DNA from: Halichondria panicea
Lineage: Eukaryota; Porifera; Demospongiae; Suberitida; Halichondriidae
Direction: 5' to 3'
Assembly: GCF_963675165.1 (NCBI RefSeq)
Contig: NC_087377.1
Location: 10,216,632-10,280,631 of the forward strand
DNA: 64,000 nt
The position numbers and the translations under genes are program-made. Below, piece by piece: positions 1 to 64,000 of the stretch; the stretch's first letter is position 1, and each line of letters opens with the position of its first letter. The notes under the pieces are model-generated. The model worked only from the letters and a program-made list of their open reading frames with translations. It was not told where the DNA came from and did not search any database.

Positions 1-116
1 TTTTCGTCCGTTATATTAACGTAGGTGTGGCTAATTATATTAATTTCGTGCGTTGAGTCCAAGGACGAAAAAAACGAAATTAAACACCCGTCGAAAATTT
101 CAACGTTTACGGTATA
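1..116. repeat. Truncated or degenerate TIR element
   Basis: The stretch has GAAAATTT/TTTTCG-type words and ends in TTTACGGTATA. This resembles the right end of the TIR element at 3863-4093. Its left side lies at or beyond the window edge, so family membership is tentative. Confidence 0.35.
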
Positions 117-475
117 CAGCCGTCACAGTTTTGTTTCATTAACTGAAGCTCCTATCCTTCCATATCACTGTAGCTTTAACACTCTACACCAAAGCTACAC
201 ATTCCTCCAACCATTAAGCACTCGACGTGTGCTTGTCGTATCTTGCATCTCATTGCTGGCACTGTAATTCATTGTATTTGTGTGATCAGCTATTAAAGTG
301 CATGCAGCTATACTTAATATACCAGTAATTACCACAGCTCCATGCATGGTCTCTAAAATGCTTGGATCATGTCTGTGTTGTTTGTAAAAAGGGAATATCG
401 GTGCCATAATAATCTAATTGCCTGAAGCAAACCGATGCCCTAGTATTATGTGAAGCTATATAATATTTTTTACAG

Positions 476-957
476 AGGCTGGATTTGCAACCAAACAAGC
501 TTTCAATCTGCTGACAATACCCGAACTCAACAACCTTGGCCTGACCCGTGGAGGTGTGAAGCTGTTACAGCGACACGTCAGCGCTAATGAAGACAGAGTG
601 TCCTCTTCCAACAACATCGAATCCCAGGCAGTGCCGGATATTTCAGCTCAAAGTCCGCCTACAACTACCGAGTATCTGAGTGCTAATGACAATTTGAGAC
701 ATGTGTTCTCACTCACTTACGAAGCGAGAACAAAATGGTTCAATATTGGACTTCAACTAGGACTTGCCAAAGACGTATTGGACAGTATTGGCAGGAACAG
801 AAGCTTGCACGAGGACGGAGATTATTTCAGAGAAGTATTGACGAGTTGGATGCACGGAGGAAATGCTAAAATAAAGGATTTATTGGAAGCTTTGAAAGGA
901 CCTTCTGTAGATATGGCGGGTGTGGCAAGAAATGTTGGAGAGAAATTTGGACAATAA
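476..957 (+). CDS. Terminal exon of a SAM-Death domain protein
   Basis: An acceptor (ttttttacag) ends at 475. The frame then runs open to TAA at 955-957. The first residues (AGFATKQAF, then LNNLGLTRGGVKLLQRHV) fit the last helices of a sterile alpha motif. A polar linker of about 40 residues follows, then a Death-fold module: LRHVFSLTYEARTKW, a GLQLGL segment, DYFREVLTSWMHGG, and LLEALKGP followed by VARNVG, which is the usual last helix. Such proteins are intracellular adaptors that assemble by homotypic contacts in apoptosis or innate signalling; that role is family knowledge. Earlier exons lie upstream of the window, so the N-terminus and full domain order are unknown. The GTG at 556 is not a start; the frame continues back to the acceptor. 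Confidence 0.75.
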
Positions 958-1871
958 TAGCAATTGGACTGTTAGTTTTTTCACACTGTTCATTTTATGT
1001 GTTTTGTATTATATGTAGTGAGCAATTGCGATCGGCAAGCAATTGTGCATGTGTGTGGGAAGTGCAAATTGTTGGTAAAGTGTACATCACAAAGAAAACT
1101 CTTATTACATTCCGTGGTATAACCATTGATTCAATGAATATGATTTGTATTAAGAAAGTGCATGTGTGCATGTGAACGACGCTGTGACGGATAGACGTGT
1201 AATATGGCTATCTTGTTTTCACGCTTTTTGGTGCTTCCAATCCTAGAGCTGGACGGGCCTTAGCTAATTAAGTAATTAAGGCCATCTATGAGAGGAAATA
1301 CAGCCTGTAGTCAGCTAGCGCTCTGTACACACACCATACACCACACACTGGCTGCAGTAGTGGCACATGTAACTAATGTCAATTCACAATGTAGAACCAA
1401 CAGGTTAGGTCACGAGTGCTGGTTGTAATTATAGGTCCTTGTTCAACTACATGATTGTAGCTATTACAAGCCACAAAACACCTACATGTACATATGTAAA
1501 TGTAGATGGATATCCAGATATGGGAATCACATGAGTCTGAGCTGAAGAACCAAAGCACATGCATGGTAAACTGAAGAAAATCAAGTTTATAGTTAGTTCA
1601 ATCTGGATACAAAAGTCTAGAGAAAATTATGTCATCACTGTGGGTTCATTTTTGTACCATTATTTTCGTGGTGCTATATTATACCATAACAGAAATGAGC
1701 TCTATCGCACGCCCCTGGCAAACACCCCCTGTCCCCGGCCCCGGTCAAGAGAGTCTCAAGTTTTATGAGGTAATTTTAACTTGACTTTTTATTGCATATC
1801 TCCAGCTCCTTCAGCTTCGAGATCGCAATGATTTCTTCTATTAAAATAATTAGGTGTTACTTTTTAATAAT
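958..1871. other. Intergenic, nothing recognised
   Basis: This is the 3' flank of the SAM-Death gene. It has no long open frame on either strand and no recognisable domain. A short hairpin (ggccttagctaatt and its approximate complement) sits near 1256-1282. Confidence 0.5.
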
Positions 1872-2299
1872 TACCGTTTGATATATAATTACAGCGCCAA
1901 AAAATTTCATTTCATTTCTGAGTGGCGCATCTTTTAGAACACAAAAAACTGCGTTCAGCCCAGCTGTATGGCGCCTAAATTATGGTGGCGCTTATGTTTT
2001 TCAGCTAGTATAGAATTTGTAGACGTGGTCTCTAGCTCAGTTTCACTTGCTAGCTGCAACGTTGAGAGCTGAGTGACTCGTGAACAACGTTCATTGGCTG
2101 TAGCTATAAGTTAAACGGTCACCGTTAGACAACTGTTTAGAAGTGAATCGAAGGAAGTCAAAGATGCAGGATGATTGTCTTGATGTCTCAAACAAGCCTT
2201 TTTGTAAGCGCCAGAAATAAATAATTCCAGTAACAGTTGGCGCTACCTAAAATATTATGCTGATGCTGACGTGGCGCTGTAATTACATGAATTACGGTG
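1872..2299. mobile_element. MITE-like element with ACCGT...CAGCGCCA inverted ends
   Basis: The left end at about 1873-1899 reads ACCGT, a spacer, then TAATTACAGCGCCA. The right end at about 2273-2298 is its reverse complement (TGGCGCTGTAATTA, spacer, ACGGT). The interior holds several more TGGCGC/GCGCCA words (about 1923, 1969, 1986, 2208, 2238) and no open frame. Inverted ends, a length near 430 bp and lack of coding capacity fit a non-autonomous DNA transposon. No target duplication was identified with confidence. Confidence 0.55.
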
Positions 2300-3059
2300 T
2301 ATGTTTTCGAGGCTAGCTATATAGTGTGTGCAAAACAAGAAATAGCCGCGATGAATTTATATGGTGCCTGATGGGAAGTGGCGTCTTTTATAGAAGAAGT
2401 ATATATGGTACTTTCCAAGCTAAAAATGCCCCAAAAATTAATGATTAGGCTGCATGCTTACTTTTTTTGACTGCTTGTGTTGAAATGGCACGGTTCTATC
2501 CAACACCAGTTAAATTCCAAACAGATCAGTACCAACCAACGTCACTACCCAGTCAGTAATATAAACATATACAGGTGTTACGAGTAATTGCATGAAATAA
2601 TGGACAATAATATCTCCTTGACATTATGGTTCTATAGGCGTTAGTGGCCATTGTGATAATTATGTTACTTACTTACTTGTTGTGCATTTGATCCACGTCA
2701 ATTAATATTGCCTCAAAAATCTACCTCAGTTATAATGCTAGTATTAAGTACATCGCCATTGCATGTATAGTTTGCTGTTCTTTGAGAAATGTACGTTCTT
2801 ATGTAAAGGACAAGGTGCTCAAAATGGTAAGTTGCAAAAAACCCACATGCAACTATGTATCAATTGATAAGCTGAGAGTATATGCGTGATTGTGTTTCTT
2901 TTATTATCTATACAGACACTGTACGTGCGATCACATTGTGGCTGACATAAAGAGGACGAACGCAAAGCACAAGAGCAACAAGTTAACTGACAGGGTAAGC
3001 TCTTGCCCTTGTGGTTTAAACCCGGCCCTATATACTGTTGCTGGCTTCTAAAAAATTAT
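2300..3059. other. Intergenic with one possible exon
   Basis: This is mostly featureless AT-rich sequence. A stretch at 2916-2994 is bounded by a strong acceptor (tctatacag) and donor (AGGgtaagc), and one frame is open across it (it contains CTCDHIVADIKRTNAKHK). A preceding donor is at 2826 (AAAATGgtaagt), but no frame joins the two pieces without a stop. It may be a non-coding transcript or a relic. Nothing else is recognised. Confidence 0.3.
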
Positions 3060-3400
3060 CATCCTGTTTACTACGTTATTACCCTAGCTGTGCTCGCGCT
3101 GGGTAGAGTGATTGGTGTGTGTGTGTGCATGTGGACACAAAAATGAGCAAACTAGACAACTAGACACTTTCATGGACTACATGCTTTAACTGCTAATATA
3201 AGACAGTGGTTGAAAAGTAATAAGCTAGCTATATGGTTTAAACTTGTAGGCGATCTTCGAAGGCGACAAAAACACTGTTCTCATCGATCTAATCGTTAAT
3301 TGCATAGATTCACTATCATTCATGATCTTCCCCGTAGTGTAAAGCACGTGAGTCGTTACGGTAAAAAGTTGTATCCGTTTCGCTGATTGTAGATATAGGG
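3060..3400 (+). repeat. Interspersed repeat containing a TG tract; inverted copy at 26.4-26.75 kb
   Basis: Blocks such as GACACAAAAATGAGC, TAGACACTTTCATGGACT, GGCGATCTTCGAAGGCG and TTACGGTAAAAAGTT occur here. They recur in the same order, reverse-complemented, at about 26380-26750, there with a much longer CA tract. It therefore behaves as a dispersed element of about 340 bp. The family is not recognised. Confidence 0.7.
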
Positions 3401-3862
3401 TTTCTTCTTGTGTGGCTGGCTATAAATTATTTGATTATGCTGTGTGGTTTGTTAATGTGCCAGTAGATATAGTGCTCAATTTATACCGGAAACGTACTGC
3501 TTGTTTTTTATTGCGTGTGGCTTTAAAACCAAGGTATCACATTCTCGAGGCTATCAGTTGAACCTTATAAAAAGTACGTCAGTATAAATCTGATTCGGGA
3601 CTGCAAAAAGTATATGGAATAGCAAGGTTACTAACTTCACGTGACTTTAGAGGGGCGAGTTCCTTGTATACAGTAGTGACAAAACGGTTGTTATGTCGAG
3701 GTGACCGTAAATGCCGGAGAGCAGGATTAGCGAGAGTCTCTACTGTAGTTGCGTGTGTTTGTGTGTAGCTATACGACTTGGTTTTGTCTGTTGATGCAAA
3801 TCGTACAGCTGAGAATTTGAGGGATGTGTATTTGTTTCTATATCAACGGAGAAAAGTGCCTA

Positions 3863-4093
3863 TATACCGTATAGCGCGAAATTTTCGATGGGATTAATTT
3901 CCGCGGATTTCGTGGGTTAGAATCCTACACGAAAATTAAGTCCACGAAAATTGAATTACCTGCTATAACATGCATAGATTTAAAGGCGTGGCTTCCGGTA
4001 AGCAGTCATTCCGCGAACATTGTGCAACGAAATAGCTTTTAGAGGCCAATCCACGAAATATAAGTGCCTCAAAATTTCGCACTATACGGTATA
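3863..4093. mobile_element. MITE with ACCGTATAGYGCGAAATTTT inverted ends
   Basis: The left end (from 3864) and the reverse complement of the right end (to about 4092) share ACCGTATAGYGCGAAATTTT, where Y differs between ends. The element is about 230 bp and non-coding. The interior is rich in CGAAAATT and CCGCGAA words. Related but diverged structures are seen at 35456-35625 and 56034-56255. Flanking TA is compatible with a TA target duplication. Confidence 0.75.
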
Positions 4094-5244
4094 CTGAACG
4101 TTTCTGAGTGATTCCTCTAATAAGTCCCTGCATGGTCGGAATGGATTAACCACTCTCTAAACTGGCGTAAGAAACAAGTGATCAAACTAACAGTATAGAT
4201 GTAAAAACTAACAGTAGATGCAAAAAGTTTTTACGTAGCCCCTTTCATGTTTAGTTGCAGTCTTATAATTATAGTTCCACGCATGTGCTCAAAAGAAACA
4301 TTTGCATGCAGTAGTAGTTTTTTTCCATCATCATTGTATGCATGTCTATAAGTCACCCCCAAACATTGAAAGAGGATATGTCTCATATGACATAAGCTAG
4401 GCTGAATTGAATAGAATATCAGCTAGTATTTACTTGGGTTGCCAAACTGCATGGTTGTAATAATATCTCATGAAGCTCTCTTTCTATATGGCGTAGAATA
4501 GGTTGTACGTTCTGTCACTGACATGCCACAAGCCTCCTCTGTCAAACAAGTTAGTGTACTTCATCTTCGTCATGCATCACCTGCCATCTCCATGCATGAG
4601 CAAATGTTCGTAACACGTTGATTGAATACTGCAGAGGGCTTTATTTTGGTTGCTTAGTTTACGAAAGCAGGCCAAGAATCTCTGAATGATTCAGCGTCTC
4701 CATAATTATTGACTCTCTTTCTTCATTTCCCGAAAAAGTATTGACAAGACAATGGAGAAAAGCTTGTACAAATAATGTTTTTATTGGCAGTTTTTTGCTT
4801 GTTCCTTTTCATAGAATGTTCAATTCAGTTCATACACTTCACACATGCAACAGACGTATAATCTATCTCATTCCATTGTGCGCATTTCCCTGGTAAGAGT
4901 CATTTTTCCGCTCCTTAATTGTTTTCAGTCATGCATGATTGAGCATATAGTTTCGTAATACCAGCCGGTTCTCAATCATTAGTGTTTTCAAATTTTTCTC
5001 TGTTTTTAGAGTACTAATTTTGGCGGATTTGCAGCATTCTCTGTCTGCATAATTATCAGATGTCTGACATTCCAATGACATAATTACAATTGCAAGTGAA
5101 CCACGCCTACTACCAGGGGTGACACTTTAAATAACAAAAGGGCTTTGTGTGTTCAGCTCCTTAGCCTTACAAGGTATTTAATGGAGTCCTTTGCATACTG
5201 TGGCTGCTGAAGTAAGTTCGCCATAAATCATAGAAAGCTTAAAA
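4094..5244. other. Intergenic upstream of the methyltransferase cluster
   Basis: There is no supported gene. The last 80 bp (from about 5160) resemble the sequence just upstream of the second methyltransferase gene (6370-6440), for example TTTGCATACTGTGGCT against TTTGCATGCTGTGGCT. The duplicated unit therefore included promoter-proximal DNA. Confidence 0.5.
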
Positions 5245-6018
5245 ATGGCTACTGACAATATGTTGCAAGACTACCATTCCGATGACAAGCTCGAAAAGTA
5301 TGCAGCGACATTAGTTGATCTAAAATCACCCTCAATCAGTACCCGATACTATACCCTCTACTCATCACTGCCTAGTCTGAAGGACAAGACTGTGTTCGAT
5401 CTGCCGTGTGGACTTGGATTTAAAGCTAGGAGGTTTATTTCAGAGTACGGAGCAAGAAAAGTGGTGGGAGTAGACATTGTTCAGAAACAGCTGGACCTCT
5501 CAAGACAGTCGGACCTGAAGGCAGGTGTACAGGATGGACGAATTGAGTACGTTTGTCATGATGCATTGATTGCCAAAGAGATATGTCAAGCTGATATCTG
5601 CGTGGCTGTGCATCTTTTCTGTTTTGCCAAAAATTTTGACGAGCTCGTTTCTATGGCATCTTGTGTGATCATGAATCTAAAAAAAGGCGGACAGTGTTAT
5701 TCTACCACTTGTTCCCTCAGCAAGGTAGACGAGCACACGATAAAACTAAAATTAGAGTCATTTGATCACATTGTTACTCGTGTCGACCCGCTGCATGATA
5801 GCATTTTAGTTCCTCGAAGACTTATTTTTGTGCATGATGGTTTTAACTACGACTCATATGCGTGGGACGCTGAAGCAATCAAGAAGGCTCTCTTAATGGC
5901 TGGTTTCTCTCGAGTTGAGCTGTTCCCCCACAAGTCCGACCCGGAGTACGGTGGTCCCTATAACCTTGATGAATACATGAAGACAGTCGATGGACACCTA
6001 ATGATAGCTGTCAAGTGA
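5245..6018 (+). CDS. Class I SAM-dependent methyltransferase, copy 1
   Basis: This is an intronless 257-residue protein. A Rossmann-fold motif I is clear at about residues 47-61 (TVFDLPCGLGFKARR), followed by the acidic ribose-binding strand KVVGVDIVQKQLD and a motif IV-like segment QADICVAVHLFCFA. The C-terminus (GFSRVELFPHK, then PEYGGPYNLDEYM) resembles the last strands of small bacterial-type class I methyltransferases; that comparison is from memory. Substrate is unknown. The start is the ATG in aaaaATGGCT; copy 2 begins at the equivalent codon. It lies 423 bp upstream of copy 2, to which it is closely similar. The lack of introns contrasts with most genes in the window and raises the possibility of horizontal acquisition or retrocopying. 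Confidence 0.88.
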   Translation: MATDNMLQDYHSDDKLEKYAATLVDLKSPSISTRYYTLYSSLPSLKDKTVFDLPCGLGFKARRFISEYGARKVVGVDIVQKQLDLSRQSDLKAGVQDGRIEYVCHDALIAKEICQADICVAVHLFCFAKNFDELVSMASCVIMNLKKGGQCYSTTCSLSKVDEHTIKLKLESFDHIVTRVDPLHDSILVPRRLIFVHDGFNYDSYAWDAEAIKKALLMAGFSRVELFPHKSDPEYGGPYNLDEYMKTVDGHLMIAVK

Positions 6019-6140
6019 ACAATTGTGTGTGTGTGTGTGTACGTGTGTATGTGTAGGAGTTACTGACATGGCTTTTGCTTTGTATGTTAGCTGGATTACA
6101 TACGTTAAAAGATGTCATCTGGTGAAGCTGTCAAGTGAAC

Positions 6141-6180
<40 letters not shown>

Positions 6181-6262
6181 TGTGTATGTGTAGGAGTTAC
6201 TGACATGGCTTTTGCTTTGTATGTTAGCTGGATTACATACGTTAAAAGATGTCATCTGGTGA
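6008..6262 (+). repeat. Two tandem copies of the methyltransferase 3' end plus TG tract
   Basis: The segment GCTGTCAAGTGAAC (the last codons and stop of copy 1), a TG microsatellite, and about 85 bp ending ATGTCATCTGGTGA occur twice, at about 6008-6126 and 6127-6262. The second repeat thus carries an extra copy of the stop-codon region downstream of the gene. The TG tracts differ in length. Confidence 0.85.
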
Positions 6263-6441
6263 TTATGATTGTTATCACGTTTATTAAAAGTCTGTAGTGC
6301 AGTAAACAGGAAGTTTGTGGCTAATTTACCTGCTATTGAACATTAACAAAAGGCTTAATTAAGTTTGTGTTTTCAGCCACCTTAGCAAAGTATTCAGCAG
6401 ATCCCTTTGCATGCTGTGGCTATTGAACCTGGATTATAAAA

Positions 6442-7218
6442 ATGGCTGTTGACAATAATATGTTGCAAGACTACTATTCCGATGACAAGCTTGAAAAATA
6501 TGCGGCAGCATGTGTTGATCTGAAATCACCCTCAATCAGCACCCGATACTATACCCTTTACTCATCACTGCCTAGTCTGAAGGACAAAACTGTGTTAGAT
6601 CTGCCGTGTGGACTTGGATTTAAAGCTAGGAAGTTTATTTTAGAGTACAAAGCAAGCAAAGTGGTGGGAGTAGACATTGTTCAGAAACAGTTGGACGTCT
6701 CAAGACAATTAGACGTGAAGGCAGGTGTTCAAGATGGACAAATTGAGTACGTTTGTCACGATGCAAAGATTGCCAAAGAGATTTGTCAAGCTGACATCTG
6801 CGTGGCTGTGCATCTTTTCTGTTTTGCCAAAAACTTTGACGAGCTCGTATCTATGGCGTCTTGTTTGATCATGAATCTGAAGCAAGGCGGACAGTGTTAT
6901 TCTTTATCTTGTTCCCTCAGCAAAGAAGACAAACAAACGATAATACAACTATTTCAGACATTTGATTACTTTGCTAGTCGTGTCGACCCGCTGCCAGATG
7001 AGATTTTAGTTCCACGGAGACTTATATATTCTAATGAAGGTTTCAACTATGATATGTATGCATGGGACGCTGAAGCAATCAAGAAGGCTTTCATAATGGC
7101 TGGTTTCTCTCGAGTTGAACTGGTCCCCTACAAGGCCGACCCGGAGTACAGTGGTCCCTATAACCTCGAGGAATACATGAAGACAGTCGATGGTCAAGTG
7201 GTGATAGCCGTCAAGTAA
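6442..7218 (+). CDS. Class I SAM-dependent methyltransferase, copy 2
   Basis: This is an intronless 258-residue paralogue of the gene at 5245-6018, full length and uninterrupted. Motif I (TVLDLPCGLGFKARK), the VVGVDIVQKQLD strand and the QADICVAVHLFCFA segment are conserved. Most differences cluster at about residues 155-190 (EDKQTIIQLFQTFDYFASR against DEHTIKLKLESFDHIVTR) and in the motif that follows. That pattern could reflect different substrates or relaxed constraint. The gene is followed at once by a TG tract and then the tandem-array region. The reaction and substrate are not identifiable from sequence alone. Confidence 0.88.
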   Translation: MAVDNNMLQDYYSDDKLEKYAAACVDLKSPSISTRYYTLYSSLPSLKDKTVLDLPCGLGFKARKFILEYKASKVVGVDIVQKQLDVSRQLDVKAGVQDGQIEYVCHDAKIAKEICQADICVAVHLFCFAKNFDELVSMASCLIMNLKQGGQCYSLSCSLSKEDKQTIIQLFQTFDYFASRVDPLPDEILVPRRLIYSNEGFNYDMYAWDAEAIKKAFIMAGFSRVELVPYKADPEYSGPYNLEEYMKTVDGQVVIAVK

Positions 7219-7224
7219 ACACTG

Positions 7225-7226
<2 letters not shown>

Positions 7227-7260
<34 letters not shown>
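7227..7260. repeat. TG dinucleotide microsatellite
   Basis: An almost pure TG tract of about 34 bp directly follows the stop of methyltransferase copy 2. It is equivalent in position to the TG tract behind copy 1. Confidence 0.9.
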
Positions 7261-7261
<1 letters not shown>

Positions 7262-7323
7262 CTACAGACTACTGTATAGGACTTGCATAGTTTTTGCTTT
7301 TAGTATTGGTACATATTTCATTA

Positions 7324-7567
7324 TTACCCGAGGCCGTGCCGCGGCCAGCGGGTATAGTAGTCTGTTGGTTTGTTACCCGAGGCGCGTGGGCGGCCACGGG
7401 TATAGTAGTCTGTTGGTTTGTTACCCGAGGCCGTGCCGCGGCCAGCGGGTATAGTAGTCTGTTGGTTTGTTACCCGAGGCGCGTGGGCGGCCACGGGTAT
7501 AGTAGTCTGTTGGTTTGTTACCCGAGGCGCGCGTGGGCGGCCACGGGTATAGTAGTATGTTGGTCTG
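7324..7567. repeat. Five tandem 48-50 bp GC-rich units
   Basis: Units begin TTACCCGAGG at 7324, 7373, 7421, 7470 and 7518. Two interior forms alternate (CCGTGCCGCGGCCAGCGGG and CGCGTGGGCGGCCACGGG). Each has TACCCG and CGGGTA ends that could pair as a hairpin. Another unit is at about 8234-8280. The open frames across it (repeating SLLVCYPR) follow from the repeat and are not taken as genes. The GC content is far above the surroundings. Confidence 0.88.
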
Positions 7568-7592
7568 TTTGTTTGTTTGTTTGTTTGTTTGT

Positions 7593-10500
7593 CACAGGTA
7601 TATCTACTCACCTGGATGCCACAGCGCTGCGTTTACAGCATAGATAGCCTTCACAGAACAATATCTTGATTTAAATAGTGGCAGATTTTGATGTTAAAGC
7701 TTCTTTGTCGAGCAAAAGCTAAGAAGCTTGAATAAGCTTGTGACTAGGTCTGCTTACCTGGATGTTCTAGCACTGCGTTTACAGCATAAGTAGCCTCCAC
7801 ACAACAAGTTAGTACTTTTGATAGTGGCAGCTTTCGGTGTTAAAGCTTCTTTGTCTAATAAAAGCGAGCAAAATGTAGCTTGAACAGAACTTGCACATGC
7901 GTTACTTATAACTGAAGTGATCCTGTACCAAGAACGATGGAACAGGGTCACTAAAGTAGAAAGCTGTATATACCAGGAACAATGGAACAGGGTCACTAAA
8001 GTAGAGAAGCTTCTCCTGCTGCTGACTGGGATCCTACTCCATGCAGAACCTGGAGCCATACTTCTCTGAGACTCCAGGCTTCTTTACTGTGATCCTAATC
8101 CACAGTGCATATATCTATAGTACCACTACCTGTTCTCAAATGTTTCAGCATGCCTCCAGTCTGGTTTAGTTTTATTGCTCCTGAGTTGCTGTGCAAGTCA
8201 TACATGATAACAACATCACTATATGCACTGCATTATTACCCGAGGCGCGCGTGGGCGGCCACGGGTATAGTAGTACGTTGGTCTGTTTGTTTGTTTGTTT
8301 GTTTGTTTGTTTGTCACAGGTATATCTACTCGCCTGGATGCCACAGCACTGCGTTTACAGCATGGATAGCCTTCACACAACAATATCTTGATTTAAATAG
8401 TGGCAGATTTTGCTGTTAAAGCTTCTTTGTCGAGCAAAAGCTAAGAAGCTTGAATAAGCTTGTGACTAGGTCTGCTTACCTGGATGCTCTAGCACTGCGT
8501 TTACAGCATGAGTAGCCTCCACACAACAAGTTATTACTTTTGATAGTGACAGCTTTCGGTGTTAAAGCTCCTTTGTCTAATAAAAGCGAGCAAAATGTAG
8601 CTTGAACAGAACTTGCACATGCGTTACTTATAACTGAAGTGATCCTGTACCAAAAAAACGATGGAACAGGGTCACTAAAGTAGAAGCTTGAATTATAGCT
8701 CCTGCTGCTGACTGGGATCCTACTCCATGCAGAACCTGGAGCCATACTTCTCTGAGACTCCAGGCTTCTTTACTGTGATCCTAATCCACAGTGCATATAT
8801 CTATAGTACCACTACCTGTTCTCAAATGTTTCAGCATGCCTCCAGTCTGGTTTAGTTTTATTGCTCCTGAGTTGCTGTGCAAGTCATGCATGATGATTAT
8901 AACAACATCACTATATGCACTGCATTATATCAGTCTTCTGGTTTCTTTATAATCATGTCACCAGCCGAGGGTTTGCACTTTAGTGCTCTAGGTTTGTTTG
9001 TTTGTCTGTTTGTTTGTTTGTCACAGGTATATCTACTCACCTGGATGCCACAGCACTGCGTTTACAGCATGGATAGCCTTCACACAACAATATCTTGATT
9101 TAAATAGTGGCAGATTTTGATGTTAAAGCTTCTTTGTCGAGCAAAAGCTAAGAAGCTTGAATAAGCTTGTGACTAGGTCTGCTTACCTGGATGCTCTAGC
9201 ACTGCGTTTACAGCATGAGTAGCCTCCACACAACAAGTTAGTACTTTGGATAGTGGCAGCTTTCGGTGTTAAAGCTCCTTTGTCTAATAAAAGCGAGCAA
9301 AATGTAGCTTGAACAGAACTTGCACATGCGTTACTTATAACTGAAGTGATCCTGTACCAAGAACGATGGAACAGGGTCACTAAAGTAGAAAGCTGTATAT
9401 ACCAGGAACAATGGAACAGGGTCACTAAAGTAGAAGCTTGAATTATAGCTCCTGTTGCTGACTGGGATCCTACTCCATGCAGAACCTGGAGCCATACTTT
9501 TCTGAGACTCCAGGCTTCTTTACTGTGATCCTAATCCACAGTGCATAATTATATCCTATCTGTTCTCAAATGTTTCAGCATGCCTCCAGTTTGCTGTGCA
9601 AGTCATGCCAGTGCATGATGATGATAACAACATCACTATAATATATGCACTGCATTATATCAGTCTTCTGGTTTCTTTATAATCATGTCACCAGCCGAGG
9701 GTTTGCACTTCAGTGCTCTAGTATTTCTGGTTTCTTTTTAATCATGTCACCATGTACCAGCCGAGGGTTTGCACTTTAGTGCTCTAGTTTGTTTGTTTGT
9801 TTGTTTGTCTGTTTGTCACGAGTATATCTACTCACCTGGATGCCATAGCGCTGCGTTTGCAGCATAGGTAGCCTTCACATAACAATATCTTGGTTTAAAT
9901 AGTGGCAGATTTTGATGTTAAAGCTTCTTTGTCGAGCAAAAGCTAAGAAGCTTAAATAACCTTGTGACTAGGTCTGCTTACCTGGATGTTCTAGCACTGC
10001 GTTTACAGCATGAGTAGCCTCCACACAACAAGTTAGTACTTTTGATAGTGGCAGCTTTCGGTGTTAAAGCTTCTTTGTCTAATAAAAGCGAGCAAAATGT
10101 AGCTTGAACAGAACTTGCACATGCGTTACTTATAACTGAAGTGATCCTGTACCAAGAACGATGGAACAGGGTCACTAAAGTAGAAAGCTGTATTATACCA
10201 GGAACAATGGAACAGGGTCACTAAAGTAGAAGCTTAAATTATAGCTCCTGCTGCTGACTGGGATCCTACTCCATGCAGAGCCTGAAGCCATACTTCTCTG
10301 AGACTCCAGGCTTCTTTACTGTGATCCTAATCCACAGTGCATATATCTATAGTACCACTACCTGTTCTCAAATGTTTCAGCATGCCTCCAGTCTGGTTTA
10401 GTTTTATTGCTCCTGAGTTGCTGTGCAAGTCGTACATGATAACAACATCACTATATGCTATATTTCTGGTTTCTTTTTAATCATGTCACCAGCCGAGGGT

Positions 10501-11900
10501 TTGCACTTTAGTGCTCTAGTTTGTTTGTTTGTTTGTTTGTCTGTTTGTCACGAGTATATCTACTCACCTGGATGCCATAGCGCTGCGTTTGCAGCATAGG
10601 TAGCCTTCACAGAACAATATCTTGATTTAAATAGTGGCAGATTTTGATGTTAAAGCTTCTTTGTCGAGCAAAAGCGAAGAAGCTTGAATAAGCTTGTGAC
10701 TAGGTCTGCTTACCTGGATGTTCTAGCACTGCGTTTACAGCATGAGTAGCCTCCACACAACAAGTTAGTACTTTTGATAGTGGCAGCTTTCGGTGTTAAA
10801 GCTCCTTTGTCTAATAAAAGCGAGCAAAATGTAGCTTGAACAGAACTTGCACATGCGTTACTTATAACTGAAGTGATCCTGTACCAAGAACTATGGAACA
10901 GGGTCACTAAAGTAGAAAGCTGTATATACCAGGAACATGGAACACTAAAGTAGAAGCTTGAATTATAGCTCCTGCTGCTGACTGGGATCCTACTCCATGC
11001 AGAACCTGGAGCCATACTTCTCTGAGACTCCAGGCTTCTTTACTGTGATCCTAATCCACAGTGCATATATCTATAGTACTCAAATGTTTCAGCATGCCTC
11101 CAGTCTGGTTTAGTTTTATTGTTCCTGAGTTGCTGTGCAAGTCATACATGATAACAACATCACTACATGCACTGCATTATATTTCTGGTTTCTTTATAAT
11201 CATGTCACCAGCCGAGGGTTTGCACTTTAGTGCTCTAGTTTGTTTGTTTGTTTGTTTGTGATGGGGTTTTCTACTCACCTGGATGCCATAGCGCTGCGTT
11301 TGCAGCATAGATAGCCTTCACACAACAATATCTTGATTTAAATAGTGGCAGATTTTGATGTTAAAGTTTCTTTGTCGGATAAAAGCGAGCAAAAGCTAAA
11401 CTTGCCCGTTGGCAGCTGCTAACTACACGCGGCCTTTATTCGAGATACCCTATGTTACATTGTGATTTTTCCACATGGGTTACTTACAGCTGACGTGATC
11501 CTGTACCAGAAACAATGGAACAGGGTCACTAAAGTAGAAAGCTAGAATTACTGCCTCTGCTGACTAGGTATTTGCAGCTGAAGTGATCCCGTAACATGAA
11601 TAAGGGCCAAGAAAGTAGAATTGTGACTGGTTGTTTACTGACTCTGGATCCTATACTCTAGCCTGGAAGGAGCCATACTTCTCTTAGTCTAAGACTCCAG
11701 GCTTCTTTGCTGTGATCCCAGTCCACAGTGCATGTCTCATGTGACATACTCAATGTTTCAGCATCCCTACAGTCTGGTTTAGTTTTATTGCTCTTGAGTT
11801 GCTGTGCTAGTCATACATGCTACATGCACTGCATTATCACTCTTCTGGTTTCTTTATTATCATGTCACCAGCCGAGGGTTTGCACTTTAGTGCTCTAGTT
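7593..11900. repeat. Tandem array of six ~710-795 bp units
   Basis: Units start near 7593, 8315, 9022, 9817, 10549 and 11261; the last is diverged and incomplete. Each starts after a TTTG-rich tract with a conserved CACCTGGATGCC block. Inside a unit, two segments of about 160 bp are related to each other (each has CTGCGTTTACAGCAT, a TAGTGGCAG and TTAAAGCTTCTTTGTC), so the array is hierarchical. On the minus strand both blocks end in splice-donor-like words (TCCAGgtgagt, TCCAGgtaagc). Minus-strand open frames of 65-101 codons recur (for example CSLLLDK and GGYSCCKRSA). Indels such as the longer A run near 8650 shift them between units, so protein function is doubtful. Confidence 0.88.
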
Positions 11901-12076
11901 ATCAAGTGAACATTATGATTGCTGCTGTGTAACTTACAAGTGTGTGCATGGTTAATTAACCCCTAGTAGATCTATGTCATGTGTTTATTAAGAGGTTTAA
12001 CAAAAGATCCTCAGGATGTTCAGCTCCTCTTATCCCTTTACTGTTGTAAATTTTACAACAACAATCTGGGAGGGAG

Positions 12077-12388
12077 CTAGTTGGGCGGAGCCCAACCGTC
12101 CCTGACGGGAGGTCGGGTTTCAAGCTTATGTCAGGATTTGTCTTGCTTAATTATGTAACACGCTGATAAGCAGCTATGAATAATCATTTTATTCTATGAA
12201 TATTATTATTCTGAAGTGGGTGTTAACCAATTTGACCTTGCTTGAGGTTGCGCAACCGGATGTGACACATACCGCAGCAGAAATGCTGCAATTTGATTGG
12301 GCTGCAACTATAGTTGCAGCAAAGACAAATCCTGATATAGGCTTGAAACCCTACCTCCCGTCAGGGACGGTCGGGCTCCGCCCAACTA
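12077..12388. mobile_element. hAT-like MITE with 8-bp target duplication, copy 1
   Basis: It begins CTAGTTGGGCGGAGCCC and ends with the complement (GGGCTCCGCCCAACTA). The inverted ends extend over about 60 bp, including GACGGGAGGTCGGGTT. It is flanked by exact 8-bp repeats GGAGGGAG at 12069-12076 and 12389-12396. The interior does not code for a transposase. An 8-bp duplication is typical of the hAT superfamily, but assignment rests only on that length. The element at 36131-36453 is a second copy. Confidence 0.9.
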
Positions 12389-12396
12389 GGAGGGAG

Positions 12397-12993
12397 CGTG
12401 CTATCAACTTGTGAATGTTGCATGATATTGGATTCTGTGGCAGATTGGATAGTATCATGAATGCGATTATCCTTTGAAGTTCTGATGAGCTGTTCAATTA
12501 GAACACTTCAAAAAAAAAGGTTTAAAACAAGAGTTAAGCTATACAGCATGTAGGACTGAATAGTATCCATTGGTAGACCCTCTGGACTATCTTGTTAGCC
12601 ATAGAATATTTTCGAAGAGGAAGCAGCATGCAAGCCATTTGTGTACACAGGCACTTCACAAGTGGACACAAGCTCTACAATAGTCTACATGCTTGCTAAG
12701 CAGCTTAGTTGACCAGAGTGCAGCTTTTAAAGGCCACACATACTTCCATCGAGGCAGCAGCAAGGCATAAAATCGATGGTTAGTTTGTGCACAGCCATTG
12801 ACCCACGCCCATCTCTAGCTCTACAAGCCACCAAGCCACTTCATTGGGGGCGGAGATAACATCAAGCTAATTTGGTGGGTTGGGCTCAGATGCAAACTAA
12901 AGTGATGGAACTGTTCCAGATGGTGTGTGATTGACCTGGAAAGGTAGCTGAGTTGCATGCTATGTAGCAAGCTTATATAGCTAGATCTATATA
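12397..12993. repeat. Intergenic segment duplicated at 31.76-32.03 kb
   Basis: The sequence from GGAGCGTGCTATCAACTTG through TGAATGCGATTATCCTTTG, and later GGCAGCTTAGTTGACC-like blocks, is repeated on the same strand at about 31755-32025 with many small differences. The paralogue lacks the hAT-like insertion. No gene is seen. The stretch before 12994 is the 5' flank of the broken methyltransferase. Confidence 0.7.
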
Positions 12994-13771
12994 ATGGCTA
13001 CTGACAATATTTTGAAAGATTACTATTCCAATGACAAGCTCGAACGATACACTGCTGCAATATTTGATCCAAGATTACCTTCGTTCAGTACCCGATACTA
13101 TACCCTGTACTCCCTACTGCCTAGTCTGAAGGACAAGACTGTGTTGGATCTTCCCTGTGGACTGGGAATTAAAGCTAGGAAGTTTATTTTAGAGTACGAA
13201 GCAAGCAAAGTGGTTGGAGTAGACATTGTTCAGAAACAACTGGACCTCTCAAGAGAGTCAGACCTGACCTGAAGGCAGGTGTTCAAGATGGACGAATTGA
13301 GTACGTTTGTCACGATGCATTGATTGCCAAAGAGATTTGTCAAGCTGATATCTGCGTGGCTGTGCATCTTTTCTGTTTTGCCAAAAACTTTGACGAGCTC
13401 GTATCTATGGCGTCGTGTGTGATCATGAATCTGAAGCAAGGCGGACAGTGTTATTCTTCCTCTTGTTCCCTAAGCAAAGAAGACGACCAAACGCTAAAAC
13501 GAAAATTAGAGTCATTTGATCATGTTGTTACTCGTGTCGACCCGCTACAAGACAGTATTTTAATTCCTTGAAGACTTATTTGCGTGTATGAAGGTTTCAA
13601 CTATGATTCATATTCGTGGGACGCTGAAGCAATCAAGAAGGCTCTCTTAATGGCTGGTTTCTCTCGAGTTGAGCTGTTCCCCCACAAGGCCAACCCGGAG
13701 TACAGTGGTACCTATAACCTCAAGGAATACATGAGGGTGTTTGATGGACACGTAGTGAGGGCTGTCAAGTG
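12994..13771 (+). pseudogene. Methyltransferase copy 3, broken
   Basis: This is a clear paralogue of the genes at 5245 and 6442: it starts MATDNILKDYYS and has motif I as TVLDLPCGLGIKARK. A 5-bp tandem duplication of GACCT at 13261-13270 shifts the frame and gives a stop at 13270-13272. Homology resumes in another frame from about 13275. A CGA-to-TGA change makes a second stop at 13569-13571, after which the last 60 or so residues are still recognisable to 13771. Two independent lesions argue for a pseudogene rather than a single sequencing error. Identity along the remaining length is still high, so inactivation looks recent. Confidence 0.9.
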
Positions 13772-13917
13772 AACAGTCACTTATTTATTACCATATATAC
13801 ATAGTAGTTGTGGGTCAATGCATGTGTGTGTGCACATGTGGAGAGTATACAAAATTTAATTCTACTACCTGTTTACATACTTTTAAGTATACGTGCATCA
13901 TATATATTATTCTGGTA

Positions 13918-14275
13918 CAGTAGACTCTCGTTAATCCGGCTCTGAGGTACAGTCACCTCAATAATTATAATTTATCGGTCGTTTTGTTTGGCACGAATTG
14001 CTACCTTATATATATTGCACTGAATCTGGCCATTCGCTATACTGTATATATACTGGTCAGTTCTGGATGCCCCAAATAAGATAACGGCATATGAAAATTG
14101 GAATAGAGAGCATATTGATTCATTATCCCCTCGACTGAGACAGAACCCCAAAATTAATCATTAGACTCGTGGCATTATACTGCTATTTACTGCTGTGGGC
14201 CACCTTGTTATTCCGGCCAAACTGCACTGTCCCCATATAGGCCCAGGGTAACCAGATTACCAAGAGTCTATACTG
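13918..14275. mobile_element. pogo/Tigger-type MITE, complete copy
   Basis: The left end is CAGTAGACTCTCGTTAATCC. The right end is the approximate complement (AGATTACCAAGAGTCTATACTG). It is bounded by TA on both sides. The interior has the words GGCACGAATTGCT and GCCACCTTGTTATTCCGGCC shared with the elements at 35951-38457, 39660-39811 and 43607-43790. TA duplications and this end type are typical of the Tc1/mariner-pogo group. There is no coding capacity. Confidence 0.8.
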
Positions 14276-14452
14276 TAGTTGCTATGCTAATAATCAGCAC
14301 TCTGCAGTTGTGTCCACTGTGCATGCATGTGTGTTTGTTAACTGTATATTTCCCAAGTCTTATCATTGTAAAATAGGTGACCAGTACCAAAATATGGAAA
14401 AAAAATTTCTGCACGTTTATTTTTGTGTTTATCATGCACTCACTATATCCCG

Positions 14453-14646
14453 AGGGTGTCATACAGGATCTTGAAGTAGAAGGGGGAAATAAGGCATGCA
14501 TGCAAAGTAACCAGAAACATTTGCTAAAAAAAGGTCAAAGTCATAACTATATATAGATCTAGTACCTGAATGCAAATTTTAGGGAGAGAATTGGAGCCAT
14601 ATATATAGGGGGGATATCCCCCCTTCTCCCCTGTATGACACCCTGT
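14453..14646. mobile_element. Short TIR element, GGGTGTCATACAGG ends
   Basis: GGGTGTCATACAGG at the left and CCTGTATGACACCC at the right form a perfect inverted pair about 190 bp apart. The interior is short and non-coding, with a small palindrome GGGGGGATATCCCCCC near 14607-14622. The target duplication is not clear. Confidence 0.65.
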
Positions 14647-15245
14647 ATACCCATGCACATTCCCATATTGACGATGTCACTTTAGATTCGTTTCATTCGT
14701 TTTTTAGCCATTGATTTGAATTCGAAAGACCCATATCCATTCCCTTCATTGTACTGTGATCCCCCTTGCCACGTACATGTACGTACTGCAATCTTATAAC
14801 AATGACATCAATATGTTGCAACCATATATAGTCTACACACGCCCTTTTTATGGCTTATCAACCACAAAGTTATCATTAAGTTTTTAGTGGCATCTTTAAG
14901 AGAAGCAAACTCCGTGCAGCAAACACTATACGTTGATTGTATGCGTGTCAATAGACAGACGGAGACCTACCCTCCATACTCATGAGTGTAGGTGAGTAAT
15001 TTGGATACAATGGTTTCTCAATCCCAATTTGCCCTGTTAGTACTCAGATCGACCTCTGATTAACTTGATCTTTATGTGTGCATGTGTATGGTAATCTCTC
15101 CAACATGACCAACTTGGTGCTAGAGGAGGTACGGCACGGCACGGGTACCTCAGTTAGGCTAAATCGAGGTAAACCCAGAGGGTCATGTGCATACATGCAG
15201 TGTATAGCTACGTATAGTATATCTAGAGTTAGGTATGGATTCATC

Positions 15246-15308
15246 TAGCCTCGATTCCAGGCTGCAGTAAAATACGTATTTTACTGCGGCCTGGAATCGA
15301 GGCTAGGA
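15246..15308. repeat. Near-perfect 62-bp palindrome
   Basis: TAGCCTCGATTCCAGGC at the left pairs with GCCTGGAATCGAGGCTA at the right, and the centre GCAGTAAAATACGTATTTTACTGC is itself palindromic. The end motif recurs at 18650-18710, 22363-22400 and 54478-54520 with other interiors. It therefore appears to be a small dispersed hairpin element rather than a unique regulatory site. Confidence 0.75.
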
Positions 15309-15519
15309 TTCATCTAGATCCACGCCTGCTGATTCAGCATATCATAATAATAATCATAGTGCACATTAATTGCCTCTGTTTTCTCTTAGCGTAATCGAGA
15401 TGCGTACTCAATCGTGTCATAATTATCTTTTGACTTACCGGTAGTGTGTGATTCGTGACGTAATAATAATTACACAAATAACCTTATTTAAGTTAGAGTT
15501 AAGGGCATGTGATATATCA

Positions 15520-15792
15520 TCACACCATGCTTTGGCTCTTATGGTCTACAACAGTCTCTTCCTTTATCGGCCCCTGGGTTTCAGCTAGCAATCTCTTCAA
15601 GGCCATCCATGCCAAGATCCCGACCATAGCACCTGTTAATGTGTGTGTGAGAATACATGCAGTGAGTGTCAGATAGCAATAGCAAGAAGACACGGCCATT
15701 GGTAGAACTACCACATGTGCTTGAAAGTGGCACTTACCTAGTGCTAGGTAGTATTTTGTTGTCACCATCCCTTTCAGAATACTTTTCTGCAT
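15520..15792 (-). CDS. Small single-pass membrane protein, copy A
   Basis: Two exons (15738-15792 and 15520-15632) with a 105-bp GT-AG intron in phase 1 encode 55 residues. The start is MQKSILKGM; a hydrophobic segment LALGAMVGILAWMALKRLL spans about residues 16-34; a polar tail ends DHKSQSMV. The size and single helix with positive flank recall small inner-membrane subunits of mitochondrial complexes such as the ATP synthase 6.8-kDa proteolipid. The resemblance is weak and no name is assigned. Block B has a full copy and block C a broken one; preservation of the helix and frame despite indels supports coding. A probable 5' UTR exon at 16130-16260 ends in a donor (GGAGgtaagc), just below the CRE/X-box promoter. 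Confidence 0.62.
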   Translation of the reverse strand: MQKSILKGMVTTKYYLALGKCHFQAHVVVLPMAVSSCYCYLTLTACILTHTLTGAMVGILAWMALKRLLAETQGPIKEETVVDHKSQSMV

Positions 15793-16211
15793 GGTGTACG
15801 TACGTACCTACAAAAATAACATAATTATTACGTGTTGCTTTTATGATTGACATGTTTTTTAGAGGCACTGAAAATTTAATCTTTTGACCTTTTGAACTTG
15901 TAACGATTGAAGGGCAGGCTCCATGCATACTGCTACCATGCTACAACAATGGCCTCCTCTCTGAAATATTATTGTAGTGCATAGCTATATGCATGCAGCC
16001 ATTCTTAGTTTTGGCTCCGGTGTGTGGGAAGAAACCATGCATGCAGTGTGGGTCCGAGGGTTAGCTTTATATTATTATAGGTGCAGGTGTGGCTAAGGCT
16101 TTGTACCAGGTGGTGTTTGCTTGGCTTACCTCCTACCTCTGATAACAATGCCTGGGTCTGTAAAGAACAACTGCCTTATCAAATATGGCTCTTGCTGCAC
16201 TTAGAAGCATA

Positions 16212-16328
16212 CACGTGTCCCTCCTGGGAAATAGATTAATTTCGGAGTGACGTCACCAAAACACTGAAGTCGTACAAGTGATAATTTGTGTATCTACAGC
16301 TGTGCTAACCTGTTTGTTACCTAGTAAC
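16212..16328 (-). promoter_or_regulatory. E-box, CRE and RFX X-box promoter cluster, block A
   Basis: CACGTG lies at 16212-16217, the full palindromic CRE TGACGTCA at 16248-16255, and GTTACCTAGTAAC at 16316-16328. The last matches the RFX X-box consensus (GTNRCC, short spacer, RGYAAC). The cluster sits just upstream of the presumed 5' UTR of the minus-strand small membrane-protein gene. The X-box is unchanged in blocks B (21903-21915), C (27244-27256) and D (32528-32540). The CRE is intact in B but mutated in C and D. Binding itself is inferred from consensus. Confidence 0.6.
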
Positions 16329-16977
16329 CAACAAGTTTGGGAATTAATATGCTTCAAATATCTCCCTTACTCATTCAATGTATAGTAATATAATATAACA
16401 TACAAGCTATAGGTTAACTAGTACATGTTAAGTGTATAATTATGGTCTGAGCTTTTGCCAACCTATAGTAATCGCAATAAGTCTAATGTCATGCCCTCAG
16501 GCTTAAGGAGTTGTGCTAGCTGTACAGCCCTGTGCATGAGTATAGCAAACCTGCGTGTACATACGTACACCATTGCCACCGTTCAGCTTGTGCAGAGTAT
16601 GTTAATTTGAGGGAGATTTCTGAATGGCAACTGTACACATGTCATCTGTATTGTCTAGTTCATTCAAGTGGACAATAGGAAGTGAATAGGAATGTGTGTA
16701 TATAGTATGAAGGAATTGGCTTGATGCCATACAAGATGCCCATACATGTGGTTTATTTAGTGTAGTTGAACAGGAAGCATTGCCTGAGCATTTAACAGAG
16801 ATTTTGTTAACTTGCTGTACAAGAAAAGTGTTGACTGTGTCATACCAATGGATGATCCAATGTGTGCGTGCTGTACGTACTTAGAGTGAGTTACATGTAT
16901 TTTAATGTTATCACGCACTAGCTTACAATTTCAGCACACAATAAATTAATTCCCTAGTTTTCCCTTTGCTGTGTATG
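16329..16977. other. Intergenic part of block A
   Basis: Sequence shared with blocks B, C and D runs to about 16700 (landmarks CCACCGTTCAGCTTGTGCAG and CATCTGTATTGTCTAGTTC). No coding region is recognised. Confidence 0.5.
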
Positions 16978-17070
16978 TCAGCCAGTCTTCTCTTTAGCTT
17001 GGCTGTAAGGCCTTGTTTGATAGGCTGTTTTAGGGTCATCATTGCAATCATCATCTGGAGGCTGGTAGAT
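16978..17070 (-). CDS. Possible terminal exon, unknown protein
   Basis: On the minus strand an acceptor (cattctag) is followed by 30 open codons and TGA. The peptide is polar and starts IYQPPDDDCNDDPKTAYQ. It could be a cytoplasmic tail. No upstream exon was linked to it, so it may also be chance. It lies in the part of block A that is missing from block B. Confidence 0.3.
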   Translation of the reverse strand: MYQPPDDDCNDDPKTAYQTRPYSQAKEKTG

Positions 17071-18123
17071 CTAGAATGGGAACAGGGGGGATATATTATA
17101 ATTATTATAATATTATAGAGTTATGGTCGATCAAGACCTTGCTAACTTAATTTGTACAGGGCATACAGAATAACCATCGTAAACGCGCTGTAAAGGTTTT
17201 AAAAATTGGAAATACGGTTTGAGAGAATTTTTACTGTTTTATACCTGTATTATATAAACGTGCATTTAATTTCCCATGTCTCTTCTCTCCTATATAATTG
17301 TAATCGATTGCAAAACTAAAGACTTTTCATACTCTCCATAGGAAGCTTGCATGTTTTGTGTGCATTTTGAAATTGTCATAGGTACGTGCACACACTGTAT
17401 GGTTCCTGTGTGTACATGCACACACTGTATGGTTCCTGTGTGCATGTGTGTCGTGTGTTGAGCCCTCTCGGCACATGAAATAGAGTTAATCATTTCCCAT
17501 GCAACTTCCTGTGCACCATGTCAAGCATTGAGAACCGTAATGATATGCAACTATTAGCGCCTAAGCTGTTTCTACAATTAACGCGTTATTATTATAGCTA
17601 CACGACATGTACGTATAGAGATAGAGTCATGCTTTCCCACGCAATGCACAAACAATCTGTTCTGTGGTACACTAGTTGCTGACTGGTGTTTTCAGTCAAT
17701 GACACTGAAGTGAAGGAAGACACTTGCACGCATCTGATAATGTAGTCATGGCCGTCACAGTTTGAGATCGTAGATGGATATGATAATGATTGTATATTCA
17801 GTGGAAGTATCAATACATTCACGTTTCTCTTCCCTTGAGGTGAACCTGAATGTAGTATCTTTCGTGGTAGATTTTAGCGCGCATTACAATTATGTCAATA
17901 TATATATATAGTTGATGTCACGGGAATATGGCGATCATTTCATAGTATCATGCGAATAATTCATTAAGTGTGCTGCGGCGATACAGATAATGTCACATAC
18001 GATACTGATCAATTAACTGAAAAAGACTGATCGATATTGGTTGCATGATTGGAGGGGGATAAGTATAAGTAATCAATAATTATCGATATTAGGTGATTCC
18101 GTTTTCATTACTTCACGCGGTTT
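17071..18123. other. Intergenic, block A-specific
   Basis: No gene is supported. A short tandem repeat of about 30 bp (CACACACTGTATGGTTCCTG twice) lies at about 17388-17450. A minus-strand frame across it is repeat-derived. Confidence 0.45.
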
Positions 18124-18401
18124 TTATACGGAGGATCGTGACAATCGAGAGCACACCATCTCAGAACTGTCCCCATCGTCATTAGCTTGTACACCGAGTG
18201 GCAGTTGGTGGTTTTGTCGGCAGAAGATGAGCACTACGGCGAGGCTGATTAGCACCAACACCACAGCAAGAGTGCCACAGAAGAGACGTGCGTATTGCCC
18301 TGTATATGCATGTACAGAGGGATCAAGGGATGATGAAACTGAATAGCGTATATAAATTATCGGTATCTTATCAGCTCACCAGTAATTTTATTAGATTCCA
18401 T
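18124..18401 (-). CDS. Small single-pass membrane protein, block A only
   Basis: Exon 1 (18380-18401) starts at ATG and encodes MESNKIT. Exon 2 (18124-18299) follows after an 80-bp intron in phase 1, with donor CTGgtgagc and acceptor catatacag. The product has 65 residues: a short N-terminus, a strongly hydrophobic helix (LAVVLVLISLAVVLIF) at about residues 18-33, then a cytoplasmic-type tail with acidic (NDDGDSSEM) and basic-serine (SRLSRSSV) parts. No family is recognised. The matching phase, both splice sites and a start near the acceptor of a possible UTR exon support the model. An additional upstream coding exon cannot be excluded. Confidence 0.5.
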
Positions 18402-18415
18402 TCTCCGTCTGCAGA

Positions 18416-20230
18416 CAGCTTCCCTTTATATAACCATCCAATATCTACGTATACAATGTAATAAAATAATAATGAGCACATCAATAATGCTAGAGGACTA
18501 AAAGTCTAAGGCGACCCACCAAATATGCGACACCCTCAAGTTTATAGACAATGTTTTGACCTCTAAAAATAGCGACAGCTGCGTTCAAAATTATTTAGTC
18601 TCACGTCCTAAATGGAGGTAAATATAGCCACACCCTACACACTAGCCTCGATTCTAGCCCACTGGGAAATCAGAGTTTTTAAGTGGCCTGAAATCGAGGC
18701 AAGTAGACTCTGTAGAGCTACCTACAATTAGATGCGACCCTCTAAATATGCGACACCAGGGCTTCAATATAAATTGTTCAACCTCCAAAAAAAGCGACCT
18801 CTTGCTTTGTAATTATTTAAAGTGTTGCCGAGGTCGAGGTCTTATGGTACCTATTCTTTGTATACCTTATCTTGATGACCTCGATCACCACGACCACGAG
18901 AATTCACGGTGGTGTAGCTAGCTTACCTATCTTGTTTCTTAACAGTACATAGGACAAATCCATATACCACGTGGCCGCGTTATCGGGTGCCAATCTATGT
19001 CTGTTTGCATTCCAAGGTTTTGTGACAGTATGAATTCAATTGAAGTTGCCACTAAAAGTCCCTATCTCTAATGCACATGCAGGGTCTCCAGTCGTTATGT
19101 ACACTATGTTTGCATTCCTGAATACTATGCAATGATATCCCGGCCACAAACTTCCTACTGTATAAGCGGGAGTCTAAATTTTCATATGAACCACCTAAAT
19201 GTTAGTACAGCTCAGAATGGTGACGTAGAAACTATTGTGCGTTAAATTTTAGGATGATATGCTTTACAATACAGAAAATGCAAAATTCCACCATAATTTT
19301 ATGGTCTAATTAAAATCTCTCTCTCTCTCTTGCGTGCAGGGTTTCCAATCGTTCATGTACACCATGTTGGCGAACAGCAGTCACTTTGCAGCACGGTTGT
19401 CAGTCACTGGACATAATGGAATGTCTTTTGGTGAGGTACAATCGCTACAATAATTTTGTTATTCCCATTGATGTTGACTGCATGTCTATATATATTGTTG
19501 TAGTCTAATAGTTTTCCTAGGCTTCAATATAATCTCCTCACAGTGGAAAACTTTTGCATCACTCCCCATAATTATTATTTGTGTATAACTGTTCTGTTCA
19601 TCGTTTTTACTGGGAGAATGTAATTTCAAATTAAGCCGTTAAAAGCTCCAGTAATAATTATCTGGTGAAATCGATAGATAGACAAGTGTTTCACCTTTGT
19701 GTTCCTGTGCTACTAACTCTCCCTCCTCCCACACATGCACACACACCCACACACAACCCACACACAACAGGAATAATGCACCAGCTGTGTATACGTGGTC
19801 AGGGCTGCTTGTTTCTCTCAATGCAGTCTCTAGAATAGTGTCAACTGCTCTCAAACTTTCCTCCCCTGTGGCGAACAGGTGAGTGGTGTGTGATTGTGTT
19901 TGTGACTTAATTATGGAAATTTGTTGTATGTAATGCAGACCTATATGACCATATAATTATATATAGCTCGGTCAGCAAATACTTGAACAGGCAGTAACTC
20001 TGAACCTCTCACTCTTCTTCCTGAGTGACAGGTATTATATCACTGCCCATATAATCACCTGATATCAGTTAGAACTGCCTTGTGATATGGGGCAAGACAA
20101 TAAAAATAGATATTGATTATAGAATGCAGCGGAACCGCTTTATAATCTTTGAGGATTATTTTTGACCTTATACTAATTAATCAAGGTGGCTATTTTTTAG
20201 GGATTATTTTGTACACAAACTATTCATTTG
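18416..20230 (+). other. Block A 3' part with candidate exons of an unresolved gene
   Basis: Two plus-strand stretches have good splice sites. The first starts at about 19341 after tgcgtgcag, with GFQSFMYTMLANSSHFAAR. The second is 19771-19878 between acacaacag and AACAGgtgagt, with NNAPAVYTWSGLLVS. A diverged duplicate of the first is at about 19084. The frames do not join across the intron in the expected phases, so no gene model is offered. Block B has both stretches with frame-changing indels. The rest is non-coding sequence shared between A and B. Confidence 0.35.
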
Positions 20231-21081
20231 GGCGTATATCATTTCGAACATTTTACTGTGACCCTCCTTGCCACTGCACCTTACTAGCACAATGACCTCA
20301 ATATTGTGACCATAATTATACCCTTAAATGGATCTATCATCAACCACAAGTGGTTTGCATTCAGTTTTAGGGGCGGCTTTAGGAGAAGCAAACTAACTAA
20401 CCCTCTAGCTGTACAGTGAGTGTCTATGGACAGGCACACCCTCTATTGTCATGAGTAGGTGAGTATACCTAGCTTGTTGGTCATGTGTGTAGATCAACTC
20501 TTAATTAGCTGGTGTAGAATACAGTGAAAAGTTAGGTTTCTGAATAAATCATTGCCTGTTATCCATCCAGATCTGCATAATTTATACGAAATTCAACTTT
20601 ATTCATATACATGTGTATGGTATCACTCACATGACCTACTTGGTGCTAGAGGAGGTACAGCACAGATACCTCAGTTAGGATAAATTGAGGTAGTAATTAA
20701 ATGACAGTTAATTGCAATGAGTATGCAGGCAACGTGCATGGTATACTGTAGTACTGCCTTCTCCATGTACGGATACCCTTTGACCTAATAAACTTTAGTC
20801 AGTAGATTCGCTTGAAAAGTCATCGTCTGATTCACATTATACTATACTCTATATATAGTTGAGCTAGGATTTATCTAGACCCACGGCCTACTGCTTCAAC
20901 ATACACTTGTGCACATTACCTCGATTTTGTTTTAAGGTAATTGAGACACTAAATCGTGTCATAATTATATATCTCCTTTAAACATGATCGTGACGTAGCT
21001 ATAAACATTTAATAATACAGCGTTAAGAGTTAAGAGGGTCGTATGATATCAGCATTAAGAGTTATAGAGCATGTGATATCA

Positions 21082-21344
21082 TCACACCATGTTTTGACTC
21101 CGGTGGTCTACAATAGTCTCTTCCTTTATCGGCCCCTGGGTTTCAGGTAGCAATATTCTCTTCAAGGCCATCCATGCCAAGATCCCGACCATAGCACCTG
21201 TTAATGTGTGTGTGAGAATACTGTCGTGAACACAGATAGCAATAGCAAGAAGACACGGCCATTGGTAGAACTACCACATGTACTGGATTAGTGGCACTTA
21301 CCTAGTGCTAGGTACATGACGTAGTATTTTGATGTCGTCGTCAT
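21082..21344 (-). CDS. Small single-pass membrane protein, copy B
   Basis: Exons 21302-21344 and 21082-21197 encode about 52 residues. The helix GAMVGILAWMALKR and the acidic/polar tail are conserved with copy A, with one extra codon in the second exon (RILLPET). The ATG used in copy A is followed by a 1-bp deletion and a stop. A later in-frame ATG (MTTTSKYY) would give a protein missing the first eight residues of copy A and carrying a few insertions. The splice sites and the CRE and X-box promoter (21835-21842 and 21903-21915) are intact. It may be functional with a shorter N-terminus, or decaying. Confidence 0.5.
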
Positions 21345-21834
21345 CTCTTTCAGAATACTTCCTGCATGGTGTACGTACGTACCTACGTACATCCCAAAAT
21401 AGGTATTATTCTTTAAATATAATTATTACGTGTTTCTTCTATGATAGTAGATGCATTGACAATTTAACCTTTGACCTTTTGAACTTTGAACTTGTAACAA
21501 TCAAAGGCTGGCTCCATGCATACTGCTACCATGCTACTGTAACTATTCTTGTAGTGTTAACTATTGGCATATAAATTATGCATGCAGCTATTCTTAGTTT
21601 TGAGTGTGGCTCGTGTGTGGGAAGAAACCATGCAGGCAGTGTTGGTCCGAGGGTTAGCTATTATTATAGGTGCAGGTATGGCTAAGGCTTTGTGTCAGGT
21701 GGTGTTTGCTTGGCTTACCTCCTACCTCTGATAACAATGCCTGGGTCTGTAAAGAACACTGCCTTATCAAATATGGCTTGCTGCACTTGAGAAGCATACA
21801 CGTGTCCCTCGTGAGAAATAGATTAATTTCGGAG

Positions 21835-21915
21835 TGACGTCACCAAAACACTGAAATCGTACAAGTGATAATTTGTGTATCTACAGCTGTGCTAACCTGT
21901 TTGTTACCTAGTAAC
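21835..21915 (-). promoter_or_regulatory. CRE and RFX X-box, block B
   Basis: TGACGTCA at 21835-21842 and GTTACCTAGTAAC at 21903-21915 keep the same order and roughly the same spacing as in block A. Confidence 0.55.
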
Positions 21916-23013
21916 CAAAAAGTTTTGGGAGGTAATATGCTTCAAATATCTCCCTTACTCATGCAGTGTATAGTAACAATAATTACAAGATGTTAAATGT
22001 TTAAATAGATTAGTGTATATAGTTTTGCCAACCTTATAATAAGTAGATCTAATGTCTAATATGTCATGCCCTTAGGCTTGAGGAGTTGTGCTAGCTCAGT
22101 GTACAGCCCCTCGTGAGTAATAAACCTCAGCTTCCCTTCATATAACCGTCCAATAAATTATCTTCGTATATGCCATAAACAATAATAATGAGCACATCAA
22201 TATAATGCTATAGGGGACTAAAAGTCTACTTTTATTAAGGCGACCCTCCAAATATACGACACCCTCAAGCTTAGACAATTTTTTTACCTCTAAAAGTAGT
22301 GACAGCTGCGTTCAAAATAATTTAGTCTCACGTCCTAAATAGAGGTAAATGTAGCCACACCCTAGCCTCGATTCTAGCCCACTGGGAAATCAGTGTTTTT
22401 AAGTGCTGAAATCCTCTTAGTTTAAAATATGCGACACCAGGGCTTCAATATAAATTTTTCAACCTCCAAAAAAAAGCGACCTTCTTCGTAATTATTTTAA
22501 AGTGTTGCCTTAAATCGAGGTCTTATGGTACCTATTCTTTGTATACCTTATCTTGTGATGACCTCGATCACCACGACCACGAATTCACGGTGCCTATCTT
22601 GTTTCTTAACAATACACAGGGCAAATCATACCACGTGGCCCCGCGTTATCGAGTGCCAATCTATGTTTGTTTACATTCCAAGGTTTTGTGGACAGTATGA
22701 ATACAATTGAAGTTGCCACTAAAAGTCCCTATCTTTAAGGCACATGCAGGGTCTCCAGTCGTTATGTACACTATGTTTGCATTCCAGCTAGAGTTTTGTG
22801 ATGTAATGATATCCCGACCACAAACTTCCTACCGTAAAAGCGGGTAATTTTTTAATCTAAATTTTCGTACGAATCACCTAAATGTTAGTACAGCTCAGAA
22901 TGGTGACGTAGAAACTATTGTGCGTTAAATTTTAGGATGATATGCTTTACAATACGAAAAATGAAAAAATTCCACCATACGGTATATAATTAAAATCTCT
23001 CTCTTGCATGCAG

Positions 23014-24087
23014 GGTTTCCAGTCGTTCGTGTACACCATGTTGGCGGACACCAGTCCCATTGCAGCACGGTTGTCAGTCACTGGACATAATGGAGGAAAT
23101 GTACATGAAGGTATTTTGGTGAGGCACAATCGCTACAATAATTTTGTTATTCCCATTTATGTTGTGACTGCATGTCTATATAATGCTGCAGTCTAATAGT
23201 TTTCTCGGCTTCAATATAATCCCCTTACAGTGGAAAACTTTTGCATCACTCCCCATAATTATTATTCGTGTATAATAACTGTTCTGTTCATCGTTTTTAC
23301 TGGGAGAATGTAATTTCAAATTAAGCCGATAAAGGCTCCAGTAAATAATTATCTAGTGAAATCGATAGATAGACAAGTGTTTCACCTTTATGTTCCTGCG
23401 CTACTAACCCTCCCTCCTCCCACACATGCACACACAACACACACACACCACAACCCACACACTACAGGAATAATGCACCGGCTGTGTACGTGATCAGGGC
23501 TGCTTGTTTCTTCTCTCCAGTCTCCAGAATAGTGTCAAACTTTCCTCTCCTGTGGCGAGCAGATGAGTGGTGTGTGATTGTGATTTATGGATATTAAGTT
23601 TGCTTTTGTATGTACAAATTCAGATCTATACATGTCTGTACATGTATATATAGCTCAGTCAGCTTGAACACAGTAACTCCGGATCCGTACCTTTCACTCT
23701 TCTTCCTTGAGTGACTGACATTATATCAATGCCATATACAATCACCCGATATCAATTATAGAACTGCCTTGTGATATGGTGCCGGGACAATAAAATCGGA
23801 ACCGCTTTATAATCTTTGAGGTACACAAACTGTTCATTTGGCCTTTTATATCACAGTTGTCTCTTTTTCAGCCTGCATGGTGGAGGGGTTCGACTTGCAT
23901 TCATAAAATTTGCAATAGACTTTTCAATTTTATTTGCTGGAAATAATACTTTCTTTGTTGCTATACTTATAATATAATTATTTGTTATTCCCCACTTGTA
24001 GGACGAGTCATACTTTGCGATGAGGAAGATCATTATCTCCGAAAAGCTCACCAAAGAGGGCAAGAAACCAGTAGAGGATGAATAGAC
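23014..24087 (+). other. Candidate exons of an unresolved plus-strand gene, block B
   Basis: 23014-23118 follows tgcatgcag and ends before gtgagg; one frame reads GFQSFVYTMLADTSPIAAR. 23469-23563 resembles the block A exon, but its donor is changed from gt to at. 24001-24087 follows acttgtag and reads DESYFAMRK... to PVEDE and TAG, a plausible C-terminus. Phases do not join cleanly, and the donor mutation suggests copy B is damaged. The protein family is not recognised. Confidence 0.3.
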
Positions 24088-25194
24088 AAAACCGTAACAA
24101 CTATAAGGTTGGTGGTTTGTATTAGGTCAGGGCTGGTACTTTAGTGGCCTTGTCATCCTGTTGAATGATGTGCACAGCTTTTCAAAGTGATGGCTATTTT
24201 CCATCCTCAATCTCACAATTAAACTCATAAATTTGCATCTTTTATAGCCTCTTATGTATGTGGTGACTAGGCCCAATAGAAGGTTGTTTTTAGGGTTGTT
24301 ATAGTAACAATCACTCCATCACCGACCAGTGTAGGGACATCCCTTCTTGTGATTCAAAACTAACCTAAGACCGGCCTCTCTAAGAACTCTGTACAATGTA
24401 CAGTAGCGCTCAATATAAAGTTCCCGTTTCGTTTACGTAGTGTAGTACGTTTGAAGCGTTCCGTTTTCGCAGCGTATTAAAAACGTAGATCGAAACTTAC
24501 CGTATGTTGCTATTAATGTTGTATATTCAACAAGTGTTATTTAACCTCCCACTAAACGACACCCTCTTTAAAAGGACTTTAATAGCTCTGCTCCCCAAGT
24601 ATCTGTCCTCAGAGGCTCGTTACACACTTTCAGTGGAGCGTAAGATACATTAACTGTTTGCACTAGATAATAATTATTATCGATAACTATGCAATGTTTG
24701 CGAGGATCAAACATTCACAAAATTTTCGTAAGTGCCTTCGCAAAATTAGGAAAGACCTAGCTACATCGATAAAATTATATATTCACCGATATATATTTGT
24801 ATGACATCATGATCCTTACCTGATCGCAAGTGTCAAATGTTTGCTGATTTGGCTTGCATAAGTACATGTGGAGAATATATAAATGCTACCTGTGTATATG
24901 CTTCTAAGCACACATCCACCTATTGGCCCTTTATGCACAGGTATAGTGGCTATGCTGCTATCAGCATTCAGTTATGTGGATACTGTGCATGTGTGTGGGG
25001 AGGAACTGAACCATGTACATTTTCCTCGTGTGGATCTTCTGGGGTTGATCACTTGTTACATCCTTCGTATTATTTGTCAAATTTAAAGGTGCCCATGCAT
25101 GCATATTCCCCGTATTGGTAAATTTAAGATGTTACTGTAATAGCGCTGTTTTCCGTAGTTGATTGCTTCATCGTACAAGCCATTAATTTGGATT
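24088..25194. other. Intergenic between blocks B and C
   Basis: No gene is supported. A plus-strand frame at 24837-25121 lacks recognisable features and is treated as chance. Confidence 0.45.
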
Positions 25195-26041
25195 TGAAAG
25201 ACGTATATCATTTCGAACATTTTACTGTGACCCTCCTTGCCACTGCACCTTACTAGCACAATGACCTCAATATTGCGACCATAATTATACCCTTAAATGG
25301 ATCTATCATCAACCACAAGTGGTTTGCTTAAGCATTCAGTTTTAGGGGCGGCTTTAGGAGAAGCAAACTAACTAACCCTCTAGCTGTACAGTGAGTGTCT
25401 ATGGACAGGCACACCCTCTATTGTCATGAGTAGGTGAGTATACCTAGCTTGTTGGTCATGTGTGTAGATCAACTCCTAATTAGCTGGTGTAGAATACAGT
25501 GAAAAGTTAGGTTTCTGAATAAATCATTGCCTGTTATCCATCCAGATCTGCATAATTTATACGAAATTCAACTTTATTCATATACATGTGTATGGTATCA
25601 CTCAAATGATCCACTTGGTGCTAGAGGAGGTACGGCACAGATACCTCAGTTAGGATAAATTGAGGTAGTAATGAAATGACAGTTAGTTGCTATGAGCATG
25701 CAGGCAACGTGCATGGTATACTGTAGTACTGCCTTCTCCATGTACGGATACCCTTTGACCTACTAAACTTTAGATTCGCTTGAAAAGTACATCGTCTGAT
25801 TCACTTTAGTATACTTTCAATACTACTATATAGGGCCTGCTGATTCAGCATATCATAATAATTCACTTACGTGTAGTGCACATTACCTCGATCTTCTTTT
25901 AGCGTAATTGAGACACTCAATCGCGTCGTAATTATCTCCTCTTATACTTAGTACATGATTCGTGACACATAATTTATGATAAATTAATGACATATTGAGT
26001 TTGTGTCAGCGTTAAGTGTTAAGAGGGTCATGTGATATCAT

Positions 26042-26310
26042 CACACCATGCTTTGACTTTTGTGGTCTACAATAGTCTCTTCCTTTATCGGCCCCTTGGT
26101 TTTAGGTAGCAATCTCTTTAAGGCCATCCATGCCAAGATCCCGACCATTGAGAATACTGTCGTGAACACAGATAGCAATAGCAAGAAGACACGGCCATTG
26201 GTAGAACTACCACATGTACTGGATTAGTGGCACTTACCTAGTGCTAGGTACATGACGTAGTATTTTGTTGTTGTCACCATCCCTTTTTAGAATACTTTCC
26301 TGCATATGGT
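26042..26310 (-). pseudogene. Small membrane-protein gene, copy C, broken
   Basis: Both exon regions are recognisable next to the same landmarks as copies A and B. The end of the intron is deleted: in A and B the exon is preceded by cattaacag, but here CCGACCAT runs directly into TGAGAATACTG. The acceptor and first exon-2 codons are therefore lost. The first exon also has an indel after the ATGCAGGAAAG start. The CRE is mutated (GTAACGGC), while the X-box at 27244-27256 is intact. Confidence 0.7.
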
Positions 26311-26357
26311 GTACGTACGTACCTACGTAATCTCAAAATTGGTATTATTCTTTAAAT

Positions 26358-26645
26358 AACAAGAGGCTCATAGCTAAAGCATTTACCCTGTACGTGAGCT
26401 TCATTGCACAGCAGCGAAACGGCAATAACTTTTTACCGTAATAACCTTATTATAACATTTTCATTATGGGGAATGATCGTGAATCTAGAAGGCAACGATT
26501 AGAAACAGTGTTTTTTGTCGCCTTCGAAGATCGCCTACAAGTTTCAACTATAACGTACTAGCCTATATTAATCAACTACTGTCTCATTAGCAGTTAAAGC
26601 AGTCCATGAAAGTGTCTAGTTCGCTCAAACAGCTCATTTTTGTGT

Positions 26646-26712
<67 letters not shown>

Positions 26713-26750
26713 AGTACCCCTGCTGCGCACGCACGGGGTAATATATTGCT
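26358..26750 (-). repeat. Interspersed repeat inserted in block C, with long CA tract
   Basis: This is the reverse complement of the repeat at 3060-3400. It contains a CA microsatellite of about 64 bp at 26649-26712. It interrupts sequence that is continuous in blocks A and B (between TTCTTTAAATA and ATGATTGACA landmarks), so it inserted after the block duplicated. Confidence 0.75.
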
Positions 26751-27600
26751 ATGATTGACAATTAATAGATGTATCAAACATTTAACCTTTTGACCTTTTG
26801 ATCTTTTGAACTTATAACAATTGAAGGGCAGGCTTCCATGCATGCTGCCATGCTACAACAATGGCCTCCTCTCTGCAATATTCTTGTAGTGTTAACTACT
26901 GGCTATATGCATGCAGCCATTCTTAGTTTTGAGTGTGCTCGTGTGTGGGAAGAAACCATTCATACAGTGTGGGTTCGGCCGAGGGTTAGCTATTATTATA
27001 GGTGCAGGTATGGTTGCTATCGCTAAGGCTTTATGCTAGGTAGTGTTTGTACAGTTGGCTTACCTCCTACCTCTGATAACAATGTCTGCATGGGTCTGCA
27101 AAGAACGCTGCTTTATCAAATATGGCTCTTGCTACACTTGAGAAACATACACGTGTCCCTCGTGGGAAATAAATTAATTTCGGAGTAACGGCACCAAAAC
27201 ACTGAAATCGTACAAGTGTATCTACAGCTGTGCTAACCTGTTTGTTACCTAGTAACCAAAAAGTTTGGGAGGTATAATGTGGTTCAAATATCTCCCTTGC
27301 TCATGCAAATGTAGTAACAATAATTATAACATACATGCAAGCTAGGTTAACTTAGATTAGTGTATAATTATGGTGCAAACTTTTGCTAACTCATAATTAG
27401 TAATCGTAATAATGTCTAATGTCATGCCCTCAGGCTTGAGGAGTTGTGCGACCCTCGTGCATGAGTAATAAACCTGCACATTCGTACACCATCGCCCATC
27501 GTTCAGCTTGTGCACGTTCTATTAAAGAAAAATCGGCCTAGGACCGAGGCTAGTGCAGAGTATTTGTTGAATGGCAACTGTACATGTATTGTCTAGTTCA

Positions 27601-29060
27601 TAGGCCAGGGCATCATGCATATGGATTGTCAGTACAGGAGGCAAAGGCCTCCTCTGCCTCATTGCTAGTTACGCCCCTGCATGCATGCAGTAAAATAATC
27701 GACATAGTTATTATTCATCAAGCTATTCCTTTATTGGTCTAGGTTGTCAGCTCATCCTATAACATGTATCATTTTTGAATTCCAGTCTGTTTTATTTCCT
27801 GTAAACTTCATAATTATAAGGCCAGGAAAAAACTCGTGTTCTTGTCAGCCACTTTCTCAATTTTCACGCGGAAAGGCGGTCATTATATTCGTCATCAAAA
27901 TTCTTGGAATGACCACATTGATATTATTATTTATCATTCCAATGATGTGGCCATATCCCCCCATTTCCTCGAGGGAAAAAAGGGGAGTTTGGTAAACTGT
28001 GGGGCCACTCCCTCACTGTGCCAACATTCATACCGCTGCATGCCTGAACTGCAGCTTTTTAAAGCCTTATGCCAATGATTGCTTTGGCCGCTTGGCCATA
28101 CAACATTCATTATAATTTTATGTTTAATAATGATATGCTTAGTTACCTATACTCTAATCTGGGGGGGGGGGGGTGAATGTTTAAGCTCCCATAAGTGTGA
28201 GAGAGTGGTGCAATGCCCCGACAGCGATCACGCCCAAAGGCGGAGAAGTATGGTAAATACGAAATAAGAGTTAATAACAACGTTTTGGAAGACTTTGCAG
28301 CTGACAACTGAATATCTTTATGCTTGTGATAGAGCTAGCAGTAGCTATAGTGCACAATAATTGTATTATGCACATTATGTGCAACACATAATCCTTATAC
28401 CTGGCCTTGTATTTGACCACAATTATGCTGCTAAACAGGAAGTGGCCCCATCTGATGTTAACTGCAGCATGCCGAGCGTGGCACGCTTAACTAATCAGTA
28501 CGTGTATGCATTGTACCTATAATTATCGTACACAATAAATTATTGATTGATTTTTACATACACCTGTTACATGTTACTGTTTCCTTCATTCTTCAGATAA
28601 TAAATTGAACGTGACTTGTCTCCTGCAGAGGGTCCTAGCAAGATCTCGAGCGCTATGAACCTCCAAACCTAACAATGTTGAGATAACTCTCATTCGTTGA
28701 ACTCCCTCAAAATCAATCAGATCAGTCATCCGTGCATGTGTTGTTATTGTCATAAACATGAAACAAGCAACTAATCTTTTGTACAGAGATATTGCTATTA
28801 GTACGTGTTTGACAATTTGCAATATGAATTTTTGCTATCCGACAAGACAAACAATTACATATAGGTCAAAGTTCGCATAATAATCTTTCCGTATAATCAC
28901 TCAGTGCTGAATAACGGGTTATTTTCGAGGCACTAAATATTCGCGGATTGCTCAAACTAAACATTAATTTCGGGAATTATATTTTCGAGAATAGAGGTTT
29001 AAAAACGTACTAACCACATCCCTACACTATAGAAAGCAATACCGGAAGTAAACAAATAAT
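27601..29060. other. Intergenic with repeat remnants
   Basis: No gene is supported. A 13-G run lies at 28161-28173. The part from about 28600 to 29040 (landmarks GTGACTTGTCTCCTGCAGAG and GAGGTTTAAA) is a repeat with a second copy at 54260-54600. It includes a degenerate TIR-like segment with GAATTTCG/ATTTTCGAG words. Confidence 0.5.
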
Positions 29061-29260
29061 TCACAAGTTAATTTTTATTATGCAAATCTTTGATTGGATC
29101 ACTCCGGCCTGCTGCATGTTCTTCAACTGCTTCGATACTTCGCGTCGTACAGCCAGTGGCATCCGTCTAGCCGGTACCCTCCTGGGTGGGGAATCACCGG
29201 TATCAATCACCATCTCCGTCAGATCTGTCTCTCCTCTCTCTCCTTCCTCCATCAATCCGT
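29061..29260 (-). mobile_element. Fragment of Ty3/gypsy-type retrotransposon pol
   Basis: A minus-strand frame contains IDTGDSPPRRVPARRMPL, then VRREVSKQLKNM and AGVIQ. This is the well-known start of the reverse transcriptase domain of gypsy elements, just before the first polymerase motifs. Homology stops after VIQ, and neither the rest of pol nor long terminal repeats are seen nearby. It is a small dead fragment. Confidence 0.75.
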
Positions 29261-29690
29261 GTAAATGAAAACATCTCGCTATATATACGATATCAGTTCA
29301 ATAATCTCACATGTGCCGCCCTCAAATGATTGAAGTGTCATGACGATTAATGACGCATGGACTTCATGTACATGTATAATTATACGTGCAGCTATTTTCG
29401 TGAGAAGGGGCAATGCTATAACTAATGTATCTGCATGCATGCGATGCTTTCTATTACATCATTGTATTGCGCATTTAATCTCACTGTGTAATGATACCAT
29501 TGTGTAGGTGAATGAATAAGCTACAAACATAATTATTTTCTAGTTGTATACATGTAATGGGAAATCATTAATTTTAGGTGAATACGAGAGTGATCGTAAA
29601 AAATTTATGTGATAAAAATGCATTGAATTCTATCGAATTTCGTCAGACGTGTGTATATGCATGAAAAAAATGAGATTGAAGCATCTTGGT
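29261..29690. other. Intergenic
   Basis: AT-rich sequence with no gene or repeat recognised. The inverted duplication begins at about 29690-29700. Confidence 0.4.
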
Positions 29691-30008
29691 CTATCTAAGT
29701 TTTTGCTCGATAGTATATAGCTATTTGTTAGTTTTTCCAATTAGTTTGAATCATCATTACACACACTGTTAGCTGGCACCGGCATATAGAGATCATGATG
29801 CCTTTCATGGATGCCTGCCTGGTGGGTTTGGTGACTGACTCTATAAGCCATGCACGTGCAACTGAACCAGGAATGCAAGCAAATGTACAATGAAATTATG
29901 CTACAGCATACAAACAAATAAAACAAATCTAAGAGCGTCAGCAGAAGGTAAAACTGATAGTGGAAACATTGAGTATATGAGCCAACTATTGAACAGTACT
30001 CGACTGAC

Positions 30009-31610
30009 TCACTGCTTGAAACTATGTACATGTCCATAGGCAAGGTTCTCTTGAGTGTGGGGGTCTGGTTTAGTGCTTTCTTGTACTCCAGGTGGTGGTC
30101 TCATTTCAGTTTCAGCTTTCAGAATGATCTTCTCAGACCTCCTGCACTTGTTCACAGCCAGCACACTGAGGACACCAATGGAGACTCCAACAACCAGAGT
30201 TAACAAGATTGTCAGGATAATGGCCAGTATCAGTCTATCGTCAATCGACAGGCCTTCATTTTTAATAATTCTTGACGAAACATTGGAAGCTGAAAATAAA
30301 GAATGTTCGACTTGTGTACATGTAAATGCAACTTACTGAAATTGGTTGATTCAGTGAAAATACTTTCCCCACCAGCAGTGCTTAAGTAGACGTAAACAGA
30401 GTATTCTTTTTGTGCTGAGAAACTGAGGCGGGGATGATACGACATTGTGCTGATAAGAATTTCCACTGGTGAATCTTGAATCTCGAGTTGGTCACTGATA
30501 ATCACTGTTTGATGTTTTCCGTTGATTTCTCCCTCAATAAAGAGTGTGTAATTCAAGGTTTGGTATGGGCACAGAGAAGGTGTCTGTAGTGCAATGTGAG
30601 CAATGTGAAAGTATGGTGTCAGTCTAACTCTTACCTTGAGACTGATTTCAGCTCTTGGTTCAAGTTCAGCATTAAAGAGTACAAAAACTTGTACTGTAGA
30701 ATTGTAAGACGTCAGACCTATAGAGCGGAGAAAATGTTCTCGACAATAATATATATACGTAGCAAGTGATTAGCAAACCGTTCGTTTTAGGGAGACCTCC
30801 TGTGATGCTTCCCTGTTCACCTTCACCGAGCTCATTGACAGCACTAACAAAAAATATCAGCTCTTCACACTCTTCTAGAAAAGTACCAAGAAGGAGGCTT
30901 GCTTGTTGTACTTGAATCCTGATGCTCGTATCACTAATTGTTTCATTAAGCAGTCGTTCCAATCCATTTGAGCGAAGAAGTGTTACTCTGTATCCAGTGA
31001 TTGGGTGCTCTGGCCATGAAAACACTGGATTCCATCTTACAATCAGAATCTTGTCAACCACTTCCAGCACAGGATTAGGAGCTTGGAGTGGACCTATATA
31101 TGACGGTAAAGATTGTAGAAAAGAATTATCACAATTTAGCTCACCCATCACAATGATTGTTGTTAAGTTGCTCATTAACACAGTTGATGCGGCACTAGCA
31201 GTGCAAATGACGTTTGTATTGTTAATAGAAGATGTAGCAGTTGCATTCATAGTATGAGGCAACAAAAGACGTCCATATTGTGGTGAGTATATTTTTTCAG
31301 GGCCTACTATGAAACTTTCTTCGTTACTGTCCGGCTCAATCTTCCAACTTGGGGGGCTTAATCCTGTTAGTCCAGTATATACACAGCACAGAAAGGATAA
31401 ATCAGTTCCTTCAGCAACTCTTGCACCAGGTGTGACGATAACATAGACGCCTTCCTGAACATTGCTACCAACCTCCGTCAAATTCAGTGCTGAGACGCAA
31501 GGATTTCTAATATCCTGAGCACCACAAGTAGAGAGAGCTCTCAGCAAGATGAATGTGATGCATAGCCTGACCATTGACCTAAAGTTGAAAAGCTGTTCCA
31601 TCTCAACCAT
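30009..31610 (-). CDS. Ig-FN3 type I membrane receptor, intact copy
   Basis: Five exons (31145-31610, 30779-31093, 30635-30717, 30337-30583, 30009-30289) encode 463 residues. All introns are 47-61 bp, and all phases and GT-AG sites match. Exon 1 gives a signal peptide (start MVEMEQLF, chosen by alignment with the plus-strand paralogue) and an Ig-like domain with LSFLCC, a W at PPSWKIEP and VICTA. Exon 2 is a fibronectin III domain (PNPVLEVV, IVRWNPVF, FFVSAVNELGEGE). Exons 3-4 form a second FN3-like module. Exon 5 has a membrane helix (LILAIILTILLTLVVGV), a KCRRSEK stop-transfer and a short tail with ENLAYGH. It is probably a cell-surface recognition or adhesion receptor; the ligand is unknown. 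Its inverted paralogue starts 1.3 kb away. Confidence 0.85.
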
Positions 31611-31739
31611 CTTAGACACTCTGCTGGGCACACTACACTGACATTTCAAGGTAAAATATAAACTAGCTAACTTCCTGCCCCACAGCTAGCTAGCCATGAC
31701 AGCCGGCCGGCCCTCTGTACAGCCCCTTCTGGCCAAATT

Positions 31740-32374
31740 GTTGCAACAACAAAGGAGCGTGCTATCAACTTGTCAATGTTGATATTGGATTCTGTGGTAG
31801 ATTGGATGTGGATGGTGTTATGAATGCGATTATCCTTTGAAGTTTTGCTGAGCTATTCAATTAGACTACTATATAGCTAGGACACTTTAGGCAGCTATAC
31901 AACATGTAAGACAGTATAGTATTATTGGTAGCCATATTTTCAAAGATGAAGCAGTAAGTATTTGCAAGTGTGTACACCACAAGTCGACACATGCAGTACA
32001 ATATAGGCAGCTTAGTTGACCCATGGAAGAGAGGAGTCCATGCACGTGATTATTCCTTGGCTTTACATTGGGGGGTGGGGCCTATTCCTTTTTTCTTCCA
32101 TATAGTTGAAGCATGTATAAAAATAATGAGCACGATGTAATTATTGATGAACACATGTAAGTGCTATACGACTGTTAGTTGACGTGGCTCTCGCTATTAA
32201 AGAGCCAGCTCAATTGAAATGTGACTATTCTTCAGCGCATTGTGGGTGTGGGAGCGTGTGCCACGAATGCATACAAGTGATGATCGCAGGAGTGAAAATG
32301 AGAGCCTGCAGCAAATCCAATTGATCATTTTGGAGTACAGGGTGGTGTCTTTCTTTATAGACGCGAGTGATGCT
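31740..32374. other. Spacer of the inverted pair; paralogue of 12.4-12.7 kb
   Basis: 31755-32025 matches the flank of the hAT-like element at 12077-12388 but without the insertion (CAACAACAAAGGAGCGTGC). The rest, to 32374, has no gene. Confidence 0.65.
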
Positions 32375-32820
32375 ACCAAATATATGGCTCTTGTTAGATC
32401 TTGAGAAGCATACGAGAAGCATACACGTGTCCCTCGTGGGAAATAGATTAATGTCTGAGTGACCTCACCAAAACACTGAAATCGTACAAGTGATAATTTG
32501 TGTATCTACAGCTGTGCTAACCTGTTCGTTACCTAGTAACCAAAAAGTTTGGGAGGTATAATGTGCTTCAAATATCTCCCTTGCTCATGCAAATAGTAAC
32601 AATAATTTAAGGAGTTGTGCTAACTGTAAGCCCCTGTGCATGAGTAGTAAACCTGCACATTCGTACATGCACCATCGCCACCGTTCAGCTTGTGCAGAGT
32701 ATGTTAATCTGGAGGAGATTCCTAATCTATCTTGAATGGCAACTGTACACATGTCATCTGTATTGTCTAGTTCATTCAAGTGGACAATAGGAAGTAAATA
32801 GGAATGTGTGCATGGAATAA
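32375..32820 (-). promoter_or_regulatory. Promoter-only copy of the duplicated block (block D)
   Basis: This segment matches block A from about 16190 to 16700: E-box CACGTG, a mutated CRE (GTGACCTCA), the intact X-box at 32528-32540, and downstream landmarks. None of the small membrane-protein coding exons are present. It lies directly upstream of the plus-strand Ig-FN3 gene, and a separate full TGACGTCA is at about 32831-32838. It could have been co-opted as the promoter of that gene; that is inference. Confidence 0.55.
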
Positions 32821-32911
32821 ACAGTACACATGACGTCATGCAAATTGTAGAACTAGAAAATTTTACATCCTGTTTAATAGACATTAGGAAGGAAAGAGAT
32901 AGAAGCTCCCA

Positions 32912-34479
32912 ATGGCAGAATTAGAAGCTTTCTACTGTAGATCTATACATCTCTGCATGATTATATTATGTTGCTTTCTTCTCATGAGGACTGATGCTCA
33001 ACCTACCAATCCTTGCATCTCAGCGTTGAACTTGGAAGACGGTGGCAATGCTCAAGAAGGAATCATGGTTTTCATCACACCTGGTGCAAAAGTTGCTCAA
33101 GGAACTGATCTATCACTTCTCTGCTGTCTGTACAGTAGTCTAGATGGATTGAGCTTCCCTGATTGGACATTTGAGCCGGCCAACAATAGAGAGACTTTCA
33201 ATCTTTCAATGTATATAGGCCCTGAAGTATCTACTCATCCATACAATGGGAAGAGTTTGCTGTATCGAACCATGAGTGTAACTGCTACAGAACGTATTAA
33301 CAATACCATGGTCAAATGTGCAACGCCTGAACTTCAAGGTGCTTGGAACACAATTATTGTGATGGGTGAGTTTAATTACTCTAACAATGGATTTTTTTTA
33401 TGTTTGTTATTCCCTATAGGTCCACCCCCACCTCCCAATCCCGTGTTGGTCATCCAAGACACCCTTATTATAAGATGGGATCCAGTGTTTTCATGGCCTG
33501 AGTACCCAGTCACTGGATACAGAGTAATGCTACTTCGATCCAATGGACAGAAACTGCTTGATCAAAGATTAAACAGTACAAGCATCAGTATTTCACTACA
33601 ACAAGCCAGTCTGTTTGGAGTCTTTCTAGAAGAGTGTGAAGAGCTGGTGTTTTCTGTTAGTGCTACCAATGATCTCGGTGAAGGAGAACAGGGAAGCATC
33701 ACAGGAGGTCTCCCTAAAGCAAACGGTTTGCTAATCACTTGATTAATATTGTTAAGAACATTTTCTCCACTCTATAGGTCTGACGTCCTACAATTCTACA
33801 GTACAAGTTGTTGTACTCTTTAATCCTGAACTTGAACCAAGAGCTGAAATCAGTCTCAAGGTAAGAGTTAGACTGACACCTTTCACATTGCTCACATTGC
33901 ACTACAGACACCTTCTCTGTGCCCATACCAAACCTTGAATTACACACTCTTTAATATTATTGAGGGAGAAATCAACGGAAAACATCAAACAGTGATTATC
34001 AGTGACCAACTCAAGATTCAAGATTCACCAGTTAAAATTCTTATCAGCACAATGTCGTATCCCCGCCTCAGTTTTCAGCACAAAAAGAATACACTGTTTA
34101 CGTCTACTTAAGCACTGCTGGTGGGGGAAAGTCTTTTCACTGAATCAACCAATTTCAGTAAGTTGCATTTACATGTACACAAGTCGAACATTCTTTATTT
34201 TCAGCTTCCAATGTTTTGTCAAGAATTATTGAAATTGAAGGCCTGTCGATTGACGATAGACTGATACTGGCCATTATCCTGACGATCTTGTTAACTCTGG
34301 TTGTTGGAGTCTCCATTGGTGTCTTCAGTGTGCTGGCTGTGAAAAAGTGCAGGAGGTCTGAGAAGATCATTCTGAAAGCTGAAACTGAAATGAGACCACC
34401 ACCTGGAGTACAAGAAAGCACTAAACCACAAGAGAACCTTGCCTATGGTCATGGACATGTACATAGTTTCAAGCAATGA
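32912..34479 (+). pseudogene. Ig-FN3 receptor copy with a stop before the membrane helix
   Basis: Exons 32912-33365, 33420-33725, 33778-33860, 33908-34157 and 34205-34479 mirror the intact minus-strand gene with the same phases. Exon 1 has a signal peptide (MAELEAFYCRS, then hydrophobic residues) and an Ig-like domain. Exon 2 is an FN3 domain (TLIIRWDPVF, LVFSVSATNDLGEGE). In exon 4 a 1-bp loss near 34071 shifts the frame and gives TAA at 34109-34111. A 1-bp gain in a G run near 34126 would return to the original frame, so the membrane helix and tail (ending GHVHSFKQ) are still open. As it stands the product would be about 348 residues, secreted and lacking the helix. It may be a pseudogene or a soluble form. 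Confidence 0.75.
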
Positions 34480-34799
34480 GTCAGTCGAGTGCTGTTTTGG
34501 TAATTGGCTCATATACTCAATGTTTCCATAAAAAATTACTATCAGTTTTACCTTCTGCTGACGCTCCTAGATATACAAAGTGCAGTTTTATTTGTTTGTA
34601 CGCTGTAGCATATTTTCATTTGTACATTTTGCTTGCATTCCCGGTTCAGTTGCACGTGCATGGCTTATAGAGTCAGTAACCGAACCCACCAGGCATCATG
34701 ATCTCTATGCTGGTGCCAGCTAACAGTGCATGTAATGCACGAATATGATTGATTGCAAATGGCTATACTATCGAACGAAAACTTGGATAGATCAAGACG

Positions 34800-35950
34800 C
34801 TTCCAGTCCGACCTGTGTTCGCTTGAAAAAACTAGCAGTTTGGTTTACGCAAGAAGGTATCGATCCTTGTTTGTTGCATACACAAACTATAGAGCTAACT
34901 GACACGAGCTGAGTACAATGTAGACGGAGTACTGAGAGCACTAGCAGGCCAATTTTTCTCGGAAGGGAGAAGCTAGGTTCAGTTAGGGGGGAAAACGGCC
35001 TGTTGTCTGACTCTGTCGTATACCATAGATATAAGAAGGGAGAGGGATATTGTAAATGCAATGTAAATAGTATTGACGATCCGTGTTTCGATCAACGTTT
35101 TGTTCTTTATTTCCTCCAGCCCATGCTTCTAGCTAGTCTCGCAAGCCCTGCCCCTTCACTCACTCAGGATCTGGCAACAGTGTGCATGTGGAGTTGTCCC
35201 AGTGGAATTTAATTACATATTCACTCTTCAACGCCCACTCTATATTGGGCATGGCAGCTTAGCTGCTCAACCTATCAGCTAGCCTCAATCCCAGGCCGAG
35301 TTTTCGCTTATAAAAAAATTATAATGGTTAGGCGAACAATTAGGCCTGGTAATAGCTGTCTGCGCATGCATTAAATTTTCCTCATATTTGTGGTCGGTAA
35401 AAGTAAACCAATAATTGAACTTTGTACATAGAACATTCACAAAGTGCATGAGTGCCGTATAGTGGGTATATTTTGAGGGTATAAATTTTCACGGATTTAG
35501 AATAGCAGCCTTTTTGCAGCATGCATGCATGCGATATTAAATTTGCGGTACATGCTTAATCCGCGAAAACAACAAACATTTATACCCTCGAAATATACCT
35601 ATTATAGAATACGGTATACAAAAGATGCACATAATAAGAAGCTGCTTCACAAGGGGAGTTGCTGGTTGTGCTGCAGCACGATTATAGTGACCCTGGAAAA
35701 CTTCAGGATGATTGAATGCCTTCTTTTCAAGAAGGTTTAGCAGGCTGCTGGACCTCTCTGATTCTAGGCCCCTATTCGTAACTCAGGTAAACCTTGCTTT
35801 AAGTAACAAGTAAAACCAAAGACAAAAAGAAGGTTTAAACCCTTTCCTCACACTGTCCAGTCACGTCCGTTAGTATAGCCAAGAGGAGCACTGTTGGGAT
35901 AGCTGGATATTAGCCATTGCTCTTGTGCAGAGAAGTAGACATTCTATAAT
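34800..35950. other. Intergenic with a diverged TIR element
   Basis: No gene is seen. At about 35456-35625 the sequence CCGTATAGTGGGTATATTTT and its approximate complement near 35600-35625 bound a 165-bp element related to the one at 3863-4093. Inside is a repeated ATGCATGC. Confidence 0.5.
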
Positions 35951-36130
35951 ACGTGTACAGTATAGACTCCCGCTATTCCGGCTCCCTGAAGTACGGCCAC
36001 CTCGATATACCGGCCATTTGGCTTGGCACGGAATGCTAGCTATAAAAAAAATTATGTTTACTGCACAAAACTCACCCTGAAGTACGGCCACTCGCTATTC
36101 CGTTTACCAGCCAGTGCTGGCTGTCCCAAA

Positions 36131-36453
36131 CTAGTTGGGCGGAGCCCGACCGTCCCTGACGGGAGGTCGGGTTGCAAGCCTATCTGGGATTTGTTCTAGC
36201 GCCACTATAGTGGGGCCTTATGAGATTGCAGCATTTTTCACGTGGCTTGGTTACACTTCCGCTTGCATCTAGTTGCAAAACCGCATGCAGTATTGCTGTG
36301 CCATCCTTGTGGTTTACACGTCATCAAGTCGGTTAACACCCACTTGAGAATAATAATATTCATAGCAGTACTACATAATGCGCAGAACAAATCCCAGATA
36401 GGCTTGCAACCCGACCTCACTCCCGTCAGGGACGGTCGGGCTCCGCCCAACTA
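36131..36453. mobile_element. hAT-like MITE with 8-bp target duplication, copy 2
   Basis: It starts CTAGTTGGGCGGAGCCCGAC, and its inverted end is intact over about 65 bp. The flanking exact repeat is GTCCCAAA at 36123-36130 and 36454-36461. The related elements at 14065 and 43775 read CCCCAAA without interruption, so the pre-insertion state is known. It is inserted in the pogo/Tigger-type element. Confidence 0.92.
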
Positions 36454-36548
36454 GTCCCAAACAGGGTTTTCAATGTAATTTTATACGTGTATTACGGCCG
36501 GATATGACGTTTTGGGTGTGGTTTAGCAAATAAAATTGAATTACACTT

Positions 36549-38285
36549 AAACGAGCATGCTGACTATAAAAGGGCGTGCCGTGGGCAGCTCTGACCGGAA
36601 GCAACCAAAAAATGACAAAATGGCAACAATGAATATTCTTGAGTCTTGAAAAAGACGCCCTTGACAGTTATAATGCACATTCTTTACATTTTTATATTCT
36701 TCTTTTGATACGCCTTCTTCCGCTCTCTCACGAGATAGACACAAACTAAAAACAAAAAATGGCTGTCAAAAGTTTATTTCAAGACTGAAGTCTGTTCTCA
36801 ACCTCAAAAGAAGCCAACTGGAGGTTCCACAGGAGCTGAAGTTCGAGACTGAAGATACCAAGCAAGTCTTTGTAGGTATAATTGACAGTGCTAAGCGTTA
36901 TCTCTGGCAAGAGATGCATTGGCCCAACGTAAGGATCTGACAAACTGATGCTGTTGTTGAAGATGTGGACATAAATAACTCAAGTAAGTAGTCCATAGGT
37001 CTATAGTAAAAGTACTAGTCTAGTATAAAGTAATGTGACTTCATCAACCTGCGAACGCTTTTTCGCTTCTTAGCTTGTTGTTCATTTTTCATGGATAAAG
37101 TAACGAAGAGGAGAGTTGAAAGTCTGTAGGGAAAGACCTTTGTATAATATCTATTTGCAGTTTGTTCGTTCATATATACAGTCATGCCTCAGTTGGGCAT
37201 GCACAAGGTATACGGTAGTGTGTCTGTGTGTGTGTAGATCGACTGTTACAGCTGCTCGATGATAAATGAAGCTCGAAGAATTTCTGTATAATTATTGTAG
37301 GCTGCTAATCATAATTATTTCTTGAATTGCAATTAGTTGGGTTTGCAAAATAATACTTACGGTTATGTTTGCTTACTTTGAAAGCTAGTACAACTTGTGT
37401 GTAGCAAAATAGGGGAATAACGAGAAATAAAAAGAATTAAGCATTATCCACCAGGGCCGATGAATCCATCTAAAATGTTGTAAATTATATGTGCAGTGTA
37501 TTCATTAATAATGGTACTGCATGTAGCTTCATTGCCCTTTCAGTAACATTCATTTTTTTCTCAGGTCGCGTTGAAGGACGCTTTGAAGGACTGCGACTGC
37601 CTTTGCTTGTTGACAGTCTCCCTGGATACATCATCAACCTATGTATAAAATGTAAGTATTACTTCTGTATCAAGCATATATCCCTAGCTCTTTGCTGGGG
37701 GGAGGAGAGCCTCACTATCTGGTGGCATGCACTCCACTTGCCCTATTAAAATGGTAGTAAAGAATTTGTTTGATATAGATGTACTGATATTCATATAAAT
37801 CCTTTTCAGAATCAAACTTTCGGTGAATTTCCACAATGGCACAGTTTCAATGCCGTCTATTATGCAAGAAAGCAAGCTTCCTAACTCTTCCACAACGTGC
37901 CCTGGAGTATGCTCACTGTAGCTGACTTGGAGCTGAAAAGATTCCTTTATTGTGCATTGCCTTTTGCTGTATATACATAAAGTATTTGTCAGCCATTTAT
38001 TTTATTTTTTTGTTTTTTGTTTCTGCTTCTGGTAAAAAAGAAAAACTACCAAGAATGTATTTCCCTTCCCTTTGTGTATATTTTTTAGTGTTCACAGTGT
38101 GTAGTGAGTGGGTTCTGAGCGATTTTGCGCAAGAGAAAAAACAGCTCGTTACTAAGGCTTGAATGAAAATTTAGGGGTCAAAGGTTGCGCCCACGGCAGC
38201 TCTTTTTATACTCAAAACTCGCTCCGAGTTCCGGAAGTTGCTAATCCGGTAATTAAAGCCAACATGCTCGTTTAAATAGAGAACA
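36549..38285. mobile_element. 1.7-kb segment with TTAAACGAGCATG inverted ends and exon-like parts
   Basis: TTAAACGAGCATGCTGACT at the left and the complement of AGCCAACATGCTCGTTTAA at the right bound the segment. Near both ends GCCGTGGGCAGCTC or its complement recurs. Inside, 37567-37651 looks like an exon between tttttctcag and AAATgtaagt (frame with EGRFEGLRLPLLVDSLPGY). Another begins at about 37811 after ccttttcag, and an open stretch lies at about 36763-36940 (KRSQLEVPQELKFETED). No transposase motif is recognised; these may be captured host-gene pieces or relics. Confidence 0.45.
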
Positions 38286-38689
38286 AAATGATTCATTATC
38301 CTACATTATCCTCGAGACAAGAACCGCAAAAGTAGTCATTAGATTCGAGGTAAGGTCGTTATTAAGCCGCCGCTATTTTCTGAGCTGCAGCCACCTCGCT
38401 ATTCCGGCCAAGCTGCATGGTCCCAAGGGTGACCGGATTAACGAGAGTCTACTGTACATATTAAATTTATCGTATTAAACAGGTTATAGTATCATTGTCG
38501 ATCCCTCTGTTCGAGCTGATGATGGCAGCACCAAATCTTCTAGCTCACACTCTTCCCTTGATCCACCATTTAATACTTTAGATAGATCAATGGGGTGAAA
38601 CTACCTAGATCTTGCCAAACAAAAAGCATAGCTTTCTGGGGTGGGTGGGGCTTATTGCTGACTCAGCACTTTACTTTTGTCAGGCACAA

Positions 38690-39050
38690 ACTACTCTAGC
38701 TCAGCTTTGCAAGATTTACTGACTTTGCAATTGCTCCACCATGTACTATACTCTATCTAGATTGAGCCCAGTATGTGTCAGTAATAACTCTAGCTGTGTA
38801 TAGTTCTGGCAAAAACGGAAATAGATTACACTTGCCGAAAATCAAATTGTTGGACAGTAACGGTTTTTTCTAGTGATCATGCACGGCTCCGACTGAAAGC
38901 GACTTGGCCCATCCAAATTTTTGCTGATTAGTAGTCCCATAGCCATCTGTTAGTGTGTGCAGTTAATTAGAATCAATATCGTTTTGTTCGTGCATTATAC
39001 GCACTTTTAGCTGACGATTATATTGACGTCTGACGAAACTCGGTAGATAA
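38690..39050 (+). repeat. Interspersed repeat; inverted copy at 46.6-46.99 kb
   Basis: Blocks such as CTCCACCATGTACT, GAGCCCAGTATGTGTCAG, GGAAATAGATTACAC, AAACTGTTC-like and GCATTATACGCAC recur in reverse complement at 46600-46990. It is about 370 bp and non-coding. A weaker relative may be at 34800-34930. Confidence 0.7.
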
Positions 39051-40150
39051 GTCTACTCTATAGTGTACGAATATCTATTGTAAATACGACTATAACATGT
39101 AGCTGTATAGCTGTATAGTGATTATTTGTTTGCTATAATAACGCAGCGACTTTAACAAAATAGCTTTTGTGCATGCACAGAATACCATATTGTATGTCAC
39201 ATGTACTGACTGCCTCCTATCCACTATATACAGGTGATGGCATGCTGATATGCTTAACAAGAAGATGAATGTGATGGTATACCTTTGCAAGCAAAATGTT
39301 GTGCCTTCAGCACCCTCCTATGCATTTCCTAGAAACGCCACTGACACATGCAGACACACAGACATCTATCGTATTAATTATATCTATACATCACTGCGTA
39401 TGCGCATAACTATATATATACAGTGTATACCCAGCACCACATTCAACGTGCAATATAATGGTATCCTGATGTTCATTAATTTGTGAGACACCTGCATGCT
39501 TGAAAAGCATCATAGCTGACATTATACATGACACATTGTATGGAATTCCAAAGTGGACAAGATTCGATACTGGATTGTCAAATTCGTTGACTCACAAAAA
39601 CATATGTTTATGGCTCCATATAATTAATTTTCACTCAACATTAAAAACCAAGTTTGGGACATGCAGCCAGTGCTGGGCCAGTATACGGGATAGCGAGTGA
39701 CCGCATTTCAGGGCGAGTTTTGTGCAGTAAAAATCTAGCCAGTAATCTGTGCCAAATCAAATGGCTGCAGTGGTATATATCGAGGTGGCCGGATTAACGA
39801 GAGTTAAACTGTAGTCCTATATATAATTATACACACAAAACTTGTGAGTTCTTATACATGTATATTATGTATACTAGCACCCTAGCTCATGAATTGATTC
39901 GAATCCTTATAATCACATTGCTATTAATTTTATGGAATGAGTTGTATTTAGTAGCAGAAGGCTTGTTTTTGTAAATGTAGTTCATAGTGCAAGTGAACTG
40001 TCCATTATCGACACGTCAAGTGCATACACCTGACTTGTTGAAGTACACCTGTTGAACATGTCAACGATGGACACTATTAATAGGTATTTGATGAGTATAT
40101 AACACAAAAATTGTGTGTGTTCCAACAAAAGGAAAAAATCTGTTTTGGTT
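39051..40150. other. Intergenic with one pogo/Tigger-type right end
   Basis: About 39660-39811 carries the right half of the 13918-14275 family (GGCCGGATTAACGAGAGTT, then ACTGTA), with no matching left end nearby. The rest shows no gene. Confidence 0.55.
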
Positions 40151-41108
40151 ATGGGAGTTCTATTCAACATCATTCTCTGTGCCCTAGCTAGCACTGTTGC
40201 TGGTCGATACAACAGGTACTGTTATACGAAATGGATGGACAGAGACAATCCTTCGGGAAATGGTGATTACGAAAATTTCTCACTTGTTTCAAGGACAACA
40301 GTTTGCCCCCAACCTGTCGGAATTCAATGTCAAACCACAACTGGAGCTCCCTACCATAGCACAGGTGAAAATTTAACTGTACTTGTGACTTACAATTGTT
40401 TTAGTCATCATCACACAGTATACTATACTAGTTAGGTGTCTCGTTGGTTCACATTTTTCTTGTTTGTACAGGTGACGTTCTCTCAATTGCTTGCGAGCCT
40501 CGACGTGGCTTAGCATGCATTAACAGTAATCAAGGGACTACTGGGTCTGGGTGGTGGAGAATTCAGAAGAAGTGCAAGGACTACAGAGTGAGGTACCTTT
40601 GCCCCGAGGGAAGCATTCCAGACACCAGAGGCATTGTTTGTAATTACTTCTATGAAACACCTTTCACGGACCGTGATAATCCATCGGGTCGCTGTGACTG
40701 TGAGACAATTAACCGCCCCCAAAATTCTTGTCCTGGAGGAGCTGCACCGGCTGGAATAAGGTGTAATGATGTGAGAACCAGTAGAGACTTTGCTGTGTTT
40801 GGGCAGAGGATGACCTGTAAACCTGATGTGAGTGAGCACAATAGGCTAAAAATAACCCGTTTCAGTTTATTGATTTGGCACATGTTAACAAATTTAATGT
40901 ATAAGGTGTCGTATATAGATCTATAATTATACTCACACAGGAAGGAGGGTATTGCTGGAACAGAGACAATTCGGGAGGCTGTAGAGATTACAAAGTGCAG
41001 TACATATGCCCTTATTTGGGCCAAGCACAGCAATTATCTGAGGGGGAGACCCTGGAAGAAGACTTTGAAAGAGTGGTTGCCGCACACTCTGCTGAACATA
41101 CAATGTGA
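40151..41108 (+). CDS. Secreted protein with two mucin-type WxxW domains
   Basis: Three exons (40151-40364, 40472-40827, 40941-41108) with matching phases encode 245 residues. The start is ATG at 40151 (MGVLFNIILCALASTVAG, a good signal peptide). An upstream GTG is in frame but is not a likely start. Domain 1 runs WMDRDNPSGNGDYE, VCPQPVGIQC, GLACIN and CKDYRVRYLCP. This is the pattern of the WxxW module found in gel-forming mucins and CILP (Pfam Mucin2_WxxW). Domain 2 is shorter: FTDRDNPSGRCDCE, APAGIRCND, a cysteine-rich stretch and CRDYKVQYICP. An acidic tail follows. It probably acts in extracellular matrix or mucus; that role is inferred from the family. It ends 1 kb downstream of, and convergent with, the adhesion GPCR. 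Confidence 0.85.
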
Positions 41109-42086
41109 ACATAACAATTTAATACGTAAATGTAACTCGAGAGACGGAAAAAGTTTAGTACAGAGTTATAATTTAACGCTGAAAAAATTATTATCGATAA
41201 GAAACGTTTGTTAAACTGCCATAGAAATTAACTCGTTACTGCATTCATAGAAATGTCACAGAGAGCGCACAAAGTGGCTAAAACTTTAACTGGGGTTCGA
41301 AAGGGACCCATGGCCCCTCGTTTCGGTACTTTTAAAGGGTTCAGCACGCACCCTGAGACGTGATTTGACAGGTAACCGATCGAGGGTATATATACACTAC
41401 GGTTTTGTACCAACCTCCAACCTCTATTATAGGTGTGGTCCTGTAGATCCAAGCTAGAGTACTTTGAGGCAGCCGAAAAAATATTAAGAATCCCCTGTTC
41501 ATGTATTCCAGCCATTATGCGGAAAAGGGAATTAAGGGGTTTCACTAGGTTATAGCTATAATTATAGTGGGGAAGAAAGGAAAGAGAGTGGGCTTGTCTG
41601 GCCACGTCAGTCATCACGCCCTCGGATCCACCTTCGTATTGGCAAAAAAAGTAGTTGGGTAGGAGACTAAGTGCATGAGGGATAGTGGGGGGAAGTACGT
41701 AGGAGAAAGCCAAGTGAATTAAGTATAGTCTCGCAAACATCGGGTCTAGCTTCTGCAAGACTATATACGCGGTTAATTTATAAGTGGAGAATATACTAGA
41801 CATGATTGTTAGATGATTTAACGCAGGGCGCACCCTGTTCCACAACCCCACCAATGTATATATTTTTTGGTTCCGCCCCTGCTGACGTACGTACATACTG
41901 TTCATAGTGCAACAACCAAAGAGAGTAGATTTTTTGTGTGTGCACATTTTTACAATGTGTGCAATAATTGAAAACACACACAACTGCACATGCACTGTCA
42001 ATCCTATGTATACAACCTACTGGTTGTATACTAATACTAGGTGATCCACCTGTCTAGACATGAATTTAAGGTAGATCTATACCAAA
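41109..42086. other. Intergenic between convergent genes
   Basis: A 257-codon minus-strand open frame (41228-42001) crosses this stretch. It has no recognisable domain, signal or repeat, and part of it (near 41800-41880) looks like dispersed repeat sequence. It is not called as a gene. Confidence 0.45.
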
Positions 42087-45000
42087 TTATTTTTTCCCGA
42101 GGCAGAAATTGATGCAACGCTTCTTTTGCACTGCTTTAGGAAGTTTTTGACCTAAAAATTAGAAGAGATCTAGACATAAAAATGCTAAAAAATGAAACAC
42201 GCACCTTTTCACTCCTGAGCACATGGAAGATGAACACGAACAGGCCTTGCAGTGAGTTAAAGATAGAAAACAACCATGCAAACACAATAGTGCTGCTGTT
42301 GACTGAAAGTAGACCAAACACCCAAGTCATCCCGAGCAATGGAAGGAGAATTATAGTGGCCTTGAAGAGTTGTCTACATGCATATACAAGCATTGGAATC
42401 AAGGTGTTACTGAATGATGCATGCACGGATGACACACTCACGAGAATAATTTTAAAAATTCCTTTTTCCCAGTTTTTTGCATGGTTGATTTTCTCAGATT
42501 ATAGACACTGCGCAAAGCAGCCAAGAGGAAAAACACATTCACCTGTACAGTATAGTCGTCATATAAAGGTTAAATAAAATAAACTGATGAGTGCAGATGT
42601 GTACTCTCAAAAACTGCTGCTTTACAATGACAGCCTGATGTGTACTCAGCAGAGTCAAAAACTGCTGCTATATATTATATACACTATAGGTGCATTTGCA
42701 AGCTATTTAGAGATCTCACCAGAACAACTAGTAGCATTGGTACAACAAATGCCCATATGGCTCCTTTATCACCAGCACCAACGGCAATCCAACAACTGTG
42801 CATTGTATAAAAATGAATAAATTTGACAGTTGTAAAGGTTTGTAATAATTACACGAAGGGGGAAGCGCTGTATGTATATGTTGTAACATGCATACAGTTA
42901 TGAATTTGGAGATGAGGTTCCATTGAATTATTAATTATCTAACTTACTACTCTTCTGTGCCATACTGGTCATGAATAATTCCAGCAGATATAGCCACTGG
43001 TATCACTGGAACACCTGCAAGAAACATACCCAATGCACTCAACGGAATGCTCATCACCGCACATGCATGCATGTATAAATGGATGAACCCTCCACCCAGT
43101 TCGAGGGGTATAAGAAATTCACGCATTTATTATAAAAGAGAGGTTGTCTTCTTTATTGTGCTCAAAGGCTGACAGTGCATGGGCAAGAAAAGATAAGCTT
43201 AGCTGCAGTTAACCTCGTTCCCAACTTCATTGTCTCTAAAATAGTATTTTTCTTAAAGAAAAATCGGCCTTGGGAGGCTAAGCTGCAGTATGACATGTGC
43301 AGTATATTAGTTTAGCCAAGCATGCAGTGAAAGTGGTTGCTCATGCACATACTTTAATTATGCATTCATGCATGGTATATATAGTATATATGCATCGATT
43401 GTGCAAAATATTTTTAATTACCCCATCCAATAATAAAGAATATCCACCATTTCTTGAATATTCGGTTGAAGACAAGCACCAACATCAGATAGAGCATGAT
43501 TCCCTCACACAGCATCCAAAAGAACACAGTAGTGAACAGGTAGTGAAGAAGAGCAGCCACAAACACACACGCTCCCTGCAAGTCATGGAGAATTATAGAA
43601 TCAATACAGTATAAACTCTCGCTAATCCGGCTCTCTGAATTATGGTCATCTCGATAATTATATCAGCCGTTTTGTTAGGCACGGATTGCTATATAGCTAG
43701 CTAGATCAATATTGCACAAAACTCACCCTGAAATGCGGGCCACCTCGCTATTCCGTATAATTATACTAGTCAGTTCTAACAGCCCCAAACCAATATAGAA
43801 TTATATGCATGAGAGTAAAGGCCAAGTCGCGGATCCTACTGCATATATATACAGTAAAGTTTGGAACAACAGTGAACAATCTTTGTGAATGAGCCAAATA
43901 AGCAGACACTTCGCTATCTGTATAACAGGCAAGGATCGTGATATCATAAAAGTATACTGACATAAGTATCTGCAATCTTATTTTGCGATATGCCATATAA
44001 ACACTCGCAAAGTTCGCAAATGGAGTAGTATTATAATTATATAAGACTTGCTCATAAATATGAATTTCAGTATACATGTTGTCCGTTAAAATTTTAAGGT
44101 AAACTGTACCAGCTAATAAAACTGCATAATTTATAGATACACTGACGACTCAAGTGATACCTCGCTGGCCACAGCAGTCTCTACTCCTGACAGGAACACC
44201 ACGTAACCAAGGAGCAAAGAAATAGACAGGTTGAGATGGATGAAGTTATGCACCTTGGTCAGCAGTTCTTTTCTAAACATCAATAGCATAATTATAGCAA
44301 GGTTTTATAATGTATATGCACAGCTATATAATTACCTCAACGTCAAGAAATAGAGGATAGACAACAGAAGAAAGAAGATGGAGATGGAACAACCAACGTA
44401 AGTCACCACCGATAGAGCAAACCTATTTTCTGGAATTGTGTCCTACAAAAGATTAAACGTAATTATAGAACAGTTTTTTTACTAATTTTGCGTGGTTATT
44501 GGATTAGTATTCACTGCATGAGGCTCACATTCAGTGCTCCAGTGACATCCATTAGAACAGCAAATGCTGTGAAATGACTGCTCTCACAGACAATATTATA
44601 CACTCTCATTTGCTCATCTTCATCCAAACTGACTGTAATCACACCTTCTGTGGACCACCTGCTTTTGGCCGCATCACTGACAAAATAAATCTTTGACAAC
44701 AATAAACATTAGAAGGACATGCAGCTCACCTAGAAACACTCCAAAATACACATTTTGCATTTTCAGCAACTTCGTCCTCAGAGAACTGCACACACAAGCA
44801 TGAATTAGTGTTGCTTGTAAATCCAACTACCTGTTGGGTGGTGAATCTGAATGTTGCCTGTGTCTGGGAGTTATTTAACTTTACATTGGAGAAGACTTGA
44901 CTAGAAATAACCTGTGATACTGGTCTGGTCGTGCTCCTGTGTAAGCATACAATGAGACTGAGCAGAACATGACTTAGCATACTGCTGATAATATACATTT

Positions 45001-48000
45001 CAAGATTGGTTTTTGGAAGAAAATCCTCCAAGTTAGAAAATAGAATGTTGACTGTTGTAACATTCCCCCCTGAAAATTGAGACAGACATGGATAAACAGA
45101 TATTGGTTACCACCAAAGTTTATGAAATACGTAGAGCACCTCTCTCTATAAGAAGAGCAGCTGGTATCACAGTTTGAGCTGAGCCTGTTTCTTGACTGAC
45201 TTCGACAACTTCAGGAAAGATAATGTCATCCAAACTAGTGGTATCAACTTCAATTGCAGCTAGCACTGGACGGTAAATGCAAATATACTAGCTTCAAATC
45301 AACTATCTAGTAAATGGTGAAGTATATGCATACCGATGTTCTGTCTCACAAGTTTGATCTCAGTCACGTTGCCTGTATCCACAGCTTCACTCCTTAGTGC
45401 CAATGACACATACTGACCATATAACTCTGCACTCAACAACAATTGTTGACTCTCAGCAGCATAATCCTGAAGTATAATTGTTTGCATGATTGTCAGTATA
45501 ATTATTATATCTATAATTATATATCTGTACCATTTGTAATCTTTCCCATCCTTCTGTATTCCTCTCATCCAGAACATTGTTGAGAACATTCATAACTTCC
45601 TGCAAGACTCAATTATTTAAACAAAAGGGACTTGACTTATAGTCTTACTTCACTAAAATTGAGAGAAGACATGGGGCTAGCAATCTTAACACTTTGAACT
45701 AGATAATTCACACTTAACTTGACGATCATATTAGCAGTGCTGAGGTCTTGAGGGAATATGGTTGAGTCTCCTATTGCATTTACACTAGTAGCCTCCGCAA
45801 GAGAAACAAGGAGGTCGTCAACTTCATTTTGAGATGTATTGTTCTGAGATGCATTTCTAGAAAATAGTTCATTTGCCTGAATGGGAAATAGAAAACTATA
45901 GCTAATGAAAGATCGTCACGAACGATTTTAAAAAGAAGAGGGCATGCAACTCAGGCTATTCTCTCAAAGATCTGATCTTGATGATATAGACACGTGCATA
46001 TTATAAGATTTTGAGAATGTACACGTGCAATATTATTCAGTATATGATACATGACAGCGCATGTATTCATATATACAATAATACAGTAACTGCAAAGTCT
46101 CACCCTGTCATTAAGTGAGAGAAATACTTCCCTAGTGCAGTTATCAATATTCACTGCTTCCCACACACCTTCAAATGTACAGAAACGATTTGCAGTACCT
46201 ATAAATACATGCACATCAATATACAGTCACTTGGAATGATAATTATAGTGATACCTAAAGTTGTTCCATTTCTATTTTGTGGGCATTGCTGGGAATAGGA
46301 AAAGCCAGCCACAGTAGCAGGGAAGACCAGCCCCCATACAGAATCACGTTCAGCTTCACACTGAACCACGCCTATACAGAAAATCATAATTATAATCAAA
46401 AACGTTTTCCATTCAGTTGCTACGACCATGAACGAGTATTAGTTGGGCGGAGTCCGTGTTGTTTATGCATTCGCGTTGGTTGAACCCTGCCCAGCTAAAT
46501 GAGTATGAGGATATGCAATATCAAAGTTCAGCAGCCTCGCAGATGGGCCCAAACTGTATAGTCTGAACACATTAATTTCAACCAGAAGGTATAATTATAG
46601 GTAGAGACCAAATTTCGTCAGATGTCAATAATCGTTAACTATAGAAGTGCATATAATGCACCAATAAAACGAGATTGATTCTAACTAACTGCACACACCA
46701 ATAGGTGGCTATAGGACTACTAACCAACAACATTTTTGATGGGCCAAGTTGCTTCCAGTCGGAGCTATAATCACTAGAAAAAACTGTTCAATTGTTCGAT
46801 TTTTCGGCGTGTGTAATCTATTTCCGTTTTTGCCAGATCTACACAGCTAGAGTTAGCTGACACATACTGGGCTCAATCTAGATAGAGTACAGTACATGGT
46901 GGAGCAATTTCAGAGTCAGTAGACCTTGCAAAGCTGAGCTAGAGTCATTTGTGCCTGACGAAAGTAAAGCCCATGCAGCGCTAATAATCCAGTTTCTGTG
47001 GCACAGTATAGTGTTGAGTAGAGTATTCTCTAGTCGAATATGCAGCCTTAGAAAACATTGTAGCCTTGTCATTTCTTTGAACACATTCACTCAAATGCTT
47101 GCAAAATGGGGGGGGGGGGCGGGGGTGACATTATCGGTAGCTTTTACTGTCAATATGTATAAAGTCTGAATTGTCTCAAAGTCTAGATATGATGTGACAA
47201 ATAGTTGACCAGTATCAGGCTCAAGTAAATTTCCACAAGTATAATGTCATAATAATTTGAGGGAGGTTGTCAAGATGATCAGTGGCAATTAACAATTGTC
47301 CAATAAATTGTGATTCAGATATCTCAGCAGAATATTGAGGGAAATCAAAAAAGTGAATCATCAACCATGTACAACGAGAGAATTTTTGCACTACTGACTC
47401 CACTGTCCACTGCCATTACTCACAGGAATACAGTACTAGTATTTTACACATATATGCTATGAACATGTACATGAAGGAACTACATGATATAGTCTCTAGA
47501 AACAATATAATCTTCTCTTTAAACTCAACTTACCATTACAGATGAGTTGCTCACGTTCACAAATTGCTGCTTCTCCATCAAAAACACCAGTAGTGCTGCT
47601 ACCATCTCCAGTGCAAGTCCTTGTGTTGTTACCAACCAGAACAAACCCAGTGTCACAACTGTGGTTAGCCATGGAATTGAAAGCATAGTTGCCGTTTTCA
47701 TTAGAAGAAGAACTATTGTATGTCACAAAGCCATTGGTAGGAGCAGTCAAGGGAGGACAGGTTATAGCTATGGTGAAATGAAGCAAATCAGTTATTATAA
47801 TTATTAGAACACTCAATTTACCATTACAGACGATTTCATTTGTTCTAGAAAATGAAGCAACAAATCCATTCAAGCAGCTACAGTTGAACTGTTCCCTGTT
47901 ATTCAAACAAATAGAATTTTGACCACAGTTGCATTGTATGGGAGATAATCTCATGCCTCCAGGATAACCATAAGAATTGTCTGAGTTTAATCCATACACT

Positions 48001-49288
48001 GAAACACCTAGAACAGCTGAGCTGTTTTGATGGTGGATAGAATGAGCTCCAGTAGACACACTCGTTCTACTTACGTGGCCACAAACCTCTCCACTTGAAC
48101 AGACAACATTTCTCCAGCCAGTAACAATGGAATTGTCTAATAATATTTGTGCAGTTTGAAAAAACTCGGAAGAAACATATACCGTGACATAGTTAGATAA
48201 GAAAAGAGGAACTGCTTCAACAAAATAATTATTTGTAAACTGCTCAATTGGAGGGATTATCATCATGAATGGGTCTCCCACGCCATCCCTCTCCCTACCA
48301 TACGCATACTGGACGACTAGTACTGGAGAAGTGGATTCAATACTACAGAAACTGTTAATAGGTATTTCAAACTCTCTGAAACTCCCTCCACTCTGCAACT
48401 GGAATTCACTGACTGATACGTTAGTGTTGCAGTTCACAGCTATACTTGCTGCTCGGGCACTAAGAACACGAATACGTTCACCAGAAGATCTACCCTCGAG
48501 AGATGCCACGAGGAATTTTGAGCCCCATGTCACAGTCGGAGGCACTTGTTCAACCAGGTGGTCACAAGCGCCTACACTTTGAGGAACATTGGCACAATCA
48601 GATCCACTAAACACAGACAAAGGTTTGGAGCTAGTTATTCTTGTTCCTGTGAGATCATTATCACTTTCAATCTGATATGTTTCCATACTATTGAGTGTTA
48701 TTGTTGAGGAATTAAATTTGACAACAGTTTTATTTTTACAAGCCACCAACAAAATCACACTAGGAGTGTTATTGGTGTCATAGGAGATTCCATAATATTC
48801 GTATTCATTAACTGCCATTTTAGAACAGGGTAACGCTAAATAAGCATCTGTAGTAGCTGAATGAAAAGACATCGCATACAAATTGATGTCTCTGTCAGCT
48901 TCAACAAGGATCCCCTTGTTCCTTTCATCAACAGAAAATACCTCAAAACTCGATGGAATGAATATCCTAGTTGAAGAGTTAGAAACATTCCCACTGATAT
49001 CAATTGGAGTGACAGTGAAATTAACAGCACTTGACTCCGGGTTTGTGATAAACAAGAACAACTCGGGATCGATTCCTGGAAATTGAACAGCATTTCTTGG
49101 GAAACCGATCATGAATTTTTTGCCAGCACTTGATAAAATATTATCTAGGGTTAATGGACAATTCAAGGATTACACGCTAGATTCTACAAGAATTCAGTCC
49201 TACCTGTGATTTGGGCATCACAAGATGGAGCAAATGTGATTATGATTATTGTCAATGACAAAGTAGATCTAGCAATTCTGTAGCTCAT
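42087..49288 (-). CDS. Adhesion GPCR with IgGFc-binding, EGF, Sushi and hormone-receptor domains
   Basis: 21 exons, all phase-matched with GT-AG ends, predict 1,214 residues. Exons: 49204-49288, 47822-49144, 47534-47767, 46255-46371, 46104-46198, 45649-45876, 45531-45599, 45334-45466, 45140-45265, 44997-45069, 44831-44936, 44730-44785, 44529-44676, 44336-44442, 44161-44272, 43422-43575, 42948-43014, 42720-42795, 42442-42542, 42205-42373, 42087-42152. Domains: signal peptide ([13 protein letters not shown]...); IgGFc-binding type, ~30-400; EGF-like ([12 protein letters not shown]), ~433-468; Sushi ([11 protein letters not shown]), ~470-545; hormone-receptor type ([12 protein letters not shown] to DNC); GAIN; GPS with CVFWS and [13 protein letters not shown]; helices including [12 protein letters not shown] (TM3), [16 protein letters not shown] (TM5) and [14 protein letters not shown] (TM6). 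It is a plasma-membrane receptor; the ligand is unknown. The 1.16-kb intron between Sushi and hormone-receptor exons is the weakest link: an ATG at 46429 with a hydrophobic stretch could start a separate shorter receptor. Confidence 0.82.
43607..43790. mobile_element. pogo/Tigger-type fragment in an intron of the adhesion GPCR
   Basis: It starts CAGTATAAACTCTCGCTAAT and shares interior words (GGCACGGATTGCT, CACCTCGCTATTCCG) with 13918-14275. The right end is missing. It lies in the 585-bp intron between the second and third helix exons, which explains why that intron is unusually long. Confidence 0.7.
46440..46498. mobile_element. Possible 59-bp remnant of the hAT-like family
   Basis: It starts TAGTTGGGCGGAGTCCG and ends GCCCAGCTAA, an imperfect inverted pair. 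The flanks are ACGAGTAT and ATGAGTAT, matching at 7 of 8 positions. It lies in the large intron of the adhesion GPCR. It could be an internally deleted copy of the 12077 and 36131 elements; chance similarity at the right end is possible. Confidence 0.5.
46600..46990 (-). repeat. Interspersed repeat, inverted copy of 38.69-39.05 kb
   Basis: This is the reverse complement of the repeat at 38690-39050, with substitutions and small indels. It lies inside the intron between the Sushi and hormone-receptor exons and accounts for much of its length. A 12-G run follows at about 47108-47119. Confidence 0.7.
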
Positions 49289-49935
49289 TATTTTTAGCAA
49301 CTGGCTCAACAGATTTAGTCTATATATTCAGTGAGGCAAGCTTTAAAATGTCCACTAGCTATATCTCTGAAATATTAAGCCCCCCCCCTCATAAATCTAC
49401 AATAAAACAGTACCCCCTATGGTGGGTGCATGCCTTATTGATTGACAATAGATTGTATAGCTATGACAATACCTCTGCTGTATATATCTAGATCTTGGAT
49501 TAATGTTGCCATGGAGTGTCCCTTTGACCTTAACCATTCAGTTCTCCGTAAATAGTCCACTCTGGAATGCCTTAATTTCCATTCTCTGAACATTAATTTT
49601 GTTCTGGAAAGCTCTTACTTCATGTCTGCATGTCGTTCCATATTCCGTTTCATATTCCATTCCATGCACATTCCTCTTTTACTCCCCTGGAGAGGCGGCG
49701 TCATTAGCTATATAGGAATGCTTACATTGTAATCATGATGTGATCTATGTATTTATTTTCGATCAGTTGACATCTACATGGGATTGTACTTAATTTTGAC
49801 TGTCCATTAGGAAAACCAATTAAAGGATGCATTTAGTAGCCCTTGGAGAGTTGTCACAGTGTCATTACTATATTAATTGAAGCAAAATGTCATAATTTGA
49901 TGTGATCAAATGTTTTACTCTCTTTCTGTGTGCAG
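49289..49935. other. Upstream of the adhesion GPCR
   Basis: This is presumably the promoter region of the minus-strand receptor. No TATA box or other motif can be assigned with confidence. A 10-C run is at 49380-49387 and nearby. Confidence 0.35.
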
Positions 49936-50519
49936 AGTTTGGGAATGCTTGTGACGGTGGCTGGGTTCGTGGTCATCTTCTTGGTGGGCAGTTACAATGA
50001 GCCAGTCTTCCCTCACGCCATTGTCGGCATTGTACTCACCACTCTCATGAACAGCAGTTCCTATTGGGAATATTGTGAGCACTAGTTGTGTGTATGATGG
50101 CCTTGAGATATGTATAGTAATAGAAATGAGTTGAATTCTGACTCAGTGAAACCTGTAAATTGTGGTCATCCCTATAAGCAGGTCACACACCCTCTATATA
50201 TAATACAGCCAGATTTTGCCTCGAGCTACATGAACTTCTCGAACTTCATAGTCCATAGTATATGTGCTTGTATATACCTGTGTGTAGCAGGCCACCTCTT
50301 TATTACAGCCATTGTTGTAACCATGATAAAATGCACCTCGTACTTGTATTCCAATGCCATGCAACTATTGTTTCATTTCCCCCCCACAGCCATCCGCGCA
50401 TGTGTTGACAAGGAGGATGGTAAGCCCCCCCTGAAGAAAAGACTGCCTATCGCAAGTGTTGGGAACTTTATCATGCCATCTCAGGATTCCTCACCATAGC
50501 GATTATAGGACTAGAACTG
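49936..50519 (+). pseudogene. Cytochrome b561-like membrane gene fragment
   Basis: Exon 1 (49936-50074, acceptor tgtgtgcag, donor gtgagc) encodes two hydrophobic stretches, SLGMLVTVAGFVVIFLVG and FPHAIVGIVLTTLM, the second with a candidate haem-ligand histidine. Exon 2 (50390-50519) begins in a matching phase (SIRACVDKEDGKPP). After a run of seven C at about 50427-50433 the homologous frame is displaced by one base, and continues KTAYRKCWELYHAISGF to IIGLEL, with a second histidine. This is the pattern of a b561-type transmembrane electron carrier. The one-base loss in a C run could be a real lesion or a base-calling error. Flanking exons are not seen, so the gene is partial. Confidence 0.55.
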
Positions 50520-51882
<1,363 letters not shown>

Positions 51883-53498
51883 GAGCTTGTCTATTAATGG
51901 ACTGGAACAACGTTGCCATGAGGGGCGTGACATTGAAGACACTAAAAGGTAGGTAAACAGAATTAATGTTCATACCGCTGAATTTATGAGCAAAAATGTT
52001 TCCAAAGTTGTCACATTGACATTCATTGCTCATTTCTTTCTTCAAAGTTGTACCTCTAAAATTCCCCTACTTTTCTCTTCATTTCTTGCTGTAAAAGTGG
52101 ACACACATGTGTTCCCATGTGACATAGTTAGATGATACCACCCTCCTCCCTCTAGGTCTATTCACTCCAAATTACGTACAGAGTATAGTGAGTGAGATCT
52201 CCAAGATGCAAGAGTTCCACCACCCTCACGCCATGTCCCTGATTGGGGTGTGTCTCAATGCTGGACCCGGTGTTTCCATGGTGATGCCGTATATGAGCAA
52301 CGGTAGTCTACTAGACTACTTGAAGAAAGAGAGGTCTACCCTAGAGTTGGCAGAGGGAGAGGATTTTGAGAAGGTATTTTGAACTCCATGCAAAATATTC
52401 AGGCCAATCTTATAATTATGGCAGCAAGTGTAAATTGTACAGTGAAACCTGTCTTAGACTATTAGGTCACCGTCTATAATAATAATACAGGCAGGTTAGT
52501 ATGGGCCCCAACGTCTCCATAATATAGCATGTGTTTGGATCTTTCTTACAGCCATGCACTGTTGGTATCAAGGGGATACTGCTTACATGTATATAGACAG
52601 GTTTCACTGCATGTCCTGGTATCCATGCATGCACCCTTTGTGTTTCTTCTGCTATTGAAGATCGACAGCGTGAGTTAGCAATTTCTAGTTGCAAAAGTAA
52701 ATGGTGCATTTAATAGCTCTTATAGAAGGGCTTATCAATGGTGAATTTGAATTAGCGATTGCTAAGCACACAAACTTTACATATCATGTAGGTGTTAGCT
52801 GTGAGAAAGCTGCTGTTGAAGATGTGTCATCAAATAGCTCTTGGAATGGCGTATCTTGCACAGCACAAGTTCGTCCATCGAGACCTGGCTGCCAGGAACT
52901 TCATGTGAGGCACTGAATCGGTTTGTCTATATTCTTATGTGCTGCATGTAGGAGTCCACACAGTAACGTGCACATCTTGAGATCATTATGATTTCAGGTC
53001 ACAGCAAGAAATTGCAAGAGTTACCTCACTTAATATAGGTTGGATTCTTTGCAAAAGGTGACCTTAAAGTTGGTGATTTTGGTCTGGCCGAGGACATGTA
53101 TACACAAGGATATTACTAGTACTACAGGGTCTCATTGATTGCCAGCTGTTGGTATGAGGATCCTGAAGAGAGGCCTTCTTTTGATGAGCTAGCAGCCGAG
53201 TTGGATAAAGTTCTGAGCACTATGGTGGGCTATGTGGAACGGAACGTGGAGCTAGTTTCCATCATTGAGGATGAACACTGTATCACTGAGGATGAACACA
53301 GTAAGCAATTGATAGTTTACTTCTGAGAGCGAGACGCTGTATTGAATGCATTTCTGGGATATTGAAGTGTCCAGACGTAGTGTGTTTGTAATTGTGGGTA
53401 TTGACTGAGCGTGTCCTCCTATTCTGTTCTCTGCAGAGTATGATCACGTTCTCTCACTCGAAGAGCAGATGAAACTTGCCAAGGCTGCTATTAATTAA
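51883..53498 (+). pseudogene. Tyrosine kinase domain gene, decayed
   Basis: Exons 51883-51948, 52156-52373, 52792-52904, 53039-53300 and 53437-53498 carry parts of a protein tyrosine kinase. They are the Lys strand (VTLKTLKG), helix C to hinge (SEISKMQEFHHP, VMPYMSNGSLLDYLKKER), the catalytic loop HRDLAARN, and GDLKVGDFGLAEDMYTQGYY. CWYEDPEERPSFDELAAEL follows, and a tail ends MKLAKAAIN. Lesions: a one-base shift in an A run near 53056; an in-frame TAG at about 53118; and a gap in which the activation segment jumps straight to the last helices, losing roughly 75 residues including the usual substrate-binding and helix F-G region. The glycine-rich loop exon was not found. The parent family is a receptor-type kinase by sequence style, but no extracellular part is present. 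Confidence 0.72.
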
Positions 53499-54259
53499 GG
53501 AGGTTCCTATGGAAGAAACTCTGCTGCGTATGGGCTTAGAGGAACCGCGGAGACCAGTCTCGCTCATGGATTGGGAAGTGAAAAACAAGAATATCCAACC
53601 GAGCAAGTTATTGAATCCTGCAGTTCGCTATTTCAACAGTGACCCACAACAATCTCCACTGCTAGAGTGTGAATCTATACTGAATAATGGATATCTAGAC
53701 ATAATTAAGACCAATTGACACCAGCACCGAATATAATGCACAGACGCTCGTCCTTCAAAACGTCTGTGTTTAGAAACCTTTTTGCTGTTTTTGTTATAAT
53801 TATTATAGTGGTGCCAGGGAACTATTATAGTACTTTCATGTGATTCTAAGTTATAGTTGTGACACATGCACGAGTGCCACGCGGCCTCGAGGGCAAAGGC
53901 ACTACTGAGCCAATATATCCAATGTGCGCACGAGTGAGCTGTGTAAAAACTGCATTCCTTGTACATTCCTTTCCGTGTACACATCACTCCTTTTATAGGA
54001 CAACTAGTTTCAACTATTTGTGGTCGGCTGTGGAATGCACCAGATGCATGAAAGACGTTAACAGTGTTATACTATAGAAGGGACCGTTTCAGGTTACTGG
54101 GTGGAGGGTGGGCTTTAGGTAACTTCAGCCATACTATGCCAGTATCTAGATAGTGGCACAGTTCAAGGCTTGACCTGTGCCATATGGCAGATATTGGCAC
54201 AGTGTTTCCTTCGATCTGCCCACTCAAAATGCAACAAATAGATATAATTTATTATTATT
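53499..54259. other. 3' flank of the kinase relic
   Basis: An 80-codon frame at 53476-53718 overlaps the kinase tail in another frame and has no recognisable features. Nothing else is supported. Confidence 0.4.
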
Positions 54260-54600
54260 GTAGATGACAAAATTGAATGTGACTTGTCTCCTGCAGAGGG
54301 TCCTCAAACTATATATGTATGACCTCCAAACCTAACGTTGAGCATTGAATTTTAATATAGTTCTCATTCATTAAACTCCCTTAAAACAGTGAATGCAGTG
54401 ATTTTGTGAAACTACCGTATTATTACTGCAAGTGTTTGACAATTTGCTATGTAACGTTTGCTAGCATGTCAAACATTAGCCTCAATTCGATTCGCGGCCT
54501 GGAATCGAGGCTAGTCAAACAGTACTCTTATACTCATTCTGTGGATTTGATAGAGGTTTAAATGACCACACCCCTACAGTATAGAGAGAGGCCTTTCAAT
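54260..54600. repeat. Interspersed repeat, second copy of 28.6-29.04 kb
   Basis: It shares GTGACTTGTCTCCTGCAGAG, ACCTCCAAACCTAAC, TTCTCATTC, GTGTTTGACAATTTGC and GATAGAGGTTTAAA in the same order. The hairpin motif TAGCCTCAATTCG...GGAATCGAGGCTAG is inserted near 54478. Confidence 0.65.
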
Positions 54601-55482
54601 AACGCAAGCCAACTTCCTCAGCCAAATGTGTAAAGCTGTTTCTGTTCAAGATTCTAGCAGTAGACGGTTTAAAGTTTTTCCAGGCTTGCTAAGCTTTATT
54701 GGAACTTCTCAAGAGCAGCAACCTTGAAATTGGGATATCTGAGGAGAATACAGTTGGCACCTATATATGTAAGATTCCTAAATCTTTGCAGTTCAAGGTC
54801 AATGGGCCCTGATAAATTATGTTTGGAATAGTTTTAGCATAGCTTGTGTGTCTAAAGGACATCAGATGTCCATTTTTGGTAAAGATCATTACATTAAGTT
54901 TTGCATAACAACGCTTTCATGGTAAAAAATGCTGAAAGGTAAATATTTTGGCTCAGTTCAAGTCAGCAAGATAACACTGAGAATCATGATTATATTAATT
55001 TGTCTTGTCAGGGGTTGTACATGTACATATTCGTGGGTGTTTCTAGAGTAAGCCTGTATGTAGCTTCCTATCAGCCAATGTTTGCGCAAATGAAATTAGT
55101 GGTCATTTTACTATGCCCACTACTCAGAAAAATCTGACCCGGATTCGATCCATGCAGATTAGGTGTCGTGTAAACGGGGCTGTAGATACATGTATAGTAC
55201 CACTGAACAAATAGCTGGTGCCATTGAGTGAGTAGCTGCCTGTAGCAAGAGCTGTTTATCATAGAGCACGACCACTTTCAGTAGCTGTTAAAAGAAGATT
55301 TATATGGAGTAAATACCTGACAATAATTTATAGCAAAAAGTTTCACTGTCGCAGACTTTTCAAATACTGGGTTAGTACAGTCATTTCATAGCCGTTACTT
55401 CTGTATATTAATTACTAGTCATTAGAATTCGCCATAAAAGTCATGTAATTTACAGCATTTCTTATATCAATAATCTGCTTAA
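54601..55482. other. Intergenic, nothing recognised
   Basis: No open frame of note, splice-site pair or repeat family was identified. Confidence 0.4.
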
Positions 55483-55735
55483 TTTTGTAGACGTATGTAG
55501 AAAAAATATTAAAGGACACATTCACTACATATACATCCAGTATAACGTTCACAATGATAACTAAGAAATGTATACACAAACAGACAAATTACTGTTATGG
55601 CATTTTGTAGACGTATGTAGAAAAAATATTAAAGGACACATTCACTACATATACATCCAGTATAACGTTCACAATGATAACTAAGAAAATAATGTAATAA
55701 CTGTATACACAAACAGACAAATTACTATTATGGCA
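55483..55735. repeat. 120-bp tandem duplication
   Basis: Two copies start TTTTGTAGACGTATGTAG at 55483 and 55603. They are almost identical except for a 14-bp insertion (about AATAATGTAATAAC) and one substitution in the second copy. The near identity implies a recent event. It lies in apparently non-coding DNA. Confidence 0.92.
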
Positions 55736-56033
55736 CACAAGAGCACCGTACATAATTAAAACAATTGGTATTTAGGGAATTTGCATGTATGTATTGTGAT
55801 GTATTGTGATGTATGTATTGTGATGAATGATAGTGTGAAAACAAAAAAGGTGTAATGTGAATTCTAAAATAGTCTATAATAATACAGAGTAGGGGGGGGT
55901 GGTGCAGTGATACAGTGCTTCTAAAGAACTTGACAATCTATGGAGAATAAAAAATTATTATTAAAAATTATTATTAATTTGTTCATTATAATTATTAAGG
56001 ACATATAATTATTTTGTTTCATATAATTCATAT

Positions 56034-56255
56034 ATCGTACAGTGGTAAAATTTCGTGAGGTACATAATTTTGCGTTTTTCGAGGGCAGACAGAAAACGCG
56101 AAAATTAAAATTGAGATAACTCCCATGCACCAGTATTTCACATGTAAAACTATTGGTGGGTGTGGTTTCCTGGCATTGAAACGCGAGTATTAGAAATCCA
56201 CAAACATTTCTGCAGAGACCAAAGCGAAAATTTGTTGCTATATACGATAATTGTG
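56034..56255. mobile_element. Diverged TIR element of the ACCGTATAG family
   Basis: Left ATCGTACAGTGGTAAAATTT and right, in complement, ATCGTATATAGCAACAAATTT frame a 220-bp stretch rich in CGAAAATT words and GTGTGGTTTCCTGG, like 3863-4093. The ends are eroded. Confidence 0.5.
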
Positions 56256-58340
56256 ACTATAAAATTATAACTTATATCCTGTTTTCATGCAGTTGCTAAG
56301 ATATACCCATGCAGGGTATAACTCCCTCTGATATTTTCCCCAGACATGTTTGGTACATGTTTACATGTTACATGTAGATAATTTTGTCTTCTAGACGCCA
56401 CTATCTGCAGCGTATAAGATTGGCATGATCGATGAATGGCTTGACACAAAATTGTTGGAGTTCCAACGATGAAACCACTGCAAAACAGCCCCACCCCACT
56501 TACTACCCCTAGCTGCGAAGAAACAGCCCCCATGCACTCCACTACTCAGTGTATAACTGTATAACTAGCCCTTAACGATGGTCTACCCTCAGCCTCACAA
56601 CCAAGCCAAAGAGCTTGCCTCTACACTGCTGCAAAACAGCTCAAGTTCCCAGGAAAAAGAGTCGCTTCTAGTGCTGTGGTGAAGCAGAATTGATATATGC
56701 ATCACGAGGTCGAGGACTAGGTCTATATAGGAACACAGAATCTTCCACAAATGAACTTTGGACAATTTAAAAACCTGCATGGTTGCGAGAAACTCCAGCA
56801 GTGCTGAACATTCCTGCATGGCTGGACTTACTTTGATACTTGTTATTTCTCATGATTATTATTTAATTTAATGTATGTCTAATGACAGAGGGGAGTTTTG
56901 TGGTTAGTGCATTATGCTGCATATTGGACTTGGCAACAACGTAGCAATGGGACATAAATAATTGTAGCCGGCTAAGGCTGCAGTTGCTTTTGATTTTGTA
57001 TAATTATTGTACAGTACTTTAGTACTGGTCGTTATTGCAAAGATATAGTGAGGCGCTTACAGATACTGTCTGACTCCAGCTCTGTGGGTATGTGTTGTTT
57101 TAACTGTTTGTGTGCTTTATTCTTAGAGAGGAGGAATCAGGGCGGGGCTCAGAGTGGCAGTATATACTACGTACCATCAAGGGTATATAAAAGAAGAGAG
57201 GGCATGCAACAGCAAAGAGCAGAATTCAAATGTGGGCGCATGAATGTGCTTAAAATACTACAAATAGAATTTTCTATTTTTAGCACTTTCTGCACATATA
57301 TACTGAATATGTACTGAGAGGACACATACTGGGAGGACACAATATTATATTCCTCCGCTCACATTTAAATTCTGCTAGCTATGTCTATACCGTGAGATAG
57401 TGCATGAGATGCATGCCCTAGCAGGGCCGTAAGAAGATTTTTTAGGTGGGGGGCAGAAAAAAGGAATGGACCCTCTCCTTGCAACGTAGGGGGTGGGTGC
57501 GTCCCGCCGGAGGCGAACTTTTTACATTTTGTATGTTCTCAGAGATAAACAGGAGAAAGATACATAAATGAAATAATCCGCATGTGAGAGCTATAGCAAA
57601 ATAGTTTATTCGACGTGGAAGCAAAGTCATGCATGAGCAACTGCTTAATTCAAATTAAGTTAAGCGAATCAGTTAGCAACTTGTGTATATAAAGTAAGAA
57701 TAGACGCTGAAGAGAAAAAAGAATAAATATTGTGCCACAGTGAGCTCTATAGCTATATAAATTTCAGCTGCATGTGGATTAACTTACTGTAGTTACTGTA
57801 CAGTTTTGTTGCAACAAACCATGCACATGCATTTAACCATGTGGTTAGATTAAAAGGCACTAAATATAATATCAGGACTGTGATCTGCTGGACTCTGCAG
57901 AGGAGCTTTTTTTTCGATTACTCGACGTTCTACTGCTAAGTGCCAAAGTGTTTGTTTTATTTGTGTGCCACTGGAAAGTCATAATTAATTTTAAGTGGTG
58001 CTGTAATTAGAATAAAGATAGTATATTAGAGCATTTCTTTGACAGCGTCAAACTTGTTATTGACAGAGCAAGCTCTCCACAGTGCTTTTTTTTTTACTTT
58101 CTGAAAGTAAGTTCGCAACGCATAGCCCATCACATAGGATATATAATAAATAATAACACTCATATAATTGAAGACATTATAAATAGGCTATAGTACATTC
58201 ACATATGCACACTCTCACCATATAATAACAGCTAGTTTAAGGCTAATCTAGTGAGTGAGTCTTGTGGGAGGGAAAATCAGTGCATGCATGCATATGGATG
58301 AAACAAATACAATCATCATTATGGCTACATTAAACCTTAC
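56256..58340. other. Intergenic or 3' region of the ankyrin gene
   Basis: The ankyrin exon ends in a donor at 58341, so one or more downstream exons of that minus-strand gene are expected here or further left. None could be identified with confidence. The minus-strand frame at 56595-56819 (74 codons) is a weak candidate without domain signals. Confidence 0.4.
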
Positions 58341-61300
58341 CTGGAAGGCTGCTAAGAAAGTCGACAACATTTGTGTGTCCTCCGTCTATAGCCATCTCAG
58401 CAAGTGTCTTTCCCAGCACACCTCTGGTGGTAGTTGGAGAGCCAATGTTGACTAGAAATTGGACCAAATCACAATGACCAAGGGCAGCAGCGTAGTGGAG
58501 AGGTAGGTTGTGGAAAACATCCTTGGAGAGAAGATCGGCTCTTGAGTGAACTAAAAATCGGGCTATTGCTTGGCGTCCCCCCATAACAGCATAGTGGAGG
58601 GGGGTTCGTCCAATAGAGTCTTGGAGGTCAGGGTCAGATTGGAGGTCAGTGATATAGTATTGCACTGATGAGATGTGGCCAAGCAGGGCCGCTAGATGGA
58701 GTGCTGAAGGTGAAAACTGAATGGCAGGGGTGTGATCTTTAAGAAAAGGGATTACATCTAAATTGCGATAGCCAATAGCTATGTCTAATGAAGTACAGCC
58801 AACTTGGTTGGTTATACGAGAATCAAATTTTAGAACATTGATCAAGTACCTGACTATGCTTTGGTAGCCACTACGAGATACAGAGTGAAGAATACTTTCT
58901 CCAGTGTTGGTCCTCAAATTTTGATTTAAACTGATAATTTCAGATCCCAGGAAACAGACAGTTTTATATAAATCGGTTTCTGTAGCTGTAGCTCTCCAAA
59001 GTAAATGATTTGCTATACTAAGATTTGCTCCTGAGCATGCTGCATGTGCTGGAGTAAATCCACTTTCATTCGTACAGTTAGGGTCAAGATCATAGTCAAC
59101 AATGAGATGTCTCAAAATGTCGATCTGCCCATTTATTGCAGCATAATGTAGAGCAGTGTTGCCTTGGAAATCTTTCCAAATGGGGCTGTAACCGTTGGAC
59201 ATCAACAAATTGACTACGTTCAAATTCCCTCCTAGTGCAGCATGGTGGAGAGGTGTTGCTTTACTGCAGTCAACTTCTGTTGTTATAGAGCAGGGATCCA
59301 TGTGATTGATAATGACATCTGCAATTTCCTTGTGTCCATGTATACAAGCTACATGAAGTGGAGTCTCGTTAAAGTTATTTACAGCAGTTGGATTTGCCCC
59401 AAATGCCAATAGCGAGTGCATGATTGACAAATCACTATCAGGGCTATATTGACTCGCTAATGTATGAAGAAGAGAATTGCCTTTGTCATCTTTAACGTCT
59501 ACATTTGTTCTTCTGTCCATTAAAAACATTTGGACAATTTCCATAGACTCACCCATGATAGCATGATGTAGAGGAGTCCAGTTATCTTTGTCTTTACGCA
59601 TTACATCACAGTTAGGTAGCTCAAGTAGAAATCTGGCTACATGCTCGTACCCATTACAAGCAGCTAGATGCAAGGGAGTTAATCCTACGGAGTTTTGATG
59701 GTTGACTTTAAGTCCATATACAACAACAAACATTTGAACTAGTTCAAGCTGTCCAAGCTCTGTTGCAATATGGAGACATGTGTTTCCTTCATTATCGGCA
59801 ATGGTTACATCACACCCTCTCTCAATCAGAAAATTGATAAACTCTTTCGTCAAAGTTTTGACAAAATAATGATACATTGTTACATAATGAAAAATTGTCT
59901 GACCATTGTGGTCTCTGCTTTTTAGATCATATTCTGGCGACAAGGCAAGTTCTTTTGCAATTTCAATATTATTGCTCTGCAGAGCAAAACAAAGGTTGAT
60001 AAAATGATCGCCATTTTTTACTGGATGAATGTGCCTTGTTAAGTACTTAATCACGTCTTCGTGTCCATTTTTGCAAGCTAGATGAAAAGGAGTTAGTTTG
60101 CGTGCATTTAAGGAGTTGGGATCAAAACCAAAGTCGTCTACGAATAACTGAACGAACTTGAGTAGTCCATGCTCAGCTGCAATGTGAAGGCATGTGTTTC
60201 CTGCCTTATCAGTAGCTGTTACATCACATAATTTTAGGTTCACAAGAAAATGTGAAACTTCAATCTGCTTTGCATCAAGAGCGTAATGTAAAGATGACTT
60301 GCCATTTCTGTCACTCGCTTGAAAATCACATGCAGGGCATTGTTGAAGAAACTGTACAATATTCAAGTGGTCTCCAGAACACGCCAATTGAAATAGAGTA
60401 GTATCCGAAAGATATGGAATATTGGGGTCGCACTTGAGGTATGATATATAGTAAGTGACAATCGGGAGCGACCCATTCAATACTGCATAATGAAGAGGAG
60501 TGATTTCCATAAAATCTCGAGGTAAATGATCAGTTGTTTTACTTGTTAAGTACACAATAGCCTCAATATTTCCATGCATTGCGGCATGATGCAGAAGAAC
60601 TTGACCTGTTTTGTTCATTGAGTTTAAAGGACATTGGCACTCTTCAATGAGGTACCTCATAATTTCTGTTGTTTCATAGCTAGCAGCAGAATAATCCAGA
60701 GGTAGCATACCATAACTATCTTTTACCATTGCATCGCATTCACACTTTTCAATTAAATACCTTACTGCCTCCACTTGTCCAAATCTTGCTGCATAGTGAA
60801 GGGGCCCTCGATCACATTTATCTTTGTCCATTACATCACATTTACATTCTTCAACCAAATACTTCAAGATAGCTATGTTTCCATTTTTTGCTGCTGTTGA
60901 ATGAATAAGCATGCTAATTATAAGTGCTTTTTCATTTTGTATATTATAATTCAGCCTCTCGACAAAAAATGTGAGCACATCTAGATGTCCGTTTATAGCG
61001 GCTAAGTGAGCTGGTGTGAAACCATCTACATTTGTGATAGACTTTTTACAGCTCACTTCAAGTGTTAGGTACTCCACAACAGGTAAGTGGCCATTGCTTG
61101 CAGCAAAATGAACTGGAGTTTGGCCTAATTTAGTTGTATCATTCTTGTCACAGTCGAAATCAGATATAAGCAATTTGCACATTTTGACTTCTCCATGCAT
61201 TGCTGCTGTATGCAGAGGTGTGCGACCATTATTGTCACGAGATAGTAGCAAGTCAGAGTTCTTACTTATCAAATATTTAGCAATATCGGTCTTTCCAAAC

Positions 61301-63708
61301 ATAGCTGCCAAGTGAAGAGGTGTTACTCCGTCTTTGGTCTTCACTTGAACGTCACATTCGCACTCTTCAACAAAATACTTTACGATGTCTACATTATTGG
61401 CAACAGAAAAGTGAAAAGGAGTTAAGCTATTTTTATTTGTAACTAGGACATCACAACCACATTCTTCCACCAAGTATTTTATTGTGGTAATGTCTCCAAG
61501 CATTGCTGTAAGATGAAGAGGTACACAGCCGTCTTCATCTCTTGTCATTATATCACATTGGACTTCTTTAACCAGATACCTGACATTGTTCATGTTTCCC
61601 ACCACACACGCTTCATGAATAGGAAATGGACACAACTTGATGCCATGTGACTCTTGGTCACTGTCAGCAAGAATGTCAAATCCCATTTTTTCAACAAAAA
61701 ATTTCATCACATCTACATGTCCACTAATTGTGGCAAGATGAGCAGGTGTATTATTGTCATTGTCAACACATTTTATATCACAGTTTTTCTCCAAAGCTAG
61801 ATATTCAACAACTGGTAAATGACCACATTTTGCAGCATAGTGAAGTGGTGTTGCTCCTTCCTTGTCTTTGGTTTCAAGCTCAAATTTGCTGAGCAGTTTC
61901 ACGGTACTAAGTTGTCCTTGTTCGCATGCAATATGGAGTGGTGTTTGACCTTTACTGTTAGTTAGTTCAGAGATACTTGTTACTCCATTTATTAAGTATC
62001 GAAGAACAGGAAGGTTCAGCTGGTGTTCAATACTTCTTTGGTTCATATCTGTGATAATATTTTTTAGATATGTTTTCTGATGAAAACGTAATTTGGTGGA
62101 AGTTTTGAGAACACGTTTGTAGAGATCTGTTTTAAGTAACTTTCTCTCTCTCGTATAAGCTGCATAATGCAATGGTGTATTACCATTGTTATCTGAGGAA
62201 TTCGTGTCAACCTGTTGAGTTTCAGCTAAGTACGTAAAGACATCAATAGAGTCTCCCACAGCTGCAAGGTGTATAAGAGCTATTCCGTTAACATCTTTAG
62301 AATTTTTGTCACACTTCTGATCCTCAATGTAATATTGGACAGCCGTTATATTATCATAGAAACAGGCTATATGAAGTGAAGATAATGTTGGACAACAATT
62401 TTGCTCTTCAACAAGAAATTTAAGAGTCTTCATGAATCTTGGAGGATTTTTTATGTGATGAAGCACAACATTACCTAGCAAAAGATCAAAAAATTTTTGA
62501 CCTAAACTAGCGAAGGGTAAGAGTTGGATTTCATTATTATCATCTTTCTTAGTGTTTGGGTCACATTCACGATCGATTGTTAAATATTTTACAGTTTCAT
62601 ACTGACCTACACAAACAGCAAGCTGAAGAGGTGTAATTCCTTGAGAGGCTTTACAGTATTGGTTGCATTTTCGATCCTCAATGAGATATTTAGTGATGAG
62701 AATTTGCCCAAATTGACAAGCCATATGAAGAGGTGATATTTTGTAGACATTGAGAACATTGGGATCACCTCCATAAGCTTCTATAAGACATTTGAAAATT
62801 TCTAGAGTACCACCTACTGCTGCATAGTGAACAGGTGTATTGTTTAGGATGTCAGTACACATCACATCACAATTGTGTTCCTTAATCAGGTACTCAAGAA
62901 CACAAGGTGTTTCACATAGAGCTGCATAGTGAAGTGGAGTACATCTATTAATTGTTAGTATGTCTGGTTTGTACGTCTTTGATTCAACTAGATACTGAAC
63001 AATATCTATCAAACCACATTGACAAGCTAGATGAATAGGCATGCGGCCATTTTTGTCTGCTTCATCCAGCAATGCAAACCTATGCTGAGTCATGTCAGAT
63101 GGCATGTCTCGCTCAAGTCTTCGAAGGGTAGCAGCTTCAGTCTGAATGTTTACTAAGTACTTAACCATTTCTAATTTTTTGGACAATACAGCATAGTGAA
63201 GTACTGATTCGCCAGTGAGAGTTGTGTTACAAATGAAATCTTCAACTAGCTGATGTTTTTGAGCTTCCTGAACCAAAAGTTGGACTATCTGCACGTTACC
63301 AGCTAAGCAAGCCGGAAATAAAGGTGTTTCCTTGTATTCATTACAGTATAATGGATCAACTCCTTTCTCAATAAAATACTTGACGATATGTTTGTGCCCA
63401 TAGAAAGCAGCAACATGAAAAGCAGTTGAACCATCAGTAGCTTCACAAGCTGCATTGACTTGGCACTGTTCAACAAGGTATTTAACAACGTTAAGATGTC
63501 CAGCTCTTGCGGCAGTGTGAAGAGCCGTATCACCTTGTTGATTAAAGTCTAATGGATCTAGTTCCTGAAGTTTAATACATGCTGCAACATCACCATTATA
63601 ACAAGCAATATGAAGTTGAGAATTTCGTTTTGGAACACATGCTTTATATCTTTTCAATAAACGACTAGTCTCAATCTGTGCTGCCATTGCACTGGGAAAA
63701 TATTTCAT
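58341..63708 (-). CDS. Giant ankyrin-repeat protein, single 5.4-kb exon
   Basis: An uninterrupted frame of about 1,790 codons holds roughly 48 ankyrin repeats, each with the TPLHxAAxxGHxxxVxYLVE pattern; typical examples are GDTALHTAARAGHLNVVKYL and GVTPLHLAAMFG. A less regular gap of about 60 residues follows repeat 10, and an insert (FHQKTYLKNIITDM) follows repeat 14. The start is ATG at 63708, or more likely the next in-frame ATG at 63687, which has a better context (GCAATGGCA). The frame formally ends at TAA 58330-58332, but the codon before is split by a perfect donor, CCAGgtaagg, at 58341/58340. The gene therefore probably continues into another exon. Many repeats have CD at the finger (ECKCDVM). 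Ankyrin stacks bind proteins; the partner is unknown. No catalytic or membrane domain is seen in this exon. Confidence 0.92.
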
Positions 63709-64000
63709 TGGTGAGGTTTCAATGGTGTTTAAAAGACCAAGTCGGTCTATTTTCTCCTCTGGTTGCTATAAAAGTCAGTGTATGGAGGAAATACAAACAA
63801 TCATGATGGTCTTTCAATGCATTAGTAGTATAACTCATACACTATGGGGTAACTATTATCAATCAAAACATCACTATCTTGGATACTTAATGGATACAAG
63901 TTGAAGATTATAATTATCGTACGAAACTGACCGACTTTAAATTAACTGATTCTATAATTGCTATTACGTTTGATTATGAAGTGAAATATACAGAAAATAC
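63709..64000. other. 5' flank of the ankyrin gene
   Basis: Non-coding by eye. It is presumably promoter or 5' UTR of the minus-strand ankyrin gene, and no motif can be assigned. The 60-codon plus-strand frame here has no supporting feature. Confidence 0.4.

Follow-up and report, generated by a model that had tools for sequence, protein, structure and literature searches.

The window, the whole 64,000-nucleotide stretch of Halichondria panicea DNA analysed here, carries on its minus strand (49288–42077) one continuous joined frame of 21 exons and 1217 amino acids. Along the joined protein, the order is signal peptide, IgGFc-binding domain, weak EGF, Sushi, weak HRM, GAIN, GPS and 7TM. The locus is very probably a single adhesion GPCR gene, with a mucus-protein-like IgGFc-EGF-Sushi head joined to an HRM-GAIN-GPS-7TM body. 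The basis of this reading is the joined frame, the domains, the retention in paralogs of the acceptor at the junction (between exons 3 and 4), the relics of a cadherin exon in the junction intron and the conserved GPS. The initial annotation had located the gene correctly, but its end coordinate, 42087, does not hold, as the last base of the stop codon is 42077.

Table 1. Features of the receptor gene (window coordinates; the slash in HF/T marks the cleavage position)
Feature	Coordinates	Strand	Evidence
Exon 1: start codon and signal-peptide-like start, ends in phase 1	49204–49288	-	alignable in 6 of 6 paralogous units, with neither a stop nor a frame change
Exon 2: IgGFc-binding domain and EGF-like end, phase 1-1	47822–49144	-	PF17517, 2.7e-55; many genome paralogs
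Exon 3: Sushi, phase 1-1	47534–47767	-	PF00084, 2.6e-06; ends at 47555 if the U1749 donor is used
Exon 4: HRM, first part; acceptor tgattttctgtatag	46255–46371	-	frame, Pfam, paralogs, splice score
Exon 5: HRM, second part	46104–46198	-	frame, Pfam
Exon 6: GAIN	45649–45876	-	frame, Pfam
Exon 7: GAIN	45531–45599	-	frame, Pfam
Exon 8: GAIN	45334–45466	-	frame, Pfam
Exon 9: GAIN; donor GT in the window, GC in 5 of 6 paralogous units	45140–45265	-	frame, paralogs
Exon 10: GAIN	44997–45069	-	frame, Pfam
Exon 11: end of GAIN, ahead of GPS	44831–44936	-	frame
Exon 12: GPS, first part (CVFW)	44730–44785	-	frame, Pfam, ADGRL3 alignment
Exon 13: GPS with cleavage motif HF/T and tethered-agonist-like TAFAVLMD	44529–44676	-	frame, copies, ADGRL3 alignment
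Exon 14: 7TM start	44336–44442	-	frame, Pfam
Exon 15: 7TM	44161–44272	-	frame, Pfam
Exon 16: 7TM	43422–43575	-	frame, Pfam
Exon 17: 7TM	42948–43014	-	frame, Pfam
Exon 18: 7TM	42720–42795	-	frame, Pfam
Exon 19: 7TM	42442–42542	-	frame, Pfam
Exon 20: 7TM	42205–42373	-	frame
Exon 21: short tail and stop codon	42077–42151	-	frame
Intron stretch with relic pieces of a disintegrin-like/cadherin exon	46413–47349	-	exon intact in C5 paralogs
Decoy: ATG and signal-peptide-like frame into the HRM exon	46372–46429	-	starts in the cadherin relic (FMVIATD in C5)

A Pfam search of the joined protein, proposed earlier as a check, matched IgGFc_binding (PF17517; 2.7e-55, 188.2 bits, cut-off 25.6) over profile positions 1–297 of 297, as well as Sushi (2.6e-06), GAIN (3.5e-15, 56.4 bits, cut-off 26.5), GPS (2.5e-07, 31.5 bits, cut-off 22.5) and 7tm_2 (2e-55, 188.2 bits, cut-off 20.6); the last three bear out the GAIN, GPS and seven-helix body expected after HRM. 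HRM scores 22.7 bits, under its curated cut-off of 26.2, although its position directly before GAIN fits, and EGF_3 scores 15.3 bits, under its curated cut-off of 28.5. The joined protein has the hallmark of adhesion GPCRs, GAIN with GPS ahead of a class B-type 7TM, and, at the sequence level, the H-x-S/T cleavage motif with a tethered agonist after it. The GPS segment SSHFTAF[AS]VL[MV]D is present in 27 of 27 close copies among the matches listed. The full-length, above-cut-off profile match places the head in the IgGFc-binding family. This name comes from human FCGBP; sponges are not known to have IgG. Cadherin repeats gave no Pfam match in the joined protein, which sets it apart from CELSR/Flamingo, and laminin G, VWD and TIL repeats gave none there either.

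The IgGFc/EGF exon and the Sushi exon both end in phase 1, as had been read originally, and exon 1 does likewise. The acceptor before 46371 opens HRM in the matching phase, also as originally read, and the frame runs on in phase 1 to the stop. Sites were scored with a splice matrix made from the remaining splice sites of the window gene, 19 acceptors and 19 donors. Only 0.29% of the 685 AG sites in 40–52 kb score as high as the acceptor at 46371, and within the junction intron no other AG comes within one bit of it. For the Sushi exon, the score of donor 47534 is reached by 0.24% of 840 GT sites and that of 47555 by 7.1%. The donor named initially, 47534, is thus the stronger sequence in the window copy, but paralog U1749 uses the equivalent of 47555, also in phase 1, and most Sushi matches in the genome end near that equivalent; either donor preserves the reading frame. 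AATAAA and ATTAAA are absent from the junction intron but likewise from the interval between the stop and 41500, so the poly-A scan is uninformative.

Paralogs were sought in the 131-Mb assembly of the same genome. Among the matches listed, 26 other copies, bearing different heads, share 86–97% identity with the window over exons 13–15 of the core. An IgGFc match lies upstream on the same strand in 13 of 26 close receptor-core copies among the matches listed and is missing in the other 13; two further divergent units on C4 have IgGFc upstream of the core. Six paralogous units were checked besides the window, four of which (U1764, U1464, U1472, and U1760) give an uninterrupted frame that begins at the IgGFc signal peptide and reaches the 7TM tail or stop, and two of which (U1749 and U1750) have frameshifts. 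The phase-1 AG is kept in all 24 HRM copies read (of 32 matches). In the C5 paralogs, an intact, open disintegrin-like/cadherin exon lies directly upstream of the HRM exon. Because there are IgGFc-headed paralogs, a shared phase-1 acceptor, and a cadherin exon in C5 that is a relic in the window, the comparison indicates that near-identical HRM-GAIN-7TM cores are combined with different phase-1 heads. A 'Calx-beta' head for the 17.61-Mb unit was dropped, its Pfam score being under the cut-off. A tree of the three core exons, in which the row 'out' is no true outgroup and from which C4_3600 was left out, did not separate one gain of the IgGFc head from several (a single IgGFc clade is not rejected, p-AU 0.075).

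The cadherin-like stretch of the junction intron is interrupted by stops and frame changes. The relic is recognised at the protein level at 47349–47001 (65.9 bits; the highest of 20 shuffled queries reached 26.6) and at the DNA level at 46437–46413. With the C5 exon as the genome-wide query, a match (1.8e-11) falls at C1:10263632-10263859, inside the window junction intron. The strict DNA alignment of the intron with the C5 exon scores 192 (at most 29 in 200 shuffles), and the permissive alignment with that exon alone scores 449 (at most 216.5 in shuffles). When the entire intron was aligned permissively with the C5 region, the score rose to 498 (at most 236 in 200 shuffles), but this alignment overran the C5 exon and had too many gaps; the permissive alignments (118 and 85 gap openings) put the relic pieces in differing places. 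The piece containing the ATG at 46429 scores 40 under strict gap costs (at most 25 in 1000 shuffles) and is borderline under permissive costs (54.0 versus 53.5 in 500 shuffles). These alignments indicate that the dead remains of a former cadherin head still lie in the window junction intron.

In the paralog comparison, variation of the IgGFc head gathers in roughly seven short clusters, and the scaffold around them is conserved. When the positions are selected on a different copy group, dN/dS is 0.92 in the variable clusters and 0.33 elsewhere, and fast positions picked on one copy group are also fast in another. An earlier cluster estimate (1.10 versus 0.30, bootstrap 0.75–1.61) reflects a circular choice of positions. 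Across seven units, the 7TM and GAIN give 0.24 and 0.31; the Sushi value of 2.72, from four rows with few changes, was left unused. The clusters fit recognition of variable ligands, which is not proof of it, and the head may act as a sensor of matrix or microbes. We tentatively propose that the multi-copy family is a diversified recognition system, in which one core would carry exchangeable phase-1 heads (IgGFc-EGF-Sushi, cadherin, and Sushi arrays), the roughly seven clusters would vary against microbial or self/non-self ligands, and a discarded cadherin head would persist as relics in the junction intron. It is possible instead that the joined gene is real but its head is a structural adhesive that anchors to matrix or mucus and is no recognition device. 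The term IgGFc-binding occurs in the available text of a paper on limpet mucus adhesion (PMC7333891), and the variable-cluster dN/dS is about 0.9, not above 1; the concentration of variation in short clusters and the agreement of fast positions between copy groups argue against this adhesive reading.

The frame from the ATG at 46429 resembles a signal peptide and continues into HRM. This start seemed at first to tell decisively against a single gene and was rejected in view of the paralogs without the ATG and of the cadherin relic. Since the window and seven other copies of the 24 read have an in-frame ATG before the AG and no stop separating the two, and the upstream frame is hydrophobic in the window and U1764, the window copy might make a short headless isoform from an internal promoter at 46429 beside the joined receptor as main product; the ATG frame is not conserved among copies, and we consider such an isoform unlikely. 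Two separate genes, one encoding a secreted IgGFc-EGF-Sushi protein that would end near 47500 and the other a GPCR with its own signal peptide from 46429, would suit this frame, the similar one in U1764 and the Sushi exon, which stays open beyond 47534 until a stop near 47496, but are very improbable: the ATG is ACG in U1749 and U1750 and the stretch has stops or frame changes in other copies, an in-frame ATG ahead of the HRM exon is missing from 14 of the 24 copies read (including the otherwise open U1472 and U1760), the stretch holding the ATG belongs to the cadherin relic and matches the C5 exon at 23 of 25 bases, and a T-rich acceptor tract alone would probably encode hydrophobic residues. 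A loose scan of the junction introns of three units (195, 393, and 443 bp) found no plausible separate first exon. A separate gene with its start at ATG 46429, where a transcript start had been named as the sign of two genes, is contradicted by paralogs of the same genome. One gene is strongly favoured because the paralogs retain the acceptor but often not the ATG; the open paralogous units and the relic nature of the ATG point the same way.

For the single joined receptor, the exon-1 signal peptide would bring the protein to the surface, where the GAIN domain is predicted to cut itself at HF/T and the IgGFc-EGF-Sushi-HRM head would remain attached. A bound ligand (matrix, mucus, or a microbial surface) or a pull on the head could then expose TAFAVLMD to the 7TM body and start G-protein signalling. 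Historically, an ancestor with a cadherin exon before HRM may have received the IgGFc-EGF-Sushi head through shuffling of phase-1 exons, after which its cadherin exon would have degenerated where it stood; the unit would then have spread into many copies as the short head clusters diversified.

Adhesion GPCRs are thought to evolve through domain shuffling, of which usually the end states alone are seen. Here, one genome appears to show a head swap and a dying exon side by side, readable together because copies with different heads share such similar cores. If the variable head clusters do bind different ligands, this would be a GPCR-based diversified recognition family.

The C5 paralogs, with an open cadherin exon directly before HRM, resemble the CELSR/Flamingo layout, and the window retains relics of this exon; unlike CELSR/Flamingo, its cadherin exon is broken, the head is IgGFc-EGF-Sushi, and there is no laminin G match. 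The PF17517 match is shared with the FCGBP family, but FCGBP has VWD and TIL repeats that are unmatched in the window protein, where the domain is joined to a GPCR. PF17517 may be younger than the study of adhesion GPCRs in Amphimedon queenslandica. The absence of IgG terms from that study says little for this reason; the available main text (PMC4302439) has no words beginning 'IgG' or 'Sushi'. The same text describes at least eight adhesion GPCRs with HRM, with EGF among the domains drawn (PMC4302439); the window receptor matches both domains below their cut-offs. For Halichondria panicea itself, the Figure 1 legend of a 2021 paper gives IgGFc-binding, Sushi, EGF, HormR, GPS, GAIN, CA, Calx-beta and 7TM among receptor domains, and the available text does not mention swapped heads, relic exons or variable clusters (PMC8242945). 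The best PDB sequence match is the latrophilin-type ADGRL3 (PDB 7wy5, 1.2e-65), and this match starts inside GAIN and runs to the 7TM end. The ADGRL3 GPS, HL/TNFAVLM, aligns with the HF/T and tethered-agonist-like segment of the window receptor, in which two of the four ADGRL3 GPS cysteines are kept. ADGRL3 has lectin and olfactomedin domains; the window receptor has IgGFc-EGF-Sushi in their place.

The gene comprises 21 exons on the minus strand, from the ATG at 49288 to the stop codon ending at 42077. The phases given by the initial annotation hold, the exons splicing into one frame of 1217 residues, and its acceptor tgattttctgtatag opening the HRM exon is confirmed. In Pfam, the joined protein matches IgGFc_binding (2.7e-55), Sushi (2.6e-06), GAIN (3.5e-15), GPS (2.5e-07) and 7tm_2 (2e-55), with HRM and EGF at the expected positions but under the curated cut-offs. 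Adhesion GPCRs are the top PDB matches of the GPCR part, ADGRL3 ranking first; the IgGFc exon has, up to E 1, a single weak match, to the EGF of NELL1 (0.11). The exon 9 donor at 45139 is GT in the window and GC in five of six paralogous units (loci L081, L083-L087). The stretch 47554-47526, which follows an alternative Sushi donor, ends ctgtaatggtaagttgag and by eye looks like the terminal part of the EGF exon (gtctgtaatggtaaattgag), as though the window copy had gained a new donor via duplication or conversion.

A serious alternative is that two genes are present, the GPCR being encoded by a gene of its own that begins at ATG 46429 inside the intron between the Sushi and HRM exons (47534 to 46371); the frame from this ATG has the look of a signal peptide. 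One gene or two was judged by comparing paralogs, of which the window's own genome (131 Mb, 39 contigs) holds many. The HRM exon has 32 matches there, and 24 were read at the acceptor, the listing being judged by eye. All 24 have an AG leaving the HRM exon in phase 1, as tctatag in 15 and at a shifted place in the C14 copy and both C4_36 copies. Fourteen of the 24 lack an in-frame ATG anywhere from the closest upstream stop to the HRM exon, which speaks against a start here; eight, the window included, have one upstream of the AG and two only within the HRM exon. ATG 46429 itself is replaced by ACG in the paralogous units U1749 and U1750, and is part of a cadherin-exon relic. The intron that separates HRM from the last head exon (IgGFc-binding/EGF or Sushi) measures 195 bp in C4_3600 (another receptor-core copy), 393 bp in U1749 and 443 bp in U1764. 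In these three introns, and in those of U1472 and U1760, a loose scan found no candidate hydrophobic first exon; in the window intron it gave two overlapping candidates of 14 and 16 residues. Acceptor 46371 is the top-scoring one of its intron. Paralog junctions, open paralogous units and this best acceptor support the earlier proposal that IgGFc head and GPCR form one gene, and, as far as sequence comparison can show, we take a single gene at the window locus as established.

Six paralogous units were compared exon by exon with the window. Four are open from methionine to stop (U1764, 1145 aa; U1464, 1209 aa; U1472, 1137 aa; U1760, 1145 aa) and two are frameshifted: U1749 by a 2-base loss in exon 12, U1750 in both exon 2 and exon 16. 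U1764, U1472 and U1760 have no Sushi exon of the window type, and their frame stays intact, as every head exon is phase 1-1. In Pfam, U1764 and U1464 show the window architecture, and here too HRM and EGF fall below cut-off. Linkage was counted over 26 copies of core exon 20 (at least 82% identity, among the matches listed), using 33 of 105 IgGFc and 28 of 32 HRM matches. Thirteen copies, all on contig C1, have an IgGFc match in the same orientation no more than 14 kb upstream; one of these has an IgGFc fragment only and no HRM match, and in another the IgGFc match is interrupted by stops. The other 13 (C4, C5, C10, C14) have none, the full IgGFc tables being checked by eye. Two divergent C4 units, included because they are IgGFc-linked, bring the count to 15 of 28. 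At locus L063 (G000 C1:17610000-17611260, G000 being the genome of the window), the HRM exon follows open frames that look like Calx-beta (Pfam E 0.013 and 0.073, both below cut-off), and an IgGFc match farther upstream is interrupted by stops; this is possibly another head swap. The tandem IgGFc exons tabulated below lie amid long arrays of separate Sushi exons, with no 7tm_2 nearby among the matches listed, and appear to be IgGFc-Sushi genes that lack a GPCR.

The two C5 paralogs that were read have, immediately 5' of HRM, an open exon coding for cadherin repeats (Pfam Cadherin 3.1e-31; also a weak disintegrin match, below cut-off) and ending with a phase-1 donor. The window piece 47349-47001 matches this exon at 65.9 bits (7.8e-16; top of 20 shuffled queries 26.6), and strict DNA alignment of the whole intron scores 192 against at most 29 in 200 shuffles. 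As a genome-wide query, the C5 exon finds the window intron at 1.8e-11. The segment 46437-46413, which contains ATG 46429, agrees with the C5 exon at 23 of 25 bases and scores 40, where none of 1000 shuffles exceeded 25. Judged by these alignments, the intron is the site of a relic of a C5-type cadherin exon; the last segment identifies the supposed start codon as the methionine of FMVIATD in a cadherin repeat. Pieces scoring higher than the best shuffle (26.6 bits) also occur in other IgGFc units and in the core copies C4_1557 and C4_1646, where a Sushi exon lies farther upstream. Because these pieces are shared, a cadherin head before HRM looks to predate the split of the relic-bearing copies, and the IgGFc-EGF-Sushi head looks like its later replacement. 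A tree of three core exons does not reject a single clade of IgGFc-bearing copies (p-AU 0.075), so that this head may have been acquired once or more than once. U1655, a further core copy, has an exact 16-base inverted repeat between two relic pieces, at the same place in L067, which may be a small inverted-repeat element that landed in the relic before these copies separated from an ancestor; the equivalent 46540-46440 of the window, unlike U1655, has no inverted repeat of at least 8 bases.

All 27 close core copies counted retain the GPS segment, with A or S and M or V as its variants (C4_3600 left out; one counted copy has a stop just before it). Selection on the receptor core is purifying, with dN/dS of 0.24 for 7TM, 0.31 for GAIN and 0.35 for GPS (over seven units, among them the two with frameshifts). 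In exon 2, variation among 17 close copies is clustered, the observed value being reached by none of 2000 shuffles; by eye, the clusters are at about residues 18-27, 91-98, 122-127, 188-192, 283-288, 307-315 and 385-389. At variable positions picked in the 15.0-Mb group (seven copies, with no 7tm_2 nearby among the matches listed), dN/dS in six GPCR-linked copies is 0.92 vs 0.33 elsewhere. The clusters would fit a binding surface on which selection is relaxed or diversifying; dN/dS is not above 1 and leaves recognition unproven. By analogy with the adhesion GPCR family, the receptor would be cleaved, bind a ligand and couple.

The Mucin2_WxxW frame, another mucus-protein-like domain, lies on the opposite strand just past the GPCR gene's 3' end. 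The third methyltransferase-like frame looks like a partial copy, and the divergent pair has no Pfam match at E 0.01.

Open reading frames of the window and tandem IgGFc loci of contig C1
Feature	Position	Strand	Basis
Weak Death domain match, E 0.00095, below cut-off	454-957	+	Pfam
SAM methyltransferase-like, related	5227-6018, 6427-7218, 13179-13571	+	Pfam (first two)
Two divergent ORFs, related-looking	30672-31685, 32903-33742	-, +	by eye
Mucin2_WxxW match, 3.3e-09	40432-40926	+	Pfam
Ankyrin-repeat-rich single open frame, 1811 aa	58330-63765	-	
Tandem IgGFc loci L044, L045, L049-L052, L056, L059, L060	G000 C1:14.98-15.12 Mb		

In the literature searched, 'IgGFc' with 'adhesion GPCR' gave no match. 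In the text available to the search, 'IgGFc' with '7tm' gave an IgA transcytosis paper and PMC8242945, 'IgGFc-binding' with 'sponge' and 'GPCR' gave PMC8242945 alone, and 'IgGFc', 'G protein-coupled receptor', 'EGF' and 'invertebrate' together gave PMC8242945 and a Manila clam paper. The Figure 1 legend of PMC8242945, a Halichondria panicea receptor survey, names IgGFc-binding among receptor-family domains; that figure may therefore already show the architecture. An Amphimedon survey (PMC4302439) reports HRM-bearing adhesion GPCRs, and PMC12716839 (2025) extensive domain shuffling in adhesion GPCRs. The window GPS segment aligns with HL|TNFAVLM of ADGRL3; two of the four ADGRL3 GPS cysteines are replaced in the window. 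Most unusual in the sponge receptor are the apparent head swap, leaving cadherin-exon relics, and the way in which variation clusters in the head.
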